DNA of 64,000 nt from Clostridia bacterium (GTDB taxonomy: Bacteria; Bacillota; Thermoanaerobacteria; Thermoanaerobacterales; Thermoanaerobacteraceae): the NCBI GenBank assembly GCA_012840485.1, contig DULG01000054.1, positions 1 to 64,000 on the forward strand. The letters are read 5' to 3'. Shown in pieces: positions 1-64,000 of this stretch. Every line of letters starts with the position of its first letter. Position 1 is the first letter of the stretch. The notes under the pieces were generated by a model. It saw nothing but the letters and a program-made list of their open reading frames with translations, ran no database searches and had not been told where the DNA came from. A program made the position numbers and the translations under genes.

Positions 1-164
1 TATAGACCATTTAAGGTATGAGTTATCTAAGAATACTGTTTGAGTTTTTGAAGGCTTGCTTTACAGATAAAATAAAATTGCATAACTATAAAGCATGGCT
101 TTTAATTTTTTAAAGTTAGATATATAATAAAGGTAAATAAATTTGATAACGGAGGGATGAAGTG

Positions 165-815
165 ATGAAATTTTTTCTTGACACTGCAAATGTTGACGAA
201 ATAAGAGAAGCTAATGCATTAGGTGTAATATCAGGTGTTACTACAAACCCATCTCTTATTGCCAAAGAAGGAAGAGATTTTATTGAGGTAGTAAAAGAAA
301 TTACTCAAATTGTAGATGGTCCTATAAGTGCAGAAGTTATAAGCGATGACCACGAAGGCATGATTAGAGAGGCAAGGGAGCTTGCTAAGATACATAAAAA
401 TATAGTAATAAAAATTCCTATGACAGCTGAAGGGTTGAAAGCAGTAAATGTTCTTTCCAAAGAAGGAATTAAAACAAATGTGACGCTAATATTTACAGCA
501 AATCAAGCATTACTCGCAGCTCGTGCAGGTGCAACATATGTAAGTCCTTTTGTAGGAAGGCTTGATGATATAAATACAGATGGGATGCAGATTATTGAGG
601 ATATTGTTACGATATTCAATAATTACGACATAGATACAGAGATAATAACTGCAAGTGTAAGACATCCTATACATGTTTTACAGGCAGCAAAACTAGGGGC
701 ACATATAGCGACAGTACCATATAAAGTACTCATGCAGATGGTAAAACATCCGCTTACAGATGCGGGAATAGAAAGATTCAAAGAGGATTGGAGAATAGCA
801 GGGCTTAAAATATAA
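165..815 (+). CDS. tal: transaldolase / fructose-6-phosphate aldolase family
   Basis: Small single-domain TIM-barrel transaldolase of about 216 residues, the short form found in Firmicutes (it transfers a dihydroxyacetone unit between sugar phosphates in the non-oxidative pentose phosphate pathway). Seen: N-terminal MKFFLDTAN, the TTNPS motif near residue 27, and a lysine in IVIKIP near residue 83 that should form the Schiff base. GGAGGG at 151-156 fits ATG 165; an in-frame GTG at 162 is the alternative. A TATAAT-like -10 lies at 123-128, but no clear -35 is seen. It is a single-gene unit ended by a hairpin. Transaldolase versus F6P aldolase activity cannot be told from sequence alone. Confidence 0.93.
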
Positions 816-822
816 ATTGATA

Positions 823-863
823 AAAAAGCAGGGTAGAATTAGGAAAGCTATCCTGCTTTTTAA
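823..863 (+). terminator. intrinsic terminator after transaldolase
   Basis: Inverted repeat AAAAAGCAGG (823-832) with CCTGCTTTTT (852-861), ending in a T run. Confidence 0.8.
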
Positions 864-911
864 GTTATTTAAGAGTAATTTTTAGAATATAGATAGTAAG
901 AGGTGGTTAAT

Positions 912-2225
912 GTGAGAAAGCCTTTTACTATTTTGTTATATTTGTTAGTGATATTTTTTCTTATATATTGGCCTTACTATATGAATCTTTATGAAAAAGA
1001 ACAAATACAAGAAAAAAACCAGGAAGAAAAGGAGTTTAGGGGGATAATAACTTTTTGGGATTTCCCTCATCCTTCAATAGGAGACACGGGAGGATTTGAA
1101 TTTATAAAAAAGAAAATAGAATTATTTCAGTACAAATACCCGGGTGTGGTAATAGATTTTGAACCTCTTTCATATAAAGACGGATATGAAAAAATGATTA
1201 ACTCTTCTAAAGATGGCTCTTTGCCAGATATTTTACCTGTTGGGGCAGATTTTTATTTTATTTCAAAGGATTATTTAAGCCCTATTAATAAATATGTAGA
1301 TGAAGAGTTTAAGAAACAATACAAGGAAGGCGTTATTGATGCTATAAGTTATAAAGGCAATATTTATGGAATGCCTTTAGGAATGTATACTAATGTTCTT
1401 TTTTTAAATGTTGATATGTTTGCCGAAAAAGAAATTCAATTGCCTGAAAATGGGGAATGGAATTACGAAGAATTTGTTGATAGTATGACAAAACTCACTT
1501 ACACTGAAGGAAAAAAGGATAAAAAACATTTTTATGGATTAGGTCTTTCTCTCGCGCCTGATAGCTATAATTTATGGGGGTTTTTACTTTTAGATGGTGC
1601 GATGGCTTTTGAGAAAGAAAAGTATTCTTTTTTTGGCCCTCAAGCAGTTTCAGGGGTGCAAAAAGTTTTGGATTTATTCAATAAATATAAGGTGGTAAAT
1701 CCTCTTTCACTTGAGGGAGACAGAGAAAAATTATGGCAAGACTTTATTACTACTAAAAACACTGCTGTATTAATAGAAGAAAGCTATAAAATAGCACAGC
1801 TTAAAAATTTACAATCAAAAGGAAAGCTGTTTGAGTTTGATGTAGCTATGTACCCTGAAGGTGAAAGTGGCATACCACTGACATTATCACCTAAAATATA
1901 TGCCTATGGCATAAAGAAGGAAAAAGATGAAAAAAAGCTTAAGATGGAGTATAAATTTATAAAGTTTATTACAGAAGACCAACAAAAGGTGATTGAATTA
2001 GGTTATGTACCAGTTAAAAAAGACAAAGTTACTGAAGATGACAAAATGAAAAGAATTGAATTAGCTACTAATTATACAAATATTATTCCACAATTTGGCG
2101 GATGGAGAAAAATAAACAACACAGTGATGACAAAAATAAAAGAAGGGATAGAAAATAGCAAAAATGCCTTTGATATAACAGAGGAAATAAAAAATAGTGT
2201 AAGTCAGTTGGTGCAGTACAAATAA
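912..2225 (+). CDS. extracellular solute-binding protein (sugar ABC family), orphan
   Basis: Family 1 solute-binding protein resembling UgpB/MalE sugar receptors, about 437 residues. One hydrophobic segment (about residues 6-25) with no lipobox cysteine suggests a membrane anchor or uncleaved signal. Typical elements follow: ITFWDFPHP strand, YNLWGFLLLDG, and a C-terminal helical lobe. The start is taken as GTG 912 because AGAGGTGG at 899-906 sits 5 bases upstream; GTG 903 lies inside that ribosome site. No permease or ATPase genes adjoin, so its partner must be elsewhere or it acts as a sensor. The substrate is unknown. Confidence 0.8.
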   Translation: MRKPFTILLYLLVIFFLIYWPYYMNLYEKEQIQEKNQEEKEFRGIITFWDFPHPSIGDTGGFEFIKKKIELFQYKYPGVVIDFEPLSYKDGYEKMINSSKDGSLPDILPVGADFYFISKDYLSPINKYVDEEFKKQYKEGVIDAISYKGNIYGMPLGMYTNVLFLNVDMFAEKEIQLPENGEWNYEEFVDSMTKLTYTEGKKDKKHFYGLGLSLAPDSYNLWGFLLLDGAMAFEKEKYSFFGPQAVSGVQKVLDLFNKYKVVNPLSLEGDREKLWQDFITTKNTAVLIEESYKIAQLKNLQSKGKLFEFDVAMYPEGESGIPLTLSPKIYAYGIKKEKDEKKLKMEYKFIKFITEDQQKVIELGYVPVKKDKVTEDDKMKRIELATNYTNIIPQFGGWRKINNTVMTKIKEGIENSKNAFDITEEIKNSVSQLVQYK

Positions 2226-2249
2226 CGGGTATTATTATTTTTTACTTTT

Positions 2250-3911
2250 TTACTTTTTTACTGTGTCATAATACCTCAGAGTATCTCTTAATATTTCCTG
2301 GGCTATTGGTGCGGCTACTTCTCCTCCCATATGACCATTTTGTGTTGGATTTTTAACAAGAACTAATACGGCAATTTTTGGGTTTTCAACTGGTGCAAAT
2401 CCAGCAAATGATGCTACGTATTTTCCTGGAGCATAATTTTCCGTTGTACCTGTTTTTCCACCTACTGTATATCCAGGTACTTGTGCCGCTTGGCCGGTAC
2501 CCTCTGTTACTGTTTTTTCAAGTATATACTTCATCGTATCAGAAGTTTTTTTAGAGATAACTTGTCTAACTATTTGAGGTTTATATTCTTTAATTATTTT
2601 ATCGCCGTTTTCGATGTATTTTATGATATGTGGAACCATGAGGTTTCCACCGTTTATCACGGCAGAAAAAGCTGTAATCATTTGGATTGGAGTTACAGCG
2701 ATTCCTTGGCCAAAGGACATAGTAGCAAGGTCTACAGGATATATCTTTGATTTTGGCAAAATCATGCCACTGGCTTCTCCAGGAAGCTCAATTCCTGTTG
2801 GAGTACCGAAACCAAAAGCTTGTATGTATTTATAAAAGGCATCGACACCTAATCGTTCTACTACCTGCATAAAAACTGTGTCACTAGATTTTTCTATAGC
2901 TTCTTCGAAGTTTATCTTACCTAATTTTGTCCAGCTATTAATTCTACGTCCTGATACAATATAATAACCAGGGTCATCAAATTGCTCATTAGGTGTTACT
3001 ACCGCTGATTCTAAAGCAGCAGAAGCAGTAATTACTTTAAAGACGGAACCAGGCTCATAAATGCTAGAGACTGCCGGGTTTGACCAATAGTCTTGTGAGG
3101 ATATTTTTTGAGGGTTATTAGGATCAAAATCAGGTATATTTGCCATTGCTAGGATTTCACCTGTTTTGGGATTCATGACTATTGCTGTTATACCATTTTC
3201 TGGTTTATATTTCTCATAAGCATTTTTTATAGCTTTTTCTGTATAACTTTGTATTACAGAATCAATTGTAAGGACAATATTATCACCATTTGTAGGTTTG
3301 TAAAGCTTGCTTGGGACTCCTATTTTTCTACCTTCTGCATCAACAAGAGAGATTTCACGACCAGGGATACCACTTAAGTATTTATCTAAAGAATATTCAA
3401 GACCATACAAACCATTTCCATCAATTCCCACAAAACCTAATACTTGTGATAGCATTTTACCGTTGGGATAGTTTCTCATAAAAGTATCTTCTACATATAT
3501 CCCTGGTATGTTAAGACTTTTTATTTTGTTTATATCTTCTAGAGAAATGGACCTACCAAGTACAGCCCATTCCGAGTCTTTATTTGAAAGAATTTTATAA
3601 AGTGAGTCCTTGTCCATATTTAAATATTTATAGAGTTCTTCTGAAACTTTTTGTGGATTTTTTATAAATTTAGGAGCCGCAAATACATCTCCTGCTGGAA
3701 CATTACAGGCAAGAATATTCCCGTTTACATCATAAATATTGCCCCGTTGAGGCTTTAATATGATATCAGCAGTACTTTGCCTTTCGACTGCCATGGCAAG
3801 TTTTTCAGAGTTTATACCTTGTATCCATATAAGCCTTACAATTAAAGCGAAGATCATGATAAAGAAAAAGATAAAGACAATGAAAGCCCTTCTTTTCAAA
3901 GATTTTGTCAC
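2250..3911 (-). CDS. penicillin-binding protein, SpoVD/FtsI-type D,D-transpeptidase
   Basis: Class B penicillin-binding protein that cross-links peptidoglycan at the outer face of the membrane. From GTG 3911 it has about 553 residues: a basic N-tail, one membrane helix (about residues 8-28), a dimerisation domain, and a transpeptidase domain with SVFK (catalytic Ser near 289), SSD and KTGT motifs. No PASTA repeats follow, unlike many SpoVD proteins, so SpoVD, FtsI or PBP2-like roles are all possible. The start was chosen from an AGGAG ribosome site (3921-3929 region); a longer reading to 4007 has no such site and would add a non-hydrophobic tail. Its 3' end nearly meets the preceding convergent gene across an AT-rich 24-base gap (2226-2249). 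Confidence 0.88.
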   Translation of the reverse strand: MTKSLKRRAFIVFIFFFIMIFALIVRLIWIQGINSEKLAMAVERQSTADIILKPQRGNIYDVNGNILACNVPAGDVFAAPKFIKNPQKVSEELYKYLNMDKDSLYKILSNKDSEWAVLGRSISLEDINKIKSLNIPGIYVEDTFMRNYPNGKMLSQVLGFVGIDGNGLYGLEYSLDKYLSGIPGREISLVDAEGRKIGVPSKLYKPTNGDNIVLTIDSVIQSYTEKAIKNAYEKYKPENGITAIVMNPKTGEILAMANIPDFDPNNPQKISSQDYWSNPAVSSIYEPGSVFKVITASAALESAVVTPNEQFDDPGYYIVSGRRINSWTKLGKINFEEAIEKSSDTVFMQVVERLGVDAFYKYIQAFGFGTPTGIELPGEASGMILPKSKIYPVDLATMSFGQGIAVTPIQMITAFSAVINGGNLMVPHIIKYIENGDKIIKEYKPQIVRQVISKKTSDTMKYILEKTVTEGTGQAAQVPGYTVGGKTGTTENYAPGKYVASFAGFAPVENPKIAVLVLVKNPTQNGHMGGEVAAPIAQEILRDTLRYYDTVKK

Positions 3912-3998
3912 TTTTTTCTGACTCCTTTTTATTAAAGAATTAGGGTAATAACTGATATAATTATACCATAGATTTTTTGAGATTGAGAATAAGCTAAT

Positions 3999-4027
3999 TT
4001 GACTCACTGGAAAACTTATGGTACAAT
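3999..4027 (+). promoter_or_regulatory. sigma-A promoter of the opp riboswitch transcript
   Basis: TTGACT (3999-4004), 17-base spacer, TACAAT (4022-4027). Transcription would begin near 4034, just ahead of the riboswitch. Confidence 0.75.
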
Positions 4028-4042
4028 TTAATCAACAACTTA

Positions 4043-4168
4043 ATCGTTATCGCTGAACCCGAAAAGGGGCGGGGGACCCACCTTTTGGGGCGAATCTCTT
4101 CCTACGGGAAGAGTAGGGTTACTCCTTCGACCCGAGCCCGTCAGCTAACCTCGCAAGCGTGGGAAGGA
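4043..4168 (+). promoter_or_regulatory. c-di-AMP riboswitch (ydaO/yuaA leader)
   Basis: The leader carries the recognisable ydaO/yuaA core: CGCTGAACCCGAAAAGGGGC followed by GGGGGACCCA, then GGGGCGAATC, and the 3' block TCGACCCGAGCCCGTCAGCT with AACCTCG. This class binds cyclic di-AMP and normally turns genes off. A terminator lies immediately 3', and the next gene is an oligopeptide-binding lipoprotein, so c-di-AMP should reduce peptide uptake. With its promoter and terminator it accounts for the 346-base gap 3912-4257. Confidence 0.9.
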
Positions 4169-4169
4169 G

Positions 4170-4207
4170 AAATATCCAGGACCGCTGGATATTTCGGCGG
4201 CCTTTTT
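4170..4207 (+). terminator. terminator / expression platform of c-di-AMP riboswitch
   Basis: Two mutually exclusive hairpins are visible. AAATATCCAG (4170-4179) pairs with CTGGATATTT (4185-4194). AGGACCGC (4178-4185) pairs, with one bulge, with GCGGCCT (4197-4203) and is followed at once by a T run (4203-4207). The second has the terminator shape. Confidence 0.75.
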
Positions 4208-4257
4208 ATACCCCCGTCCTTACCATAAATTTACATTTGAAGGGGGTATATTTTATT

Positions 4258-5814
4258 ATGAAAAAAATTACTATTGTTTTAGCTGTTTTGATTTCTTTGC
4301 TGCTTATTTTAGGGGGATGTACATCTTCTAAGAAGGTAACCACAGAAAAAGATGGAGGAACAATTGTAATAGCTTTAAATAAGGGCAGTATTATCACATT
4401 AGACCCTGCTGATTATAGAGATAGAGAGACTGAGACAGTTTTGAGAAACATATTTGACGGGCTTGTGACTAGAACATATGATGGAAAAGTAGTTCCTGAA
4501 ATAGCAGAGTCTTGGGAGATTATATCGCCTACAGAATGGGAATTTAAGATAAGAAAAGGAGTAACTTTTCAAAATGGAGACCCTCTTACAGCCGATGATG
4601 TCGTATTTACATTTAATAGAATAATAAAAGAAGGGGGACTTGAAGGGAAGACTTCTCCAAGAAAAGGCTTAATGGGACCCGTGGAGGATGTTCAAAAAAT
4701 TGATGATTACACTGTTAGATTTATCTTAAAAGAGCCTTTCCCAGTTTTACTTCAGGCTTTAGTCCATCAGCAGATAATACCTAAGAAATATTACGAAGAG
4801 GTAGGATATCAAGAATTTTTAAAGCATCCCATAGGAGCAGGACCTTTTAAATATGTATCTGGGAAATTGGATGAGCAGATAGTTTTAGAAAGGTATGATG
4901 GATATTACGGTGGTTCTCCAGACATTCCCCCTGTTGGTACTCCCAGTCTAAAAAGAGTTATATTCAGGATGATACCTGAACCTTCTACTGCAATAGCTGC
5001 TTTGGAAAAAGGAGAAGTAAATATAGTTCAGTACATTCCACCTGATATGATAGAAAGGCTTAAGAAAAATCCAAACATACAGGTAAAGGAGAACGATGGA
5101 ACAAGAGTCTACATCCTCGAGATAAACAATAAAATGCCACCTTTTGACAATAAAAAGGTAAGGCAGGCTTTGAATTACGCTATAGATATGGATTCTATCG
5201 TAAAAGAAATTTACAAAGGCTATGGGGTGAGACTTGCAGGGCCAATGCTTCCTTATGCCTTTGCTGCGAACACAGATTTAAAGCCCTATGAGTACAATCC
5301 TGACAAGGCAAAAGAGCTTTTAAAAGAGGCTGGAGTTCGCGATTTAAAAGTGGTCATAGATACGCAGCCTTTTAGAGAAGAGGAAGCTTTGGCTATAGCT
5401 AACATGCTTGAAAAAGTAGGAATAAAAGCTTCTGTAAGAACCTGGGAATGGGGAGTTTTGCAGTCAGAAATACAGAAAGGCACCAGGCAGTTGTACCTTA
5501 CTGACTGGGGAAATGCATACCTTGATCCTTTTGACTTCTTAAATCCAAAGCTTAAAACAGGAGAAAGAGGTAACTATTCCTTCTACAGCAATCCAGAGGT
5601 TGATAGGCTATTAGACGAAGCTGCAAAAGAGACAGACAATGCTAAAAGAAAAGAGCTTTATTACAAGGCTCAGGAGATAATATATGACGATGCTCCTTGG
5701 GTATTTGGATATTCTCTAAAGACTGTAGAGGCAGCTACTAAAAACGTTAAAAACTGGAAACCAAGTATGGATAGCAGAGAAAATATGCATAGAGTAAAAC
5801 TTTCAAATGAGTAA
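4258..5814 (+). CDS. oppA: oligopeptide/dipeptide ABC transporter, substrate-binding lipoprotein
   Basis: SBP family 5 receptor of about 518 residues. The N-terminus is a lipoprotein signal, MKKITIVLAVLISLLLILGG followed by the lipidated Cys at residue 21. It then shows typical features: TLDPADYRDRET, a WEFKIRKGVTFQNGDPLTADDV block, and GPFKYV. It should capture peptides outside the cell for the two permeases and two ATPases downstream. ATG 4258 has AAGGGGG at 4240-4246; longer readings start inside the riboswitch and are not credible. It is the first gene of a five-gene operon. Nickel or other ligands are possible within this family. Confidence 0.92.
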   Translation: MKKITIVLAVLISLLLILGGCTSSKKVTTEKDGGTIVIALNKGSIITLDPADYRDRETETVLRNIFDGLVTRTYDGKVVPEIAESWEIISPTEWEFKIRKGVTFQNGDPLTADDVVFTFNRIIKEGGLEGKTSPRKGLMGPVEDVQKIDDYTVRFILKEPFPVLLQALVHQQIIPKKYYEEVGYQEFLKHPIGAGPFKYVSGKLDEQIVLERYDGYYGGSPDIPPVGTPSLKRVIFRMIPEPSTAIAALEKGEVNIVQYIPPDMIERLKKNPNIQVKENDGTRVYILEINNKMPPFDNKKVRQALNYAIDMDSIVKEIYKGYGVRLAGPMLPYAFAANTDLKPYEYNPDKAKELLKEAGVRDLKVVIDTQPFREEEALAIANMLEKVGIKASVRTWEWGVLQSEIQKGTRQLYLTDWGNAYLDPFDFLNPKLKTGERGNYSFYSNPEVDRLLDEAAKETDNAKRKELYYKAQEIIYDDAPWVFGYSLKTVEAATKNVKNWKPSMDSRENMHRVKLSNE

Positions 5815-5862
5815 AAGGGGGATGATGCCTCTTTTACTCTAAAGTGGATGGGGGTATTGTCT

Positions 5863-6873
5863 ATGAGGGAAGCTAAGGTTTTAAAAAGAGTATTATACAC
5901 AATTCCTATAATGCTAGCTATAGCTATAACAGTATTTATATTTATGAGATTTACTCCAGGAGACCCTGTTGATATAATGATGGGAAAAGAGAGCATGGTA
6001 TCACAGCAGGACATAGAGCTTTTGAAAAGGGAGTTTAACCTTGACAAACCAATATACACACAGCTTTACATTTTTCTCACAAATCTTTTAAAAGGAGATT
6101 TGGGAAAGTCCATAACAAAAGGTGTTCCTGTCATTCAGCTTATCCGTGAAACCCTGCCTGCTACAATTGAACTTGCTCTGGCAGCTTTGATGCTTGGGCT
6201 TTTGATAGGCATTCCCATAGGGATTATATCTGCTGTCAAGCAGAATTCCTGGCTTGACAGGAGCATGATGGCAATATCCTTTACAGGTATATCAATGCCT
6301 TCTTTCTGGCTGGGATTAATCCTGATACTGATTTTTTCAGCTAAATTAAACTTGCTTCCCAGCCAGGGCAGAATAAATTTTCTGATTTCTATCCCTAAAG
6401 TAACTGGCTTTTACACGATTGATTCGCTGCTTAATGGAGACTGGGAAGCTTTTGTGAGCAGCTTAAGGCATCTTTTTCTACCTGCTCTTACTTTATCAGC
6501 TCCTTTAGCAGCCGTTTTGGCGAGAGTTATGAGGTCCAGTATGCTGGAGGTCTTAAGAAATGACTATGTGGTCTTCGCAAGGGCTAAGGGAGTGCCTGAG
6601 AAATTAGTAATACTTAAGCATGCTGTAAGAAACGCATTGATTCCAACGGTTACGGTCTTAGGCATGGAAGTAGGGGCACTTCTTGGGGGCAATATGATAG
6701 TGGAAAATGTCTTTGGATGGCCGGGAATAGGTAGGTTGGTGGTAAATGCAATTTTTGACAGAGATTATCCTCTGGTCCAGGGAGTAGTTATGTTTTACGC
6801 CTTCACTTTTGTCATGGCAAATCTTTTAGTAGACGTACTCTATACCTATCTGGACCCCAAGATTGAACTATAG
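5863..6873 (+). CDS. oppB: oligopeptide ABC transporter permease (OppB/DppB)
   Basis: Inner-membrane permease of about 336 residues with six predicted helices. It contains the family hallmarks FTPGDPVDIMMG near the N-terminus and the EAA loop (MLEVLRNDYVVFARAKGVPE), which docks on the ATPases. ATG 5863 is preferred, with a GGGGG run 8 bases upstream; ATG 5848 overlaps that ribosome site. It pairs with the DppC-type permease 11 bases downstream. Confidence 0.93.
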   Translation: MREAKVLKRVLYTIPIMLAIAITVFIFMRFTPGDPVDIMMGKESMVSQQDIELLKREFNLDKPIYTQLYIFLTNLLKGDLGKSITKGVPVIQLIRETLPATIELALAALMLGLLIGIPIGIISAVKQNSWLDRSMMAISFTGISMPSFWLGLILILIFSAKLNLLPSQGRINFLISIPKVTGFYTIDSLLNGDWEAFVSSLRHLFLPALTLSAPLAAVLARVMRSSMLEVLRNDYVVFARAKGVPEKLVILKHAVRNALIPTVTVLGMEVGALLGGNMIVENVFGWPGIGRLVVNAIFDRDYPLVQGVVMFYAFTFVMANLLVDVLYTYLDPKIEL

Positions 6874-6884
6874 GGGGTGTGCAT

Positions 6885-7817
6885 ATGACTATAAAAAATG
6901 GGATAGTACCGGCAAAATACTACGAAGTTTCCTATAAAAAATCAAATGCAATGACTAACCTTTTAAACCTTTTGGGAAAGATAAAAAAGCGTTCGACTGC
7001 TTTACTTGGAATGCTCATAATCATAGTCTACATTTTAATGGCTATCTTTGCGCCTTTTATTTCACCATACAGTGTAAAGTATTCTGACCTTGCGGCGAGA
7101 TTAAAGCCGCCTGTGTGGAGTGGAGGAACGTGGGCACATCCTTTGGGAACAGATCAGGTGGGAAGGGATTTGCTGACACAGATAATCTACGGTTCTAGAA
7201 TATCAATACTGGTTGGATTTTTAACTGTTTTGATTTCCGCTTTTATTGGAACTTTTCTAGGAGCGATTGCAGGATACTACAGAGGAACGGTAGATACTGT
7301 GATTTCGCGGTTTGCTGATTTTTTACTTTCCTTTCCTTTCTTAATATTTGCCGTTGGAGTAATGGCAGTTCTGGGACCCGGATTTTGGAACTTGATTTTA
7401 GCTCTTACATTTAAAAGCTGGGTGGAGTTTTTCAGGCTGGTGAGAGGAGAAGTCTTGGAGGAGAAAAATAAAGAATATGTAGAAGCAGCTCAAGCTTTGG
7501 GAAGGAGCAATGGAGCAATAATTGTATCAGAAATTTTACCTAATATATTCCAATCAATATTCGTACTTGCTACATTGAGGATGGGCTACATGATAATAAT
7601 GGAAGCATCTTTGAGCTATTTGGGATTAGGAGTGCCTCCAGATATTCCTACTTGGGGTTCTCTAATAAACTCTGGAAGAAATCACATATTTGATGCTTAC
7701 TGGATTTCAACACTTCCCGGCATAGCTTTAGTAATACTTGTATTGAGCATCAACCTTTTTGGAGAAGGATTGAGAGATATACTGGATCCAAGGCTTAAGG
7801 TGGAAGGAAGTGAATAG
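6885..7817 (+). CDS. oppC: oligopeptide ABC transporter permease (OppC/DppC)
   Basis: Second permease, about 310 residues, six helices. It carries the DppC signature HPLGTDQVGRDLLTQIIYGS in the periplasmic-side loop and an EAA loop (EEKNKEYVEAAQALGRSN). ATG 6885 follows GGGGG (6873-6877) at a normal distance; GTG 6879 is too close. The stop codon abuts the ATG of the next gene, so translation is probably coupled. Confidence 0.93.
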   Translation: MTIKNGIVPAKYYEVSYKKSNAMTNLLNLLGKIKKRSTALLGMLIIIVYILMAIFAPFISPYSVKYSDLAARLKPPVWSGGTWAHPLGTDQVGRDLLTQIIYGSRISILVGFLTVLISAFIGTFLGAIAGYYRGTVDTVISRFADFLLSFPFLIFAVGVMAVLGPGFWNLILALTFKSWVEFFRLVRGEVLEEKNKEYVEAAQALGRSNGAIIVSEILPNIFQSIFVLATLRMGYMIIMEASLSYLGLGVPPDIPTWGSLINSGRNHIFDAYWISTLPGIALVILVLSINLFGEGLRDILDPRLKVEGSE

Positions 7818-8819
7818 ATGCTTGAGATTAGGAACCTGAAAGTGATTTTTGAAACAGACAGAGGAGCAGTGAGGGCAGTAAACGGCCTTGACCTTTCACT
7901 GGAAAAAGGAAAGATTTTAGGCTTGGTGGGGGAATCGGGGTCTGGGAAAAGCATGACTTTGCTTTCTATTTTAAGGCTTGTCCCTTACCCGGGGAAGATA
8001 GTAGAAGGGGAAATTCTCTTTGAGGGAGAGGACCTTCTCAAGAAATCTCCTTCTGAGATGAGGGAGATAAGGGGAAAGGACATAGCTATGATATTTCAAG
8101 ACCCTATGACCACATTAAATCCAGTTTTTCCCGTTGGAGAGCAGATTAGAGAATCCTTGAGAGTTCACAATATAATAAAACCTGAAAGAGAGGGTATATT
8201 AGGTTTCCTCAGGGAAAAGGACAGAAGAAAAAAAGAGTATGAAAAGGTTGTAGAACTTATGGAAAAAGTCGGGATATCCTATCCTGAAAAGAGGTATTTT
8301 TCGTATCCTCACCAGTTTAGTGGAGGGATGCAACAGAGGGCGATAATTGCCATTGCTCTCTCCTGCAATCCCAAGCTCCTCCTTGCAGATGAACCGACGA
8401 CTGCCCTTGATGTGACAATTCAGGCACAAATTCTGGATTTATTGAGGAAAATAAACGAAGTAAACGGCACCTCCATAATTTTTGTAACTCATGATTTGGC
8501 AGTGGCGGCAGAGTTTTGCGATGAAATAGCCGTCATGTACGCTGGACAAATAGTTGAAAAAGGACCTGTGGATAAGGTCATTGGAGAACCAAAGCATCCT
8601 TATACAAAAGGGCTTTTGAAGTCCATACCTAAAATAACCCGAAAAAAAGAAAAACTTTACGCCATACCGGGGAATGTGCCAGATTTGGCTTCTCTTTCAC
8701 CTAAAGGCTGTCCTTTTTATGAGCGTTGTGAAGAAGCAGTGGAAGAATGCAAAGAAGTTGAACTTTCTCTAATTGAGGTTTCAGATGGAGAATTTGTAAG
8801 GTGCATAAAGTACCTCTAA
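7818..8819 (+). CDS. oppD: oligopeptide ABC transporter ATP-binding protein (OppD/DppD)
   Basis: ABC ATPase, 333 residues. Walker A GESGSGKS is near residue 36, the signature SGGMQQR near 170, Walker B LLADEPT follows, then the H-loop THD. The C-terminal oligopeptide-type extension contains CPFYERC, the cysteine motif seen in DppD/OppD proteins, some of which carry an Fe-S cluster. It starts directly at the stop of oppC and overlaps the longer reading of oppF. Confidence 0.94.
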   Translation: MLEIRNLKVIFETDRGAVRAVNGLDLSLEKGKILGLVGESGSGKSMTLLSILRLVPYPGKIVEGEILFEGEDLLKKSPSEMREIRGKDIAMIFQDPMTTLNPVFPVGEQIRESLRVHNIIKPEREGILGFLREKDRRKKEYEKVVELMEKVGISYPEKRYFSYPHQFSGGMQQRAIIAIALSCNPKLLLADEPTTALDVTIQAQILDLLRKINEVNGTSIIFVTHDLAVAAEFCDEIAVMYAGQIVEKGPVDKVIGEPKHPYTKGLLKSIPKITRKKEKLYAIPGNVPDLASLSPKGCPFYERCEEAVEECKEVELSLIEVSDGEFVRCIKYL

Positions 8820-8836
8820 AAGATGGGGTGTTAGAT

Positions 8837-9826
8837 ATGGAAAATGGCACTTTTATTCAAATAAAAAATCTCAAAAAATATTTCATAGAAGAGCCAGATT
8901 TGTTGACGAGGGTTGTACCTAAGAAAAAGAAAAGGGTTGTGAAGGCTGTTGATGATATAAACCTTGAGATAAACAAGGGGGAGACCATGGGGCTGGTTGG
9001 AGAAAGTGGCTGTGGGAAAACCACACTAGGTCTCACTATTGTCAGGTTGTATGAGCCTACAGATGGGAAGATAATATTTGAAGGTGAAGACATAGCAGAG
9101 GCAAGAGGAGAAAAGTTAAAAGAATACAGGAAAAGAGCTCAGATAATTTTTCAAAACCCTTATTCTTCTTTAAACCCTAGAAAGACAGTAAGGGATATTC
9201 TTACAGTTCCTTTGATTGCTGTTGGAGTAAAAAATCCTCACGTGAGAGAAGAGAGAATTGAATATTTATTGGAAAGGGTAGGTTTAAATCACAGACATAT
9301 GGATTCTTATCCTCATCAATTTAGTGGTGGACAAAGGCAGAGGATAGGCATAGCACGTGCTTTGGCAATGAATCCTCAATTTATAGTTGCTGATGAGCCA
9401 GTATCAGCCCTTGATGTCTCTATTCAGGCGCAAATTATTAACCTTTTGGAGGAACTAAAAGAAGAATTAAATCTCACTTATCTGTTTATATCTCATGATT
9501 TAAGTGTAGTCTATCATGTGAGTGATAGAGTAGCAGTGATGTATCTTGGGAAAATTATGGAACTGGGTAAGACGGAAGATATTTTCTTTAATCCAGTTCA
9601 TCCTTATACTAAAGCTCTTTTATCGGCAATTCCTTCAGTTGATAAAAGGAAAAGGAGAAAAAGGATAATACTTGAAGGTACGGTTCCATCACCAGTTAAT
9701 CCTCCTAAAGGATGTAGATTCCATACTCGGTGTTTTATGAAAAAGGGAAAAATATGTGAAGAGGTAGAACCACAATTAAAAGAAATTGAAAATGGGCATT
9801 TTGTAGCATGTCATTTATACTCATAA
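8837..9826 (+). CDS. oppF: oligopeptide ABC transporter ATP-binding protein (OppF/DppF)
   Basis: Second ATPase of the heterodimer, about 329 residues. It has Walker A GESGCGKT, signature SGGQRQR, Walker B FIVADEPVSALD and a C-terminal CRFHTRC motif. ATG 8837 lies 7 bases after a GGGG run; earlier in-frame starts overlap oppD and lack a ribosome site. It is the last gene of the operon. No clear terminator was seen between 9827 and the next promoter at 9898. Confidence 0.93.
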   Translation: MENGTFIQIKNLKKYFIEEPDLLTRVVPKKKKRVVKAVDDINLEINKGETMGLVGESGCGKTTLGLTIVRLYEPTDGKIIFEGEDIAEARGEKLKEYRKRAQIIFQNPYSSLNPRKTVRDILTVPLIAVGVKNPHVREERIEYLLERVGLNHRHMDSYPHQFSGGQRQRIGIARALAMNPQFIVADEPVSALDVSIQAQIINLLEELKEELNLTYLFISHDLSVVYHVSDRVAVMYLGKIMELGKTEDIFFNPVHPYTKALLSAIPSVDKRKRRKRIILEGTVPSPVNPPKGCRFHTRCFMKKGKICEEVEPQLKEIENGHFVACHLYS

Positions 9827-9897
9827 TGGTTATCTGTGTAAAATTTGACTATCGATTTACATACCAATTTTCTACATGCACATAGTTTAGTTTATAC

Positions 9898-9926
9898 TTG
9901 TTATTTTATCAAAAAAATATTATAAT
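9898..9926 (+). promoter_or_regulatory. promoter of fluoride-riboswitch operon
   Basis: TTGTTA (9898-9903), 17-base spacer, TATAAT (9921-9926). Start of transcription is expected near 9933, about 18 bases before the riboswitch. Confidence 0.7.
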
Positions 9927-9950
9927 ACAGTTAAAAAGATAAAAGTGCAT

Positions 9951-9997
9951 AAGGTGATGAAGCTCACCTAATTGCCGTGAAGGCTGATGGCTTCTAC
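9951..9997 (+). promoter_or_regulatory. fluoride riboswitch (crcB motif) no. 1
   Basis: Matches the crcB motif. GGTGATGAAGCTCACC forms the first stem-loop, TTGCC...GGC the second stem, then GGCTGATGGCTTCTAC. The GAAGC of loop 1 can form the pseudoknot with GCTTC. Fluoride binding stabilises the pseudoknot and should prevent the overlapping terminator. The downstream operon contains an MFS transporter rather than a CrcB or CLC-F exporter. Confidence 0.92.
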
Positions 9998-10020
9998 GCG
10001 CTTTCGTAGAAGCCATTTTT
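9989..10020 (+). terminator. terminator controlled by fluoride riboswitch 1
   Basis: GGCTTCTACG (9989-9998) pairs perfectly with CGTAGAAGCC (10005-10014), followed by ATTTTT. The 5' arm is the same GCTTC stretch used by the riboswitch pseudoknot, so terminator and ligand-bound aptamer exclude each other. Confidence 0.9.
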
Positions 10021-10056
10021 CGTTTATTTGGCAAAAAAGAGAGGGTGGGAATTTAT

Positions 10057-10713
10057 ATGAAGTTAGAGTTTATTCCATTGTATGAAGTTTTTGAAAAATA
10101 TAAGGGAGGTTGTCCAATATGCAAGATTATAAAAGATGAGGAAAAAGCCTATTGTTGGCGTTTGTTTGAAGATGAGATTTTAAAAGACCCTGAAATGTAT
10201 GTCAAAATAAGTAAGACAAATTTTTGCCATTATCATTTAGAATTATTGAATAATTCATATGATAAATTGGGTTTGGCAATTGCATTAAAAGCAAATATCA
10301 GTCACAAATTACAACAAATTATGGAGAAACGTAAGTTTTCAAAGAAGAAAAGAGGGATAGAAACAAAAAGTAAATGCCTTGTTTGTGATTATTTAAGTGA
10401 AAGAGATAAATACCAGATGCATATATTGATAGATATTTTGCATGCTGATAAAGATTTTATTGAAAGGCACCATGAAGGGTTGTCTAAATTATGTTTTCAT
10501 CACCTCAATATGCTTCTGGAAGTTGCAAAGGACACCACGCCACAAATTGAGAAAATAATTGAAATAAACAAAGCTTTAATTGAAAAGAATATAAGTGATC
10601 TCGAATGGTTTATAACAAAATTTGATTATAGATTTCAGGATGAACCATGGTATGACTCTAAGGATTCGATTGAAAGAGCATTGAAATTATTAAAGGGTGG
10701 TTATTATGATTAA
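10057..10713 (+). CDS. Cys/His-rich protein, DUF6062-like
   Basis: First gene after fluoride riboswitch 1, about 218 residues, probably soluble. It has two similar halves, each with CxxC followed by a Cys-His cluster: CPIC near residue 18 with FCHYH near 55, and CLVC near 108 with LCFHH near 146. This looks like a duplicated metal (zinc) site and resembles DUF6062 proteins from memory; the match is not certain. ATG 10057 follows GAGGGTGGG at 10041-10049. It is followed by four same-strand genes with overlaps or short gaps, so it is co-transcribed. Function unknown; inferred link to fluoride response only through the riboswitch. Confidence 0.7.
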   Translation: MKLEFIPLYEVFEKYKGGCPICKIIKDEEKAYCWRLFEDEILKDPEMYVKISKTNFCHYHLELLNNSYDKLGLAIALKANISHKLQQIMEKRKFSKKKRGIETKSKCLVCDYLSERDKYQMHILIDILHADKDFIERHHEGLSKLCFHHLNMLLEVAKDTTPQIEKIIEINKALIEKNISDLEWFITKFDYRFQDEPWYDSKDSIERALKLLKGGYYD

Positions 10714-11035
10714 AATTTCTTTTGACATTACTGAAGAAAGTTTTGAAGAAGTTAGGGAATTAATTGGGAATTTTAAAAAAGATGGTTTTACGGAAGAAGA
10801 TGCATACAGGTCAATTTTTGAAATGGGGATTAAAGCATATCAAATAGAACGGGATAACCCTAATGAAGATGATTTAAGAAGGCAGCTTATTGCTATGGCG
10901 TCTAAATATTCTGCAATGAAATTTAAAAATTTCCAGTTGATGCGCGAGAATCAAACACTTGAAATAAGATTAAAAGGTTATGAGGCTGAAAATAGATATC
11001 TTAAAGAAACTTTAGGTATAAGGGTTGATGAATGA
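10706..11035 (+). CDS. small strand-helix-helix plus coiled-coil protein, unknown function
   Basis: About 109 residues. A short beta strand (IKISFDI) and two helices (about residues 10-45) are reminiscent of ribbon-helix-helix proteins. A charged coiled coil follows (about residues 55-105, RRQLIAMASKYSAMKFKNFQ and onward). The gene overlaps the end of the previous gene by 8 bases and its stop codon overlaps the next start, so it is translationally coupled. A DNA-binding or scaffold role is possible but not shown; no family was recognised with confidence. Confidence 0.6.
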   Translation: MIKISFDITEESFEEVRELIGNFKKDGFTEEDAYRSIFEMGIKAYQIERDNPNEDDLRRQLIAMASKYSAMKFKNFQLMRENQTLEIRLKGYEAENRYLKETLGIRVDE

Positions 11036-11445
11036 TGAGATATATATGTCCTGTGTGTTTTAAAATAGCTGAAATTGGAGAAGAAAAGTGTTCCAACTGT
11101 GGCTATGACTTTAAAAATATATCAAATGATGATTACAGTGAAAAACTCATAAAAGCCGTAAATCATCCAGATTATAATGTGGCTTATATGGCAGCAAAAA
11201 TAATTGGAGAGCTTAAAATAAAGAAAGCAGAAGAAGCATTGATAGAACATTTACGCAATAATGGGGGTAAAAGGGACCCATATATTGAGGAGGTTATTGT
11301 GTGGGCTCTTGGAGAGATTGGCGGAGAAAAGTCTCACAGGTTTCTTTTAGAAAACAAAGATAAATTCTCAGTTTTAACAAAAAATATCATTGAAAATTCT
11401 TTGGAGAAAATTAAATTTAGAATTGCAAATAAGGAGGATGAGTAA
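11032..11445 (+). CDS. zinc ribbon plus HEAT-repeat protein, unknown function
   Basis: 137 residues. The N-terminal zinc ribbon has CPVC (residues 6-9) and CSNC (20-23). It is followed by HEAT-like helical repeats (about residues 38-125) with the motifs DYNVAYMAAKIIGELK and YIEEVIVWALGEIGGEKS. Such proteins usually serve as protein-protein adaptors. ATG 11032 overlaps the TGA of the upstream gene. Its 3' end carries the GGAGG that serves the following MFS gene. Confidence 0.65.
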   Translation: MMRYICPVCFKIAEIGEEKCSNCGYDFKNISNDDYSEKLIKAVNHPDYNVAYMAAKIIGELKIKKAEEALIEHLRNNGGKRDPYIEEVIVWALGEIGGEKSHRFLLENKDKFSVLTKNIIENSLEKIKFRIANKEDE

Positions 11446-11446
11446 A

Positions 11447-12634
11447 TTGGAAAATAAGGGAATAAAAAACAATGAGAATAATAACATTAAAATTTTGGGT
11501 TGGGTTGCATTTTTTGGCGGATTAAGTCAGGATATGATTGTACCTATTTTGCCTACTTTTTATACTCAAATTCTCGGTCTAAGTAAAGAAATGGTAGGGT
11601 TAATAGAGGGAAGTGTCACTACAGTTGTCAGCATTATGAGAATAATATCCGGAATAATTTCAGATAAAATTGGAAAAAGGAAATCTATTGTGTTTATTGG
11701 ATATCTATTCTCTGCCATTGGAAGAGTATTACTGCCATTGACGAATGGTGCTGCCATGGCTTTTGGGTTGAGACTGGTTGATGGTATTGGAAAAGGTACA
11801 AAAGATGCGCCGAGAGATGCACTTGTTGCAAAATCTTCTAAAATGAAAAATATGGGCTTTTCGTTTGGATTTCAAAGAATGCTTGACACATTAGGTTCCT
11901 TCCTTGGGCCATTGATTACTGCCGGTTTAATGCTCTTGTTTGCCAAATATATAGATTCTATAAAGTACAGATTAATATTTTTGATTGCTGGCCTTGTAGC
12001 TTTTATCACAATAATCCTCATAGGTTTATTTGTAGTGGAGCAAAAGGGTGAAAGAGTAAGTTCATCTTTCAAATTAGATTTGTCTGTTTTTAAGGGAAAA
12101 TTTCTGCTGTTTTTCATTGTAATGCTTATATTTACCCTTGGCAACAGTAGTGATGCATTTTTGATTTTAAGAGCACGCAGTGTTGGTGTAAAAGATTCAA
12201 CGATACCGATAATTATAGCTATGTTTAATCTGTTTTATGCTTTATTATCAGTACCAAGTGGAGTATTATCTGACAAAATAGGAAGAGTTAATGTAATAAG
12301 GTTAGGTTGGATTATTTATGCAGTTACATATCTCGGTTTTGCATTAGCAAAATTGCCGTGGCATATTTGGGTTTTGTACGCGATATATGGGGTTTACTAT
12401 TCAACAACGGAAGGTGTTGCAAAGTCTCTTGTTGCACATATAGTCGATGATAGTAATAGAGGAACTGCATTTGGGCTGTATAATGCATCGATGGGACTAC
12501 TCGCACTTCCCGCAAGTTTTATTGCTGGATATTTGTGGGATAATGTATCTCCTGCTGCACCCTTTTACTTTGGAGCATTATGTTCCATAATGGCAGTTGT
12601 TTTAATAACACTGTTTAAAATTGAAAAAAGTTAA
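11447..12634 (+). CDS. MFS transporter in fluoride-riboswitch operon
   Basis: Major facilitator protein of about 395 residues with 12 predicted helices. Motif A-type loops appear twice (ISDKIGKRKS near residue 60, LSDKIGRVNV near 270), and there is a DGIGKGTKDAPRDAL loop between helices 4 and 5. It is a likely proton-coupled exporter. TTG 11447 is placed 9 bases after GGAGG (11433-11437); the in-frame ATG 11438 abuts that site. As the only transporter under fluoride riboswitch 1 it is the obvious candidate for moving fluoride or a related toxic ion. That is inference, because known fluoride exporters are CrcB/Fluc and CLC-F. Confidence 0.85.
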   Translation: MENKGIKNNENNNIKILGWVAFFGGLSQDMIVPILPTFYTQILGLSKEMVGLIEGSVTTVVSIMRIISGIISDKIGKRKSIVFIGYLFSAIGRVLLPLTNGAAMAFGLRLVDGIGKGTKDAPRDALVAKSSKMKNMGFSFGFQRMLDTLGSFLGPLITAGLMLLFAKYIDSIKYRLIFLIAGLVAFITIILIGLFVVEQKGERVSSSFKLDLSVFKGKFLLFFIVMLIFTLGNSSDAFLILRARSVGVKDSTIPIIIAMFNLFYALLSVPSGVLSDKIGRVNVIRLGWIIYAVTYLGFALAKLPWHIWVLYAIYGVYYSTTEGVAKSLVAHIVDDSNRGTAFGLYNASMGLLALPASFIAGYLWDNVSPAAPFYFGALCSIMAVVLITLFKIEKS

Positions 12635-12650
12635 AAGGGGGATGAGAGAA

Positions 12651-13520
12651 ATGCCGTCTGATATAGATTCCTGGGCAAGAAATGTGAGAGACTACAGTGA
12701 AATTCCAGAAATATTTAAATCGTATTATGATGAAAACTTTGGGAAATCAACCCAGTTTTTAAATGCTGTATATGCTCCTGCTGATAGCTGGGGCAGAAGA
12801 AAGACAAACGATAAATTCATGTTTTTGTATGAAAATGAAGTGGTTTTTTTCGAAAAAATGAAAAATAGTATTAATGCTGTTTCATATCCTATTGAAAATA
12901 TTAATTATATTGAAAATGGATCTATATTGTTATACTCATGGTTAAAAATAAACGGTAACATAGAAGATGAGACAAGATCGTTTGTGCTTGAGTATAACAC
13001 TGTTGTAGAAAATATATTTAAGCCTATAATTGAAAAATTACGCATTTTATTATGTGATATAGAAATGTCTAATAAAGAAGGAGAAATAAATGACTTTGAC
13101 TGTTTGAGAGATGTAAATTACAAGTTTATGAATTATGCCAAAAAAGCTGTATTAAATGGCGAAAAAGTAATAGATTTTTTATATCAAGTTGATATAAAAG
13201 TTCCTTACTTTAAATTCTTCAAAAAATTAAAATCAACTTCTCATATGATTATATTTACAAATAAAGAATTAATAATACTAGAAGAAGAGAGTGTAAAGTC
13301 CACAAAAGATGCAAAATATGGTGGTATATGGATTTATATCCCTTTATATAAGATTTTAAGTGCTTGTATTGATAAGGAAGAAAATGGTTTTTTAAATTTA
13401 GTTATTAATATATCCGGTTCTAATACTTTTAAATCTACATTTGAACATTCAAAGAAAGAAGAAATTGAACAATTAGCTGAACGAATTAACAAAGTAGCAA
13501 GATATAATATAGTATCATGA
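12651..13520 (+). CDS. PH-like domain protein, unknown function
   Basis: About 289 residues, last gene of the fluoride operon. It shows two regions rich in beta strands ending in a helix, as in bacterial PH-like domains: about residues 45-115 (DKFMFLYENEVVFFEKM) and about 185-285 (HMIIFTNKELIILEEE). A helical linker lies between them. There is no signal peptide or membrane helix. ATG 12651 has AAGGGGG (12634-12641) at good spacing; ATG 12642 is too close. Role unknown. Confidence 0.6.
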   Translation: MPSDIDSWARNVRDYSEIPEIFKSYYDENFGKSTQFLNAVYAPADSWGRRKTNDKFMFLYENEVVFFEKMKNSINAVSYPIENINYIENGSILLYSWLKINGNIEDETRSFVLEYNTVVENIFKPIIEKLRILLCDIEMSNKEGEINDFDCLRDVNYKFMNYAKKAVLNGEKVIDFLYQVDIKVPYFKFFKKLKSTSHMIIFTNKELIILEEESVKSTKDAKYGGIWIYIPLYKILSACIDKEENGFLNLVINISGSNTFKSTFEHSKKEEIEQLAERINKVARYNIVS

Positions 13521-13537
13521 TTTTGTGAAAAGTTTTA

Positions 13538-13570
13538 GAATGTCAACCGTATTGTAAACGGTTGACATTC
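13538..13570 (+). terminator. inverted repeat, probable end of fluoride operon
   Basis: GAATGTCAACCGT (13538-13550) pairs with ACGGTTGACATTC (13558-13570), 13 perfect pairs. No good T run follows, so it may act as an imperfect terminator or 3' stabiliser. Confidence 0.55.
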
Positions 13571-13635
13571 TATCAGAGCATAAGTGGTCCTTTGATTTTA
13601 AAATTACAAGAGAAACAGCTTAAACTTTAGTTTAC

Positions 13636-13665
13636 TTGACTTTTTCATAGGACTAAATGTATATT
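13636..13665 (+). promoter_or_regulatory. promoter of the 13.76 kb remnant
   Basis: TTGACT (13636-13641), 18-base spacer, TATATT (13660-13665). Confidence 0.5.
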
Positions 13666-13763
13666 TTATATGTCGGCTTGAATATTGGTACAAGCTTAGC
13701 ACCCCTGTATGGTATTTTGAAAGTGTAAAAAGCTTCTAGAAATACTATTATGGGGGTGAGAAA

Positions 13764-13971
13764 ATGAAAAATCTACAAGATATAGCACAACAAATATACG
13801 AAAAAACAGGGGTTGCGACATCACCAAAAGATGTGGAAAGGTTTTGTCTGCTTCTACAGCTACTTCACATTTTTGGAAAATTATCACTTTGTCACAAAAA
13901 CCTTTTTCTGTGGTTGCAGAAATTGTTGAGTTATTGCGCCTACAAGGTCTGGTAGAAATTAAAAAAATGGG
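13764..13971 (+). pseudogene. frameshifted small winged-helix-like gene remnant
   Basis: An ATG with ribosome site GGGGGTGAG starts MKNLQDIAQQIYEKTGVATS and stays in frame to about VERFC. After that the conserved-looking continuation is in another frame: ATSHFWKIITLSQKPFSVVA then EIVELLRLQGLVEIKKMGR, ending at TAA 13969-13971. The second part resembles a winged-helix recognition region. The best explanation is a frameshift within a short DNA-binding domain, perhaps the N-terminus of a larger lost protein. A terminator follows directly. The original family was not recognised. Confidence 0.5.
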
Positions 13972-13990
13972 GAGATAACAAGGAAGAAAA

Positions 13991-14037
13991 CAAATAGGCT
14001 TCTATAAGCATGAGGAAGCCTATTTGTGTGATTTTTT
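13991..14037 (+). terminator. intrinsic terminator
   Basis: CAAATAGGCTTC (13991-14002) pairs with GAAGCCTATTTG (14014-14025), followed by TGTGATTTTTT. Confidence 0.85.
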
Positions 14038-14116
14038 CCAGTGGTACAAGCACAAGAGAAGTTATAAAATCATATATAAAAATGAGCGGATAAATTTTGT
14101 AGAAAGAGTGATATAG

Positions 14117-14248
14117 ATGGAAAAAGAAAAAGAGGGATTTAATGCCTATTTATTTGTGGTAATTTTTTCTTTAATTCTCTATTTTGCTTTAGGTCATGCG
14201 CGGCCTGAGGAACCGGCAATAATAATTTTCCCATTGCCTATTAGATGA
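14117..14248 (+). CDS. 43-residue single-pass membrane protein
   Basis: Short open frame MEKEKEGFNAYLFVVIFSLI and onward to PIR, with a charged N-tail, one membrane helix (about residues 11-26) and a proline-rich C-tail (HARPEEP, FPLP). The stop TGA overlaps a downstream in-frame ATG at 14245. The ribosome site is weak (GAAAGAG at 14102-14108). It lies just ahead of a Gly/Glu/Lys-rich protein and may be cotranscribed with it. No family recognised; a spore or envelope role is conceivable only. Confidence 0.5.
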   Translation: MEKEKEGFNAYLFVVIFSLILYFALGHARPEEPAIIIFPLPIR

Positions 14249-14271
14249 TTATAAAGTCAGGGGGAGAAATG

Positions 14272-14694
14272 ATGTTTTCATCGGATAATTTAGAATCTCA
14301 AGTAAAAGATTTATTGTCAAAATTAGGATTAAAAGAAAGCGGCGAAGGTAATGATGGAGATAAAGGAGAAGACAGCAATAAAAATGGAGAAAAAGATAAA
14401 CAGCCAAACTCTGGTGGAGGAAATGGCAATGGGAATGGTGAGGAGGAAAGTCCTTCAGGAGGAGAAGAAAAAAAGAAAGGTGTGCTAACCCCTTCTCAGA
14501 TAATGGTAATTTTAGCTATACTTAGCGGAGCGTTAGAGCCTATTTCAATAATCGTGGATAGAAATCAAAACGTGCAGGTGGTTTTATCAGGGACTTTAAG
14601 GGAGATAATACCTGTTCCATCAGAAAAAGGCCAACCATCACAAAATGATAGTTTCTTAGACAATGCAATAAAAGCTTTGCTTGCTAAAGAATAA
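14272..14694 (+). CDS. low-complexity Gly/Glu/Lys-rich protein, unknown function
   Basis: About 140 residues. An N-terminal amphipathic segment (NLESQVKDLLSKLGL) precedes a disordered tract rich in Gly, Asn, Glu, Lys (about residues 22-75), then a hydrophobic C-terminal domain (TPSQIMVILAILSGALEPIS, then a VQVVLSGTLREIIPVP strand pair). GGGGGAG at 14260-14266 supports ATG 14272 (or 14269). No signal peptide is seen. Composition resembles spore-coat-like or surface-associated small proteins, but no family was recognised. Confidence 0.55.
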   Translation: MFSSDNLESQVKDLLSKLGLKESGEGNDGDKGEDSNKNGEKDKQPNSGGGNGNGNGEEESPSGGEEKKKGVLTPSQIMVILAILSGALEPISIIVDRNQNVQVVLSGTLREIIPVPSEKGQPSQNDSFLDNAIKALLAKE

Positions 14695-14704
14695 AATTAT
14701 AATT

Positions 14705-15334
14705 TTATTTTTTTGCGCTTATTACTATAAAAGAACCTTTTCCAAAGCCGTATTTTACAGGCTCTTTTTCTTTTATTTCATCAAGTTTTTTAAATATGGT
14801 CTGGGAAAAATTAAAATCTCTAAAACCTGCTTCATAAAGTAATTCTACTATTTCGCTTATGGTGAAAAATGTCGCTTCTTTGTAAAATAGACTTTTTTCT
14901 TTATTTGCTTGATATATTTTGCCAATTGTGCTCTCTCTATCTACAAAGCCTATTAAAATTGTACCATTATTTTTAAGTACTCTAAAACATTCTTTGAAAG
15001 ATTTTAGCACATTCTCTACAAAACATACAGTCGTCACCATTAAAACAAGGTCAAAAGAATTGTCTTCAAACGGAAGATTTTCTGCTACTCCATCTACCAC
15101 ATTAAGACCCCGTTCTAAAGCTATTTTTCTCATTTGATAAGAAGGTTCTACTCCGCTTTTTATACCTAGAGGTACTGCAAACTTTCCAGTTCCGATTCCT
15201 ACTTCCAACCCTTTTTCAAATTTCGGCATAAGCAATTTCACTGCGTCTAATTCTGATTGATAGGCGTATTCATTTTTTTCAAACCATTCTTCATATCTGT
15301 CAAAATGTTTTTCAAAAGCAGATATTTTAGGCAT
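14705..15334 (-). CDS. class I SAM-dependent methyltransferase
   Basis: 209 residues, Rossmann-fold methyltransferase of the UbiE/Methyltransf_11 type. SAM-binding motif I is LEVGIGTGKFAVPLG (about residues 42-56), the acidic GVEPS loop follows, then FDLVLMVTTVCFVEN and LIGFVDRES. The substrate cannot be told. The gene is convergent with the preceding one, with only about 10 bases of AT-rich sequence between. ATG 15334 is followed upstream (minus strand) by AGAAGGGATG as ribosome site. Confidence 0.82.
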   Translation of the reverse strand: MPKISAFEKHFDRYEEWFEKNEYAYQSELDAVKLLMPKFEKGLEVGIGTGKFAVPLGIKSGVEPSYQMRKIALERGLNVVDGVAENLPFEDNSFDLVLMVTTVCFVENVLKSFKECFRVLKNNGTILIGFVDRESTIGKIYQANKEKSLFYKEATFFTISEIVELLYEAGFRDFNFSQTIFKKLDEIKEKEPVKYGFGKGSFIVISAKK

Positions 15335-15515
15335 AATTTTTCATCCCTTCTGAAACTTTTTTCTACTTTTTCTTCTTGTCTTTCAAAACTCATAGACTTA
15401 TTCTTTGAAAGTCACACTTTAAAAGTCAAACACACTCTTTAATAAATCTTCCCTTGATTTCATTATATCATATAACAGAAATATACTGCATGCATATCAT
15501 TTAGCTTTTACTATC

Positions 15516-15544
15516 TTGCAAAGTTTTTATATTTTGGGTATAAT
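15516..15544 (+). promoter_or_regulatory. promoter of tandem fluoride riboswitch leader
   Basis: TTGCAA (15516-15521), 17-base spacer, TATAAT (15539-15544). Start is expected near 15551. The 446-base gap 15335-15780 holds this promoter, two riboswitches and the methyltransferase leader. Confidence 0.7.
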
Positions 15545-15565
15545 GATATTGACAATTGTATAAAA

Positions 15566-15610
15566 AGTGATGGAACTCACTTCAACCGCCGAAAGGCTGA
15601 TAGTTCCTAC
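15566..15610 (+). promoter_or_regulatory. fluoride riboswitch (crcB motif) no. 2, first of a tandem pair
   Basis: AGTGATGGAACTCACT stem-loop, AACCGCC...GGC stem, and GGCTGATAGTTCCTAC match the crcB motif closely. GGAACT in loop 1 can pair with AGTTCC. The 3' strand is shared with a terminator. Confidence 0.92.
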
Positions 15611-15646
15611 TTGGTGTAAAAGCCAGTAGGAACTATTTTGCTTTTT
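15602..15646 (+). terminator. terminator controlled by fluoride riboswitch 2
   Basis: AGTTCCTAC (15602-15610) pairs with GTAGGAACT (15626-15634), followed by ATTTTGCTTTTT. It competes with the aptamer pseudoknot. Confidence 0.88.
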
Positions 15647-15696
15647 AGGGGGTGATAGCAAAAAGGGATGGATATTGAGTGCTATAAAATTATTAC

Positions 15697-15741
15697 AGCG
15701 ATGGAGCTCGCTTAATGCACTAAGATGCTGATAGCTCCTAC
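15697..15741 (+). promoter_or_regulatory. fluoride riboswitch (crcB motif) no. 3, second of the pair
   Basis: AGCGATGGAGCTCGCT stem-loop, TGC...GCTGATAGCTCCTACC; GGAGCT can pair with AGCTCC. No terminator follows. Instead CTCCTA of the aptamer is complementary to TAGGAG of the antiporter ribosome site (15766-15771). Without fluoride this would hide the start; with fluoride the pseudoknot releases it. A translational output is therefore inferred. Confidence 0.88.
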
Positions 15742-15780
15742 CGTTATAGAGCCAAATAATGAAATTAGGAGGTTATACTA

Positions 15781-16917
15781 ATGTGGCTGACTTACAGTTG
15801 GTGGTTGGGTTTAGCTTTAATAGCAGGATTAATTGCAGATTGGACAGGTATATCAATATCCTTGATTGAGATTTTGGTAGGGGTTATTGCCGGTAATTAT
15901 TTGGGTTTGCAAACAAATGATTGGGTAAATTTTCTGGGAGGCGTTGGAAGCATTTTCTTAACGTTTTTAGCTGGGGCAGAAGTTGATCCAGTAGTCTTAA
16001 AATCGAAGTTTAAAGAAAGTGTCACAATAGGGCTTTTAGCTTTTATTTTCCCTTTTGCCGGGGCATTTGCTTTTACTTACTTTGTGGCGGGATGGACATT
16101 GCAGGCATCCGAAATTGCGGGTATTGCCCTTTCAACAACTTCCGTTGCAGTAGTATATGCTGTAATGGTGGAAAGCGGACTTAATGAGAGCGAACTTGGT
16201 AAAATTATTTTAGCTGCTTGTTTTATAAATGACCTTGGAACAGTTTTAATGCTTGGAATTTTGTTTGCGAACTATAATAAATGGATGCTGTTGTTTATAG
16301 TTGTTACAGCAATAATAACTGTGCTTATGCCTTCAGTTACAAAAGAATTTTTTAAAGTATATGGCAATAAAGTAGGTCAGTTGGAGATAAAATATTTATT
16401 TTTCCTGGTGTTTTTAACAGGTGGTTTAGCGTCAATGGCAAACAGTGAAGCCGTCCTTCCAGCATATATACTTGGCTTAGCGGTGTCAGGGTTCTTTATG
16501 AAGGAAAAAAACTTGTTGTTCCGTATGCGTGCAATAGCATTTGCAATTTTTACACCTTTTTACTTTTTAAAAGCAGGATTGTTTGTTTCTATTCCAGGTG
16601 TAATCTCAAATATCCTCTTAATTGTGGTACTGCTTTTGATTAAAATTGCAACAAAATATATAGGCGTCAAACCTACTACAATGATATTTAAATTTTCTAA
16701 AAGAGAAGGAATGTATACAACACTTCTAATGTCTACAGGACTTACCTTTGGAACGATTTCTGCGATGTTTGGATTATCACATAACATAATAACGGCAGAC
16801 CAATACACTGTTCTTGTTACTGTAGTTATTTTAAGCGCAATTATACCCACCTTGATTGCAGAAAGGTTTTACAGGCCAGAAACAGATAATTTAATTGGAG
16901 GTGGAGAAAATGTTTAA
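15781..16917 (+). CDS. cation/proton antiporter (CPA2, KefB/NapA-like)
   Basis: 378 residues, about 11-12 hydrophobic helices. The Na+/H+ exchanger fold is indicated by FINDLGTVLMLGILFA with its conserved Asp (about residue 157) and AEVDPVVLK near 75. It exchanges a monovalent cation for protons across the membrane. It sits under tandem fluoride riboswitches, fitting the known association of this antiporter type with fluoride response; it probably restores pH or ion balance when HF enters the cell. TTAGGAGG at 15765-15772 fixes ATG 15781. Overlaps uspA by 8 bases. Confidence 0.9.
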   Translation: MWLTYSWWLGLALIAGLIADWTGISISLIEILVGVIAGNYLGLQTNDWVNFLGGVGSIFLTFLAGAEVDPVVLKSKFKESVTIGLLAFIFPFAGAFAFTYFVAGWTLQASEIAGIALSTTSVAVVYAVMVESGLNESELGKIILAACFINDLGTVLMLGILFANYNKWMLLFIVVTAIITVLMPSVTKEFFKVYGNKVGQLEIKYLFFLVFLTGGLASMANSEAVLPAYILGLAVSGFFMKEKNLLFRMRAIAFAIFTPFYFLKAGLFVSIPGVISNILLIVVLLLIKIATKYIGVKPTTMIFKFSKREGMYTTLLMSTGLTFGTISAMFGLSHNIITADQYTVLVTVVILSAIIPTLIAERFYRPETDNLIGGGENV

Positions 16918-17332
16918 AAGAATTTTACTCGCATATGATGGCTCAGAATACGCAAATAAAGCCTATGAATATGTTTTGGAATTAGCGCAAATAAATGGTG
17001 GTTCTGAGGTGTATTTAATTTCCGTTGCCAATATCCCGGAATTTGTAAATTCAAAAGATGAAGTGGATGAAGCCTTAAATGCAGCAAAATTATATTATGG
17101 AAAAATTCTTGGCAATGCGCGAAAATTGGCTAATGAAAAGGGGATAAAAATATTTACAGAGGTGATACCGGGTCATCCTGTAGATTCAGTAATTCGCTTT
17201 GCGGAAAAGCATGAGTGTGACTTGATTGTTGTAGGGGAGAAAGGTACCAGCGGTGTAAAAAGGTATATTATTGGTAATGTAGCAGAAAATATAGCAAGGC
17301 ATGCAAAATGTTCTGTTCTCATTGTGAAGTAG
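16910..17332 (+). CDS. universal stress protein, UspA family
   Basis: About 140 residues. N-terminal KRILLAYDGSEYANKA, and the C-terminal nucleotide loop GEKGTSG with the following GNVAENI fits the ATP-binding type. GGAGGTGGAG (16897-16906) supports ATG 16910 inside the end of the antiporter gene, so expression is coupled. UspA genes are recurrent neighbours of fluoride riboswitches; here it may regulate the antiporter, which is inference. Confidence 0.9.
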   Translation: MFKRILLAYDGSEYANKAYEYVLELAQINGGSEVYLISVANIPEFVNSKDEVDEALNAAKLYYGKILGNARKLANEKGIKIFTEVIPGHPVDSVIRFAEKHECDLIVVGEKGTSGVKRYIIGNVAENIARHAKCSVLIVK

Positions 17333-17356
17333 AATGCAATAACTTATATAGAAGGA

Positions 17357-17397
17357 ATCGAAATTCAGGTATGGTTACTCCATATCTGAATTTCGAT
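17357..17397 (+). terminator. long perfect hairpin after uspA
   Basis: 18-pair stem (17357-17374 with 17380-17397; one G-U pair; loop TTACT). No T run follows, so it is a weak terminator or an RNA-stabilising end. A second hairpin TTTACTTCCC/GGGAAGTAAA lies at 17554-17577. The rest of the 441-base gap 17333-17773 is AT-rich, apart from the DUF5320 promoter. Confidence 0.6.
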
Positions 17398-17692
17398 ATA
17401 ATGATAGCCCCAAAAAGAGAAGTTTTAAACACCTATCACAATAAATACTTTTTACAAGAAATAGCTCAAGCTATTAACTAAATATGACAAGTGTAAGTAA
17501 AGGATTTAAAAGAAGTTATTTTTATATCTGACTAATATGTAAAATAATGAAACTTTACTTCCCCTAAGGGAAGTAAATATAAATATCATACATGGTTATA
17601 AAATAATGGAATTTAATGTAATATAAAATCTTACTTTTAAATGTTGCATTTAATATCACAATTTATAAAAATATTTTTTTTGGATAAAATAT

Positions 17693-17749
17693 TATTGACA
17701 TAAGTCCAAAATGGTGATATTATATAACTAGGTAATGGTCATATGACCA
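17693..17749 (+). promoter_or_regulatory. promoter and operators of DUF5320 gene
   Basis: TTGACA (17695-17700), 17-base spacer, TATTAT (17718-17723). Sequence 17693-17710 matches the 18-base palindrome found at 52824 in 15 positions. A second perfect palindrome TGGTCATATGACCA (17736-17749) follows the -10. The layout of one box over -35 and one box after -10 is the same at two other promoters in the window. Confidence 0.65.
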
Positions 17750-17773
17750 AAATAAAAAAGAGGAGGGATTGAT

Positions 17774-18133
17774 ATGCCAAGAGGAGATGGAACAGGTCCA
17801 ATGGGTTTAGGCCCAAGAACAGGAAGAGGCTTAGGATATTGTTCAGGATATAATGTACCTGGTTATTTAAATCCTGTAGGAGCATACTGGGGATTTGGCA
17901 GAGGCTTCGGTTGGTTCGGCAGAGGAAGAGGATTTAGACATATGTACTATTTAACAGGACTTCCTGGTTGGGCAAGAGGATGGTATGGTTATGGGTATCC
18001 TCAATATCCTGGCTACAATATAAATGAAAAAGATGTTTTAAGTGCTGAAGCAAAATACTTGGAAGATCAGCTCAAATATATAAAAGAAAGATTGGACCAA
18101 TTAGAGAAAAAAGACGATAAAAAAGAGGAATAA
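17774..18133 (+). CDS. DUF5320 family protein
   Basis: 119 residues. The N-terminus MPRGDGTGPMGLGPRTGRGL is the DUF5320 signature. A Gly/Arg/Tyr/Trp-rich middle and a C-terminal coiled coil (about residues 92-119, LEDQLKYIKERLDQLEKK) follow. Small proteins of this family accompany NifX-like and MinD/Mrp genes in many anaerobes and have no known function. ATG 17774 has AGGAGGG upstream. It is its own transcription unit: a promoter with operator boxes before, a terminator after. Confidence 0.85.
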   Translation: MPRGDGTGPMGLGPRTGRGLGYCSGYNVPGYLNPVGAYWGFGRGFGWFGRGRGFRHMYYLTGLPGWARGWYGYGYPQYPGYNINEKDVLSAEAKYLEDQLKYIKERLDQLEKKDDKKEE

Positions 18134-18148
18134 TTAGTTTTAAAAGTC

Positions 18149-18177
18149 GCAGTCACGCAAGTGGCTGCTTATTTTTA
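18149..18177 (+). terminator. intrinsic terminator after DUF5320 gene
   Basis: GCAGTCAC (18149-18156), loop GCAA, GTGGCTGC (18161-18168), then TTATTTTTA. Confidence 0.85.
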
Positions 18178-18250
18178 TGCTTTAATTTGATATAATTTGG
18201 CTAAAGTGTTATAGTAAAACAGATTAAGTGCGCTTTTTATTTAATAAATT

Positions 18251-18308
18251 TATTGACATATGACAAAAATAATAATATATTAATAAATGTAAGTAACATA
18301 TGTCAATA
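18251..18308 (+). promoter_or_regulatory. promoter and paired operators of the NifX/Mrp operon
   Basis: TTGACA (18253-18258), 17-base spacer, TATATT (18276-18281). TATTGACATATG (18251-18262) and CATATGTCAATA (18297-18308) are the two halves of the 18-base palindrome at 52824, one over the -35 and one downstream of the -10. A dimeric repressor binding both boxes would cover the promoter. Confidence 0.7.
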
Positions 18309-18327
18309 ATGAAATGGAGGATGCAAT

Positions 18328-18690
18328 ATGAAAATAGCTATTTCCTCAGAAGGAAAAACTCTTGAAGCTAAGGTGGATTCAAGATTTGGACGAGCTCAAT
18401 ATTTTATTATAGTTGATAGTGAGACGATGGATTATAAAGTTATTGACAACGCTGCAGTAGCCCAAAGCAGTGGTGCGGGCACTAAAGCGGCACAGACTCT
18501 TATAGATGAAGGTGTACAAGTTCTCATCTCAAGCAGTGTAGGACCAAACGCTATGGAAGTATTTAAAGCAGCAGAAATTCCAGTATATAAAGCAATAGAA
18601 GGAGATGTAAAAACAAACATAGAGCTTTTTAAAAATGGAAGCCTTGAAAAGATAACAGAAGCGACAAATCAAGGACATCACCATCATTAA
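18328..18690 (+). CDS. NifX/NifB-like cofactor-binding domain protein
   Basis: 120 residues, RNase H-like fold of the dinitrogenase iron-molybdenum cofactor family: MKIAISSEGKTLEAKVDSRF GRAQYFIIVD, ending in a metal-binding HHHH tail. In nitrogen fixers relatives carry FeMo-co precursors. Here there is no nif operon, so it probably handles another Fe-S or metal species. First gene of a seven-gene run with ATPases and ferredoxins. Confidence 0.88.
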   Translation: MKIAISSEGKTLEAKVDSRFGRAQYFIIVDSETMDYKVIDNAAVAQSSGAGTKAAQTLIDEGVQVLISSSVGPNAMEVFKAAEIPVYKAIEGDVKTNIELFKNGSLEKITEATNQGHHHH

Positions 18691-18704
18691 AAGGAGCATT
18701 GAAG

Positions 18705-19553
18705 ATGAGAAGAGTCAAGATTTCTGTATTGAGTGGTAAAGGTGGAACAGGAAAAACAACTGTTTCTGTTAACCTTGCCAAAACTTTTAATAATAGCCTG
18801 TATGTTGATTGCGATGTAGAAGAGCCTAACGGCTATTTATTTTTAAATCCTCAAATAGAAGATGAAAAAACGGTTGAAGTCATAATACCTGAAATAAACT
18901 CCGACAAATGCACATTATGTGGTGAGTGTGTAAAAGCGTGTAGATTTGGAGCTTTGACAAAATTAATCAAAAAAATTCTCGTGTTTGACCACTTATGCCA
19001 TTCCTGCGGAGCTTGTTTTGAGATGTGTCCTTATGATGCCATAGTAGAAAAATACAAACCTATTGGAACGATAAGGAAGGGCAAAGCCCAAAGCGTAGAT
19101 TTTATAGACGGAAAATTAAATTATGGAGAAGCGACTGGAGTGCCTATTTTAAAAGAGATTAATAAATTGATTGAGAATGTAGATAAACCTGTAATAGTGG
19201 ATAGCCCGCCAGGGACTTCCTGCCCAGTTATACATTCTATTGAAGGAAGTGATTTGTGCATTCTGGTTACAGAACCTACCCCTTATGGTCTGCACGACTT
19301 TGATTTAGCGGTACAGCTTGTAAAACAGATGGGCATTCCTATGGCCGCTGTCATTAATAAAGCTGGAGAAGGGGACAATATTATCGAGGAGTACTGCGAA
19401 AAAGAAGGCATAAAAGTTTTAGCGAAGATTCCTTTTAAAAAAGAGTTTGCAGAGGCCTATTCAAAAGGTAAATTGTTGATTGAGGTTAATGAAGAGGTAA
19501 AAGGAATATTTGAGAAATTGACGACTGATGCATTGGAGTTGATAAAAAAATGA
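18705..19553 (+). CDS. MinD/Mrp-type ATPase with inserted ferredoxin domain (1)
   Basis: About 282 residues. Deviant Walker A SGKGGTGKTT near the N-terminus, then an inserted 2[4Fe-4S] ferredoxin (CTLCGECVKACRFGAL and CHSCGACFEMCPYDAI, about residues 67-112), then the MinD switch region DSPPGTSCP. This architecture is typical of the MinD/Mrp proteins that accompany NifX-like proteins and probably act as Fe-S carriers or ATP-driven switches. ATG 18705 is 8 bases after AAGGAG; TTG 18699 is too close. It overlaps the next, paralogous gene by 4 bases. Confidence 0.9.
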   Translation: MRRVKISVLSGKGGTGKTTVSVNLAKTFNNSLYVDCDVEEPNGYLFLNPQIEDEKTVEVIIPEINSDKCTLCGECVKACRFGALTKLIKKILVFDHLCHSCGACFEMCPYDAIVEKYKPIGTIRKGKAQSVDFIDGKLNYGEATGVPILKEINKLIENVDKPVIVDSPPGTSCPVIHSIEGSDLCILVTEPTPYGLHDFDLAVQLVKQMGIPMAAVINKAGEGDNIIEEYCEKEGIKVLAKIPFKKEFAEAYSKGKLLIEVNEEVKGIFEKLTTDALELIKK

Positions 19554-20425
19554 AGCAGTTAGCAATTTTAAGCGGGAAAGGTGGTACAGGGAAGACCACA
19601 GTTGCCACTACGTTGAGCACCATTGTCAAAAATAAGATTATGGCGGATTGTGACGTAGAAGCTCCTAACCTAAATATAGTTTTGCAAGGAGAAATAATAG
19701 AAAAGCAAGACTTTTACGGTAAAGAGACGGCTGTGATTGACAAAAACAAGTGCATAGAATGTGGGATGTGTGAAGAGCTTTGCCGCTTTAATGCGATTTC
19801 TAATTTTGAAGTAAATCCTTATTATTGTGAAGGTTGTGGCCTTTGCATGTATAAATGCCCTGTTGAAGCGATTAAATTGGTAGAGGAAAAAACAGGCCAT
19901 GTAGTATATGCCAAGACAAAGTCGGGAGAAAAAGTAGTATATGCAGAGCTTTTTCCTGGAGCAGATGGTTCAGGGAAATTGGTGACAGAGGTGAGAAAGA
20001 AGGCGAAGGAAGTAAGTAACGATAACGATGAGTATTTGATAATTGATGGTACTCCAGGAATAGGATGTCCTGTCCTTGCTTCTGCTACGGGTGTTGATTT
20101 GGTATTAATTGTTACAGAACCTACACTTTCTGGTTTTGCTGACATGAAGAGAGTATTGTCAGCGATAGAAAGCTTTAAAGTTCCTTCCGTGGTGTGTGTC
20201 AATAAATGGGATTTAAATAAAGAAGTATCACAACAAATAGAAAAATATTGTGAGGAAAACAACATTGTGGTTGTTGGGAAAATAGATTTTGATGAAGCGG
20301 TTGTAAAAGCTTTAAAAAATTTACAAAGCTTAAGTAGTTATCCTGACAGCACTGCTTACCAGCAAATTTATAAAATGTGGCTTAGGATTAAAGAAATTTT
20401 AGATGAAGGGGTGGAAAGTAAATGA
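19550..20425 (+). CDS. MinD/Mrp-type ATPase with inserted ferredoxin domain (2)
   Basis: 291 residues, paralogue of the preceding gene with the same order: Walker A SGKGGTGKTT, ferredoxin CIECGMCEELCRFNAI and CEGCGLCMYKCPVEAI (about residues 64-105), then DGTPGIGCP. The two probably form a heterodimer. ATG overlaps the upstream TGA, and its own end overlaps the next NifX-like gene by 4 bases, so the three are translationally coupled. The substrate is unknown. Confidence 0.9.
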   Translation: MKQLAILSGKGGTGKTTVATTLSTIVKNKIMADCDVEAPNLNIVLQGEIIEKQDFYGKETAVIDKNKCIECGMCEELCRFNAISNFEVNPYYCEGCGLCMYKCPVEAIKLVEEKTGHVVYAKTKSGEKVVYAELFPGADGSGKLVTEVRKKAKEVSNDNDEYLIIDGTPGIGCPVLASATGVDLVLIVTEPTLSGFADMKRVLSAIESFKVPSVVCVNKWDLNKEVSQQIEKYCEENNIVVVGKIDFDEAVVKALKNLQSLSSYPDSTAYQQIYKMWLRIKEILDEGVESK

Positions 20426-20766
20426 AAATTGCTGTTGCTTCAGAAGGCGAAGAAGTTTCAATGCATTTTGGACATTGTGAAGGTTTTTGGATTTTTGATG
20501 TGGAGAATGGTAAAATAAAAGACTCTACTTTTTTACCTAATCCCGGTCATAGGCCAGGATTTCTCCCAGAGTTTTTAAAAGACAAAGGAGTTGATTGTAT
20601 AATTTCTGGAGGAATGGGGACCAGTGCTATTGAGCTTTTTAATAGTTATGGAATAGATGTAATAACTGGCGCTGAAGGAAATGCTACAGAAGTGGCAGAG
20701 AAGTACATCAATGGTACTTTGATATCTTCTAACAGTCCTTGTGAAAAACACGAACATCACCATTAA
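20422..20766 (+). CDS. NifX/NifB-like cofactor-binding domain protein (2)
   Basis: 114 residues: MKIAVASEGEEVSMHFGHCE, GGMGTSAIELF, and a C-terminal CEKHEHHH metal-binding tail like that of the 18.3 kb paralogue. Its start is coupled to the end of the second Mrp-type ATPase. It likely receives or delivers the same metal cluster. Confidence 0.88.
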   Translation: MKIAVASEGEEVSMHFGHCEGFWIFDVENGKIKDSTFLPNPGHRPGFLPEFLKDKGVDCIISGGMGTSAIELFNSYGIDVITGAEGNATEVAEKYINGTLISSNSPCEKHEHHH

Positions 20767-20774
20767 AGAAGGGG

Positions 20775-21605
20775 ATGAGGGAAAAATTGGAAATACAAGT
20801 TCTTATAGAAAATGTGGTTTTTAATAAAAATTTTGTAGCAGAACATGGATTATCAATTTTAGTAAAAAAAGATGATAAAGAAGTTTTGGTAGATACCGGC
20901 CAGAGTGAAAACTTTATAAAAAATTGCGGTTTAATGGGTATAGAGGTGGGAAGAATACAAAAAGTGGTTCTCACTCATGGGCATTATGACCATATTGGTG
21001 GGCTCAAAGGTTTGCTTGAAAAGAATTCCTATGTAAAAATATATGCTCATAAGAGGATTTTAGATAAAAAATATGTATTGAGGAAAAATGGAAATATAGA
21101 TGAGATAGGTTTTAACTTAACAATTTACAATAAATATAAAAATAATTTTGTGCTAATAGAGGAAGATACAGAAGTAGAAAAAGATTTTTTTGTGATCACA
21201 AGCACTGACATAGTTTATGATAATGAATTCACTACTAAGAATTTTTTAATCGAAGAAAAGGGAGAAAAAATAAAGGATGATTTTTTAGATGAGGTTTTTG
21301 TGGTAGTAAAAGAAGAAGATGGAATTAATGTAATTACGGGATGTTCCCATGCAGGTATATTAAATATTTTAGGAACGGCAAAAAGGCGTTTTGAAGGAAG
21401 TTCTCTCAAGTCATTAATTGGAGGTTTCCATTTAAGAGGTATGCCAGAAGAAGAAATCATAGAAATAGCCAAAAAAATAGATAGCTATGGAATAAAGAAA
21501 ATATATACAGGTCATTGTACGGGAATAGACGAATATGGAATCCTAAAATCTGTTTTAAAAGACAAACTATCTTATTTGACTACCAGTTCATCAATTATTG
21601 TTTAA
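20775..21605 (+). CDS. MBL-fold metallo-hydrolase
   Basis: 276 residues, metallo-beta-lactamase fold. The dinuclear metal motif LTHGHYDHIGG is near residue 60, with a later TGCSHAG His and GGFHL, as in the 7,8-dihydropterin-6-yl-methyl synthase-like MBL group that is common beside NifX/Mrp genes. Start is uncertain: ATG 20775 abuts GAAGGGG, while TTG 20787 lies 4 bases after GAGGG. The substrate is unknown. It overlaps the longer reading of the next gene. Confidence 0.82.
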   Translation: MREKLEIQVLIENVVFNKNFVAEHGLSILVKKDDKEVLVDTGQSENFIKNCGLMGIEVGRIQKVVLTHGHYDHIGGLKGLLEKNSYVKIYAHKRILDKKYVLRKNGNIDEIGFNLTIYNKYKNNFVLIEEDTEVEKDFFVITSTDIVYDNEFTTKNFLIEEKGEKIKDDFLDEVFVVVKEEDGINVITGCSHAGILNILGTAKRRFEGSSLKSLIGGFHLRGMPEEEIIEIAKKIDSYGIKKIYTGHCTGIDEYGILKSVLKDKLSYLTTSSSIIV

Positions 21606-21624
21606 CAGAAGAGGAGGACTTTTT

Positions 21625-21960
21625 GTGATAAAAGTAGCAATAGGCTCTAACGACAAGATACATTTATCAGATAAGCATTTTGGCATGAGCAAGTATTTTA
21701 TAATCTTTGAAGTGGATGAAAATAATAGCTACAAAAAAGTTGAAGAAAGGGAAAATCCCTACGGGGGAGATAAACATAAACATGCTGAGACAGATGAGAT
21801 AATGGAAGTTTTAAATGACTGTCAAGTTTTTATTGGCAAGGCAATGGGTAAAGAGAGCCAAAGGAGAATAAAAGAAGAATGGAATAAAACTCCTATAGTA
21901 GCGAAAGATGTAGACACTGTTGAGGAAGCTATAGAACTTTATTCTAAAAAGTTTTTGTAA
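21625..21960 (+). CDS. NifX/NifB-like domain protein (3)
   Basis: About 111 residues, IKVAIGSNDKIHLSDKHFGM SKYFIIFEVDEN, with a conserved His-rich insert (DKHKHAETDEI). GAGGAGGA at 21609-21616 points to GTG 21625, 8 bases on; an upstream ATG at 21598 has no site and overlaps the MBL gene. It lacks the terminal His tail of its two paralogues. Confidence 0.82.
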   Translation: MIKVAIGSNDKIHLSDKHFGMSKYFIIFEVDENNSYKKVEERENPYGGDKHKHAETDEIMEVLNDCQVFIGKAMGKESQRRIKEEWNKTPIVAKDVDTVEEAIELYSKKFL

Positions 21961-21977
21961 AGAAAGGAACGATTGTT

Positions 21978-22436
21978 ATGCCTGGTTTTGGAAGAGAATT
22001 TGGAGGTAGAGGCGGAGGATTTGGCGTCGGAGGTGGTTTTGGAAGAGGAGCAGGTTTCGGACCTGATGGTAGTTGTGTGTGTGAAAACTGTGGCCATGAA
22101 GTGCCTCATCAAAGAGGTGTACCTTGTTATACTCTAAGGTGTCCTGTATGCGGTGGTCCAATGATAAGAAAAGTTGCAGGCTATGGTGGAACTTATCGTA
22201 ATTCTCCTACTGCTAATAGACCTGTAACAGAAGAAAAGAAAGATAGCAATGTCAAATACACAAAACCACATAAGCCTAAAGTGGATGAATCGGCTTGCAT
22301 TGGATGCGGCAATTGTGTGAGAATATGTCCTTTTAATGCTATAGAGTTAAAAGATGGAGTTGCCTATATAGACCATAAGAAGTGCAGAGACTGTGGTAGA
22401 TGTATTGATATTTGCCCTGTAAGAGCAATTTCATAG
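21978..22436 (+). CDS. Gly-rich, zinc-ribbon, 2[4Fe-4S] ferredoxin
   Basis: 152 residues in three parts. A Gly/Phe-rich N-terminus like DUF5320 (about residues 1-30), a CENCGHE...CPVCGG zinc-ribbon-like pair (about 34-62), and a C-terminal bacterial ferredoxin with CIGCGNCVRICPFNAI and CRDCGRCIDICPVRAI. It is the last gene of the NifX/Mrp operon and a likely electron donor or cluster carrier for it. Its mRNA ends at a hairpin whose far arm lies in hydE. Confidence 0.88.
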   Translation: MPGFGREFGGRGGGFGVGGGFGRGAGFGPDGSCVCENCGHEVPHQRGVPCYTLRCPVCGGPMIRKVAGYGGTYRNSPTANRPVTEEKKDSNVKYTKPHKPKVDESACIGCGNCVRICPFNAIELKDGVAYIDHKKCRDCGRCIDICPVRAIS

Positions 22437-22439
22437 AAA

Positions 22440-22490
22440 AAAGGCTATCGCATATCAATTTAATATTTTTTTGCGATAGCCTTTATCTTT
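22440..22490 (+). terminator. terminator shared with the 3' end of hydE
   Basis: AAGGCTATCGCA (22441-22452) pairs with TGCGATAGCCTT (22472-22483), followed by TATCTTTTCC. The right arm is inside the last codons of the convergent hydE gene. Confidence 0.7.
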
Positions 22491-23504
22491 TCCAATTGTC
22501 CTATTTTGCGATAAAATAAGCTTTTTGATATTTTCAAGGCTATTTACAGCTTCAGATGGATTGTCGGGCACTTTTCCAGGATAAAGTTTATATAATTTTT
22601 TATACTCATCTATACCTATATTTGGCATTATTACATTAGCTCCACATTTTAGTCCTTTAATATAACCTGCTTTGTCTTTAACAGCCAAAGCAGTAGTAGC
22701 AGGTATGTTAATGTCAGGCAATATTAGTCTTGATAAAGCCAACATTTTTAATACAATTTCCACATTGCCGCCTTTTTCCCTTTCTAAAGGTGTGTTTTCG
22801 CAAGGTATAAAAGGACCTATTCCTAGCATATCTGCATCTATTTTTTTAAAGAATATGAGGTCTTGTGCCAGCATTTCTAAAGTTTGTCCCGGGAGGCCTA
22901 CAAGGCTTCCTGTTCCGACTTCATAACCTAATTCTCTTAAATCCATAAGGCACCTTACGCGATTTTCATAACTCATGCCGGGATGTAATTTTTGATAAAG
23001 CTCTTTGTTTGTAGTTTCAATGCGAAGTAGATATCTATCGGCTCCCGCTTTTTTTAATTCAGCGTAGTCTTTAGTGGAAAGTTCTCCAATACTTAAAGTT
23101 ACTGCAATATCTAATTTTTTAATTTCTTCGATTATTTTACATAAAGTAATTATTTTAAAATATTTATCCTCGCCGCTTTGAAGGACTATTGTTTTTAGTC
23201 CAACTGACGCTCCATATTTTACACATTGTAATATTTCTTCGGGTTCCATTCTGTATCGTTTAATTGTCCTGTTAGGACCTCGAAGGCCACAATAAAAACA
23301 AGTATTGCTGCAGTAGTTACTGAATTCTATGAGACCTCTTAAATGTACTTCATCTCCTACATATTTTTTTCTAACTCTATCCGCAGCTTGATAAATCTTG
23401 GAAGGGTCTTCTAAAGCTAGAAGTGTCACAAGTTCTTCTTTATCAATGCTGTGATGTGTTTCTAATTTTTCAATTAATTCATCAATATCTTTTTCTTTTA
23501 TCAT
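22455..23504 (-). CDS. hydE: [FeFe]-hydrogenase maturase HydE (radical SAM)
   Basis: About 349 residues. The radical SAM motif CSNTCFYC is near residue 65, followed by GLRGPNRTIKRYRM, QSGED and LRIET as in HydE. It synthesises part of the dithiomethylamine-bearing H-cluster. ATG 23504 was chosen over GTG 23513. The C-terminus (KVPDNPSEAVNSLENIKKLI) has no Cys motif, so it lacks the optional second cluster of some HydE proteins. Promoter on the minus strand: TTGATT (23555-23560), 18-base spacer, TATACT (23531-23536). hydF and hydG are not in this window. Confidence 0.88.
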   Translation of the reverse strand: MIKEKDIDELIEKLETHHSIDKEELVTLLALEDPSKIYQAADRVRKKYVGDEVHLRGLIEFSNYCSNTCFYCGLRGPNRTIKRYRMEPEEILQCVKYGASVGLKTIVLQSGEDKYFKIITLCKIIEEIKKLDIAVTLSIGELSTKDYAELKKAGADRYLLRIETTNKELYQKLHPGMSYENRVRCLMDLRELGYEVGTGSLVGLPGQTLEMLAQDLIFFKKIDADMLGIGPFIPCENTPLEREKGGNVEIVLKMLALSRLILPDINIPATTALAVKDKAGYIKGLKCGANVIMPNIGIDEYKKLYKLYPGKVPDNPSEAVNSLENIKKLILSQNRTIGKDKGYRKKILN

Positions 23505-23530
23505 GAATATCACTCTCTCTTTCCCTAATT

Positions 23531-23560
23531 AGTATAAAACAATTGTTAATAAAAAATCAA
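23531..23560 (-). promoter_or_regulatory. promoter of hydE
   Basis: Minus-strand TTGATT (23560-23555) and TATACT (23536-23531) with an 18-base spacer. Confidence 0.6.
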
Positions 23561-23603
23561 TAAAATTGTTAAACTATTTTCTTAACAAATTTTTGATATT
23601 TTA

Positions 23604-23664
23604 TTGACATAATTTCATTAAAATCTTATAATTGGGATAGGGGGTCATCCCCTAAGGGTAGGGG
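23604..23664 (+). promoter_or_regulatory. promoter and leader inverted repeats of the disulfide reductase gene
   Basis: Consensus promoter TTGACA (23604-23609), 17-base spacer, TATAAT (23627-23632). It is followed by overlapping G/C repeats AGGGG-GTCAT-CCCCT and CCCCTAAGGGTAGGGG at 23639-23664, which could be an operator or a small RNA hairpin. Confidence 0.7.
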
Positions 23665-23699
23665 TAAAAGAAAAACATAATCAGGAGGTAATTTGGATT

Positions 23700-25040
23700 A
23701 TGGAAACTGATGTTTTAGTTATTGGAGGAAGTGCAGGTGGGATTTTAGCGGCTTTATCTGTTAAAAAGATGTACAAAGACAGAAAAGTAACAGTTATAAG
23801 AATGGCAGAAAGAGTGATGGTTCCTTGTGGAATCCCTTATATTTTTGGTACTTTAAAGGATACTTCAAAGAATGTGATCCCAGATGCTATGCTTACAAAT
23901 GCGGGAGTAGAGTTGGTAATAGACGAAGTTGTCTCTATTGATAGGCAAAATAAAAAAGTTTCTACAAGAAAAAATGGAGATATTTCTTACAAAAAATTAA
24001 TTTTAGCGACAGGTTCCCTACCGATAGTTCCGACATTTATACCCGGTTATGACTTGGACAATGTATTCACAATAAAGAAGGATGAGGAGTATTTGGAATT
24101 TGTTCAGCAAAAGATTAACGAAGCAGAGGATGTGATGGTAGTAGGTGGTGGTTTCATAGGTGTTGAAATGGCGGAACAGATACAGCTTTTAGGTAAGAAT
24201 GTAACAATCATTGAGGTGGCAGACAAACTTCTGTGGCAGGCTTTTGACCCAGAATTTAGTGATATGGCGGAAGCTAAATTAAAAGAGCATGGTATAAAAG
24301 TGTTGACTAACACCAAGGTTACAAAATTCATTGGAGAGAAAGAAGTTAAGGAAGTGGAGATTCACACTGGAGAGAAAATAAAAGCAAATGTTGTTATAGT
24401 AGCTATGGGAGTAAAGCCTAATACAAAGTTAGCTGAAGAAGCGGGTATTAAACTAAATGAAAAAGGCGCAATAACTGTGGATGAATATATGAGGACGAAT
24501 GACCCAGATATTTTTGCTGTAGGTGACTGCGCGGAAAAGAAATGTTTCTTTACAAGGAAAAATGTACCAATACTTTTAGCTTCTATTGCAGCTAATGAAG
24601 CTAAAATTGCCGGTGTAAATGCATTTGAGTTAAGATTAGTAAGAGAAAATAAAGGCACAATAAGTGCTTTTTCTACAAAGATATACAATACTGTTTTTGC
24701 TGCTGCAGGTCTTACAGAAACTCAAGCGAAGGCTGAGGGATTTGACATAGTCATTGGTGAATTTAACACTATAGACAAACACCCTGGAACACTGCCAAAC
24801 ACCATGGATGTTAAGATAAAATTAATTTTCTCAAGGTATTCAGGAGTTATACTGGGAGCTCAACTAGCAGGTGGAGATAATGTCGGTGAAATGATAAACA
24901 TTTTAAGCCTGGCAATACAAAAAGGGACAACAGCTTCAGAATTGACTACTTTTCAAGTGGCGACCCATCCACTTCTTACTTCATCGCCAGTTTCTTACCC
25001 AATAAGTTCTGCTGCTTTAGATGCTTTGTCAAAAATATGA
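23700..25040 (+). CDS. FAD-dependent CoA-disulfide / persulfide reductase
   Basis: 446 residues, pyridine nucleotide-disulfide oxidoreductase of the single-cysteine group. FAD motif GGSAGGILAALS is at the N-terminus, redox Cys in PCGIPY near residue 42, NAD motif VVGGGFIGVEMAE near 150, FAD motif DIFAVGDCAE near 275, then a dimerisation domain. Relatives reduce CoA disulfide or per/polysulfides with NAD(P)H. The yedF gene downstream fits sulfur or selenium trafficking. A rhodanese domain is absent. Confidence 0.87.
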   Translation: METDVLVIGGSAGGILAALSVKKMYKDRKVTVIRMAERVMVPCGIPYIFGTLKDTSKNVIPDAMLTNAGVELVIDEVVSIDRQNKKVSTRKNGDISYKKLILATGSLPIVPTFIPGYDLDNVFTIKKDEEYLEFVQQKINEAEDVMVVGGGFIGVEMAEQIQLLGKNVTIIEVADKLLWQAFDPEFSDMAEAKLKEHGIKVLTNTKVTKFIGEKEVKEVEIHTGEKIKANVVIVAMGVKPNTKLAEEAGIKLNEKGAITVDEYMRTNDPDIFAVGDCAEKKCFFTRKNVPILLASIAANEAKIAGVNAFELRLVRENKGTISAFSTKIYNTVFAAAGLTETQAKAEGFDIVIGEFNTIDKHPGTLPNTMDVKIKLIFSRYSGVILGAQLAGGDNVGEMINILSLAIQKGTTASELTTFQVATHPLLTSSPVSYPISSAALDALSKI

Positions 25041-25064
25041 TTAAGTGTTATAATTGAATTAAAA

Positions 25065-25103
25065 AGAAAAGAGCAGATTTGTTAAAATCCTGCTCTTTTC
25101 TAT
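25065..25103 (+). terminator. intrinsic terminator
   Basis: AGAAAAGAGCAG (25065-25076) pairs with CTGCTCTTTTCT (25090-25101). Confidence 0.75.
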
Positions 25104-25132
25104 AAATTAAAAAGAGTAGGAGGGCAATTCTT

Positions 25133-25702
25133 ATGGAAAAAATAGTTGATGCAAGAGGTAAAAACTGTCCTATCCCTGTCATTATGACTAAAAAAGCTTT
25201 AGAAGAAATAGAAGAAGGGAAAATTCTAGTAATGGTGGACAATGAGACTGCAAAAGAAAACGTTTCAAAATATGCAAAAAATGCCGGTTGTGAAGTAGCA
25301 GTAGAAGCGAAAGAAGGAGAATTTCACATGAATATTTACAAGAAAAAGACTGTGATTAATGAGAAAAGTGATAGCTATATAGTTGTTATAACTTCTGATA
25401 AATTTGGTGAAGGAGATGAAAAGCTGGGCAAGATTTTGATGAAGAGTTTTATCATTTCTCTAAAGGAACAGAATAAAAAGCCCGAGGGCATAATTTTTAT
25501 CAATAATGGTGTAAAGCTTACAACAGAAGGTTCAGAAGTGATTGAAGATTTAAAAGAATTAATGGGCATGGGAGTAGATATTATTTCTTGTGGTACTTGC
25601 CTTGATTTTTATGGTGTAAAAGAAAAACTTTTAGTGGGCAGCGTCTCAAATATGTATTCAATTGCTGAAAAAATGACTACTTTAAGAGTAGTAAAGGTAT
25701 AA
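25133..25702 (+). CDS. yedF: sulfurtransferase-like selenium metabolism protein YedF
   Basis: 189 residues, two domains. An N-terminal TusA/SirA domain carries the sulfur (or selenium) binding Cys in KNCPIPV (about residue 12). A DsrE-like domain (about residues 80-189) includes SCGTCLDFYGVKEKL. This two-domain form is found with selenium-using genomes and is thought to help deliver selenium. It sits between the disulfide reductase and the selenoprotein operon, consistent with that role. Confidence 0.9.
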   Translation: MEKIVDARGKNCPIPVIMTKKALEEIEEGKILVMVDNETAKENVSKYAKNAGCEVAVEAKEGEFHMNIYKKKTVINEKSDSYIVVITSDKFGEGDEKLGKILMKSFIISLKEQNKKPEGIIFINNGVKLTTEGSEVIEDLKELMGMGVDIISCGTCLDFYGVKEKLLVGSVSNMYSIAEKMTTLRVVKV

Positions 25703-25752
25703 TATTTAATAATTTTTAAATAACAGTGTCATATTTTAAGAACAAAATTATG

Positions 25753-25781
25753 TTGACGTTGATGATTTTGTGGAATATAAT
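25753..25781 (+). promoter_or_regulatory. promoter of the glycine reductase operon
   Basis: TTGACG (25753-25758), 17-base spacer, TATAAT (25776-25781). Start is expected near 25788, about 45 bases before the riboswitch. The 347-base gap 25703-26049 is filled by this promoter, the riboswitch and its terminator. Confidence 0.75.
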
Positions 25782-25833
25782 ATAATTGAAAAGTATTTAA
25801 CAAACAATTTAATATCAATATGGGATGAAAAAT

Positions 25834-26003
25834 GCGGGAGAGACCCAACTTGGGCGCCGAAGGAGCAAGCGAGTATAAAGCCTATATATTCGCGAAACTC
25901 TCAGGCAAAAGGACCGCATTTGACCATATCCCGGAAAGCCTCTATAAAGGCACCGAAGGAGCAATTCTTCTAAAGAAGAATCTCTCAGGTAAAAAGACGG
26001 GGA
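25834..26003 (+). promoter_or_regulatory. tandem glycine riboswitch (gcvT motif)
   Basis: Two aptamers in a row. Aptamer 1 (25834-25917): GCGGGAGAGACC, GCGCCGAAGGAGCAAGC, AACTCTCAGGCAAAAGGACCGC. Aptamer 2 (about 25929-26003): CCCGGAAAGCC, GGCACCGAAGGAGCAA, CTCTCAGGTAAAAAGACGGG. Both carry the GCCGAAGGAGCAA and CTCTCAGG cores. Closing strand CGGGG of aptamer 2 overlaps the terminator's 5' arm, so glycine binding should permit transcription of the grd operon. Confidence 0.95.
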
Positions 26004-26040
26004 ATAAAAGGCGCAGTGCTTTTTATTCCCTTATTTTTTT
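26000..26040 (+). terminator. terminator controlled by glycine riboswitch
   Basis: GGGGAATAAAA (26000-26010) pairs with TTTTATTCCC (26021-26030), then a long T run (26031-26040). Confidence 0.88.
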
Positions 26041-26049
26041 GGTGATAAT

Positions 26050-26430
26050 ATGAAATATGTAATTATCACAAATAATCCCCTTGTAGCAAAGGAATATCCC
26101 CAAAAATGCGAGTTTATTGGAGGAACAATTGTTAATGTATTGACAAGATGTAGAGACCTCATCCATAAAGGGTATATTTTAATAACACATCCTCTTGCAG
26201 GAAGTGTGAAACCGAATCAATCTCCTTACAAGTCTGTTTTACTTAAGGAAAATGAAGGACCTGTCGACTTTCACAGTGTGCTAGTAGTTGAAAATTGTTT
26301 TCATAAGGTAAAGGAAATGATTGAAACATCAAATTTAAATATTCAATTAGATAAAGATGTTTTAGAAGATTTTGCGTACCTTGATAAAGAATTGATAAAA
26401 GAGGCTATTGAAACTATCAGAGAATGGTGA
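26050..26430 (+). CDS. grdX: GrdX protein
   Basis: 126 residues, the small protein that opens glycine reductase operons (MKYVIITNNPLVAKEYPQ, TRCRDLIHKGYILITHPLAG SVKPNQSPYKSV). Function unknown; always found with grd genes. Weak ribosome site GGTGATAAT. First gene after the glycine riboswitch. Confidence 0.88.
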   Translation: MKYVIITNNPLVAKEYPQKCEFIGGTIVNVLTRCRDLIHKGYILITHPLAGSVKPNQSPYKSVLLKENEGPVDFHSVLVVENCFHKVKEMIETSNLNIQLDKDVLEDFAYLDKELIKEAIETIREW

Positions 26431-26439
26431 GGTGAAATT

Positions 26440-27366
26440 ATGACTACTTTATACGATTGCCTTATAATTGGTGGAGGACCTGCCGGTTTGTCTGCGGCAA
26501 TATATGCTTCAAGGGCTAAATTAAATACTGTAGTTTTTGAAAAAAGTAAAATAGGTGGGCAAGCTGCTATAACAGATGACATAGAGAATTATCCTGGGTC
26601 AATGGAGGAGGCTACAGGACCTAAGATTGTCAAAAGGATGAGGGAACAAGCAGAGTTTTTTGGAACACAATTTATTATGGAAGAAATTAGAGGTATTGAC
26701 ATTAACGGAAAAATAAAAAAGGTGGTCACCAATAGGTGGTGCTACGAAGGAAAAACAATTATAATTGCTACAGGGGCAGAACACATTAGATTAAATGTGC
26801 CAGGAGAAAAGGAATTTATAGGTAAGGGTGTTTCTTATTGCGCAACATGTGATGCAGACTTTTTTACAGATTTGGATGTGATTGTAGTAGGTGGTGGAGA
26901 TTCGGCAATACAGGAGGCTTTATATCTTACTAAATTTGCTGAAAACGTTACAATTCTTCACAGAAGAGATAAGTTAAGAGCCAATAAATGCCTGCAGGAT
27001 AAAGCATTTAAAAATCCCAAAATAAAATTTATTTGGAACAGTGTCGTTGAAAAAATAGAAGGAGACGGAATAGTGGAAAAGGTAATAATAAGGAATGTAA
27101 AAACAGGAGAATTAAATGAAGTGAAGACGGATGGAGTCTTTGTGTTTATCGGTATGAAGCCGACGACAGAGATTTTTAAGGACTTAATTGATATGGATGA
27201 AAAAGGATATATTTTGACAGATGAAAATATGAGGACAAATGTTCCCGGGGTTTTTGCTGCAGGAGATTGCAGGGCAAAACTTTTGAGGCAAATAGTGACA
27301 GCTGCAGCGGATGGGGCAATAGCAGCAGTAGCTGCTGAGAGGTATATTGAAGAATTGGAGTGTTGA
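26440..27366 (+). CDS. trxB: thioredoxin reductase of the glycine reductase system
   Basis: 308 residues. FAD motif GGGPAGLSAAIYASRA, redox pair CATC in SYCATCDADFF (about residue 134), NADPH motif GGGDSAIQEALYL and C-terminal GVFAAGDCR. It passes electrons from NADPH to the thioredoxin encoded next, which reduces selenoprotein A during glycine reduction. Confidence 0.93.
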   Translation: MTTLYDCLIIGGGPAGLSAAIYASRAKLNTVVFEKSKIGGQAAITDDIENYPGSMEEATGPKIVKRMREQAEFFGTQFIMEEIRGIDINGKIKKVVTNRWCYEGKTIIIATGAEHIRLNVPGEKEFIGKGVSYCATCDADFFTDLDVIVVGGGDSAIQEALYLTKFAENVTILHRRDKLRANKCLQDKAFKNPKIKFIWNSVVEKIEGDGIVEKVIIRNVKTGELNEVKTDGVFVFIGMKPTTEIFKDLIDMDEKGYILTDENMRTNVPGVFAAGDCRAKLLRQIVTAAADGAIAAVAAERYIEELEC

Positions 27367-27379
27367 AAGGAGGTGAGAG

Positions 27380-27697
27380 TTGGTGGTTGAAGTGAATAAA
27401 GACAATTTTGATGAAGTAGTAAAAAAGGAAGAAAAGTTGGTCTTGATTGACTTTTGGGGACCAAAGTGCGAACAATGCCTTGCTTTAATGCCTGAAGTAG
27501 AAAAATTGGAGCAAAAATATGCAGATAAAGTTAAGTTTTGCAAACTGGATGCTTCACAAAACAGGAGATTGTGCATTTCTCTCAAAGTTTTAGGGCTTCC
27601 GACCTTTCAGCTTTACAAAAATGGGGAAAAAGTGGATGAAATATCAAAAGATGTGACAATAGAGAAGATTGAGGAGATGATAAAAAAGCATATTTAG
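27380..27697 (+). CDS. trxA: thioredoxin of the glycine reductase system
   Basis: 105 residues. The active site is GPKCEQC in place of the usual WCGPC, as in grd-linked thioredoxins. AAGGAGGTGAG at 27367-27377 serves TTG 27380 or GTG 27383. It recycles the oxidised protein A selenosulfide and glycine reductase. Confidence 0.9.
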   Translation: MVVEVNKDNFDEVVKKEEKLVLIDFWGPKCEQCLALMPEVEKLEQKYADKVKFCKLDASQNRRLCISLKVLGLPTFQLYKNGEKVDEISKDVTIEKIEEMIKKHI

Positions 27698-27710
27698 AGG
27701 AGGTGATTTT

Positions 27711-28997
27711 ATGAGACTGGAGATAGGGAATATTTATATAAAAGATGTAGTGTTTTCTGATGTAACAAAAGTAAAAGATGGAGTGCTTTACTTAAATAAA
27801 GAAGAAATAATAAAGGCTTTGAAGGAGGACAGTCGACTAGAAAAAGTGGAAATAGAAATTGCAAAGCCGGAAGAAGAAGTGAGAATAATACCAGTAAAGG
27901 ACGTAATTGAACCGCGTGTCAAAGTTAGAGGAAAAGGAGGAATATTTCCAGGGTTTATAAGCAAAGTAGAGACAGTAGGAGAGGGTAGAACCCATGTCTT
28001 AAAAGGGACAGCTGTGGTGACAACCGGAAGGATTGTGGGATTCCAGGAAGGCATAATTGACATGTCAGGGGAAGGTGCAAAATATACTCCTTTTTCGAAG
28101 CTTATAAATATTGTAGTGGTGTGTGAACCCGTAGAAGGGCTTCCAAAACATGAACATGAGGAAGTTGTAAGAATAGCTGGTTTAAAAGCAGCAGCTTTGA
28201 TAGGGGAAGCTGGAAGAGATGTAGAACCTGATGAGATAAAGGAATATGAAACTTTGCCACTCCTTGAAAGTGTGAAAAAGTATCCTGATTTGCCCAGAGT
28301 AGGATATATTTATATGCTGCAAAGCCAGGGGTTGCTTCACGATACTTATGTGTATGGAGTTGATGCTAAGAAAATTGTTCCAACTTTCATTTATCCTACA
28401 GAAGTGATGGACGGGGCTATAGTCAGCGGCAATTGCGTTTCAGCCTGCGATAAAAATACCACCTATGTTCACATGAATAATCCAATCATAGAAGACTTAT
28501 ATGAGAAACACGGCAAAGAAATAAATTTGGTGGGAATAATCATAACAAATGAAAATGTCACACTAGCGGACAAAGAAAGGTCTTCTGATTATACGGCCAA
28601 ATTGGCAGAGTATCTTGGACTTGAAGGAGTTATTATTTCAGAAGAGGGGTTTGGGAATCCAGATACAGACCTAATAATGAACTGTCACAAGTTGGAGGAA
28701 AAAGGGATAAAGACAGTTCTTTTAACAGATGAGTTTGCTGGAAGGGATGGCCTGTCACAATCCCTTGCAGACGCAGATCCTAGGGCGAATGCTGTTGTGA
28801 CAGCAGGAAATGCAAATGAAATAGTAAAACTTCCCAAAATGAAAAGAGTGATAGGACATATAGAAGCGGCTAATGTAATAGCAGGTGGATTTGAAGGTAG
28901 CTTAGAAGCGGATGGAAGTATAACTGTAGAGTTACAGGCTATCACTGGTTCCACTTCAGAAGTAGGGTTTACTAAATTGACTGCAAGAGAATATTAA
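27711..28997 (+). CDS. grdE: glycine reductase complex component B, alpha/beta precursor
   Basis: 428 residues. Proprotein that self-cleaves at Asn-Cys in SGNCVSACDKNT (near residue 242), producing a pyruvoyl-type group that activates glycine. Second substrate-binding subunit alongside selenoprotein GrdB. ATG with GAGGAGGTG upstream; full length compared with the family. Confidence 0.94.
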   Translation: MRLEIGNIYIKDVVFSDVTKVKDGVLYLNKEEIIKALKEDSRLEKVEIEIAKPEEEVRIIPVKDVIEPRVKVRGKGGIFPGFISKVETVGEGRTHVLKGTAVVTTGRIVGFQEGIIDMSGEGAKYTPFSKLINIVVVCEPVEGLPKHEHEEVVRIAGLKAAALIGEAGRDVEPDEIKEYETLPLLESVKKYPDLPRVGYIYMLQSQGLLHDTYVYGVDAKKIVPTFIYPTEVMDGAIVSGNCVSACDKNTTYVHMNNPIIEDLYEKHGKEINLVGIIITNENVTLADKERSSDYTAKLAEYLGLEGVIISEEGFGNPDTDLIMNCHKLEEKGIKTVLLTDEFAGRDGLSQSLADADPRANAVVTAGNANEIVKLPKMKRVIGHIEAANVIAGGFEGSLEADGSITVELQAITGSTSEVGFTKLTAREY

Positions 28998-29016
28998 AAA
29001 TAGGAGGTAGATATCA

Positions 29017-29481
29017 ATGTTGGAAGGTAAAAAAGTGATAATAGTGGGAGACAGAGATGGAATACCAGGTCCTGCTATTGAAGAGTGCATAAAGACTACT
29101 GAAGCAGAAATAGTGTTTACTGCTACTGAATGCTTTGTCTGAACTGCTGCAGGAGCAATGGACCTTGAGATTCAAGGTAGGATTAAGGAGTTAGCAGAAA
29201 AATACGGTGCTGGAAATATAGTCGTGATTTTAGGAAGCAATGAGGCAGAAGCAGCAGGTTTAGCTGCGGAAACTGTGACAAATGGAGATCCTACCTATGC
29301 AGGTCCGTTGGCAGGAGTCCCGTTGGGACTCAGAGTTTACCACATATTAGAAGAGGAAATAAAGAAGGAGATAGACCCTAATGTGTATGAAGAACAGGTC
29401 GGCATGATGGAGATGGTGTTAGATGTTGAGGCAATTTCTAAAGAAGTCAGGTCTATAAGAGAACAGTATTCAAAATATTAA
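29017..29481 (+). CDS. grdA: glycine reductase selenoprotein A (Sec at 42)
   Basis: 154 residues with an in-frame UGA (29140-29142) read as selenocysteine in [13 protein letters not shown], the invariant GrdA motif. ATG 29017 follows TAGGAGGTAG. Small hairpins lie 3' of the UGA: TGCT/AGCA (29145-29157) and ACCTTGA/TCAAGGT (29162-29178); one may be the bacterial SECIS. Protein A carries the carboxymethyl-selenoether between components B and C. A frame reading that stops at the UGA, or starts after it, is misleading. Confidence 0.95.
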
Positions 29482-29506
29482 GTTTTCCTCGAAAGGAGGA
29501 GGTAAT

Positions 29507-30805
29507 TTGTTAAGGGTTGTCCATTATTTAAATCAGTTTTTTGGGCAAATTGGAGGAGAGGACAAAGCCTCAATTCCGCCCATGGTAAAAGAAGGACCGG
29601 TAGGTCCGGGAATGGCTTTTAAAGGTTCTTTTGGTGATAAAGCAGAGATTGTAGCAACAGTAATTTGTGGAGACAGCTATTTTAATGAAAATATTGAAAA
29701 GGCTACAGAAGAAATTCTTCAGATGATTGAAAAATACAAGCCGGATGTTTTTATAGCAGGTCCTGCTTTTAACGCAGGGAGATATGGCACGGCCTGTGGG
29801 ACAATATGCAAAGCCGTCCAAGACAAATTTGGCATTCCGGCAGTAACTGGAATGTATCCTGAAAATCCAGGTGTTGACTTGTATAAGAAAAATGTGTACA
29901 TCATAAAGACTACAGATTCAGCGGCAGGAATGAAGGATGCAGTAGCCAAAATGGCAAAACTGACTTTGAAATTAGGCTTTAAGGAAAACATAGGGGCACA
30001 TGAAGAAGAAGGCTATATACCAAGAGGGATGAGAAAAAATATCTTTGTAGTGGAAAGAGGTTCTAAAAGAGCGGTGGAAATGCTCATCAAAAAACTAAAG
30101 GGGGAGCCTTTTACAACAGAATATCCTATGCCAGATTTTGATAGAGTTTCTCCTGCCAAGGCTGTAAAAGTAAAAGAATCTCTCATTGCTCTTGTTACTT
30201 CAGGAGGAATTGTCCCTAAGGGAAATCCTGACCATATTGAATCTTCCAATGCTTCTAAGTACGGGAAATATGTTATAGAAGGAATAGATAATTTAACAAA
30301 TAAGACCCATGAAACAGCTCATGGAGGATATGACCCTGTGTATGCCAATGAAGACCCTGATAGGGTGCTTCCTGTTGATGTGTTAAGAGAATTAGAAAGA
30401 GAAGGCAAAATAGGTAAACTTTATAGATATTACTATGCAACTGTAGGGAATGGTACTGCTGTTGCAAGTGCTAAAAAATATGCTCAAAGTATAGCTAAAG
30501 AACTTATTGCCGATGGAGTAAAGGCTGTTATTCTTACCTCTACCTGAGGAACCTGTACTCGTTGCGGTGCAACGATGGTAAAGGAATTAGAAAGAGCAGG
30601 TATCCCTACTGTTCACATTTGTACTATAGTTCCAATATCAAAAACAGTAGGAGCAAATAGAATTGTGCCGGCGGTGGCTATACCCCATCCATTAGGTAAT
30701 CCTTCTCTTGGGTTTAAAGAGGAATACGCTTTAAGAAAAAAATTAATAGAGAAAGCGTTGAAAGCTCTGGAAACAGATATAGAAAGTCAGACAGTCTTTG
30801 AATAA
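29507..30805 (+). CDS. grdB: glycine reductase component B gamma, selenoprotein (Sec at 347)
   Basis: 432 residues. TTG start 29507 sits after GGAGGAGG and gives MLRVVHYLNQFFGQIGGED, the family N-terminus. In-frame UGA at 30545-30547 in LTSTUGTCTRCGA is selenocysteine. The hairpin CGTTGC-GGT-GCAACG (30560-30574), 12 bases after the UGA, is the likely SECIS. The selenocysteine adds to glycine bound to the pyruvoyl group. Confidence 0.95.
30560..30574 (+). promoter_or_regulatory. bacterial SECIS hairpin in grdB
   Basis: Six-pair stem CGTTGC / GCAACG with loop GGT starting 12 bases after the UGA. This is the position and apical G-U loop expected for SelB binding. Confidence 0.7.
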
Positions 30806-30812
30806 ATAGTAA

Positions 30813-30835
30813 GCAGCTCTTTTCAAAAGAGCTGC
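30813..30835 (+). terminator. hairpin between grdB and grdC
   Basis: GCAGCTCTTTT (30813-30823) pairs with AAAAGAGCTGC (30825-30835). The T run after it is short (AATTTC), so it may attenuate transcription or protect the upstream mRNA rather than stop it. Confidence 0.5.
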
Positions 30836-30861
30836 AATTTCATGCGAAAGGAGTGACTCGG

Positions 30862-32391
30862 ATGAATCCAGTGATAAAAGGTTGTAGTTATATATTGGTG
30901 CATGTACCTAATATTATGGTAGAAGGTGGAACGACTCAAATCTTAGAGAAGGAGAACAAAAATTCTGAATACATTCAAAAGCTAAATGACCATATAAGGT
31001 CTTACGAAGAGTGTATAGCTTATGCGCCAAACCAAGCATATATAGGGAATATATACCCTGATGAACTCTACAATATTCCCAAACCTTGGTATCAAAATTT
31101 AGTTTCTCCTAAGAGATTTGGAGAGTTTGGAGAAATAATGCCTGAAGATGAATTTTACGCTTTAATGCAGATATCGGATGTTTTCGATTTAGTACTTTTA
31201 GAAAAGAAATTTGTAGAAGAGGTCAAAGAAAAGCTTAAAAATCATCCTTTGATTAATGAAAAAGATTTGGCTAAGCTAAAAGAAGGGGTTTCTTTAGAGG
31301 AAATAGAAAAGCAAATAGATAACAAAGCAGTCCCATTGAGGTTTAAGGGGAAAATAGTAGGATGTGTAAAAAAAGCTCATGACAAGGATGTGACTCTTTC
31401 TTCTCATGTGATGATGGAAAATTTAGCAACAAAGGCTTCTGCTGTATTAGCTTTCAAATATTTACTAAAAAACACGGGAATAAACGTGGAAGAAATAGAG
31501 TATATTTTGGAGTGCTCTGAGGAAGCTTGTGGAGATATGAATCAGAGGGGTGGAGGAAATTTTGCCAAAGCTATTGGTGAGGTTGTAGGTTGTAGCAATG
31601 CTACAGGAGCAGATGTAAGGGGATTTTGTGCAGGACCCTCCCACGCCCTCTTAAGTGCAGCTGCCTTAGTGAGCGCCGGGGTCTTCAAGAATGTGGTAGT
31701 GGTAGCAGGAGGAGCGACTGCAAAGTTGGGAATGAATGGCAGAGACCATGTCAAAAAGGGCATGCCTCTTCTTGAAGATGTCTTGGGAGGATTTGCAGTA
31801 TTGGTTTCTGCAAATGACGGTATAAACCCACTTATAAGATTGGATAGCATTGGCAGACATACAATAGGTGCAGGGGCTTCGCCTCAAGCAGTTATGCATG
31901 CAGTTGTAGTTGAACCTCTTGAAAGATTAGGACTTAGAATAACGGATGTTGACAAATATTCAGTTGAAATGCAAAACCCGGAGATAACAGAACCAGCAGG
32001 AGCAGGGGATGTACCTAAAGCCAACTATAAGATGATTGCAGCATTGGGAGTAAAGCGCGGAGATATAGATAAAAGTCAAATGGAAGAATTTATATTAAAA
32101 CATGGAATGCCCGGTTTTGCTCCAACACAAGGCCATATACCCTCGGGGATTCCTATATTGGGATATGCGAGAAAAAAAATATTGAAAGGCGAACTAAAAA
32201 GAGTGATGTCAATAGGCAAGGGTAGTCTTTTCTTGGCGCGCATGACAAATCTATTTGATGGAATTTCAATGATTATAGAAGCAAATCCAGGAATAAAAGA
32301 AGAAAAAGGCCCCGAAGAAAAGGAAATAAGGGGAATGATAGCAAAGGTTTTGAGGGACTTTGCGGAGCATCTCATTAATAGTGAGGTGTAA
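30862..32391 (+). CDS. grdC: glycine reductase complex component C, beta subunit
   Basis: About 509 residues with a FabH/thiolase-like fold. ECSEEACGDMNQRGGGN and GFCAGPSHALLSAAAL mark the acetyl-transfer site region. Component C converts the carboxymethyl-seleno intermediate to acetyl phosphate. AAAGGAG at 30847-30853 selects ATG 30862. Followed after 3 bases by grdD. Confidence 0.93.
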   Translation: MNPVIKGCSYILVHVPNIMVEGGTTQILEKENKNSEYIQKLNDHIRSYEECIAYAPNQAYIGNIYPDELYNIPKPWYQNLVSPKRFGEFGEIMPEDEFYALMQISDVFDLVLLEKKFVEEVKEKLKNHPLINEKDLAKLKEGVSLEEIEKQIDNKAVPLRFKGKIVGCVKKAHDKDVTLSSHVMMENLATKASAVLAFKYLLKNTGINVEEIEYILECSEEACGDMNQRGGGNFAKAIGEVVGCSNATGADVRGFCAGPSHALLSAAALVSAGVFKNVVVVAGGATAKLGMNGRDHVKKGMPLLEDVLGGFAVLVSANDGINPLIRLDSIGRHTIGAGASPQAVMHAVVVEPLERLGLRITDVDKYSVEMQNPEITEPAGAGDVPKANYKMIAALGVKRGDIDKSQMEEFILKHGMPGFAPTQGHIPSGIPILGYARKKILKGELKRVMSIGKGSLFLARMTNLFDGISMIIEANPGIKEEKGPEEKEIRGMIAKVLRDFAEHLINSEV

Positions 32392-32394
32392 AAA

Positions 32395-33534
32395 ATGAAC
32401 AAACGTATTATTGCAGATATATTTAACCAAATGGCAGATTTTGTTGAAAAAGGGGAATACACAAAAAAAATAAAAGTGGGAATAACCACTTTGGGCAGTG
32501 AACACGGCAGCTCTGAGATGATTTTGGGAGCGGAGATGGCACAAAGCAAATTTAGCGATGTTGAGGTATTACTCATTGGAGACAGAGGTAGTAGCAATTT
32601 AAAATCTTATGAGGCAAAAACTCTTGAAGAGTGCCATCAAATTATGGAGCGATTATTAGATGAAGGTGAATTAGACGCCTGTGTCACAATGCATTATAAT
32701 TTTCCTCTGGGAGTTGCAACTGTGGGAAGGGTTGTAACACCTGCTAAAGGAAAAGAACTTCTCATAGCTACTACAACTGGAACAGCTGCTTTTGACAGAA
32801 TAGAGGCAATGGTGAGAAATGCGATATATGGAAATATTGTGGCAAGGGCGTTGGGAATTGAAAGACCTACTATAGGTATTTTAAATGTAGATGGTTCAAG
32901 GCAAGTTGAAAGGATTTTAAAACAGCTCAAAGAAAAAGGTTATGACCTGAATTTTGCAATTTCGTCAAGACAAGATGGCGGAGTGATAATGAGAGGAAAT
33001 GACATTTTGTCTGCTTCCTGTGATGTAATGGTGACAGATACTTTGACAGGGAATATAATTGTGAAGCTTTTATCTGCTTATACCACAGGAGGCGATTACG
33101 AGGCATTAGGTTATGGGTATGGGCCGGGTATAGGAGAAAACTGCAAGAAGCTTATATTGATTTTATCCCGAGCATCTGGATCACCTGTAGCAGCCAATGC
33201 CATAAAATTTGCTGCAGAACTGATAAAAGGTAGACTTTTTGAGATTGTCTTAAAAGAGTTTGAAGCAGCTAAAAAAGCGGGATTTGAAGAAATTATAAAA
33301 GACATGAGAGACAAAGAAGCACCAAAAAAGCAAACTGATGCTAAAATTCCTGAGAAAAAACCTGTTACAGAGGAAATATATGGAATTGACATCTTGGAAC
33401 TTGAAGATATGGTGAAGTTGTTGTGGGTGAAAGGGATTTACGCTGAAAGCGGAATGGGTTGTACAGGGCCTGTAATTCTTGTAAATAAAGAAGATTACCA
33501 AAAAGCATTAGAAATTGTAAATAAAACGAAGTGA
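32395..33534 (+). CDS. grdD: glycine reductase complex component C, alpha subunit
   Basis: 379 residues, PlsX-like fold. GITTLGSEHGSSEMILGAEM at the N-terminus and ESGMGCTGPVIL near the C-terminus are family marks. It completes acetyl phosphate formation with GrdC, from which the cell gains ATP. A small GC hairpin AAGGCC/GGCCTT lies in the 77-base gap before selD. Confidence 0.93.
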   Translation: MNKRIIADIFNQMADFVEKGEYTKKIKVGITTLGSEHGSSEMILGAEMAQSKFSDVEVLLIGDRGSSNLKSYEAKTLEECHQIMERLLDEGELDACVTMHYNFPLGVATVGRVVTPAKGKELLIATTTGTAAFDRIEAMVRNAIYGNIVARALGIERPTIGILNVDGSRQVERILKQLKEKGYDLNFAISSRQDGGVIMRGNDILSASCDVMVTDTLTGNIIVKLLSAYTTGGDYEALGYGYGPGIGENCKKLILILSRASGSPVAANAIKFAAELIKGRLFEIVLKEFEAAKKAGFEEIIKDMRDKEAPKKQTDAKIPEKKPVTEEIYGIDILELEDMVKLLWVKGIYAESGMGCTGPVILVNKEDYQKALEIVNKTK

Positions 33535-33611
33535 TATAGAGTATTTTATTCTTCTTCTCCGAAACATTGTGACAAGGCCCTGGGCCTTTATACAGAAAGG
33601 AGGTAGTGGGA

Positions 33612-34646
33612 ATGATAGAAAGAGTAAAGCTTACACAGTTGACAAAAAGTGCAGGTTGAGCAGCGAAAATTGGCCCTGAGGCCTTGGCACAGGTTCTGTG
33701 CCAGTTAGAGATAACTTCTAATGAAAATTTATTAGTGGGTTTAAACACCAACGACGATGCGGCAGTATACAAGCTAAACGAAGAGATAGCTATAGTTCAC
33801 ACAATTGATTACTTTACTCCTGTAGTAGATGACCCCTATGACTTTGGGCAAATTGCGGCAGCCAACGCTTTAAGCGATGTGTACGCTATGGGAGGAACTC
33901 CTTTATTTGCACTGAATGTGGTCTGCTTTCCAGCATCCTATCTTGATGTTTTAAAAGAAGTATTGAGAGGTGGAAATGATAAAGTAAAAGAAGCTGGTGC
34001 CTTTATAGCAGGTGGTCATACCATTGAAGATGAAGAGCCTAAATACGGGTTGAGTGTTACCGGCATTGTAAATCCTAGAAAAGTGGTAAAGAATAGCACT
34101 GCAAAGCCAGGAGATGTGCTCATTTTGACGAAGCCCATAGGTATTGGAGTGATAAATACAGCGATAAAAGGGGAGATGTGCCCACCTCATGTGCATTCAC
34201 TGGCAGTTGATGTGATGAAATATTTAAACAAAGATGCCTCACAGATGATGATGGAAGTTGGGGTCAATGCCTGCACTGATATAACAGGTTTTGGACTATT
34301 AGGTCATGCATATGAAATGGCTTCTTCTAGTGGAGTTACCATTGAATTTAACAAAAATGCAATACCTTTAATTGAAGGTGCGAAAGACTTAGCGGAAATG
34401 GGTTTAATTCCAGGTGGATGCTATAGAAACAAAAATTATTTAAAAAGAGAAGTTTATTTAGAAAATGTGGAAGATGTGCTTGCTGATTTAATGTTTGATC
34501 CTCAAACTTCAGGAGGATTATTGATATCAGTAGAAGAGGAGAAGGCAGATGAATTGTATCAAAAACTCAATAAAAAATTGAAATTTGGTGCTTTTATTGT
34601 AGGTTGTGTGAGAAAAAAACAAGACTATGACATATACGTTAAATAA
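33612..34646 (+). CDS. selD: selenide, water dikinase (selenophosphate synthase), selenoprotein (Sec at 16)
   Basis: About 344 residues. ATG 33612 with AGGAGG upstream reads MIERVKLTQLTKSAG, then UGA (33657-33659) as selenocysteine, then AAKIGPEAL. This Sec replaces the catalytic Cys of E. coli SelD. Two hairpins follow: GGCC-CTGA-GGCC (33672-33683) and GGCACAG-GTT-CTGTGCC (33686-33702). It makes selenophosphate from selenide and ATP for SelA and thus needs its own product. Confidence 0.94.
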
Positions 34647-34667
34647 CTCCGATGAGGGGAGTTTGCT

Positions 34668-36053
34668 ATGGAAAATTTGTACAGGATGCTTCCTTCAGTA
34701 GATGAAATATTGAAGGAAGGAAAAATAGCTGAAGTTTTGAAATTTAACAAGAGGGAAGTAGTTAAAAAAATTGCAAGAGACGTACTTGAAAAATATAGGG
34801 AGAAAATCAGAACAAGGGAGATAGAAGAATTTAACAGAGAAGAAATAACAGAAGAGATTCTAAGTCAAATTGAAAAGCGAAAAAAGATGAACTTGAGGAG
34901 GGTGGTGAATGGTACAGGCATCATCATTCATACGAATCTTGGTAGGTCCTTATTTCCTCCTCAAGTAAAAGAATACTTGTGGAATGTGGCGTGTTACTAT
35001 TCTACCTTAGAATACGATGTAGAAAAAGGAGAAAGAGGTTCAAGGTATTCTCATGTGGAAGAAATTTTGTGTGAACTTTTAAGTGTCGAAGCTGCGTTAG
35101 TTGTAAATAACAATGCAGCAGCTGTACTGCTGGCACTTAATACTCTCGCTAAAGGAAAAGAAGTTATAGTTTCAAGAGGGCAACTCATTGAAATAGGGGG
35201 TTCTTTTAGGATCCCCGATGTGATGCTTCAAAGTGGTGCAATTTTAAAAGAAGTGGGGACGACGAATAAAACCTATGACTACGATTATATAAATGCTATT
35301 TCTGAGAACACAGCTCTTTTGTTAAAAGTCCATACCAGCAACTATAGAATTGTCGGCTTTACTCACGACATAGGCACAGAAGAATTGGTGCAAATTGGGA
35401 TAAAGTACAACCTTCCTACTATGGAAGACCTAGGAAGTGGAGTAATGGTAGACCTTAGGGAATATGGTTTGGCGTATGAACCGACAGTTCAAGATGTGGT
35501 AAAAGCAGGAGTAGATATAATTACTTTCAGTGGTGATAAGCTTTTAGGGGGTCCTCAGGCAGGAATAATCATTGGCAAGAAAAAATATATCGACCTCATG
35601 AAGAAAAATCCTCTCACAAGGGCATTGCGGGTAGACAAACTCTGCCTTGTTTCATTAGAGAGAATACTCAGAATTTACAGAGATTCTAATCCAGTAGAGC
35701 TTATTCCTACTTTAAAAATGTTAACAGCAAGACCCCAAGATTTATATAAAAAGGCGGTTAATTTGAAGGAAAGTATTTTGAGTATAACAAAAATTAAGTC
35801 ACAACTTACACAGATTAGCTCTCTATCAGGTGGAGGTTCTTTACCAGAAGAAAATTTACCCTCTTACGGTGTTACAGTAGAAATTGAAGGATTGAGTGCA
35901 AATGAATTAGAAAAAAGATTGAGGATTAGAGAAATACCGATTATAACGCGAATAATTTCTGATGTAGTTACAATAGATGTTAGAACGCTTGTAGAAGGAG
36001 ACGAAGATATAATTGTAAAGGCTTTAAAAGAGGTAACGGGGGTGTGCCAATGA
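34668..36053 (+). CDS. selA: L-seryl-tRNA(Sec) selenium transferase
   Basis: 461 residues, PLP-dependent. The Schiff-base Lys lies in [14 protein letters not shown], and [18 protein letters not shown] is the N-terminal signature. It converts Ser-tRNA(Sec) to Sec-tRNA(Sec) using selenophosphate from SelD. The last codons overlap selB. Confidence 0.95.
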
Positions 36054-37924
36054 AAAATGTTATAATTGGCACAGCAGGACATATTGACCACGGTAAGACA
36101 ACATTAATAAAAGCACTTACTGGCAAAGATACAGATAGGCTTAAAGAAGAAAAATTAAGAGGAATTACGACAGATTTGGGATTTGCCTATTTTGATCTCC
36201 CTTCTGGGATAAGGGCGGGAATAATAGATGTACCAGGCCACGAAAGATTTATTAAAAATATGCTGGCAGGAGCCCACGGTGTAGATATTGTAATGCTTGT
36301 GATAGCAGCAGATGAAGGTATAATGCCACAAACTAAAGAGCATATGGATATACTGTCTTACCTCAACATAAAAGGCGGAGTAATTGTATTGACCAAGTGC
36401 GATTTGGTAGAAAAAGATTGGATAAAAATGGTTGAAGAAGATGTGAGAGAGGTATTAAAAGAGACTTTTTTAAGAGATGCTCCAATAATCCCTGTTTCTT
36501 CAGTTACAGGAGAAGGCTTAGAGGCTCTAGTTAAAAAATTGAATGAGTTGGCTCAGACAGTAGAGGAGAGAAGTGCAGAAGGAATAGTTAGATTGCCAAT
36601 AGATAGAGTTTTTTCCATTGCAGGCTTTGGTACTATAGTAACTGGTACTTTAATATCTGGTAGCATAAAAGTTGGAGATGGAATAGTGATTTATCCAAGG
36701 ATGATTAAATCAAAGGTCAGAAACCTTCAAGTACATGAAAGAAATGTGGAATGTGCTTTAGCTGGTCAAAGGACGGCTATAAATTTGGCAAATGTAAAAG
36801 TGGAGGATATAAAAAGAGGAGACGTGATTGCTCCTGCTGGTGTTATCATACCTTCTATGATGGTGGATGTAAAACTGTCTCTTTTAAAAGAGGCGAAACC
36901 TCTTATAAATAGAGATAGAATAAGATTTTATACTGGAGCTTCAGAAATAATAGGAAGAGTGATTTTGCTTGATAGAGATGGACTGGAAGGCGGCCAAAGT
37001 TGCTACGCGCAGATACAGCTGGAAGACTATGTTTGTGTTCTAAGGGGAGATAAGTTTGTTATACGGACTTATTCTCCTATGATGACAATAGGCGGTGGAG
37101 TGATATTAGTTCCTAATCCGGCAAAACATAAGAGATTTGATGAAAAGGTAATAAGGGAACTTAAGAATATTGAGGAGCTAGGAGATATATTCATTGTTGA
37201 AAAAGTTGTATACGATTCTCTTTTACCTTTGTCAATAGCTGAAATTGAGAGGAAGGCAAGTATCCTCAATGTAAAGAATATTTCTGTTAGAGATTTAATC
37301 AACTTGGAAATAGAGGGAGAAGAATATTTTTACCACAGAAAAAGATACAGTGACATATGTGCAAAGACAAGGGAAATTTTAGTAGATTTCCGACAGAAAT
37401 ATCCATTAAAAGAAGGGATTTCTAAAGAAGAATTAAAAAGCAAATTGTTCGGTGATACCAAATCTAAATTATGTGATTATATTTTTAGATTAATGGAAAG
37501 CGATGGACTAATTAAAATAAAAAATCAGATAATTGCTTTGAAAGATTTTGAAGTTGTTTTATCAAAAGAACAAGAAAAACTGAAAGAAGAAATAATAAGA
37601 CTTTACAATGCTTCAAAGTTTGAACCTCCAAAAGTTGCAGAACTTAAAGGATATTCAGAGCTACTTCCTATGTTAGAATATCTTACTAACACAGGAGAGT
37701 TGGTAAAAATTGATGATGAAATTTATCTTAGTAAAGAAAATTTTATGGAAGCGCAAAAAATATTGATAGAGTATTTAAAACAACATGGAGAAATCTCTCT
37801 AGCTATTTATAGAGATTTACTGAAAACCAGTCGAAAATATGCCATGGCGATTTTAGAATATTTTGATTCAATTAAGCTTACGAAGAGAATAGAGGATGTG
37901 AGAATTTTATATAAAGGCGAATAA
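36050..37924 (+). CDS. selB: selenocysteine-specific elongation factor
   Basis: About 624 residues. G-domain motifs [16 protein letters not shown] and TKCD; EF-Tu-like domains 2 and 3; and a C-terminal half with winged-helix repeats that bind the SECIS (about residues 370-624). ATG 36050 overlaps the stop of selA and has GGGGG upstream; GTG 36044 is an alternative. It brings Sec-tRNA(Sec) to the UGA codons of grdA, grdB and selD. Confidence 0.95.
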
Positions 37925-37972
37925 GCCTTTTTTCTTTAATTTTTTGAAAATAAAAAATAAAGGTGTTTAAAA

Positions 37973-38067
37973 TGGCGGGAGTATGTGGGAATCGAACCCA
38001 CCTCTCGCCTTTTAGGCGAGAAGCTAGATTTGAAGTCTAGTAGGCACACCAGCACCTATCTACTCCC
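37973..38067 (-). tRNA. selC: tRNA-Sec (anticodon UCA)
   Basis: 95 bases including encoded CCA. The minus-strand anticodon loop is CTTCAAA (anticodon TCA). The extra arm is very long (CTCGCC TAAA GGCGAG), the T arm is GTGGG TTCGATT CCCAC, and the acceptor GGGAGTA pairs with TACTCCC. It lies opposite in direction to selB. Confidence 0.96.
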
Positions 38068-38075
38068 AATATCCT

Positions 38076-38104
38076 ATTTTATATCATTTTTTAAAGCTTT
38101 TCAA
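38076..38104 (-). promoter_or_regulatory. promoter of selC
   Basis: Minus-strand TTGAAA (38104-38099), 17-base spacer, TAAAAT (38081-38076). Confidence 0.6.
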
Positions 38105-38148
38105 CTACCTTTAGAATTTAACAAACATTAATTTAGGAGGAAAAAGGA

Positions 38149-38370
38149 ATGAAAGGGAATTACATAGCTTTTCCTAGTATTAATTATGTGATGGTGGCAG
38201 AAACTCTGCTAAAGAAAGAAAATATAGAGTACAAAATAGTGCCTACTCCAAGGTCAATTGATTTAAGCTGTGGCATTTCAATAATGTATCATAAAAAAGA
38301 TGAAGAAAAGATTTCAAAGTTATTTAGCGAAAACAATGTAGTTGTGAAAGGTTTTTATACTATTGATTAA
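38149..38370 (+). CDS. DUF3343 protein, putative Se/S carrier
   Basis: 73 residues, MKGNYIAFPSINYVMVAETL LKKENIEYKIVPTPRSI, with one conserved Cys in DLSCGIS. It matches the DUF3343 family often found by selenium genes and suspected to carry Se or S. Ribosome site TAGGAGGAAAAAGG upstream. Placed directly after selC. Confidence 0.85.
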   Translation: MKGNYIAFPSINYVMVAETLLKKENIEYKIVPTPRSIDLSCGISIMYHKKDEEKISKLFSENNVVVKGFYTID

Positions 38371-38409
38371 TAAGTTTCATTTTATTATTCAAAAAATTTT
38401 GTAATCGTA

Positions 38410-38439
38410 TTGATTTTTTTAGTTTTTCCGTGTTATAAT
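38410..38439 (+). promoter_or_regulatory. promoter of metal-type ABC transporter operon
   Basis: TTGATT (38410-38415), 18-base spacer, TATAAT (38434-38439). Confidence 0.65.
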
Positions 38440-38504
38440 TTTAAAAAAAGTAACACTAAAGTAAGACATAAGTATACGAAAATATAAAAAATGGAGGGAT
38501 AATA

Positions 38505-39647
38505 GTGTTAAAAAGTTTTAAAAAACTAAACGTTGTAGTCGCTATTTTATTAGCAATTGCCATTTCTTTAACAGCTTGCAATAAGGCTTTACAAAATTCA
38601 CCGCAAACTTCTGAAACACCAAAAGAGACAGATAAAACAATTACAGTTACAGATTTGGTAGGAAGGCAAGTAGAAGTAAAGACTCCAGTACATAAGGTAG
38701 TTGCTATAGGTCCTGGAACTTTAAGGCTTGTAACTTACATTGATGGGATTGGCAGAGTGGCAGGTGTTGAGAACATTGATAAAATACTTACTAATGGTAG
38801 AACATACAACATGATTTTTCAAGAAAAATTAGCACAACTCCCCACTATTGGACAAGGAGGTCCTGATTCTACGCCAGACGCAGAAAAATTAGTTGAAGTA
38901 AATCCAGATGTTATTTTTGTGATATCTTTGCTCGATAAAGCCAAAGCTGACAATTTACAAGCCAAAACAGGAATTCCTGTGATAGTTTTAAGCTATGGGA
39001 AACTCGGAACTTTTGAAGAGGATGTTTATACCTCTCTAGAAATTATAGGAAAGATTATGGGAAAAGAAAATAGAGCTAAAGAGGTAGTAGACTACATAAA
39101 AGGAGTTCAAAAAGAGTTACAGGATAGAACAAAAAATATACCAGAAGAGAAAAAGCCAACTGTCTATATAGGTGCGTTGGGATTTAAAGGGGCCTATGGC
39201 ATAGAGAGTACACAAGGTAATTATCCTCCTTTTATGGCTGTAAATGCAAAAAATGTAGCTGATACTTTAGGCCAAAAAGGAAGTGTTATGATAGAAAAAG
39301 AGAAATTATTGGCTTGGAATCCTGATATAATATTCATTGATGAAGGAAATTTTAACTTGGTAAAACAGGATTATCAGAAGAATCCTATCTTTTATAAAAA
39401 CTTAAAGGCAGTAAAAAATGACAATGTATATGGTATTTTGCCGTACAATCAGTATAACACAAATATTGATACAGCTTTAGCAGATTCTTATTGGGTAGGA
39501 ACAGTTCTTTATCCAGAGCAGTTTAAAGACATTGATCCTGTAGAAAAAGCTAAGGAGATTTACACAAAGTTTTTTAGAGAAGCTGGAAAAGGCGTTTATG
39601 ATAAGATGAAAGAAGTGTACGGAGGTTTTGAAAAAATTAAGTTTTAG
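38505..39647 (+). CDS. FecB/BtuF-type ABC substrate-binding lipoprotein
   Basis: 380 residues with a lipoprotein signal ending SLTAC (Cys near residue 25). The periplasmic-binding fold has VTDLVGRQVEVKTPVHKVVA typical of COG0614. It binds an iron complex, cobalamin or another metal chelate; the ligand is not readable. GTG 38505 is 8 bases after GGAGGG. It starts an operon with permease and ATPase; a hairpin AATTCCC/GGGAATT (39658-39684) separates it from the permease, probably stabilising its mRNA. Confidence 0.9.
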   Translation: MLKSFKKLNVVVAILLAIAISLTACNKALQNSPQTSETPKETDKTITVTDLVGRQVEVKTPVHKVVAIGPGTLRLVTYIDGIGRVAGVENIDKILTNGRTYNMIFQEKLAQLPTIGQGGPDSTPDAEKLVEVNPDVIFVISLLDKAKADNLQAKTGIPVIVLSYGKLGTFEEDVYTSLEIIGKIMGKENRAKEVVDYIKGVQKELQDRTKNIPEEKKPTVYIGALGFKGAYGIESTQGNYPPFMAVNAKNVADTLGQKGSVMIEKEKLLAWNPDIIFIDEGNFNLVKQDYQKNPIFYKNLKAVKNDNVYGILPYNQYNTNIDTALADSYWVGTVLYPEQFKDIDPVEKAKEIYTKFFREAGKGVYDKMKEVYGGFEKIKF

Positions 39648-39706
39648 TGTATAATATAATTCCCCCACTTAAAGTGAGGGAATTGTGAAGATAAGGAGAT
39701 GAAGTC

Positions 39707-40771
39707 TTGAAACAGTCATTTTTAGAGAGTATCCCGGAAAGTTACAATCAATATATAAAGAGAAAAATATTTATAATAATCTTGACAGCCTTATTGACCT
39801 TAATTCTTTCAATATATGCGATAAATGCCGGTTCTGCTGGACTTAGTGTTTATGATGTGATAAAAACTCTTTTAGGTCGCGGAGAAGAGAGGTTTCGCAT
39901 AATAGTTTGGAATATCAGAATGCCAAGGATTTTGTCAGCAATTGTTGCTGGGATTGGACTTTCTGTTGCGGGATGTGTTACACAAAGTATTTTGAGGAAT
40001 CCTTTGGCTTCTCCTTTTACTTTAGGAATTTCTCAAGGAGCTGCTTTTGGAGCTGCAGTAGCGATTATTTTATTTGGGGCAGGAAGCACTACAAACCCTG
40101 ATTCAGTGATTATAAACAATCCTTACTTAGTAGTTATATTTGCTTTTTTAGGTTCTATGAGCTCAACAATGGTAGTGCTGATGTTGGCAAAAAATTTTAG
40201 AGTGACTCCTGAAGCGATGGTTTTAGCAGGAGTAGTTCTAGGCTCTTTATTTTCAGCTGTAACTATGATTTTGCAGTATTTTGCAGACGATGTGAAAGTG
40301 GCTTCTGTTGTTTTTTGGACTTTTGGAGATTTAGGAAGGGCATCATGGAAAGATTTAACTATAATGTCTGTTGTAGTAGGAATTTCTCTTATATATTTTA
40401 TGTTTAACAGATGGAATTACAATGCTTTAGACAGCGGAGAGGAAACAGCAAAAGGATTAGGAGTAGATGTTGAAAAAGTAAGGCTTTATGGTATGTTTGT
40501 GTCTTCTTTAATTGCTGCGGTTATTACTTCTTTTGTAGGAATTATAGGATTTATTGGATTAGTTGGGCCTCATATAATGAGAAGGTTAATTGGGGGAGAC
40601 CATAGATTTTTAATTCCCGCCTCTTCTGTAATTGGAGGTTTGATACTATTAGCTTCCGATACTTTAGGAAGGACAATAATATCTCCAATAGTACTCCCAG
40701 TAGGGGCTGTTACCTCCTTTTTAGGAGCGCCAGTCTTTCTCTATGTGCTTTCAAGGGGGTATAAGAGATGA
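39707..40771 (+). CDS. FecCD-family ABC permease
   Basis: 354 residues, about ten hydrophobic segments. Marks are RMPRILSAIVAGIGLSVAGC, NPLASPFTLGIS and a VGIIGFIGLVGPHIMR helix. TTG start 39707 follows AAGGAG; the near ATG 39699 runs into a stop at once. Its end overlaps the ATPase gene by 4 bases. Confidence 0.92.
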   Translation: MKQSFLESIPESYNQYIKRKIFIIILTALLTLILSIYAINAGSAGLSVYDVIKTLLGRGEERFRIIVWNIRMPRILSAIVAGIGLSVAGCVTQSILRNPLASPFTLGISQGAAFGAAVAIILFGAGSTTNPDSVIINNPYLVVIFAFLGSMSSTMVVLMLAKNFRVTPEAMVLAGVVLGSLFSAVTMILQYFADDVKVASVVFWTFGDLGRASWKDLTIMSVVVGISLIYFMFNRWNYNALDSGEETAKGLGVDVEKVRLYGMFVSSLIAAVITSFVGIIGFIGLVGPHIMRRLIGGDHRFLIPASSVIGGLILLASDTLGRTIISPIVLPVGAVTSFLGAPVFLYVLSRGYKR

Positions 40772-41520
40772 TTTTAAATATAGATGGCATAGAATTTAGT
40801 TATACCAGTGTACCTGTATTAAAAGATGTTAAATTTACCCTTCGAAGGGGAGAACTGCTTTCTATTTTAGGAAACAATGGAGCAGGAAAATCTACTCTTT
40901 TAAAGTGTATAAATAAAATTTTAAAACCTCACAAAGGTACTATATACATTGAAAAAGATGAAATTTCAAAACTCAGTAGAATTGAAATTGCGAAAAAAAT
41001 AGGCTATGTAGCACAAAGGAATGAAAATGGTCGATTTACTGTATTTGATGCTATACTCTTGGGAAGAAAACCTCATATAAAATGGGATATTACTGAAAAA
41101 GATATAAAAATTGTAAATGAAGTATTAAAAAAATTTGATTTAGAAAAGCTATCTCTTCGCTATTTAAGTGAGCTAAGTGGAGGGGAATTGCAAAAAGTAG
41201 TAATAGCAAGGGCTTTAGCTCAAGAGCCAATTGTCATGCTTTTGGACGAGCCCACAAATAATTTAGATTTAAAAAATCAAATTGAGGTTTTGAAGATTAT
41301 AAAAGAGACAGTAAAAGAACAAAATATAGCGGCAATTGTCATAATCCACGATTTGAATTTAGTCTTAAGATTTTCTGATAAGTTTTTGCTTTTAAAAGAC
41401 AACACTATTTTTGCTTATGGCGGTATGGAAGTAATGAATGAAGGAAATATTGAAGCTGTCTATGGAATACCTGTTGCAGTAGAAAAATGCCAAGATATAC
41501 CGGTTGTCATTCCACTTTAA
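40768..41520 (+). CDS. FecE/BtuD-type ABC ATPase
   Basis: 250 residues. Walker A GNNGAGKS, signature LSGGELQ, Walker B VMLLDEPTNNLD, H-loop IIHD. It powers the FecCD-type permease. Followed by a large inverted repeat. Confidence 0.93.
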   Translation: MILNIDGIEFSYTSVPVLKDVKFTLRRGELLSILGNNGAGKSTLLKCINKILKPHKGTIYIEKDEISKLSRIEIAKKIGYVAQRNENGRFTVFDAILLGRKPHIKWDITEKDIKIVNEVLKKFDLEKLSLRYLSELSGGELQKVVIARALAQEPIVMLLDEPTNNLDLKNQIEVLKIIKETVKEQNIAAIVIIHDLNLVLRFSDKFLLLKDNTIFAYGGMEVMNEGNIEAVYGIPVAVEKCQDIPVVIPL

Positions 41521-41523
41521 CAG

Positions 41524-41613
41524 CTCAGACAAGGGGGACCAGACAAGGGGGACGGTTCTTTCCGTCTGAGTTTTCAGACAGGAGGAACCGTCCCTCCCGT
41601 CTGAATTTTTATT
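41524..41613 (+). repeat. long imperfect inverted repeat with GGACGGTTC/GAACCGTCC core
   Basis: Two arms (about 41539-41569 and 41575-41606) with CAGAC ends and GGGACGGTTC / GAACCGTCCC cores pair over about 30 bases with a few mismatches, followed by ATTTTTATTC. An extra partial copy of the left arm precedes it. It may work as a terminator. The 11-base core GGAACCGTCCC is repeated inside the cobalamin riboswitch at 53607-53617, which suggests a dispersed repeat family. Confidence 0.75.
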
Positions 41614-41644
41614 CTACTTTAACTGAAAGGAAGGAAGAATTGCT

Positions 41645-42058
41645 GTGGAACTAATACCTATAGGTGTTATACACAGCCCTTATAAAAGGAAAGGGGAAGC
41701 GCCTCATCAAGGAAGGGCTAGGAATGAGGAGGCAATATTGGAAATATATCCTGAATTTCAGGAAGGGCTTCAAGTGATAGAGAAGAAAAAGCACATAATA
41801 GTTTTTTATTGGTGCCATTTAGGGAAAAGAGACGTGATAAAAACGGCTACTCCGTGGGGACCGGAGATAAAAGGTGTTTTTGCTACCCGTTCACCTAATA
41901 GGCCTAATCCTATAGCTTTTTGTGTAGCGGACCTCATAAAGGTGGAGGGCAATAAGTTGTATGTTAAAGGGGTTGATGCTCTTGATAAAAGTCCTATTCT
42001 GGACATAAAACCATACGTATACGAGCTAGACAGTGTCAAACTAGAAGATAGGCTGTAA
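41645..42058 (+). CDS. TrmO / TsaA family (tRNA t6A37 methyltransferase-like)
   Basis: 137 residues, the VirR/YaeB beta-barrel domain only: PIGVIHSPYKRKGEAPHQGR, RSPNRPNPIAFCVADLIK and DIKPYVYELDSV. E. coli TrmO methylates t6A37 in tRNA but has an extra C-terminal domain missing here. GTG 41645 follows AAGGAAGGAAG. Short forms like this frequently adjoin FmdE-like and metal transport genes, so another SAM-dependent methyl transfer is possible. Confidence 0.82.
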   Translation: MELIPIGVIHSPYKRKGEAPHQGRARNEEAILEIYPEFQEGLQVIEKKKHIIVFYWCHLGKRDVIKTATPWGPEIKGVFATRSPNRPNPIAFCVADLIKVEGNKLYVKGVDALDKSPILDIKPYVYELDSVKLEDRL

Positions 42059-42076
42059 AGGTGGAGGAGGATTTTT

Positions 42077-42586
42077 ATGGACAAAAAGCTTTGGGAAGAA
42101 TGTGTTTCCTTTCACGGGCATGAGTGCCCAGGACTTGCAATAGGTTTTAGAGCCAGTGAAGCGGCAATTAAAAAATTGAATCTCACCTTTTCTAAGGACG
42201 AAGAAATTGTCTGTATCACAGAGAACAATGCCTGTGGAGTCGATGCCATTCAGTATATCACAGAGTGTACTTTTGGAAAAGGAAATCTAATTTTTAAGGA
42301 TAAAGGCAAGCAGGCATTTACATTTTTTAGAAGAGATACCCGGGAAGGTGTTAGAATAGTATTAAAGGCTTTTAATCACGCTGATGACAGAAAAAAGAGG
42401 ACGGAGTACTTGCTTAATGCTCCGCTGGAGGAAATTTTTGATTTTAAGACACCGCCTTATGAAATACCCCCAAAAGCGCGAATATATCCCTCTATTGAAT
42501 GCGAAATATGCGGAGAGTACGCTGGAGAGCATAGAATAAGGTTAAAAGATGGTAAAAAAGTTTGTTTAGATTGTTTTGGGGAATGA
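42077..42586 (+). CDS. FmdE family protein with C-terminal zinc ribbon
   Basis: 169 residues. FHGHECPGLAIGFRA at the N-terminus is the FmdE signature, ENNACGVDAIQY follows, and a zinc ribbon CEIC...CLDC ends the protein. Named for formylmethanofuran dehydrogenase subunit E, but bacteria without that enzyme carry it near molybdate, tungstate or other metal systems. Here it is linked with the FecBCD-like transporter and TrmO. Function unproven. Confidence 0.85.
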   Translation: MDKKLWEECVSFHGHECPGLAIGFRASEAAIKKLNLTFSKDEEIVCITENNACGVDAIQYITECTFGKGNLIFKDKGKQAFTFFRRDTREGVRIVLKAFNHADDRKKRTEYLLNAPLEEIFDFKTPPYEIPPKARIYPSIECEICGEYAGEHRIRLKDGKKVCLDCFGE

Positions 42587-42617
42587 AAAAGCACGGGAAA
42601 GTGCTTTTTCTTTTTTA
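42586..42617 (+). terminator. intrinsic terminator after fmdE-like gene
   Basis: AAAAAGCAC - GGGAAA - GTGCTTTTT, then CTTTTTT. Confidence 0.9.
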
Positions 42618-42624
42618 TAAAAAG

Positions 42625-42654
42625 TTGACAGCCCTTTTTTTATGCGTTTATAAT
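42625..42654 (+). promoter_or_regulatory. promoter of NEW3-ABC exporter operon
   Basis: TTGACA (42625-42630), 18-base spacer, TATAAT (42649-42654). Confidence 0.75.
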
Positions 42655-42726
42655 AAAAAACAGGGGTTATCTACGCTTATAAAACGTTTACCACACTATT
42701 AAAAATAAGGTAGGAGGGGTTAAGAA

Positions 42727-43872
42727 ATGAAGATTGTCAAAGTATTAACTTTGGCTGTTACATTTCTAATGCTCTTCACTGGCTGGAATAATATCGCTTA
42801 TGCTGATGTTTCAGGAGTGACCTTTTTTACGCCTTATATAAATATAGCGGTTACACCTGGAGAGACTATTTCCTACAGCATAGATGTTCAAAACAAATCT
42901 GGTCAAATTAAAAACATACCTTTAAATGTAAAAGCCCCTGAGGGGTGGCAGACTACTTTGACAGCTGGGGGATGGAAGATCGAAGAAATTTCTGTAAAGC
43001 CTAATGACAGCCAGACAATAACTCTTACTGTGGAAGTGCCTTTAAAGGTTGATAAAGGAAGCTATAAAGTGGTGCTTTTAGGTTCTGGAGTTCCTGTTTT
43101 AACTCTTACAGTAAATGTGACAGAACAGGGTACTTATCAGACAGAGTTGACTACAGACCAGCCCAATATGGAGGGGACGAATAAGTCTACTTTTAGTTAT
43201 GAGCTTAAGCTTAAAAACCGTACCCCAGATACGCAAAATTATGCTCTTATCGCTGATGTGCAACCTGGCTGGAACGTGCAATTTACTGTGGAAGGCAAAG
43301 AGGTGACATCCGTATCAGTTGAGCCAAACAGTCAGAAGCTAATTAGGGTTTCTATAACACCTCCATCTCAGATTAAAGCTGGTACTTACAAGATACCAAT
43401 TAAGGCAGAGACGAAGAATACAAGTGCTTCTGTTACGTTGGAAGTGGTGATAAGGGGCACATATGGGTTAAAGCTTACTACTCCTACAGGAGTGCTTTCA
43501 ACTGATATAGTTGCCGGTGGAGATAAAAAGGTGACTTTGCAGGTGAAAAATACAGGTTCGGCACAGCTGGCAAAAATAAAGTTTTATGCGGATACGCCTG
43601 TGGATTGGCAGGTAACCTTTGAACCTGATACTATAGATACCCTCGCTCCTGGAGAGACAAAAGAGGTTACAGCTACGATACACGCTGATAAGAAAGCCAT
43701 AGCAGGAGACTATGTGGTCACAATGAGGGCAAGTACTCCAGAGGCTAGTGACGAGGCTGTATTCAGAGTTACTGTAAAGACAAGCTGGGGTTGGGGAATT
43801 GTAGCGCTTCTCATAATTGCTGCTACAATAGGGGTTTTATATTATCTGATTGAGAAATACGGGAGGCGGTAA
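42727..43872 (+). CDS. NEW3-domain secreted, membrane-anchored protein
   Basis: 381 residues. Signal peptide (about residues 1-26, ending NIAYA), three tandem Ig-like NEW3 domains (each about 100 residues, with NVTPGET..., VSVEPNSQKLIRV and TLAPGETKEVTA strands), and a C-terminal helix WGIVALLIIAATIGVLYYL with a basic tail. It would sit outside the cell anchored to the membrane next to the ABC exporter encoded downstream. No catalytic motif is visible; a role as extracytoplasmic partner is inferred. Confidence 0.85.
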   Translation: MKIVKVLTLAVTFLMLFTGWNNIAYADVSGVTFFTPYINIAVTPGETISYSIDVQNKSGQIKNIPLNVKAPEGWQTTLTAGGWKIEEISVKPNDSQTITLTVEVPLKVDKGSYKVVLLGSGVPVLTLTVNVTEQGTYQTELTTDQPNMEGTNKSTFSYELKLKNRTPDTQNYALIADVQPGWNVQFTVEGKEVTSVSVEPNSQKLIRVSITPPSQIKAGTYKIPIKAETKNTSASVTLEVVIRGTYGLKLTTPTGVLSTDIVAGGDKKVTLQVKNTGSAQLAKIKFYADTPVDWQVTFEPDTIDTLAPGETKEVTATIHADKKAIAGDYVVTMRASTPEASDEAVFRVTVKTSWGWGIVALLIIAATIGVLYYLIEKYGRR

Positions 43873-43874
43873 AA

Positions 43875-44813
43875 TTGGCTGATGTTGTAATAGAGCTAAA
43901 AGGTCTCACTAAAATCTATGGTACTCAGCCAGCCGTCGACCATCTGGATTTAGAGATAAAAAGAGGAGAGGTTTTTGGACTTTTGGGCCCTAATGGTGCG
44001 GGCAAAACTACTACTATTTTAATGATATTAGGCCTTGTGGAACCAACCGAGGGAGAAGTAAAAGTTTTAGGGATTAATTCAACGCGGGAGCCACTTAAAG
44101 TAAAAAAATGGGTTGGCTATTTGCCCGAGGATGTCGGGTTTTATGAAGACATGACAGGGCTTGAGAATCTGAAGCTCACTGCTGCTTTAAACGGTATGGA
44201 GGAAAAAGAAGCGGTAAAAGCAGCAGAAGAACTGCTTGAAAAGGTGGGGCTTGGGGAAGCTAAAGACAAAAAAGTGGGAGCATATTCCAGAGGCATGAGG
44301 CAGAGACTGGGGCTTGCAGATGCCCTTATAAAAAAACCTCAGATAGTGATTCTCGATGAGCCGACTTTAGGGCTTGACCCGGAGGGGATGAAAGAATTTT
44401 TAGAACTCATAAAGAATTTGAGCAGAGAAGGCGGTATGACTGTTCTTTTGTCTTCTCACCATCTCCATCAAGTTCAGGAGATATGCGATAGAGTAGGGAT
44501 ATTTGTAAAAGGGAAGCTAATAGCGAAAGGTACTGTGTCGGAACTGGCAAAAGAGCTGTTTTCTACAGAACTTTACACCTTTGAAGTTGCTGTTAATCCT
44601 ATGGAGGATGACCTTATTTCCAAACTTATGAGTGTGGAAGGCGTGAAAAAAGTAGAAAAGGAAGAAAAAGCCTTTATCGTCCATGCTGAAAAAGACGTTT
44701 CTGCTGAAGTTGCCAAAACTGTGGTAAAGGAAGGCTATAATCTTGTAAGGCTTATGCCTAAAAGCTATGGATTAGATGATATTTACCATCGCTATTTTGA
44801 GGGGGTGCAATAA
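43875..44813 (+). CDS. ABC-2 exporter ATPase (CcmA/NosF type)
   Basis: 312 residues. Walker A GPNGAGKT, signature YSRGMRQRLG, Walker B QIVILDEPTLGLD, and a C-terminal ferredoxin-like tail. TTG 43875 lies after GGGAGGCGG. Forms an exporter with the permease next to it; cargo unknown. Confidence 0.9.
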   Translation: MADVVIELKGLTKIYGTQPAVDHLDLEIKRGEVFGLLGPNGAGKTTTILMILGLVEPTEGEVKVLGINSTREPLKVKKWVGYLPEDVGFYEDMTGLENLKLTAALNGMEEKEAVKAAEELLEKVGLGEAKDKKVGAYSRGMRQRLGLADALIKKPQIVILDEPTLGLDPEGMKEFLELIKNLSREGGMTVLLSSHHLHQVQEICDRVGIFVKGKLIAKGTVSELAKELFSTELYTFEVAVNPMEDDLISKLMSVEGVKKVEKEEKAFIVHAEKDVSAEVAKTVVKEGYNLVRLMPKSYGLDDIYHRYFEGVQ

Positions 44814-44814
44814 A

Positions 44815-45756
44815 ATGCGCCACTCACTGCGAGTCCTTATTAAAAAAGAAATTGCCGACCATATACACAGCTGGAGATTTAACATACTTTTGGCTCTGAT
44901 ATTTTTGACAGCACTTGCCTCTATCTACACTGCTGGAATGGCTATAAGAGATGCAGTATCAAAAGCTGATACTCCGCTGGGCGATTTGTACCTTTTTTTG
45001 AAGGTTTTTACTGTATCTGATGGGCGACTGCCTTCTTTTATCACATTTGTGGGATTTTTAGCCCCTCTTTTGGGAATAGGCATGGCTTTTGATGCTATAA
45101 ATGGGGAGATAAATCGAAGAACATTGGTGAGGCTTATAGCTCAGCCTATTTACAGAGATGACGTAATTTTATCAAAATGGATTGCAGCTCTTCTGGTGAT
45201 AACAGTTTTCTTCCTGGCACTTGGCTTTTTTGTGATGGGGCTTGCTATATTATTTTTCGGCATTCCTCCTACCTTTGAAGAGGTAATGCGAATAATCGTG
45301 TTTTTGCTGGCTACAGCCCTGTACGTAGGAGTATGGCTGAGTTTGGGAATTTTATTTTCTATATATTTCAGACAGCCGGCAACTTCATTGCTTGCCAGCA
45401 TAGCTGTGTGGCTCTTCTTTGCGCTATTTTACGATATGATAGTAAATATCTTGGTTCCAATAGATACAGAGGGACCTGCACAGATAGTGTTTCGTCAGAT
45501 GCAGATTCATCAATACCTTTTGAGGATTTCACCAACTACTCTGTATCAAGAAGTTGTTACTACCCTTTTGTCCCCAAATGTAAGGTCACTAGGGCCACTT
45601 ACAGTTGCTCAGGTAGTTGGAGCGATACCTACGCCTCTTTCTTTTGACCAGAGTCTCCTTTTGATTTGGCCTCAGATTGCTGGGCTTGTTGCTCTTAGCG
45701 TTTTCCTCTTTGCAATTTCCTTTACACTTTTTATGAGACAGGATATCCGCCACTGA
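44815..45756 (+). CDS. ABC-2 permease (NosY type)
   Basis: About 313 residues with six hydrophobic segments and the NosY-type motif FDAINGEINRRTLVRLIAQP IYRDDVILSKW. ATG 44815 has GGGGGTG upstream, directly after the ATPase stop. NEW3, ATPase and permease sets are common in clostridia; substrate not known. Confidence 0.87.
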   Translation: MRHSLRVLIKKEIADHIHSWRFNILLALIFLTALASIYTAGMAIRDAVSKADTPLGDLYLFLKVFTVSDGRLPSFITFVGFLAPLLGIGMAFDAINGEINRRTLVRLIAQPIYRDDVILSKWIAALLVITVFFLALGFFVMGLAILFFGIPPTFEEVMRIIVFLLATALYVGVWLSLGILFSIYFRQPATSLLASIAVWLFFALFYDMIVNILVPIDTEGPAQIVFRQMQIHQYLLRISPTTLYQEVVTTLLSPNVRSLGPLTVAQVVGAIPTPLSFDQSLLLIWPQIAGLVALSVFLFAISFTLFMRQDIRH

Positions 45757-45775
45757 TTGGCGGATTATTTTTTTA
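45745..45775 (+). terminator. intrinsic terminator overlapping end of permease gene
   Basis: ATCCGCCA (45745-45752) pairs with TGGCGGAT (45758-45765), then TATTTTTTTAT. Confidence 0.88.
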
Positions 45776-45777
45776 TC

Positions 45778-45838
45778 TTGACTTTTAAAGAGGGGTGTGC
45801 TATTCTTTTATTAGATAATGAGAATTATTCTCAATATC
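45778..45838 (+). promoter_or_regulatory. feo promoter with Fur box
   Basis: TTGACT (45778-45783), 17-base spacer, TATTCT (45801-45806), then a Fur-type box at 45814-45838 containing TGAGAATTATTCTCA, a perfect 7-1-7 palindrome. Iron repression of the feo operon is expected. Confidence 0.8.
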
Positions 45839-45887
45839 AAGTATTACTGTATATCAATTTCATGTCGAAAAGAAGGGAGGCATTAGT

Positions 45888-46127
45888 TTGGAAGAGAAAG
45901 TGAGTACGCTTGATAAGCTACCTGTTGGGACAAAAGGAAAAATAGTGAAAATTAAGGCGGTGGGGGAACTGAGAAGGCGACTTGTGGATATGGGAGTAAT
46001 TCACGGGACAGAAGTGAAAGTGGAAGGGGTAGCGCCACTTGGAGACCCGATTGAAGTTACAGTGATGGGCTACAGGTTAAGTCTTAGAAAAAGCGAAGCT
46101 TCTCAGATAGAAATCGAGGTGATATAA
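45888..46127 (+). CDS. feoA: FeoA family protein (1)
   Basis: 79 residues, SH3-like FeoA fold: PVGTKGKIVKIKAVGELRRR LVDMGVIHGTEVKVEG. TTG 45888 is 8 bases after GGGAGG. It helps FeoB ferrous iron import. Two feoA genes lie in tandem before feoB. Confidence 0.92.
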   Translation: MEEKVSTLDKLPVGTKGKIVKIKAVGELRRRLVDMGVIHGTEVKVEGVAPLGDPIEVTVMGYRLSLRKSEASQIEIEVI

Positions 46128-46152
46128 TTTGTTAAAAAAAGGAGGAATTGTA

Positions 46153-46371
46153 TTGCCTATTTCTATGCTTCCACCGGGGAAAAAGGCTGTGGTAGTGGAC
46201 ATAATAGGAGGGGAAGGTATAAGAAGAAGGTTAATTGACATGGGGATTGTAAGGGGAGTAGAGATTTTGGTTGTAAAAAACGATGTAGGACCTCTTATAG
46301 TAGGAGTTGGGGAGATGAGGTTTGCTTTGGGCTTTGGTATGGCTCAAAAAATATTAGTGGAGGAATTATAG
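46153..46371 (+). CDS. feoA: FeoA family protein (2)
   Basis: About 72 residues, PISMLPPGKKAVVVDIIGGE and GIRRRLIDMGIVRGVEI. AAAGGAGG ending at 46145 places the start at TTG 46153, which agrees with the family N-terminus; TTG 46129 would give a longer form with ribosome site GAGGTG. Confidence 0.9.
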   Translation: MPISMLPPGKKAVVVDIIGGEGIRRRLIDMGIVRGVEILVVKNDVGPLIVGVGEMRFALGFGMAQKILVEEL

Positions 46372-46383
46372 GGGAGGGCAAAG

Positions 46384-48426
46384 ATGGAAAAGATGGGCGT
46401 TTTAGAAGGTAGAAAGGAATTAGTAGTTGCATTGGCAGGGAACCCAAATTCAGGTAAAACAAGCTTGTTTAATGAGCTTACAGGTTCAAGACAGCACGTG
46501 GGGAACTGGCCAGGAGTTACTGTTGAGAAAAAAGAAGGAAGGCTTAAATTTCAAGGCATAGATTTTAAAGTAGTAGACCTTCCTGGCACTTACAGTTTAG
46601 GAGCTTACACGGAAGATGAAATGATTGCCAGAAATTTTATAATATACGATAAGCCAGATGTTGTGATTAATGTGGTAGATGCCACTAATCTGGAGAGAAA
46701 CTTGTACCTTACAATGCAGCTTTTGGAGATGAATGCAAACCTGGTTATAGCTTTAAACATGTCGGATGAGGCAAAGGCTAAGGGCATTGAGATTGATAAA
46801 GATAAGCTGTCGCAGATTTTGAAAGTGCCAGTTGTAATGACAGTGGCCACTAAAGGGGAAGGTGTAAAAGAGTTACTGGAGAACGTACTAAAAGCGGTAG
46901 AATTTAAAGGAGAAAGATATCGCATAGATTATGGGAAGGAATTGGAAGAGGGCATTTCTGAGCTTGAAAGTTTGATTAAGGAAGATGAAGAGCTTTCAAA
47001 GAAGTTTTTTCCTAGGTGGCTGGCTATTAAATTCATAGAAAACGATGAGAACATAATGAAAGAGTTTTCATCCAAAACGGCATTGATGGAGAAAGTCAAG
47101 TTGATCCAAAAGAAGTTAGAAGGGATTTTTGGAGAAGATGCAGAGGTTGTCGTCGCTGATAAAAGATATGGGGTCATTTCTGGTATAGTAAAGGAATGTG
47201 TAAAAAAGAGGAGTACTCCTGAAGAGAGGTACACCTTATCTGACAGAATAGATAGGATTGTGACGAATAAATACCTCGGCATTCCAATATTTCTTGTAGC
47301 TATGTGGGCGGTTTTTGAATTCACTTTTGCTTTGGGCAATCCCCTATCAGACTGGATAGAAATGTTTTTTGACTGGCTGGGTGAAGTTACAGCCTCCTGG
47401 CTGGAGTCAATCGCTGCACCGGACATTTTAATTTCCTTTATAAGAGATGGAATAATTGCAGGAGTTGGTTCTGTACTGGTATTTATACCACCGATTTTCC
47501 TCTTATTCTTTGCAATTTCTGTGTTAGAAGATAGCGGCTACATGGCGAGAGCCGCTTATGTTATGGACAGATTTATGACTGCTTTGGGACTTCATGGCAA
47601 ATCTTTTATACCTATGCTGATTGGTTTTGGCTGCAATGTGCCCGGCATAATGGCTACTAGAACTTTGGAAAACACGGAGGATAGATTGGTTACTATTCTG
47701 GTAAATCCTTTAATGTCTTGTGCTGCCAGGCTTCCAGTTTATGTGCTTTTCGCAGGAGCTTTCTTTGCAGAGAATCAAGGGCTTGTGGTGTTTTCTATAT
47801 ACCTTTTGGGGATAGTGCTGGCAGTTATAATGGCTAAAATATTTAAAAAATTTCTTTTCAAAGGCAAGACAGCTCCTTTTGTGATGGAGCTTCCTCCTTA
47901 CAGAGTGCCTACTCTAAAGGGCTTGCTTATTCACATGTGGGAGAGAGGAAGTTTATTTGTGAGAAAAGCTGGCACCATAATTTTGGGAGTAGTTGTGCTG
48001 GTATGGATTTTATCTAGCCTTCCCGCGGGAGTGGAATATGCCAGCGCTGAGAGCTATATTGGTAGATTGGGAAGCGCTGTAGCGCCCATTTTAAAGCCGG
48101 CTGGATTTGGTACTTGGGAAGCGGCTTCAGCCTTGATATTCGGCATTTTAGCGAAGGAAACGGTAGTTGGTACTCTTGGAGTGGTGTACGGTGCAGAGGG
48201 AGATGCTTTGTTTGAGGCTATAAGGCAGCATTTTACGCCTCTGTCTGCCTATGCCTTTATGGTTATGACTCTTATATACATCCCCTGTGTGGCTACAATT
48301 GCCGCTATAAGAAGAGAGACAAATTCATGGAAATGGACTTTCTTTGCCATAGGGTATACCCTCATTTTAGGATGGCTTATGGCTGTAATCATTTATCAGG
48401 GAGGAAAACTTTTGGGGTTTAATTAA
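46384..48426 (+). CDS. feoB: ferrous iron transporter FeoB
   Basis: 680 residues. N-terminal G domain ([21 protein letters not shown]), a GDI-like helical region (about residues 170-270), and the membrane part with [15 protein letters not shown] and two gate motifs. It imports Fe2+ under anoxic conditions. GGGGAGGG supports ATG 46384. Operon: feoA-feoA-feoB under a Fur box. Confidence 0.95.
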
Positions 48427-48450
48427 GCTTTAGGAAAGGTGTAATTTGTT

Positions 48451-48587
48451 ATGGAATATTACTAGTCAGTGCAGGATTATTATCTATATTGACGATATAT
48501 AGCAGTTTAAAAGGGGAATTTGAAAGTAAAAAATGTTCTAATTGTCCTTTTAAAGGGAGTTGTAGTTTTTCCAATAACAACAAATAG
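48451..48587 (+). pseudogene. FeoB-associated small Cys-rich membrane protein, frame broken or non-standard start
   Basis: An ATG at 48451 after AGGAAAGGTG reads only MEYY and stops. A +2 frame reads GILLVSAGLLSILTIYSS (membrane helix), then a KCSNCPFKGSC cysteine motif, ending at TAG 48585-48587. This is the pattern of FeoB-associated Cys-rich membrane proteins. One missing base near 48457 would join the two parts. Alternatively translation begins at an ATT or ATA codon. Either way it belongs to the feo operon. Confidence 0.55.
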
Positions 48588-48618
48588 ATAGAATTAAACA
48601 CTTTAGGGGGGAGAGGCT

Positions 48619-49194
48619 GTGGAATGGTTAAAAGTTTTAAAGGAAGATATTCTAAGGTTTTTACGGGAAAAAGAGAAAAATACTTCAACTTTTGAAGAAA
48701 TAACGAAAGAGAGCAAATTAGACAGAGAGGATATATTAGAAGCTTTAAGAAGTTTAGAAAAAGATAGTTTTATACAAATTGATAAACAGGATATTTTCCT
48801 TACTGAGGAAGGGAAAAAAGAGGCTGAAGAAATATATGAAAAACACAATCTTGTAGAAAAAATTTACGGACATCAGATTGCTCATTCTTTAGAACATTAC
48901 GAAATGAAAGATATGAAAAGGGCTTTTGAACCTACCTCTTCCCCTAAAAGATTAAGAGATTTTAAAGAAGGAGAAACAGGCTTTGTTGTGAGGCTCTCTA
49001 TAGATAACCCAATTATTTTATCTAGAATAATAGGGTTAGGGCTAGCTCCTGGAAGTTCTTTTAAGATTATTAAAAAGAGAAAAGATTTCTTAGTTATAGA
49101 GTCTCATAGAAGATTAGTGGTATTGGAAGAAGAAGTGGTGGAGAGTATAGAGGGGGTGCCGACTGATGAAAGTGCTTCTAGTAGGACAGCCTAA
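48619..49194 (+). CDS. DtxR-like winged-helix regulator with FeoA domain
   Basis: 191 residues. N-terminal winged helix (about residues 1-70), a metal-binding/dimerisation helix region with HNLVEKIYGHQIAHSLEHYE MKD, and a C-terminal FeoA/SH3 domain (GETGFVVRLSIDNPIILSRI IGLGLAPGSS). This is the DtxR/MntR layout of iron or manganese regulators. GTG 48619 has GGGGGGAGAGG upstream. Its last 29 bases overlap the second feoB, so it likely controls or assists that transporter. Confidence 0.8.
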   Translation: MEWLKVLKEDILRFLREKEKNTSTFEEITKESKLDREDILEALRSLEKDSFIQIDKQDIFLTEEGKKEAEEIYEKHNLVEKIYGHQIAHSLEHYEMKDMKRAFEPTSSPKRLRDFKEGETGFVVRLSIDNPIILSRIIGLGLAPGSSFKIIKKRKDFLVIESHRRLVVLEEEVVESIEGVPTDESASSRTA

Positions 49195-51046
49195 TGTCGG
49201 CAAATCATTATTTTTAAATACTTTGACAAGGGCAAAAGTGATAGTTTCAAATTATCCTGGAACTACAGTAGATGTTACAGAAGGGAAAACCTATGTCGAC
49301 GGGGAGGCTTGGGAGTTTATAGACACACCAGGAATTTATAGTCTCACCCCCTCTAGTGAAGAAGAGAAAGTGACTTATAAGTTGATTTTAGAGGGAGAGT
49401 ATGACTTTGTCATTCATATGCTGGATGCTCTTGCTTTGGAGAGAAACTTAATAATTTCTCTCCAACTGGTTGAGTTGGGAGTCCCTTTTATGATAGCTGT
49501 AAATTTTTATGATGAGGCTTTAAAAAGGGGTATAAAAATTGATTTAAAGTCTTTGGAAGAACTTTTAGGTGTTCCTGTCATAGTGATAAATCCTTTCAAA
49601 AAAGAAGTAGAAAAATTAAAAAAGGCTTTTAGGGAAGTAAAAACTTCTTCATATACAATCAAGTATGATGACCATATTGAAGAAATGATTAAAGCTGTTG
49701 AAGAGAAGATTAGCTGTAAAGGAAAATTTTCTTCAAGAGGGATAGCGGTAAAGCTTTTAGAGGAAGGAAAGATTATATGTGACCTTCTGAAGGTGGAGCT
49801 TGTTGAGGAGATAAAAGAAAAGTACAGAAAAGTTCACCCTAATATATCAAAAGACATATTAATAACCCGCGCTGGATATGCCTTTTACATTTCTCAAAAA
49901 ATTTTGTCACAAAAAGAAGAGGCAAAAAACAAGCTAAATTTTTTAGATGGTTTTATACTAAACAATCCAATCGGAGGGTCAATTTTTAGCTTAGCTGTCC
50001 TTTCAGTTATTTTCTTGACTCTATTTTATATGGGAGGCTGGTTTCAGGATGTTTTGGGAGACTTTTTTGAAGGTCAAATTGAAAATTTAAGTTCTTACCT
50101 TCAAAATTACAATCCTTTACTGGAAGTTATTATTTCTAACGCTTTTATTGGGTTAGCAGCAGGGATTAGCATTGCAGTGCCTTATGTTGGGATATTTTAC
50201 TTTCTCCTCACTTTTTTAGAAGATACAGGGCTTTTATCTCGGTTTATAATAGCTTTAAATAATGTAATGGGGAAATTAAATTTACCTGCCAAATCGATCA
50301 TACCTATTATACTGGGATTAGGGTGTAGTGTTCCTGCTATAAAATCTACAAGAGTTTTAAGCAATTTTAAAGATAGATTTAAAGTGGCAATACTTTACTC
50401 TGTGATACCCTGTTCTTCTAGAAACGTCATCCTTTTTGGAGTTGTAGGACACTATGCAGGAATGGGGTATTTAATCTTAACCTATTTGATTATTTTGATT
50501 CTCTTTATAATAATTTCTAAGCTTTTAGGAATAATAGTATCCAGAGAGAGACTTCCTGTCATTGAAGAAATGCCTCCTTATAGAATTCCTGTTTTTAAAA
50601 ATCTTGCTGTTAAGGCATGGGTTAGAATGGAGGACTTTGTAAAGGTAGTTATTCCTCTTTTAATAGGAGGAGGAATACTTTACGGTATACTGGTTTATTA
50701 CAATTTAACAGATTTTCTAGTAAAGCCCTTTAGATTTTTAACAGTGAGCTGGCTGGGGCTTCCTGACAAAACTATTATCCCTCTCTTATACGGCTTTTTA
50801 CAAAAGGATTTAGTAATAGCTATGCTGGCAAATGCTTTGGGCACTTACGATTTTAGCGCAGTTTTAAATAAAGTACAAATTTTTACCTTTGGTTTAGCTT
50901 CAACAGTGCAAATTCCATGTATTATAGCTTTTGGCATGTTTATTAAAGAATTTGGCATAAAAAGGGCTTTGATTGTTACTTTGTTAGCTTTCACGTATGG
51001 AATGTTTGTGGCCGGTCTTATTTATAGGCTTATTGCATTATTTTAA
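49166..51046 (+). CDS. feoB: FeoB-like transporter (second copy)
   Basis: 626 residues, shorter than the first FeoB. G domain GQPNVGKS, DTPGIYSLT and NFYD (in place of NxxD); a shortened GDI region; and a membrane part with GLGCSVPAIKSTRVL. Divergence from the 46.4 kb copy (for example GFGCNVPG replaced by GLGCSVPA) suggests another divalent metal such as manganese, or a different iron range. It overlaps the DtxR-like regulator gene. Confidence 0.88.
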   Translation: MKVLLVGQPNVGKSLFLNTLTRAKVIVSNYPGTTVDVTEGKTYVDGEAWEFIDTPGIYSLTPSSEEEKVTYKLILEGEYDFVIHMLDALALERNLIISLQLVELGVPFMIAVNFYDEALKRGIKIDLKSLEELLGVPVIVINPFKKEVEKLKKAFREVKTSSYTIKYDDHIEEMIKAVEEKISCKGKFSSRGIAVKLLEEGKIICDLLKVELVEEIKEKYRKVHPNISKDILITRAGYAFYISQKILSQKEEAKNKLNFLDGFILNNPIGGSIFSLAVLSVIFLTLFYMGGWFQDVLGDFFEGQIENLSSYLQNYNPLLEVIISNAFIGLAAGISIAVPYVGIFYFLLTFLEDTGLLSRFIIALNNVMGKLNLPAKSIIPIILGLGCSVPAIKSTRVLSNFKDRFKVAILYSVIPCSSRNVILFGVVGHYAGMGYLILTYLIILILFIIISKLLGIIVSRERLPVIEEMPPYRIPVFKNLAVKAWVRMEDFVKVVIPLLIGGGILYGILVYYNLTDFLVKPFRFLTVSWLGLPDKTIIPLLYGFLQKDLVIAMLANALGTYDFSAVLNKVQIFTFGLASTVQIPCIIAFGMFIKEFGIKRALIVTLLAFTYGMFVAGLIYRLIALF

Positions 51047-51060
51047 AGGAGGGGTTTTTA

Positions 51061-51819
51061 ATGTCTAAAATACATTTTGAAAGGGAGTGGCTGAAGGAGT
51101 TACTGCCAGAGGGTTGGGCATATGATAAGCCTTTACTTATAAGTGGTCCGGGAGGATCAGGCAAGCCTTTAATTGGAAATTTCTTTGCACAAGAATGGCT
51201 TAAAAAAGGTGGCAATGTGATATTTATGACTGCTAGCACTTCTATAGCTACCCATGTTAAAATTATGAATCAACTAGGTTGTAATATAGAAGAGCATGAA
51301 AGTAAAGGAAAGGTTTTTTATATAGAATTAGAGCCAGAGATAGAGGAAGTAGAGGAGATTTCAGAAAAGGCTGTAAAAGCCAATTATGTAAAACCAGAAA
51401 TATGGCATTACTCCTTGGATTTAGCTAGTAGAAGGCTTTTTACAGATATTGACTTAGGTACATTAGTTGTAAGTGCTTCACTTAACTTGCTCTTTTTCTC
51501 AAAAACTTATGGAGAAAAAATGTATAAAAAATTGAAAAGGATTGTAAAAGGAGAAGATACTAAATACAAATATGCCCTTACTTTAAATAGTGATGCTTTT
51601 AAAGAATGGGCAAAAGACCTTGAAGAAGAAGCTTTCAATTTGATGGTAAGTGGAATGACAAAAGATGTAAAACTTACCTTAAAGATTTTAAAGATGGATC
51701 AGGTGGATTATAAAAGAGAAGAGGTAATTGTGCCCTTGACAGAGGAAATAATTTTAGAGATTAAAAAAGAAGCAGAAAGTGGGAGAAGCAATGTAATTCC
51801 AGCTATTAGGAAACTGTAA
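51061..51819 (+). CDS. RecA/KaiC-like ATPase with atypical Walker A
   Basis: 252 residues. P-loop LLISGPGGSGKPLIGNFFAQ (about residues 26-45) has Pro where Ser/Thr is expected. A GNVIFMTASTSIATHV strand follows, then a GTLVVSASLNLLF Walker B-like segment with no clear acid pair. It resembles KaiC/GvpD-like single-domain ATPases. It lies 14 bases after feoB-2 and may be in the same operon. Loss of the Walker A Thr makes ATP hydrolysis doubtful. Confidence 0.65.
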   Translation: MSKIHFEREWLKELLPEGWAYDKPLLISGPGGSGKPLIGNFFAQEWLKKGGNVIFMTASTSIATHVKIMNQLGCNIEEHESKGKVFYIELEPEIEEVEEISEKAVKANYVKPEIWHYSLDLASRRLFTDIDLGTLVVSASLNLLFFSKTYGEKMYKKLKRIVKGEDTKYKYALTLNSDAFKEWAKDLEEEAFNLMVSGMTKDVKLTLKILKMDQVDYKREEVIVPLTEEIILEIKKEAESGRSNVIPAIRKL

Positions 51820-51848
51820 GCCCTACCCTTTGGTAAGACTACAGACTG

Positions 51849-51878
51849 TAGACAGAGTCTTAATATAGGAAATATTTT
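51849..51878 (+). promoter_or_regulatory. possible promoter of the structured RNA
   Basis: TAGACA (51849-51854), 18-base spacer, TATTTT (51873-51878). Start would be near 51885, just ahead of the closing stem. Confidence 0.4.
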
Positions 51879-51892
51879 ACATAAAGAGCGAC

Positions 51893-52200
51893 TTGTTGAC
51901 AACCCGGCACTCAAGTAAGAGAGTTTGATAAAGCAAAAAATAGAGAAGATAAACATACTTACTTGAGTGCCGGGAAACTTAGCGAAACTGAGGTTGGAGG
52001 CGGAGTCGGAGCCACGGATGGCGGAGGCGGCCACCGGAAGTCTTAGATGGCGAATGTCGACGAAACCCCCCCGTAACCCGAAAGCTGAGCTTTAGTTTAG
52101 TCGTTTTGCAACTTTGGAGCGACAATGCAAAATACTTTCCTGTAAAACTTATTTTGCCAACAAACTGAGCAATCCCAATTTGTAACGGGATTGCTTCTTT
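51893..52200 (+). ncRNA. large structured RNA, no class recognised
   Basis: This accounts for most of the 404-base gap before the HD-GYP gene. Closing stem TTGTTGACAA (51893-51902) with TTGCCAACAA (52154-52163), 9 of 10 pairs. Directly inside, a perfect 17-pair hairpin has arms at 51903-51919 and 51958-51974. A GC-rich core follows (51986-52080) with GGC/GCC and TGGC/GCCA hairpins, in an otherwise AT-rich genome. GTTTTGCA/TGCAAAA (52103-52132) is next. A terminator follows 5 bases after the closing stem. It could be a free RNA or a riboswitch-like leader of the HD-GYP gene. It did not match c-di-GMP, RNase P, tmRNA, 6S or SRP RNA patterns known to me. Confidence 0.6.
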
Positions 52201-52202
52201 TA
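52168..52202 (+). terminator. terminator at end of structured RNA
   Basis: AGCAATCCC (52168-52176) pairs with GGGATTGCT (52187-52195), then TCTTTTA. It lies only about 22 bases before the HD-GYP start codon. Confidence 0.85.
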
Positions 52203-52223
52203 GAATTTAACCAAGGAGGAAAG

Positions 52224-52829
52224 ATGATGTTTGGAAAAACAAATAAATTTTATCATGATATTGTTGAATGTTTGATAGCAGCATTAGAAGCAAGAGATGT
52301 CTACACAAAAGGGCATTCTACAAGAGTTGCTGATATGACAGAAGATTTAGCGCGAAAAATAGGACTTAGAGGTAAAGAACTTGAGAAAGTACATATTGCT
52401 GCCCACTTGCATGACATAGGTAAGATTGGCATTTCAGATCAAATATTAAATAAAAAAGGTAAGTTATTGAATCATGAATTTGAGATTATAAAGACTCATC
52501 CCGTAATAGGTTACAATATTCTTACCAGATCCAGTAGACTTAAAGAAATTGCTAGAATAGTTCTTTATCATCATGAACGCTGGGATGGGAAGGGATATCC
52601 TGAGGGATTAAAAGGTTTAATTATACCTTTGGGAGCAAGAATAATTGCTATATGTGACAGTATAGATGCCATGGCTTCTAAGAGACCTTATAGAAGCCCT
52701 CTGGATTGGCAAGAGATAAGAGAAGAGATTATTTCTAATAAAGGTATACAGTTTGATCCGGTGTTAGTGGATGAAATAGATGAAATGTTATGGAATAAGT
52801 GGAGAAAGATGTATCTAAATAGTTATTGA
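52224..52829 (+). CDS. HD-GYP domain phosphodiesterase
   Basis: About 201 residues, a stand-alone HD-GYP domain. HDIGKIGISD (about residues 67-76), HHERWDGKGYPEGLKG with the GYP motif, and IIAICDSIDAMASKRPY. It should break down cyclic di-GMP (some members act on other cyclic dinucleotides). AAGGAGG (52213-52219) serves ATG 52224 or 52227. The structured RNA terminator just upstream suggests controlled expression. Its stop codon overlaps the next promoter. Confidence 0.9.
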   Translation: MMFGKTNKFYHDIVECLIAALEARDVYTKGHSTRVADMTEDLARKIGLRGKELEKVHIAAHLHDIGKIGISDQILNKKGKLLNHEFEIIKTHPVIGYNILTRSSRLKEIARIVLYHHERWDGKGYPEGLKGLIIPLGARIIAICDSIDAMASKRPYRSPLDWQEIREEIISNKGIQFDPVLVDEIDEMLWNKWRKMYLNSY

Positions 52830-52875
52830 CATATGTCAATAAAAGATGTATATTTAAATTGAACATATGTTTGAA
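52824..52875 (+). promoter_or_regulatory. promoter and operators of Fur-family gene
   Basis: Perfect 18-base palindrome TATTGACATATGTCAATA (52824-52841) containing -35 TTGACA (52826-52831), 17-base spacer, TATATT (52849-52854), then a second site TTGAACATATGTTTGAA (52859-52875). Autoregulation by the encoded Fur-family protein is inferred. Related boxes occur at 17693 and 18251. Confidence 0.75.
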
Positions 52876-52890
52876 ATTTGGTGATTTATT

Positions 52891-53361
52891 ATGAATGCTA
52901 TTAGCAAAAATGATTTAATGACTCTTTTAATAAGGGCCTTGAAAACAAATGGATTAAAAATAACTGAAAAACGACAGATCTTACTAAACGTGTTTTTAAA
53001 AAATCCCGACACACATTTTGACTTTGACACTCTTTACCAAGAAGCAAAGAAAGAATGGCCCCATTATGGTGTAGCAACTCTTTATAGGAATTTAAGAATT
53101 TTTGTAGATAAGGGAATATTATCAGAAAATATAATAGGAAACAAAAAATACTATGAACTTAAAATGTTTAACAAAAAAAAGATTCACGCTCATTTAATTT
53201 GCAAATATTGTGGTAGTATAGACGAATATTACAGCCCAGATTTGGTAAAGTATATAAAAATGATAGATAAAAAATATGACTTTGATGTGTATTATGGAGA
53301 ATTGAATTTTTATGGAATATGCAGTAATTGTAAAAGGGCTATAAAAAATGATTTAAAATAG
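52891..53361 (+). CDS. Fur-family metalloregulator (PerR/Fur-like)
   Basis: 156 residues. Winged helix (about residues 10-85, KITEKRQILLNVFLKNPDTH and GVATLYRNLRIF) and a C-terminal metal/dimer domain with HAHLICKYCGSIDEY and a second CSNC, giving the structural zinc site. PerR, Fur or Zur identity cannot be fixed. It is most likely the protein that binds the palindromes here and at 17.7 and 18.3 kb. Single gene with a very strong terminator. Confidence 0.88.
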   Translation: MNAISKNDLMTLLIRALKTNGLKITEKRQILLNVFLKNPDTHFDFDTLYQEAKKEWPHYGVATLYRNLRIFVDKGILSENIIGNKKYYELKMFNKKKIHAHLICKYCGSIDEYYSPDLVKYIKMIDKKYDFDVYYGELNFYGICSNCKRAIKNDLK

Positions 53362-53397
53362 GCAAAAATAATGGCCTATTTTAAATCATTTTTTATA
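53343..53397 (+). terminator. very long terminator after Fur-family gene
   Basis: 21 perfect pairs (53343-53363 with 53374-53394), starting inside the end of the coding region. The T run is part of the right arm; the matching A run makes it bidirectional. Confidence 0.9.
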
Positions 53398-53426
53398 TTG
53401 ACAATGCAAGAAAGCAGTGGTATACT
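53398..53426 (+). promoter_or_regulatory. promoter of cobalamin riboswitch-nrdDG
   Basis: TTGACA (53398-53403), 17-base spacer, TATACT (53421-53426). Confidence 0.78.
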
Positions 53427-53485
53427 ACATGTTGAAGATATTAATAAATAATATACTAGATTTTGTGCAAAATAGAATATACACA

Positions 53486-53681
53486 GATACAGGTGCCCAA
53501 TTTCAAAGGGAAATTGGGTTAAAAGGGAAGCAGGTGAGAATCCTGCACGGTCCCGCCACTGTGATGGTGAGCTCTTTACAATATGCCACTGTCTGTTCAA
53601 ACAAAAGGAACCGTCCCCGATGTTTGAAAGGTGGGAAGGCGTAAAGAGCGATGAACCTAAGTCAGGAGACCTGCCTGTATT
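53486..53681 (+). promoter_or_regulatory. adenosylcobalamin riboswitch with repeat insertion
   Basis: Closing stem ATACAG/CTGTAT. Core blocks are AGGTGCCC, GGGAAGCAGGTGAGAATCCTG, CACGGTCCCGCCACTGTGA and the B12 box GTCAGGAGACCTGCC. A peripheral stem GCTCTTTAC (53571-53579) / GTAAAGAGC (53641-53649) encloses a roughly 60-base insert carrying the GGAACCGTCCC repeat. It lies upstream of nrdD, so adenosylcobalamin should switch off the B12-independent reductase. Its 436-base gap (53362-53797) also holds the terminators and a promoter. Confidence 0.93.
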
Positions 53682-53731
53682 TGGATTACACTTGCTCTAC
53701 GGTCGATAGAGGAGGTGAGGTACTTTGCACA

Positions 53732-53773
53732 CCTCTTAACTTGCCGTAGAAGTTAAGGGGTTTAATTATTTTT
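53732..53773 (+). terminator. terminator of cobalamin riboswitch
   Basis: CCTCTTAACTT (53732-53742) pairs with AAGTTAAGGGG (53750-53760) with one G-U pair, then TTTAATTATTTTT. TCTACGG (53696-53702) can pair with CCGTAGA (53744-53750) as an antiterminator. Confidence 0.8.
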
Positions 53774-53797
53774 ACAAAAGAATGGAGGTTTAAAATC

Positions 53798-55876
53798 ATG
53801 AAAATTGCTATGAAGGTTATAAAAAGAGATGGAAGGGAAGTTGAGTTTGATAAGATAAAGATTGCAAATGCTATATACAAAGCTTTTAAGGCAGTGGAAG
53901 AAGGGGAATACAAAGATGCCCTTGAAATAGCAGATGAAGTGACAGAGTACGTAGAAAATAATTTAGAAGGAATAGCCAGTGTAGAGCAAATTCAAGATAT
54001 TGTAGAGCAATACTTAATAAAGCATGGTCATGCTAAAGCGGCAAAGGCCTATATTTTGTACAGAAAACAGCATCAAGAGATAAGAGAATTTAAAAAAATG
54101 TTTATGGATATTGAAAAAATGGTGGATGAATACATAGGGAAACAAGATTGGAGAGTAAATGAAAATAGCAATATGAGTTATTCACTTCAAGGTTTAAATA
54201 ATCATATCTCCAGTACGATAACAGCTCATTACTGGTTAAACAAAATATATCCTCCAGAAGTTAGAGATGCCCATGTAAATGGAGATTTGCACATTCATGA
54301 CTTAGGCCTTTTATCTGTGTATTGCTGTGGATGGGATTTAAGAGATTTACTGCTTTCTGGATTTACAGGGGTAGAGGGGAAAGTTCAAAGCAAACCTCCA
54401 AAGCACTTTAGGTCCGCTCTTGGACAGATTGTCAATTTTTTCTATACACTTCAAGGGGAAGCAGCCGGTGCACAAGCTTTTTCTAATTTTGATACCTATT
54501 TGGCACCTTTTATATATTACGATAATCTTTCTTACAAAGAGGTTAAGCAAGCTTTACAGGAGTTTATATTTAACATAAATGTTCCAACTAGAGTGGGATT
54601 TCAAACTCCTTTTACAAACATAACTATGGACCTTGTGGTACCGGAGATTATGGCAGATGAACCTGTTATAATTGGTGGTCAATTGATGGATAAAACATAT
54701 AAAGAATTTCAAAAAGAAATGGACATGTTAAATATAGCATTTGCAGAAGTTATGATGGAAGGGGATGCCAGCGGGAGGATATTTACTTTTCCAATACCCA
54801 CTTATAATATAACTAAAAATTTTGACTGGAATAGTCCTGTCATAAATAAAATAATGGAAATGACTGCGAAGTATGGTTTACCCTATTTTAGCAATTTTGT
54901 AAATAGTGATTTAGATCCAAATGATGTGCGTAGTATGTGCTGTCGGTTGAGGTTGGACAACAGAGAATTAAGAAAGCGTGGGGGAGGGCTTTTTGGAGCG
55001 AACCCTCTTACAGGTTCAATAGGGGTTGTAACAATAAATATGCCAAGAATTGGATATTTATCTAAATCAAAAGAAGAGTTTTTCCAAAGGTTAGAAAGGC
55101 TTATGGATATTGCAAAAACAAGCCTTGAAATAAAGAGAGAAATTTTAGAGAAAATGACTGAAATGGGATTGTATCCTTATTCAAAATTTTACTTAAGAGA
55201 TATAAAAAAGAGATTTGGATTTTACTGGCAAAACCATTTTAACACGATAGGACTCATTGGAATGAATGAAGCACTATTAAATTTCATGGGAGTAAGTATA
55301 GCCAGTGAAGAGGGAAGGAAATTTGCAGTTGAAGTATTAGATTTTATGAGGCATAAATTAGAACAATATCAATTAGAATTTAATTTCATGTACAATTTAG
55401 AAGCCTCCCCTGCAGAAGGAGCTTCCTATAGATTGGCTAAAAAAGATAAAGAATTATTCCCCGATATAATAACTGCAGGTAGCGATGTGCCTTACTATAC
55501 AAATTCAACACAGCTTCCTGTAGACTTTACGGAAGATATATTTACTGCTTTAGACTTACAAGAAAAGTTACAAACAAAATACACAGGAGGTACAGTATTT
55601 CACGGATTTATTGGAGAGAGTATAAATGATGTTACTACCTGCAAAGCTCTAGTTAAAAAAATAGCTTATAATTATAGAATTCCTTATTACACTATAACTC
55701 CAACTTTTTCAATCTGTGAAGACCATGGGTATATTTCTGGGGAACATTTTGAATGTCCTTACTGTGGGAAAGAATGTGAGGTTTACAGCCGCGTAGTTGG
55801 ATATTATAGGCCAGTAAAGAATTGGAATGAGGGGAAGAAAAAAGAGTTTAAAGACAGAAAGGAATTTGTTGTATGA
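53798..55876 (+). CDS. nrdD: anaerobic ribonucleoside-triphosphate reductase (class III)
   Basis: 692 residues. ATP-cone at the N-terminus (about residues 1-95), the ten-stranded barrel, a zinc site CPYCGKEC near the C-terminus, and the glycyl radical motif RVVGYYRPV. It reduces NTPs to dNTPs under anoxia with formate as reductant. ATG 53798 follows ATGGAGG. It is overlapped by its activase gene, and both are under a cobalamin riboswitch, which implies that the cell also owns a B12-dependent class II enzyme elsewhere. Confidence 0.95.
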   Translation: MKIAMKVIKRDGREVEFDKIKIANAIYKAFKAVEEGEYKDALEIADEVTEYVENNLEGIASVEQIQDIVEQYLIKHGHAKAAKAYILYRKQHQEIREFKKMFMDIEKMVDEYIGKQDWRVNENSNMSYSLQGLNNHISSTITAHYWLNKIYPPEVRDAHVNGDLHIHDLGLLSVYCCGWDLRDLLLSGFTGVEGKVQSKPPKHFRSALGQIVNFFYTLQGEAAGAQAFSNFDTYLAPFIYYDNLSYKEVKQALQEFIFNINVPTRVGFQTPFTNITMDLVVPEIMADEPVIIGGQLMDKTYKEFQKEMDMLNIAFAEVMMEGDASGRIFTFPIPTYNITKNFDWNSPVINKIMEMTAKYGLPYFSNFVNSDLDPNDVRSMCCRLRLDNRELRKRGGGLFGANPLTGSIGVVTINMPRIGYLSKSKEEFFQRLERLMDIAKTSLEIKREILEKMTEMGLYPYSKFYLRDIKKRFGFYWQNHFNTIGLIGMNEALLNFMGVSIASEEGRKFAVEVLDFMRHKLEQYQLEFNFMYNLEASPAEGASYRLAKKDKELFPDIITAGSDVPYYTNSTQLPVDFTEDIFTALDLQEKLQTKYTGGTVFHGFIGESINDVTTCKALVKKIAYNYRIPYYTITPTFSICEDHGYISGEHFECPYCGKECEVYSRVVGYYRPVKNWNEGKKKEFKDRKEFVV

Positions 55877-56559
55877 TGTACGATTTTATGCCTGTTTCTT
55901 TTGCTGATTTCCCAGGGAAAATTGCAGCTACTGTTTTTGTAAGTGGCTGCAATTTTAAGTGTCCTTACTGCCATAACTCTTATTTAATTCAAATAAAGGA
56001 AGGTATACGGAGTGAAAAAGAATTTTTTGATTACCTTAAAAAGAGACCAAATTTAATAGAGGGGGTGTGTATTACAGGCGGAGAGCCTACACTTTGGAAA
56101 GGGCTTAAAGATTTTGTAAAAAATATAAAGGACTTAAATTTTGAAGTTAAGCTTGACACTAATGGATCAAAGCCACAAGTGTTAGAAAATTTATTAGATG
56201 AAGGATTGCTCGATTATATAGCTATGGATATAAAAGCGCCAATAGAAAAATATGGCATATTTTTAAAAAACAAAAAAGATGTAGATAATGTTCAAAAAAG
56301 CGTAGAAATAATTAAAAATTCTGATATAGATTACGAATTTAGAACTACTGTAAATGACAAACTACTTACTTTAGAAGATTTTAAATCTTTAGCTGATTGG
56401 ATTTCTCCTGCAAAAAGGTATGTTTTACAGAGGTACAAGTATGCTGAAGGAGTATTAGATAAGGAGAAAAGTGGAATTCAAGATTGTGATATTAGCTTTC
56501 TAAAGAAAATAAAAGAAAAACTGAATGGAAATTTTGGCGAAATATTAATAAGAGAATGA
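55873..56559 (+). CDS. nrdG: anaerobic ribonucleotide reductase activase (radical SAM)
   Basis: 228 residues. Radical SAM motif CNFKCPYCHNS (about residues 26-36) and GGEPTLW. It makes the glycyl radical on NrdD using SAM. Its start overlaps the nrdD stop by 4 bases. Confidence 0.93.
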   Translation: MMYDFMPVSFADFPGKIAATVFVSGCNFKCPYCHNSYLIQIKEGIRSEKEFFDYLKKRPNLIEGVCITGGEPTLWKGLKDFVKNIKDLNFEVKLDTNGSKPQVLENLLDEGLLDYIAMDIKAPIEKYGIFLKNKKDVDNVQKSVEIIKNSDIDYEFRTTVNDKLLTLEDFKSLADWISPAKRYVLQRYKYAEGVLDKEKSGIQDCDISFLKKIKEKLNGNFGEILIRE

Positions 56560-56588
56560 GAGAGGCACTTCTCTCTTTTTATTTTTCG
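56557..56588 (+). terminator. intrinsic terminator after nrdG
   Basis: GAGAGA (56557-56562) - GGCACT - TCTCTC, followed by TTTTTATTTTT. Confidence 0.85.
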
Positions 56589-56606
56589 GAAAAATGAACT
56601 TGATAA

Positions 56607-56635
56607 TGGACATAAATTAAAAATGGATTTATAAT
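56607..56635 (+). promoter_or_regulatory. promoter of PAS-GGDEF-HD-GYP gene
   Basis: TGGACA (56607-56612), 17-base spacer, TATAAT (56630-56635). Confidence 0.55.
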
Positions 56636-56677
56636 GTATTTAGAAACATTTGTTTTTCTAGGGAGAGAGGGAATAGG

Positions 56678-59482
56678 ATGGCTAGCAATATACATATTTC
56701 AATAAATTACCAGATATTAATTTTGTTGATTTTAGCAATATTTTATTTATTAGTGCATAATGCAGGAAAGGAAAAATATATTCTATTTTGGGGAAGTGCA
56801 TGGGGACTTGATTTAATAAGATACGCAATGGAATATGCAATAGAATATGGGGATATGCCTAATACATTTTTGATACAGGTGATAGTATATGGTTTGCTTG
56901 TAACAAGTTCTATATTGTTTACTTATGGCTTTCAATCTTTTTTTGAAGTAAATTTTTTGCAAAAGGGTTTATGGATTATTTCACTAAGTTTAGGGTGGTA
57001 TGCAGTAAATAAAATTTTAGGAAGCAGTAATTATATAGCTGTGATTCCAATGTATATTTTTTTAGGGGTTATGAGTATATTTTCTGGTACATTGATATTT
57101 AAAAATTTCAAATCCTCAAAAGTGATTTCTAGTTTAGTCATAGGAATATTACTTATTTTAATGGGCATTCGTGAGTGTGCTTATCCCATTATAAAACACT
57201 TTAATTTGATGAATTATTTAGTTGACTTTGACCTTTTGTATTCCTTAAAAGTTATATTAGCGATTGCTTTACTGATGCATTTCTATGAAATTGCAAGCAA
57301 TATATTAGCTATTATTTTTCACAAACAAGAAGAACTTATGAAATCTTTGAATAAAGAAAAAGAATGGCTTCGTGTTACATTAAAGAGCATTGGAGACGGA
57401 GTTATTGCTACGGATGTAAACGGCAATATAGAGTTTATGAATCCTGCTGCAGAAAAACTTACAGGGTATAAAGAAGAAGAAGTATTAGGTAAGAAAATTG
57501 ATGAGGTTTTTAACATAATCAATGAAGATACAAAAGAGAAGGCAGAAATTCCAATAGAAAAAGTTTTAAAAACTGGTAATATTACAGGTCTTGCAAATCA
57601 TACAGCTTTAATATCAAAAAATGGAGAGATTATATCAATTGCAGATTCTGCTTCTCCAATAAAAGATTCACAAGGTAATATTATTGGTACAGTTATGGTT
57701 TTTAGAGATATAAGTGACAAAAGAAAATATGAAAAATTATTAAAGCAGTATGAATTTATTGTAGAGTCTTCAGAAGAAGGTATTGGGACTTTTGACTTTA
57801 ATGGAATTATCCAGACGTGGAATAAAGGGTGTGAAAAAATATACGGTTACAAGGCGGAAGAAATAATAGGTAATAGCATATATATGGTGATCCCTGATTT
57901 TGAAAGAGAAAAGATAAAAAACATTTTAGAAAAATTGTTAAAAGGAGAAGATGTAAAAAGTTATGAGGGAATAAGGGTTAGAAAAGATGGGAAACTCATA
58001 AATGTGTTGGTTTCAATTGCAGCTTTAAAAGATGAATTAGGAAAATACATTGGTGTATCTTTTATCTCTCACGATATTACAGAGAATAAAAAAACTGAAC
58101 AAATTTTAAGAAGATATAAGCTTCTTTTTGACAATATAAATGACATAATTTTATTTGCAAGATATGAAGATGGTAAGATTATAGAGGTTAATAAAGCTGC
58201 AATAAAGGCTTATGGCTATGAAATGGAAGAACTTTTAAAGATGGATATTTTTGAGCTTTGTAATTGTGAGAAAGAGGAGTTGACTCAATTGTTAGATGGT
58301 GAAGATGAAAGAGGGGTTTTGCTGAACTTACAACATAAGAGAAAAGACGGTAGCAAGTTTTATGTGGAGGCCAATGTTGCAAGTGTTGAGTTTGAAAATG
58401 AAAAGCTTATTATGACGATAATAAGAGATATAACAGAAAGGAAGTTAACGCAAGATAAGCTTGAACACTTGGGCACTCATGATATATTGACGGGGCTTTA
58501 CAACAGGAACTTTTTTGAAGAAAAAATGGCATTTATAGAGAAAAACAATGTCATACCCACAGGAATCATAATATGCGATGTAGACGGCCTAAAGCTTGTC
58601 AATGATACGATGGGGCATAAGGCAGGAGACATGCTGTTAAAAACGGCGGCGGATGTACTGGGAAAATGTTTTAGAGGACAGGATATTATCGCTCGAATAG
58701 GAGGAGATGAGTTTGCTGTAATACTGCCTAACGCTAACATTGAGATTGTAGAAAAAGCGGTTGATAGAATAAGAAAAATGGTTGAAAATAGTAAATTTGC
58801 TTTTGAAAAAGAAAACATACCTTTAAGTATGTCAATAGGCTATGCAGTGAAGAATAATAGTTTTAAAAAAATTGAGGAAGTTTTTAAAGAAGCAGATAAT
58901 AACATGTATAGAGAAAAGTTATTCCATAAAAGAAGCAGTTATAGAGAAGTATTAGATTCTATCTTAAAGATGTTTGAAATACGTCAGCCTAGGCTACAAA
59001 AGCATCTGAAGGCAGTCAAAGAAATTTTAGCAAACTTTGCTGAATATTTAAAACTTTCTCAAGTGCGGATAAAAAATTTAGAGCTTCTGGCTGAGTTTCA
59101 TGATATTGGAATAATAGGAATTTCAGATAAAATACTAGATAAGGTGGACAACTTAAATGAAGAAGAAAAATTGGAATTTCAAAAACATTGTGAAATAGGC
59201 TATAGAATTTCCATGTCTTCTCCTGATTTAGCTCACCTTGCGGATATGATTTTAATGCATCATGAATGGTGGAATGGACAAGGTTATCCACTTGCTGTAA
59301 AAGGCGAAGATATTCCTTACGAATGTAGAATTTTGGCTATAGTAGATGCTTACGTGCAGATGATAGATGAAGAATGGAAGGGGCTTTCTAAAGAGCAAGC
59401 GCTAAAAGAGATTGAAAAGATGGCGGGGATACAATTTGACCCTATTCTTGTTGAAAAGTTTTTAGCTTTTATGAAGGATTGA
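56678..59482 (+). CDS. membrane-bound PAS-GGDEF-HD-GYP signalling protein
   Basis: 934 residues. Seven or so membrane helices (about residues 10-210), then three PAS domains (about 230-350, 360-475, 478-595), GGDEF domain (about 600-760) with intact RIGGDEFAVIL, and an HD-GYP-type domain (about 760-934) with EFHDIGIIGISD and HHEWWNGQGYP. It can in principle both make and degrade c-di-GMP. Which activity dominates is not visible. The PAS set suggests a redox or small-molecule sensor. Confidence 0.92.
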   Translation: MASNIHISINYQILILLILAIFYLLVHNAGKEKYILFWGSAWGLDLIRYAMEYAIEYGDMPNTFLIQVIVYGLLVTSSILFTYGFQSFFEVNFLQKGLWIISLSLGWYAVNKILGSSNYIAVIPMYIFLGVMSIFSGTLIFKNFKSSKVISSLVIGILLILMGIRECAYPIIKHFNLMNYLVDFDLLYSLKVILAIALLMHFYEIASNILAIIFHKQEELMKSLNKEKEWLRVTLKSIGDGVIATDVNGNIEFMNPAAEKLTGYKEEEVLGKKIDEVFNIINEDTKEKAEIPIEKVLKTGNITGLANHTALISKNGEIISIADSASPIKDSQGNIIGTVMVFRDISDKRKYEKLLKQYEFIVESSEEGIGTFDFNGIIQTWNKGCEKIYGYKAEEIIGNSIYMVIPDFEREKIKNILEKLLKGEDVKSYEGIRVRKDGKLINVLVSIAALKDELGKYIGVSFISHDITENKKTEQILRRYKLLFDNINDIILFARYEDGKIIEVNKAAIKAYGYEMEELLKMDIFELCNCEKEELTQLLDGEDERGVLLNLQHKRKDGSKFYVEANVASVEFENEKLIMTIIRDITERKLTQDKLEHLGTHDILTGLYNRNFFEEKMAFIEKNNVIPTGIIICDVDGLKLVNDTMGHKAGDMLLKTAADVLGKCFRGQDIIARIGGDEFAVILPNANIEIVEKAVDRIRKMVENSKFAFEKENIPLSMSIGYAVKNNSFKKIEEVFKEADNNMYREKLFHKRSSYREVLDSILKMFEIRQPRLQKHLKAVKEILANFAEYLKLSQVRIKNLELLAEFHDIGIIGISDKILDKVDNLNEEEKLEFQKHCEIGYRISMSSPDLAHLADMILMHHEWWNGQGYPLAVKGEDIPYECRILAIVDAYVQMIDEEWKGLSKEQALKEIEKMAGIQFDPILVEKFLAFMKD

Positions 59483-59549
59483 TATTTTTCTTTAAAAAGT
59501 ATAAAATATTAAAGTAATCGTCATTTATTAAACAATAGGGTGTGATAAA

Positions 59550-59906
59550 ATGCCAAGACCTCCAAAATGCAGATGGGTTAGAAGTGAACCAAATGTAACT
59601 CATTTTAAACCAGTAGGTGTGCCTATGTCTATGTTAGATGAAGTTATACTAACAGTAGAGGAATTAGAGGCTATAAGGCTTAAGGATTTGGAAGGTTTAG
59701 AGCAAGAAGAATGTGCTGATATGATGAAGGTGTCGAGACCCACCTTTTTTAGAATAATCAATTCAGCTAGACAAAAAGTAGCGGATGCTTTAGTTAATGG
59801 TAAAGCGATAAGAGTGGAAGGTGGAAATTACAGAGTTTATGAAGAAGAACAAAGAGGTCATAAAGGTATGCGCCATAGGCATGGACACTGGGGTGGAGAA
59901 GATTAA
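59550..59906 (+). CDS. DUF134 (UPF0251) DNA-binding protein
   Basis: 118 residues, MPRPPKCRWVRSEPNVTHFK PVGVP, then a sigma-70 region-4-like helix-turn-helix (LTVEELEAIRLKDLEGLEQE ECADMMKVSRPTFFRII) and a His-rich tail (HKGMRHRHGHWG). Members of this family are often beside DUF5320/NifX/Mrp genes like those at 17.8-22.4 kb; here it is separated. It may regulate metal or Fe-S genes. Confidence 0.87.
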   Translation: MPRPPKCRWVRSEPNVTHFKPVGVPMSMLDEVILTVEELEAIRLKDLEGLEQEECADMMKVSRPTFFRIINSARQKVADALVNGKAIRVEGGNYRVYEEEQRGHKGMRHRHGHWGGED

Positions 59907-59939
59907 AATTCTATTAAATTTTCATATATTTTTACAAAA

Positions 59940-59998
59940 CCTTTCATATATATAGTATAATTAATGCTGTGAATTAGAATTACTATATATATGAAAGG
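59940..59998 (+). promoter_or_regulatory. 18-base perfect inverted repeat in the dedA promoter
   Basis: CCTTTCATATATATAGTA (59940-59957) and TACTATATATATGAAAGG (59981-59998) with a 23-base spacer. TATAAT (59956-59961) overlaps the left arm, and the right arm ends at the ribosome site. A protein dimer or RNA hairpin could block dedA. Confidence 0.55.
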
Positions 59999-60007
59999 AT
60001 GGAGTAG

Positions 60008-60643
60008 ATGGACCTTATAAAAAACTTCATTGATATTGTATTGCATCTTGATAAGTATTTAGGCAGTGTTATTCAAACTTATGGTACATGGACTTACAGC
60101 ATTTTGTTTTTTATTATTTTCTTTGAGACAGGCTTTGTGGTGACGCCTTTTTTGCCTGGAGATTCTCTTCTTTTTGCCGCAGGGACGTTTGCGGCAATTG
60201 GCAGTTTAAATGTATTTTATGTGATTATACTTTTGGCATCTGCTGCCATATTGGGAGATACGGTAAACTATCATATAGGGAAATTTGTCGGAGAAAAGAT
60301 TTATGAAAGAGAAAATCTACGACTAATAAAAAGAGAGCATTTACTGGAAGCTCGCGACTTTTATGAAAAGTATGGTTCTATCACTATTGTTATAGGAAGG
60401 TTTATACCAATTATTAGAACTTTTGTACCCTTTGTAGCAGGGATTGGGGAAATGAGGTATTTTAAGTTTTTGTTTTACAATGCATTAGGAGGAACGCTGT
60501 GGGTTTTACTTTTTACCTTAGGTGGGTACTATTTTGGGAATTTGCAAATAGTGAGAGACCATTTTGGATTGGTGACAATTGCGATAATTGTCATATCGTT
60601 AATACCCGCAATTATAAGCTTTTTAAAAAGGAGAAAACGTTGA
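60008..60643 (+). CDS. DedA family membrane protein
   Basis: 211 residues, SNARE-associated/VTT fold. [18 protein letters not shown] near residue 45, the [16 protein letters not shown] motif near 140, and two re-entrant hydrophobic segments. Relatives move lipid carriers such as undecaprenyl phosphate or phosphatidylethanolamine across the membrane. ATG 60008 follows GGATGGAG. No adjacent lipid genes. Confidence 0.9.
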
Positions 60644-60711
60644 TGCAGGAAGTTTTTGATAAAATGTGTGCTGCTTCGATATAATATTTATATAAAAGGG
60701 GAAGATGGATT

Positions 60712-60936
60712 ATGGGCCTGTTTGGAACTAAAGGTGAGACTATCGTTATAAATGTTAAAGGAATGTCATGCAATCATTGCAAAATGTCTGTCGAAACTGC
60801 ACTAAAGAAATTAAATGGGGTATCGAAAGCTGTTGTTGACCTTGACAAAGGTAATGTTACGGTAACATATGATCCTGCTAAAGTTTCTGTAGATGATATG
60901 AAAAAAGCAATTATTGATACAGGATATGAAGTGTAA
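60712..60936 (+). CDS. heavy-metal-associated domain protein (CopZ-like)
   Basis: 74 residues. One HMA domain with GMSCNHC (about residues 17-23), which binds Cu(I) or another soft metal. Copper chaperones usually sit with a P-type ATPase; none is here. It stands alone before a bidirectional terminator. Confidence 0.87.
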   Translation: MGLFGTKGETIVINVKGMSCNHCKMSVETALKKLNGVSKAVVDLDKGNVTVTYDPAKVSVDDMKKAIIDTGYEV

Positions 60937-61022
60937 TACCTATTAAAAAATTTAAATGAAAGAAAAGCATTGAATGAGATATAAAGTTTATGAGTTTTTT
61001 AAAAAATACATGAGAGTGTATA

Positions 61023-61052
61023 AAAAGACCCCGCATCAGGTGGGGTCTTTAA
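61023..61052 (-). terminator. terminator, mainly for the leftward azoR remnant
   Basis: AAAGACCCC - GCATCAGGT - GGGGTCTTT. The T run is best in the minus direction. Confidence 0.75.
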
Positions 61053-61082
61053 AAATAATAGAAATTATGGAAGACTTATGCA

Positions 61083-61314
61083 TTAAAATGTTTTAGCAAC
61101 TTCCTGAGCTCGTTTGATTGCCTCTGACACTATTTTTTCTACATCTTCTCCTATTATATCCAGTCTTTCTGCTACAATAGTTTCTACTTCTTCAATTCCC
61201 ATAAAGGCAAGTATTGCCTTTATATATCTGTTTGCCATTTCAAATTCTGAAAAAGGTCCATGAGTGTGCATCGTCATTTTTGAGATTTGCTTTAATATAC
61301 AATAATTTACTCAT
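61083..61314 (-). pseudogene. azoR: azoR remnant (FMN-dependent NADH-azoreductase), internal deletion
   Basis: Minus strand: AAGGAGAC, then ATG (61314) reads MSKLLYIKANLKND, the AzoR N-terminus. It is followed within a few codons, in another frame, by HGPFSEFEMANRYIKAILAF MGIEEVETIVAERL, which is the AzoR C-terminal segment. The middle of roughly 120 codons is absent and the frame is broken. A 64-residue open frame starting at 61277 is only this tail. Confidence 0.7.
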
Positions 61315-61476
61315 ATTTAGTCTCCTTTCGTGCGAAAAATTTTTGGTTAAAAAATTGATTTTTGAGCACTTGAATATGTATGCTGAATAAAAATCTTTTG
61401 CTATGCTCTATATAAAATACCACAGAAAATGAATTGTCTACTGATTTATAATTATGTCGCTGGGCGTCTTTGAACT

Positions 61477-61714
61477 GCTACAACTGCTATGGAAACTCTT
61501 AATCCTAATGGAAGAATGTAGCACTTCGTTGTGGAGCAAATGTTGTAATGCCCAATGTGACAGAGGGAGAATGCAGAAAGTTGTACGCATTATATCCGGG
61601 AAAAATTTGTGTTGCTGATACTCCTGCTCATTGCTTTAGTTGTATAACTGCCAGGATAAAAAGTATTGGAAGAGTAGTTTCAGAAAGTTTTGGTTATAGA
61701 AAAAAGAGAGTGTA
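61477..61714 (+). pseudogene. hydE-like remnant (C-terminal piece of a second HydE)
   Basis: GCT at 61477 reads ATTAMETLNPNGR, then a one-base shift near 61513 gives NVALRCGANVVMPNVTEGEC RKLYALYPGKIC, ending at TAA. This aligns with the HydE C-terminus (intact copy: GLKCGANVIMPNIG...KLYKLYPGKV). Unlike that copy it keeps CVADTPAHCFSC, the Cys motif of the optional second Fe-S cluster. The 5' two-thirds is gone. A terminator follows. The stretch 61315-61476 holds nothing recognisable. Confidence 0.65.
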
Positions 61715-61737
61715 AAATCTGCACTCTCTTTTTTTAC
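61701..61737 (+). terminator. bidirectional terminator
   Basis: AAAAAGAGAGTG (61701-61712) pairs with CACTCTCTTTTT (61722-61733), with T/A runs at both ends. Serves the hydE remnant and the leftward gene at 61741. Confidence 0.85.
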
Positions 61738-61740
61738 AGA

Positions 61741-61917
61741 TTATTTTGCAGAGTAATAGCATCTTTTAGGAGACATTATTAAATCTTCTTTTTTTAATTC
61801 TTTAATAGCCTTTTCAACTTCTTTTTTGTCAAGGCCTGATTTTTCCACAATATCACTAGGACGCAGAGGCTCTGAAGATTCTCTTAAAGTTTTTAATACT
61901 ATCTCTTTGGCATCCAT
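61741..61917 (-). CDS. 58-residue winged-helix protein
   Basis: Minus strand ATG 61917 after AAGGAGG (61927-61933). Sequence MDAKEIVLKTLRESSEPLRP SDIVEKSGLDKKEVEKAIKE continues with LKKEDLIMSPKRCYYSAK. This is a minimal winged helix-turn-helix domain, like a MarR or LexA DNA-binding domain on its own. Role unknown. Promoter at 61969-61997. Confidence 0.75.
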   Translation of the reverse strand: MDAKEIVLKTLRESSEPLRPSDIVEKSGLDKKEVEKAIKELKKEDLIMSPKRCYYSAK

Positions 61918-61968
61918 TTTATTTTTCCTCCTTAATACACATTACAATTTTATATTGATTACGATTCC

Positions 61969-61997
61969 ATTATAATATCAATTCTTATTTTTGACAA
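61969..61997 (-). promoter_or_regulatory. promoter of small winged-helix gene
   Basis: Minus strand TTGTCA (61997-61992), 17-base spacer, TATAAT (61974-61969). The 319-base gap 61918-62236 also holds a hairpin at 62184-62215 and otherwise nothing recognised. Confidence 0.65.
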
Positions 61998-62183
61998 GAA
62001 CTTCTAAAATAATTTTTTAACGATAAAATTAAGATTTCACTGGCTTCCCCAACTACTGCTTTTGCAGCTTTTCAACAAAGGGTATAACTAAAGATTTAAT
62101 TTATTATACAAAAGGGGGTTATCAAAAATCTGTGATTATTGTCACTTATTATACTAAAAAAGGCAAATTATATACAAATACAG

Positions 62184-62219
62184 CCCCCCTTTTCTGTATT
62201 CAGAAAAATGGGGGGTTTT
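62184..62219. terminator. hairpin, possible bidirectional terminator
   Basis: CCCCCCTTTTCTG (62184-62196) pairs with CAGAAAAATGGGGGG (62201-62215), one bulge; TTTTC follows. Ends the leftward SHOCT operon. Confidence 0.65.
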
Positions 62220-62236
62220 CAATCTGATTATTTAGC

Positions 62237-62521
62237 TCACTTTTTTAAAGTTTTAGTTATTTCTATATACTCATCTAAGGTGATTTCACCGCGAGCGTAC
62301 CTTAACTTGGCAATTTCTAATGCTTCATTATTAGGATCTGTATCGTGTTTTTTAAAAAAGTTAACATTTCTAATCTGTTTTACTAGCAAGTAAATTACTA
62401 CGCCTATTAAAATTAAGAACAATATATTGGTAAGTCCACCACCGAACCAAGTTCCATAACCACAAGGATAATATCCTCCAAACCAACGACCTAAACCACC
62501 CATCATATATCCTCCAAACAT
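62237..62521 (-). CDS. membrane protein with SHOCT domain (1)
   Basis: 94 residues. Gly/Tyr/Trp-rich N-terminus (GGLGRWFGGYYPCGYGTWFG), one membrane helix (NILFLILIGVVIYLLVKQI, about residues 31-50), and a C-terminal SHOCT motif (ALEIAKLRYARGEITLDEYI EITKTL). GGAGAGGAGGAG upstream. SHOCT proteins are widespread short oligomerisation modules of unknown function. Probably cotranscribed with the next upstream SHOCT gene. Confidence 0.8.
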   Translation of the reverse strand: MFGGYMMGGLGRWFGGYYPCGYGTWFGGGLTNILFLILIGVVIYLLVKQIRNVNFFKKHDTDPNNEALEIAKLRYARGEITLDEYIEITKTLKK

Positions 62522-62552
62522 TATTTTCTCCTCCTCTCCAAATATTTATATT

Positions 62553-62741
62553 TTACAAAATGCTTTTTAATTTGTTATATTCTTCTACTGTAATTTCTCC
62601 CTTGGCTAAACGTATATCAAGTATTTTCTTTGCTTCATTCACTTGGCAATCTTTGTTTGCATTTAAATTATTAATTATTCTTTGCAGGTCACCTGTTTTG
62701 TACAAATAAAAGCCAATTGCCAAGATTAATATAAGACCCAT
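62553..62741 (-). CDS. membrane protein with SHOCT domain (2)
   Basis: About 62 residues: one N-terminal helix (MGLILILAIGFYLYKTGDLQ) and a SHOCT motif (AKKILDIRLAKGEITVEEYN KLKSIL). AAAGGAG about 9 bases before ATG 62741; TTG 62750 abuts that site. Forms a pair with the SHOCT protein downstream. Confidence 0.75.
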   Translation of the reverse strand: MGLILILAIGFYLYKTGDLQRIINNLNANKDCQVNEAKKILDIRLAKGEITVEEYNKLKSIL

Positions 62742-62999
62742 ACTTTTCAACTCCTTTCTATTTATCGAAAAATTGTTAACTTGCTTTCACCTTTATTTTA
62801 AAACTTACTTTTGAAGAAAATATGAAGAGAAAAAAGATATAAACTGTTGGTAAATACAGCTTAATTAGAATGATTTCTAAAAATAGATGGTTAGATTTTC
62901 ATAAGCCGTGATGTATAATATATGAAGAAAGAAATTTATCAAGCTATTTTCATACATTATTCATAATTTTACAATAAAATGATAAAGGGTGGTTGAAAA

Positions 63000-63695
63000 A
63001 TGGGTAAAAAGATATTTGTGGTTGATGACGAAATAAAAATACTGGAAGTTGTAAAGTCATACCTTGAGCGTGAGGGATTTAGTGTTATTACTGAAACTAA
63101 TGGCAATAACGTTTTAGATACATTTAAAAAAGAAAAACCAGACCTTGTTATATTGGACCTCATGTTGCCAGGTATTTCAGGAGAGGAACTGTGTAAAAGG
63201 TTACGTCAGTTTTCCGATGTACCGATATTGATGCTTACAGCAAAAGTTCAAGAAAGTGATAAAATTAATGGATTTTCTATAGGTGCTGATGACTATATTA
63301 CAAAACCATTCAGCCCACGTGAATTGGTTATGAGAGTGAAAGCAATATTAAGAAGAACAACTGATGATGTGCCTCTTGCTGAAGTAATGTCTTTTAATAA
63401 TGATGACCTTGTGGTCGATTTAAGAGCACATACAGTGAGGAAAAAGGGTGTGGTTGTAAATCTTACTCCAAATGAATTTAAAATTTTAAAGATTCTAATT
63501 CGCAATCCAAATAGGGTCTTTACAAGAGAAGAATTAATTGAAAAAGTTATGGGATTTGACTATGAAGGCTATGACAGGACGATTGATGCACATATTAAAA
63601 ATTTAAGACAAAAAATTGAAGACGATACGAAAAATCCAGTGTATATTAAAACGGTGTATGGCGTTGGATATAAATTTGGTGATGGAAATGTTTAG
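63000..63695 (+). CDS. OmpR/PhoB-family response regulator
   Basis: 231 residues. Receiver domain (about 1-120) with VVDDE, phosphoacceptor Asp in VILDLMLPG near residue 53, LTAK, and Lys in YITKPF near 102. Winged-helix output domain (about 130-228) with DRTIDAHIKNLRQKIEDDTK. The following gene is its sensor kinase. A weak TATAAT (about 62921) is the only promoter sign in the 62742-62999 gap. Confidence 0.93.
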   Translation: MGKKIFVVDDEIKILEVVKSYLEREGFSVITETNGNNVLDTFKKEKPDLVILDLMLPGISGEELCKRLRQFSDVPILMLTAKVQESDKINGFSIGADDYITKPFSPRELVMRVKAILRRTTDDVPLAEVMSFNNDDLVVDLRAHTVRKKGVVVNLTPNEFKILKILIRNPNRVFTREELIEKVMGFDYEGYDRTIDAHIKNLRQKIEDDTKNPVYIKTVYGVGYKFGDGNV

Positions 63696-64000
63696 AAATA
63701 ATTTAAGAACAAGGACGGCTATTGTATTTATTTCAATAGCTCTTATATCGATTGTTATTGTAAGTATTACAACAAACATCTTAATAATAAATAGCTTTGG
63801 AAATTATGTTACAAAGTCAACAGATAAAGAATTTAGCAATATAGCTAACACTCTTGCTGCAGTGTATAAATCTGAGGGAGGTTGGAAAAGTACAACAGGG
63901 CGTGAAATTGGTCATGCAGCTATGATGGAAGGATATGGATTAAGGCTTAGAGATAAAGATGGCAAAATTATATGGGATTTTTCTTCAATGTCATATATGA
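63688..64000 (+). CDS. sensor histidine kinase, N-terminal part (cut by window end)
   Basis: Opens at ATG 63688, overlapping the regulator by 8 bases, and is open to the window end (about 104 residues). MFRNNLRTRTAIVFISIALI SIVIVSITTNIL is a first membrane helix, followed by an extracellular sensor region (residues about 40-104). Catalytic domains lie beyond the window. Pairing with the regulator is inferred from position. Confidence 0.8.
   Translation, partial: MFRNNLRTRTAIVFISIALISIVIVSITTNILIINSFGNYVTKSTDKEFSNIANTLAAVYKSEGGWKSTTGREIGHAAMMEGYGLRLRDKDGKIIWDFSSMSYM

Follow-up and report, generated by a model that had tools for sequence, protein, structure and literature searches.

A fluoride riboswitch operon with a candidate fluoride exporter of the MFS type in a heat-loving bacterium without CrcB and CLC

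In a thermophilic bacterium from which both established bacterial fluoride exporters are absent, a fluoride riboswitch operon encodes an MFS transporter that qualifies as a good candidate for a fluoride exporter of a third kind. We refer to the clade of this transporter as MFS-a, a name defined in the present analysis. Tentatively, and with somewhat less than even confidence, we read the locus as a fluoride-inducible resistance operon in which MFS-a serves as an efflux pump, with fluoride as its most likely cargo. In this mechanism, MFS-a would be the central product, i. e. the dedicated transporter of the fluoride regulon, which would act as a proton-coupled pump and take the place of Fluc/CrcB and CLC-F where a strain has neither; the direction of efflux, the proton coupling and the substrate are all parts that we infer. 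The DUF6062, zinc-ribbon/HEAT, ribbon-helix-helix-like and PH-like proteins encoded alongside may play accessory, perhaps metal-binding or regulatory roles. On a broader scale, MFS-a could add a third family, unrelated to the other two, to the bacterial fluoride exporters: a fluoride/proton antiporter under riboswitch control that occurs in several phyla and would be the sole fluoride exporter in some thermophilic Bacillota. We regard this as possible rather than probable.

The fluoride-responsive leader and the operon behind it

The leader carries a fluoride riboswitch aptamer of the crcB motif (RF01734, E 2.8e-9 over the 64 kb of the window, i. e. the whole stretch of DNA analyzed), and the stem of an intrinsic terminator shares the 3' strand of this aptamer (Table 1), just as the original prediction of a crcB-motif riboswitch with a terminator had it. 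The MFE fold of aptamer plus terminator forms the terminator stem (-31.7 kcal/mol), and a terminator on the aptamer 3' strand recurs with different sequence in two relatives (G014 and L083). The leader is hence expected to be an ON switch: in the absence of fluoride it would form the terminator, while binding of Mg-fluoride would hold the aptamer and permit transcriptional read-through, as its architecture and the established behaviour of riboswitches of this class lead one to expect. Both the aptamer family and the terminator-overlapping ON architecture are those of the known fluoride riboswitch regulon. Ahead of the aptamer lies a candidate sigma-70-type promoter, a kind of match that is no more frequent in this AT-rich region than in shuffled sequences.

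Table 1. Features of the two fluoride riboswitch loci in the window.
Feature	Position	Strand	Evidence
Candidate sigma-70-type promoter, TTGTTA-17-TATAAT	9898..9926	+	consensus scan, 10/12 matches
Fluoride riboswitch aptamer (crcB motif, RF01734)	9944..10003	+	45.1 bits vs gathering 34
Intrinsic terminator overlapping aptamer 3' strand	9986..10022	+	13-pair stem 9986-10017, then TTTTT
DUF6062 protein, 218 aa, two CxxC...CxxH putative metal sites	10057..10713	+	PF19538, 131 bits
Strand-helix-helix plus long coiled coil, ribbon-helix-helix-like, 109 aa	10706..11035	+	predicted model
Zinc ribbon plus HEAT repeat protein	11032..11445	+	PF13646 (HEAT_2), 38.6 bits; zinc ribbon sub-threshold
MFS transporter, clade MFS-a, TTG start at 11447	11447..12634	+	PF07690 (MFS_1), 155 bits
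PH-like protein	12651..13520	+	bPH_1, 21.5 bits, sub-threshold, C-terminal half only
Second fluoride riboswitch, with terminator	15557..15616	+	47.7 bits
Third, tandem fluoride aptamer ahead of antiporter start	15688..15747	+	31.7 bits, below gathering
CPA2-type Na+/H+ exchanger, same fluoride regulon	15781..16917	+	PF00999, 127.8 bits
Universal stress protein (USP), after antiporter	16910..17332	+	ORF

Behind the riboswitch follow five co-directional genes encoding, in this order, the DUF6062 protein, the ribbon-helix-helix-like coiled coil, the zinc-ribbon/HEAT protein, the MFS transporter and the PH-like protein. The genes overlap or are spaced by only 1-17 nt, which fits a single operon, as had been proposed, and none of them matches CrcB (PF02537) or CLC (PF00654), in agreement with the earlier statement that no known fluoride gene is among them. 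The five genes had also been treated as a set. One conserved five-gene system is, however, rejected, because the PH-like gene was seen in the genus of the window and otherwise just on a single MAG contig, whose MFS is 97% identical, and the ribbon-helix-helix-like gene was found in near relatives only. The strongly fluoride-linked parts of the operon are the MFS gene, often together with the zinc-ribbon/HEAT gene, and DUF6062, three families that recur in fluoride riboswitch clusters far outside this genus. A phage or defence origin of the operon was rejected, as neither PHROG nor PADLOC gave a match.

Conceivably, the operon behind a genuine leader is a mere passenger, in decay or there by chance, without any present role in fluoride response. 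Deletions and frameshifts have indeed eroded it in several congeners, and a group II intron is inserted in the T. wiegelii leader. Yet, none of the five genes is disrupted in the window, and the association of the MFS-a clade with fluoride riboswitches is conserved in several phyla, which makes such a passenger most improbable.

A second fluoride locus in the window, with tandem aptamers ahead of an antiporter gene, was not part of the original prediction. The antiporter gene is followed by one for a universal stress protein, whose homologues also follow the antiporter in other fluoride clusters.

The MFS-a clade and its association with fluoride riboswitches

MFS-a is monophyletic apart from its nearest paralogues (27/27, support 1.0). 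In profile searches of the class and the phylum, full-length MFS-a proteins scored at least 604 bits and other MFS proteins at most 361. The clade occurs in Bacillota, Chloroflexota, Armatimonadota and Holophagaceae, and it has invariant TM1 residues of its own (W18, G23, G24, Q27 and D28). As judged by eye on the alignment, motif A (SGIISDKIGKRK) is clear, while GSFLGPLITAG is only motif C-like; at the level of sequence, both appear compatible with drug/H+ antiporters. Likenesses to DHA1-type MFS drug/H+ antiporters such as the efflux pump NorA are the MFS_1 fold, motif A and the motif C-like sequence. NorA is also the closest solved structure by sequence, but this relationship is remote (E about 1e-6), and MFS-a is set apart by its own invariant TM1 residues and its fluoride-cluster context.

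A fluoride riboswitch lies nearby at about 20 of 29 MFS-a loci, i. e. the homologues are not mostly riboswitch-free, in contrast to 0 of the 20 nearest MFS paralogues with one within 3 kb (Fisher p 3.5e-7). Simple MFS paralogy as the source of the association is rejected by this control. Several Chloroflexota loci have no fluoride riboswitch at the gathering threshold; L082 and G035 have MFS-a as the very first gene behind the aptamer. Of the original idea of a fluoride operon with the MFS protein as exporter, riboswitch control stands, and fluoride export by MFS-a is plausible.

The genes found next to MFS-a encode enolase, MutS-type ATPases, a CPA2 antiporter, USP, a dynamin-family GTPase of ~590 aa and sometimes CrcB. 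A particularly dense arrangement is the four-riboswitch island of G034, which comprises two MutS_V genes, an antiporter-USP-dynamin unit, an enolase-MFSb unit and a unit of small protein, zinc-ribbon/HEAT and MFS-a. Known members of the fluoride riboswitch regulon are thus found nearby (antiporter, USP, MutS), with enolase in relatives. In contrast, the DUF6062, ribbon-helix-helix-like, zinc-ribbon/HEAT, MFS-a and PH-like proteins are not among the gene classes named in the passages considered of PMC11139923 and Weinberg 2010 (PMC2864571). The open literature, represented mainly by titles and abstracts and with the 2012 riboswitch-gene lists outside the comparison, yielded nothing relevant on MFS proteins linked to fluoride riboswitches or fluoride export.

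CrcB shares a cluster with MFS-a in L080 and L091 and is present in 15 of the 26 MFS-a genomes searched, so that MFS-a is often an addition to CrcB and not its substitute. The nearest alternative to fluoride itself as cargo is another fluoride-generated toxic species. MFS-a might also belong to the fluoride regulon and carry a different substrate, for example, a metal ion, a metabolite that builds up once fluoride has blocked enolase or phosphatases, or, like the neighbouring antiporter, cations or protons for pH homeostasis, which we consider a serious possibility, if one short of even. The substrates of MFS families are mostly organic solutes, and MFS proteins are not known to carry fluoride. 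A different substrate would also suit the mostly damage-response neighbours of MFS-a and the frequent presence of CrcB in the same genomes. What argues against it is the fate of MFS-a in genomes with and without the established exporters.

Genomes without CrcB and CLC

A whole-genome search of the window genome, which is 100% complete, found no CrcB and no CLC, and two congeners likewise lack both. In relatives, the recR-HD site holds a riboswitch followed by two crcB genes. In G000, G022 and G023 the site is vacant, without any trace of crcB or the riboswitch, and as recR and the HD gene adjoin on one contig in all three, loss of CrcB through an assembly gap is rejected. G016 is also without the crcB pair at this site. 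The pair may represent one gain in a sister line.

Within a 37-genome sample of the class, 4 of 4 genomes without both exporters carry an MFS-a gene, although the end of a contig truncates one of the copies (hypergeometric p 0.0075, with no correction for the kinship of these related genomes). Due to this relatedness and the possibly single gain of the crcB pair, the number of independent events is small. Furthermore, MFS-a of G023 loses its similarity around residue 317, with 80 nt left to the contig end, probably because of an insertion, and this exporter-less strain may thus have no working MFS-a. An apparently interrupted MFS-a is noted for Caldanaerobacter subterraneus DSM 13054, where neither crcB nor CLC was found. 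Among the congeners with crcB, four of seven have lost the MFS gene by internal deletion. Retention of MFS-a without CrcB and CLC and its repeated loss in the presence of crcB would be expected if the functions of MFS-a and crcB overlap, and both speak against a substrate other than fluoride.

As a fluoride exporter, MFS-a would differ from both established types. Fluc/CrcB channels occupy the same regulatory niche, with genes directly under fluoride riboswitches, and sometimes share a cluster with MFS-a, but they have nothing in common with the 12-helix fold of MFS proteins. The logic proposed for MFS-a, fluoride efflux driven by protons and controlled by a riboswitch, would be that of the CLC-F fluoride/proton antiporters, which nevertheless belong to an unrelated family.

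Alternatively, the CPA2 antiporter or another unrecognised protein could be the exporter in crcB-less strains, with MFS-a assisting. Fluoride aptamers precede the antiporter gene in G000 and G022, among others, and PMC11139923 describes Na+/H+ antiporters as a common class of the fluoride riboswitch regulon. Their accepted role in this regulon is, however, pH homeostasis, according to the same source, and the same family is also found in CrcB-bearing clusters and genomes (L091, G034). We therefore deem an exporting antiporter quite unlikely.

DUF6062 and the other accessory proteins

The first gene of the operon encodes a clear member of DUF6062 (PF19538), a family without described function that is mentioned nowhere in the open literature searched. 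Across 41 DUF6062 proteins, the only invariant columns are C19, C22, C57 and H60 together with C107, C110, C146 and H149, all eight of which are present in the protein from the window. This bears out its initial description as a duplicated Cys/His protein. Its AlphaFold model is all-helical (pLDDT 91.9), and a structure search found no protein of matching fold, neither in the PDB (best E 0.24) nor in a viral library.

These two putative metal sites might suggest that the main function resides in the accessory proteins, with DUF6062 and the zinc-ribbon/HEAT protein forming a complex for protection or repair that depends on a metal or on Mg-fluoride. In support of this, the gene that comes first after the riboswitch is often DUF6062 (in the window genus, L105, L109, L121 and L131), and 15 of 40 DUF6062 loci, sampled in the phylum outside the class of the window, lie no more than 5 kb from a fluoride riboswitch. 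The other 25 have none nearby, which means that the family is not fluoride-specific, and several MFS-a clusters, e. g. L080, L082 and L147, do without DUF6062. A central role of such a complex thus appears unlikely. For the sensor or adaptor complex suggested originally, no evidence was found.

Concerning the remaining proteins, the 109 aa coiled-coil protein matched no Pfam, NCBIfam or PHROG family. Its low-confidence model (pLDDT 73) places helices at residues 10-25, 30-50 and 54-103 in a ribbon-helix-helix-like topology. Homologues of the zinc-ribbon/HEAT protein adjoin MFS-a in other lineages. The last protein of the operon had been described as double PH-like; its PH-like character was retained, while the duplication was not, as the match covers one half.

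Taken together, the occurrence of fluoride riboswitches in a genome without either exporter raises the question of what removes fluoride from the cell, and MFS-a, as a conserved transporter clade tied to these riboswitches, provides a named candidate. In addition, DUF6062 and the zinc-ribbon/HEAT family join the fluoride response. If MFS-a indeed moves fluoride, it would represent a new way to export the smallest halide selectively and could serve as a tool when organofluorine metabolism is to be engineered.

Riboswitch leader and operon layout

A fluoride riboswitch with a terminator ahead of a single operon devoid of recognised fluoride exporters had originally been predicted here, and each of these points is borne out. 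Sequence analysis and folding place the terminator on the same 3' strand that the aptamer uses; hence, fluoride binding is predicted to permit read-through, i.e. the fluoride-bound aptamer would block the terminator and the downstream genes would be transcribed. The terminators of relatives differ in bases, yet still match the aptamer strand. The five genes 3' of the riboswitch overlap or are spaced by 1-17 nt, as expected of one operon, and encode, in order, a DUF6062 protein, a protein without family assignment, a zinc ribbon plus HEAT protein (ZnHEAT), an MFS_1 transporter and a weak bPH_1 match. A domain search found neither CrcB nor CLC among them. An inverted repeat lacking a clear T run (GAATGTCAACCGT/ACGGTTGACATTC, window 13535-13575) lies 3' of the last gene and is a possible operon end. 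Directly upstream is an oligopeptide ABC transporter operon preceded by a c-di-AMP riboswitch (window 4041-4174). Thermoanaerobacter wiegelii carries a group II intron (L073:4837-5596) inserted 3' of the terminator of the fluoride riboswitch and 5' of DUF6062.

Downstream of the operon in the window, two fluoride aptamers in tandem (15557 and 15688) lead into a Na+/H+ exchanger gene followed by a USP gene, and a fourth aptamer precedes a MutS-like gene elsewhere in the genome. Because the first tandem aptamer has a terminator and the second holds CUCCUA, which is complementary to the antiporter's Shine-Dalgarno region UAGGAG, the pair (15557-15785) suggests joint transcriptional and translational control, with the Shine-Dalgarno pairing not clearly formed in every copy in MFE folds. 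Tandem fluoride aptamers also occur in three further genomes (G019, G022, G030). Selenoproteins are likely encoded near the SECIS_4 element and selenocysteine tRNA of the window.

Coordinates of riboswitch, cluster and selenocysteine features
Feature	Location	Strand	Remark
Fluoride riboswitch	window 9944-10003	+	match to RF01734
Dynamin-family GTPase (PF00350)	L067:3378-5147		fluoride-riboswitch cluster
Dynamin-family GTPase (PF00350)	L147:6268-8028		fluoride-riboswitch cluster
Dynamin-family GTPase	L057:1-1068		fluoride-riboswitch cluster; assigned by N-terminus only
MFSb (second MFS family)	L080:2456-4179		fluoride-riboswitch cluster
MFSb	L147:9652-10839		fluoride-riboswitch cluster
MFSb	L105:6384-7646		fluoride-riboswitch cluster
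SECIS_4 element	30548-30585 (window)
Selenocysteine tRNA	37977-38067 (window)

The MFS-a clade and its association with fluoride riboswitches

In 85,000 species genomes, a profile built from the window MFS and its close homologues matched 22 loci, 20 of them inside the clade MFS-a defined around this transporter (Bacillota, Chloroflexota, and one locus each from Armatimonadota, Holophagaceae and an unclassified genome). Two Terriglobia matches, L092 and L093, were rejected, as the tree puts both outside the clade. All 27 MFS-a proteins in the tree form a single clade (support 1.0). Profile scores of full-length MFS-a proteins from the class and phylum samples are 604 bits or higher, those of other MFS proteins 361 or lower. 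Invariant residues tell MFS-a from its paralogues, namely W18, G23, G24, Q27 and D28 (TM1), K118 and D119 (near TM4), and Q142 and S150 (TM5; helix labels set by eye).

By hand count, a fluoride riboswitch lies in the examined flank at about 20 of the 29 separate loci of MFS-a, an approximate figure since flank lengths vary, and in 17 of 18 Bacillota loci with uncut upstream flank. In contrast, none lies within 3 kb of the 20 nearest paralogues (Fisher p 3.5e-7, a value that ignores kinship and the wider MFS-a flanks). Among the matches listed for the phylum sample, compared by hand, at least 6 of 7 MFS-a and at least about 4 of 72 MFS paralogues adjoin a fluoride riboswitch. Our open-literature search yielded no publication that connects MFS proteins with fluoride riboswitches; an MFS class may already be named in the gene lists of the primary 2012 papers.

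Genomes without known exporters

CrcB occurs in 31 of 37 class-sample genomes and CLC in two of the six others. Neither was found in the window genome (G000), its congeners G022 and G023, or G030, a fragmented MAG of 89% completeness, and all four carry an MFS-a gene (hypergeometric p 0.0075, uncorrected). The recR-HD intergenic site, occupied in G017 by a riboswitch and two crcB genes, measures about 150 bp in G000, G022 and G023 and contains none of these, so that the absence of CrcB there is real. The crcB pair is likewise missing from this site in G016, from an outgroup genus; a single gain after the divergence of G000 is thus probable, and the exporter-less cases do not count as independent. 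Internal deletions have removed the MFS gene from four of seven congeners that possess crcB, a pattern in keeping with redundancy. In G023, whose contig matches Caldanaerobacter subterraneus DSM 13054, likeness to MFS-a ends at about residue 317, near the contig end (L053:3041-3139). The gene is probably interrupted by an insertion, making this strain, in which neither CrcB nor CLC was found, a possible natural knock-out. Two accessory genes of G022 are frameshifted. Outside the class, most searched MFS-a genomes contain CrcB; neither exporter was found in G329 (98% complete) and several MAGs.

Cluster partners and putative transport function

Genes recurring in MFS-a clusters encode enolase, DUF190, two MutS_V proteins, a dynamin-family GTPase, a CPA2 antiporter, USP, CrcB, a second MFS with ChrB_N, ZnHEAT and DUF6062. 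Antiporters and enolase (PMC11139923) as well as mutS (PMC2864571) are known regulon members. Most of the cluster genes named above recur in a 13 kb island of genome G034 with a riboswitch 5' of every sub-operon (three above gathering, the fourth below), the last leading into small protein-ZnHEAT-MFS-a, the core set of the operon studied here. The recurring GTPase hints that the fluoride response includes upkeep of the membrane. ChrB_N proteins accompany MFSb in some loci.

DUF6062 appeared in no open paper among those searched. Of 40 DUF6062 loci sampled from the phylum beyond the class of the window, 15 lie within 5 kb of a fluoride riboswitch, against a roughly estimated chance expectation of about 1% or less; none was found within 5 kb of the other 25, and the family is therefore not fluoride-only. 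Its only invariant residues in the alignment are two CxxC...CxxH sets, which may bind metal. The confident all-helical structure model (pLDDT 91.9) matched no known fold in the PDB or a viral structure library.

Motif A, a motif C-like segment and a remote likeness to NorA, the nearest solved structure in a sequence search, suggest that MFS-a would work as a proton-coupled efflux pump. The main alternative to fluoride as its cargo is another solute required under fluoride stress. We infer that the substrate would be fluoride itself.
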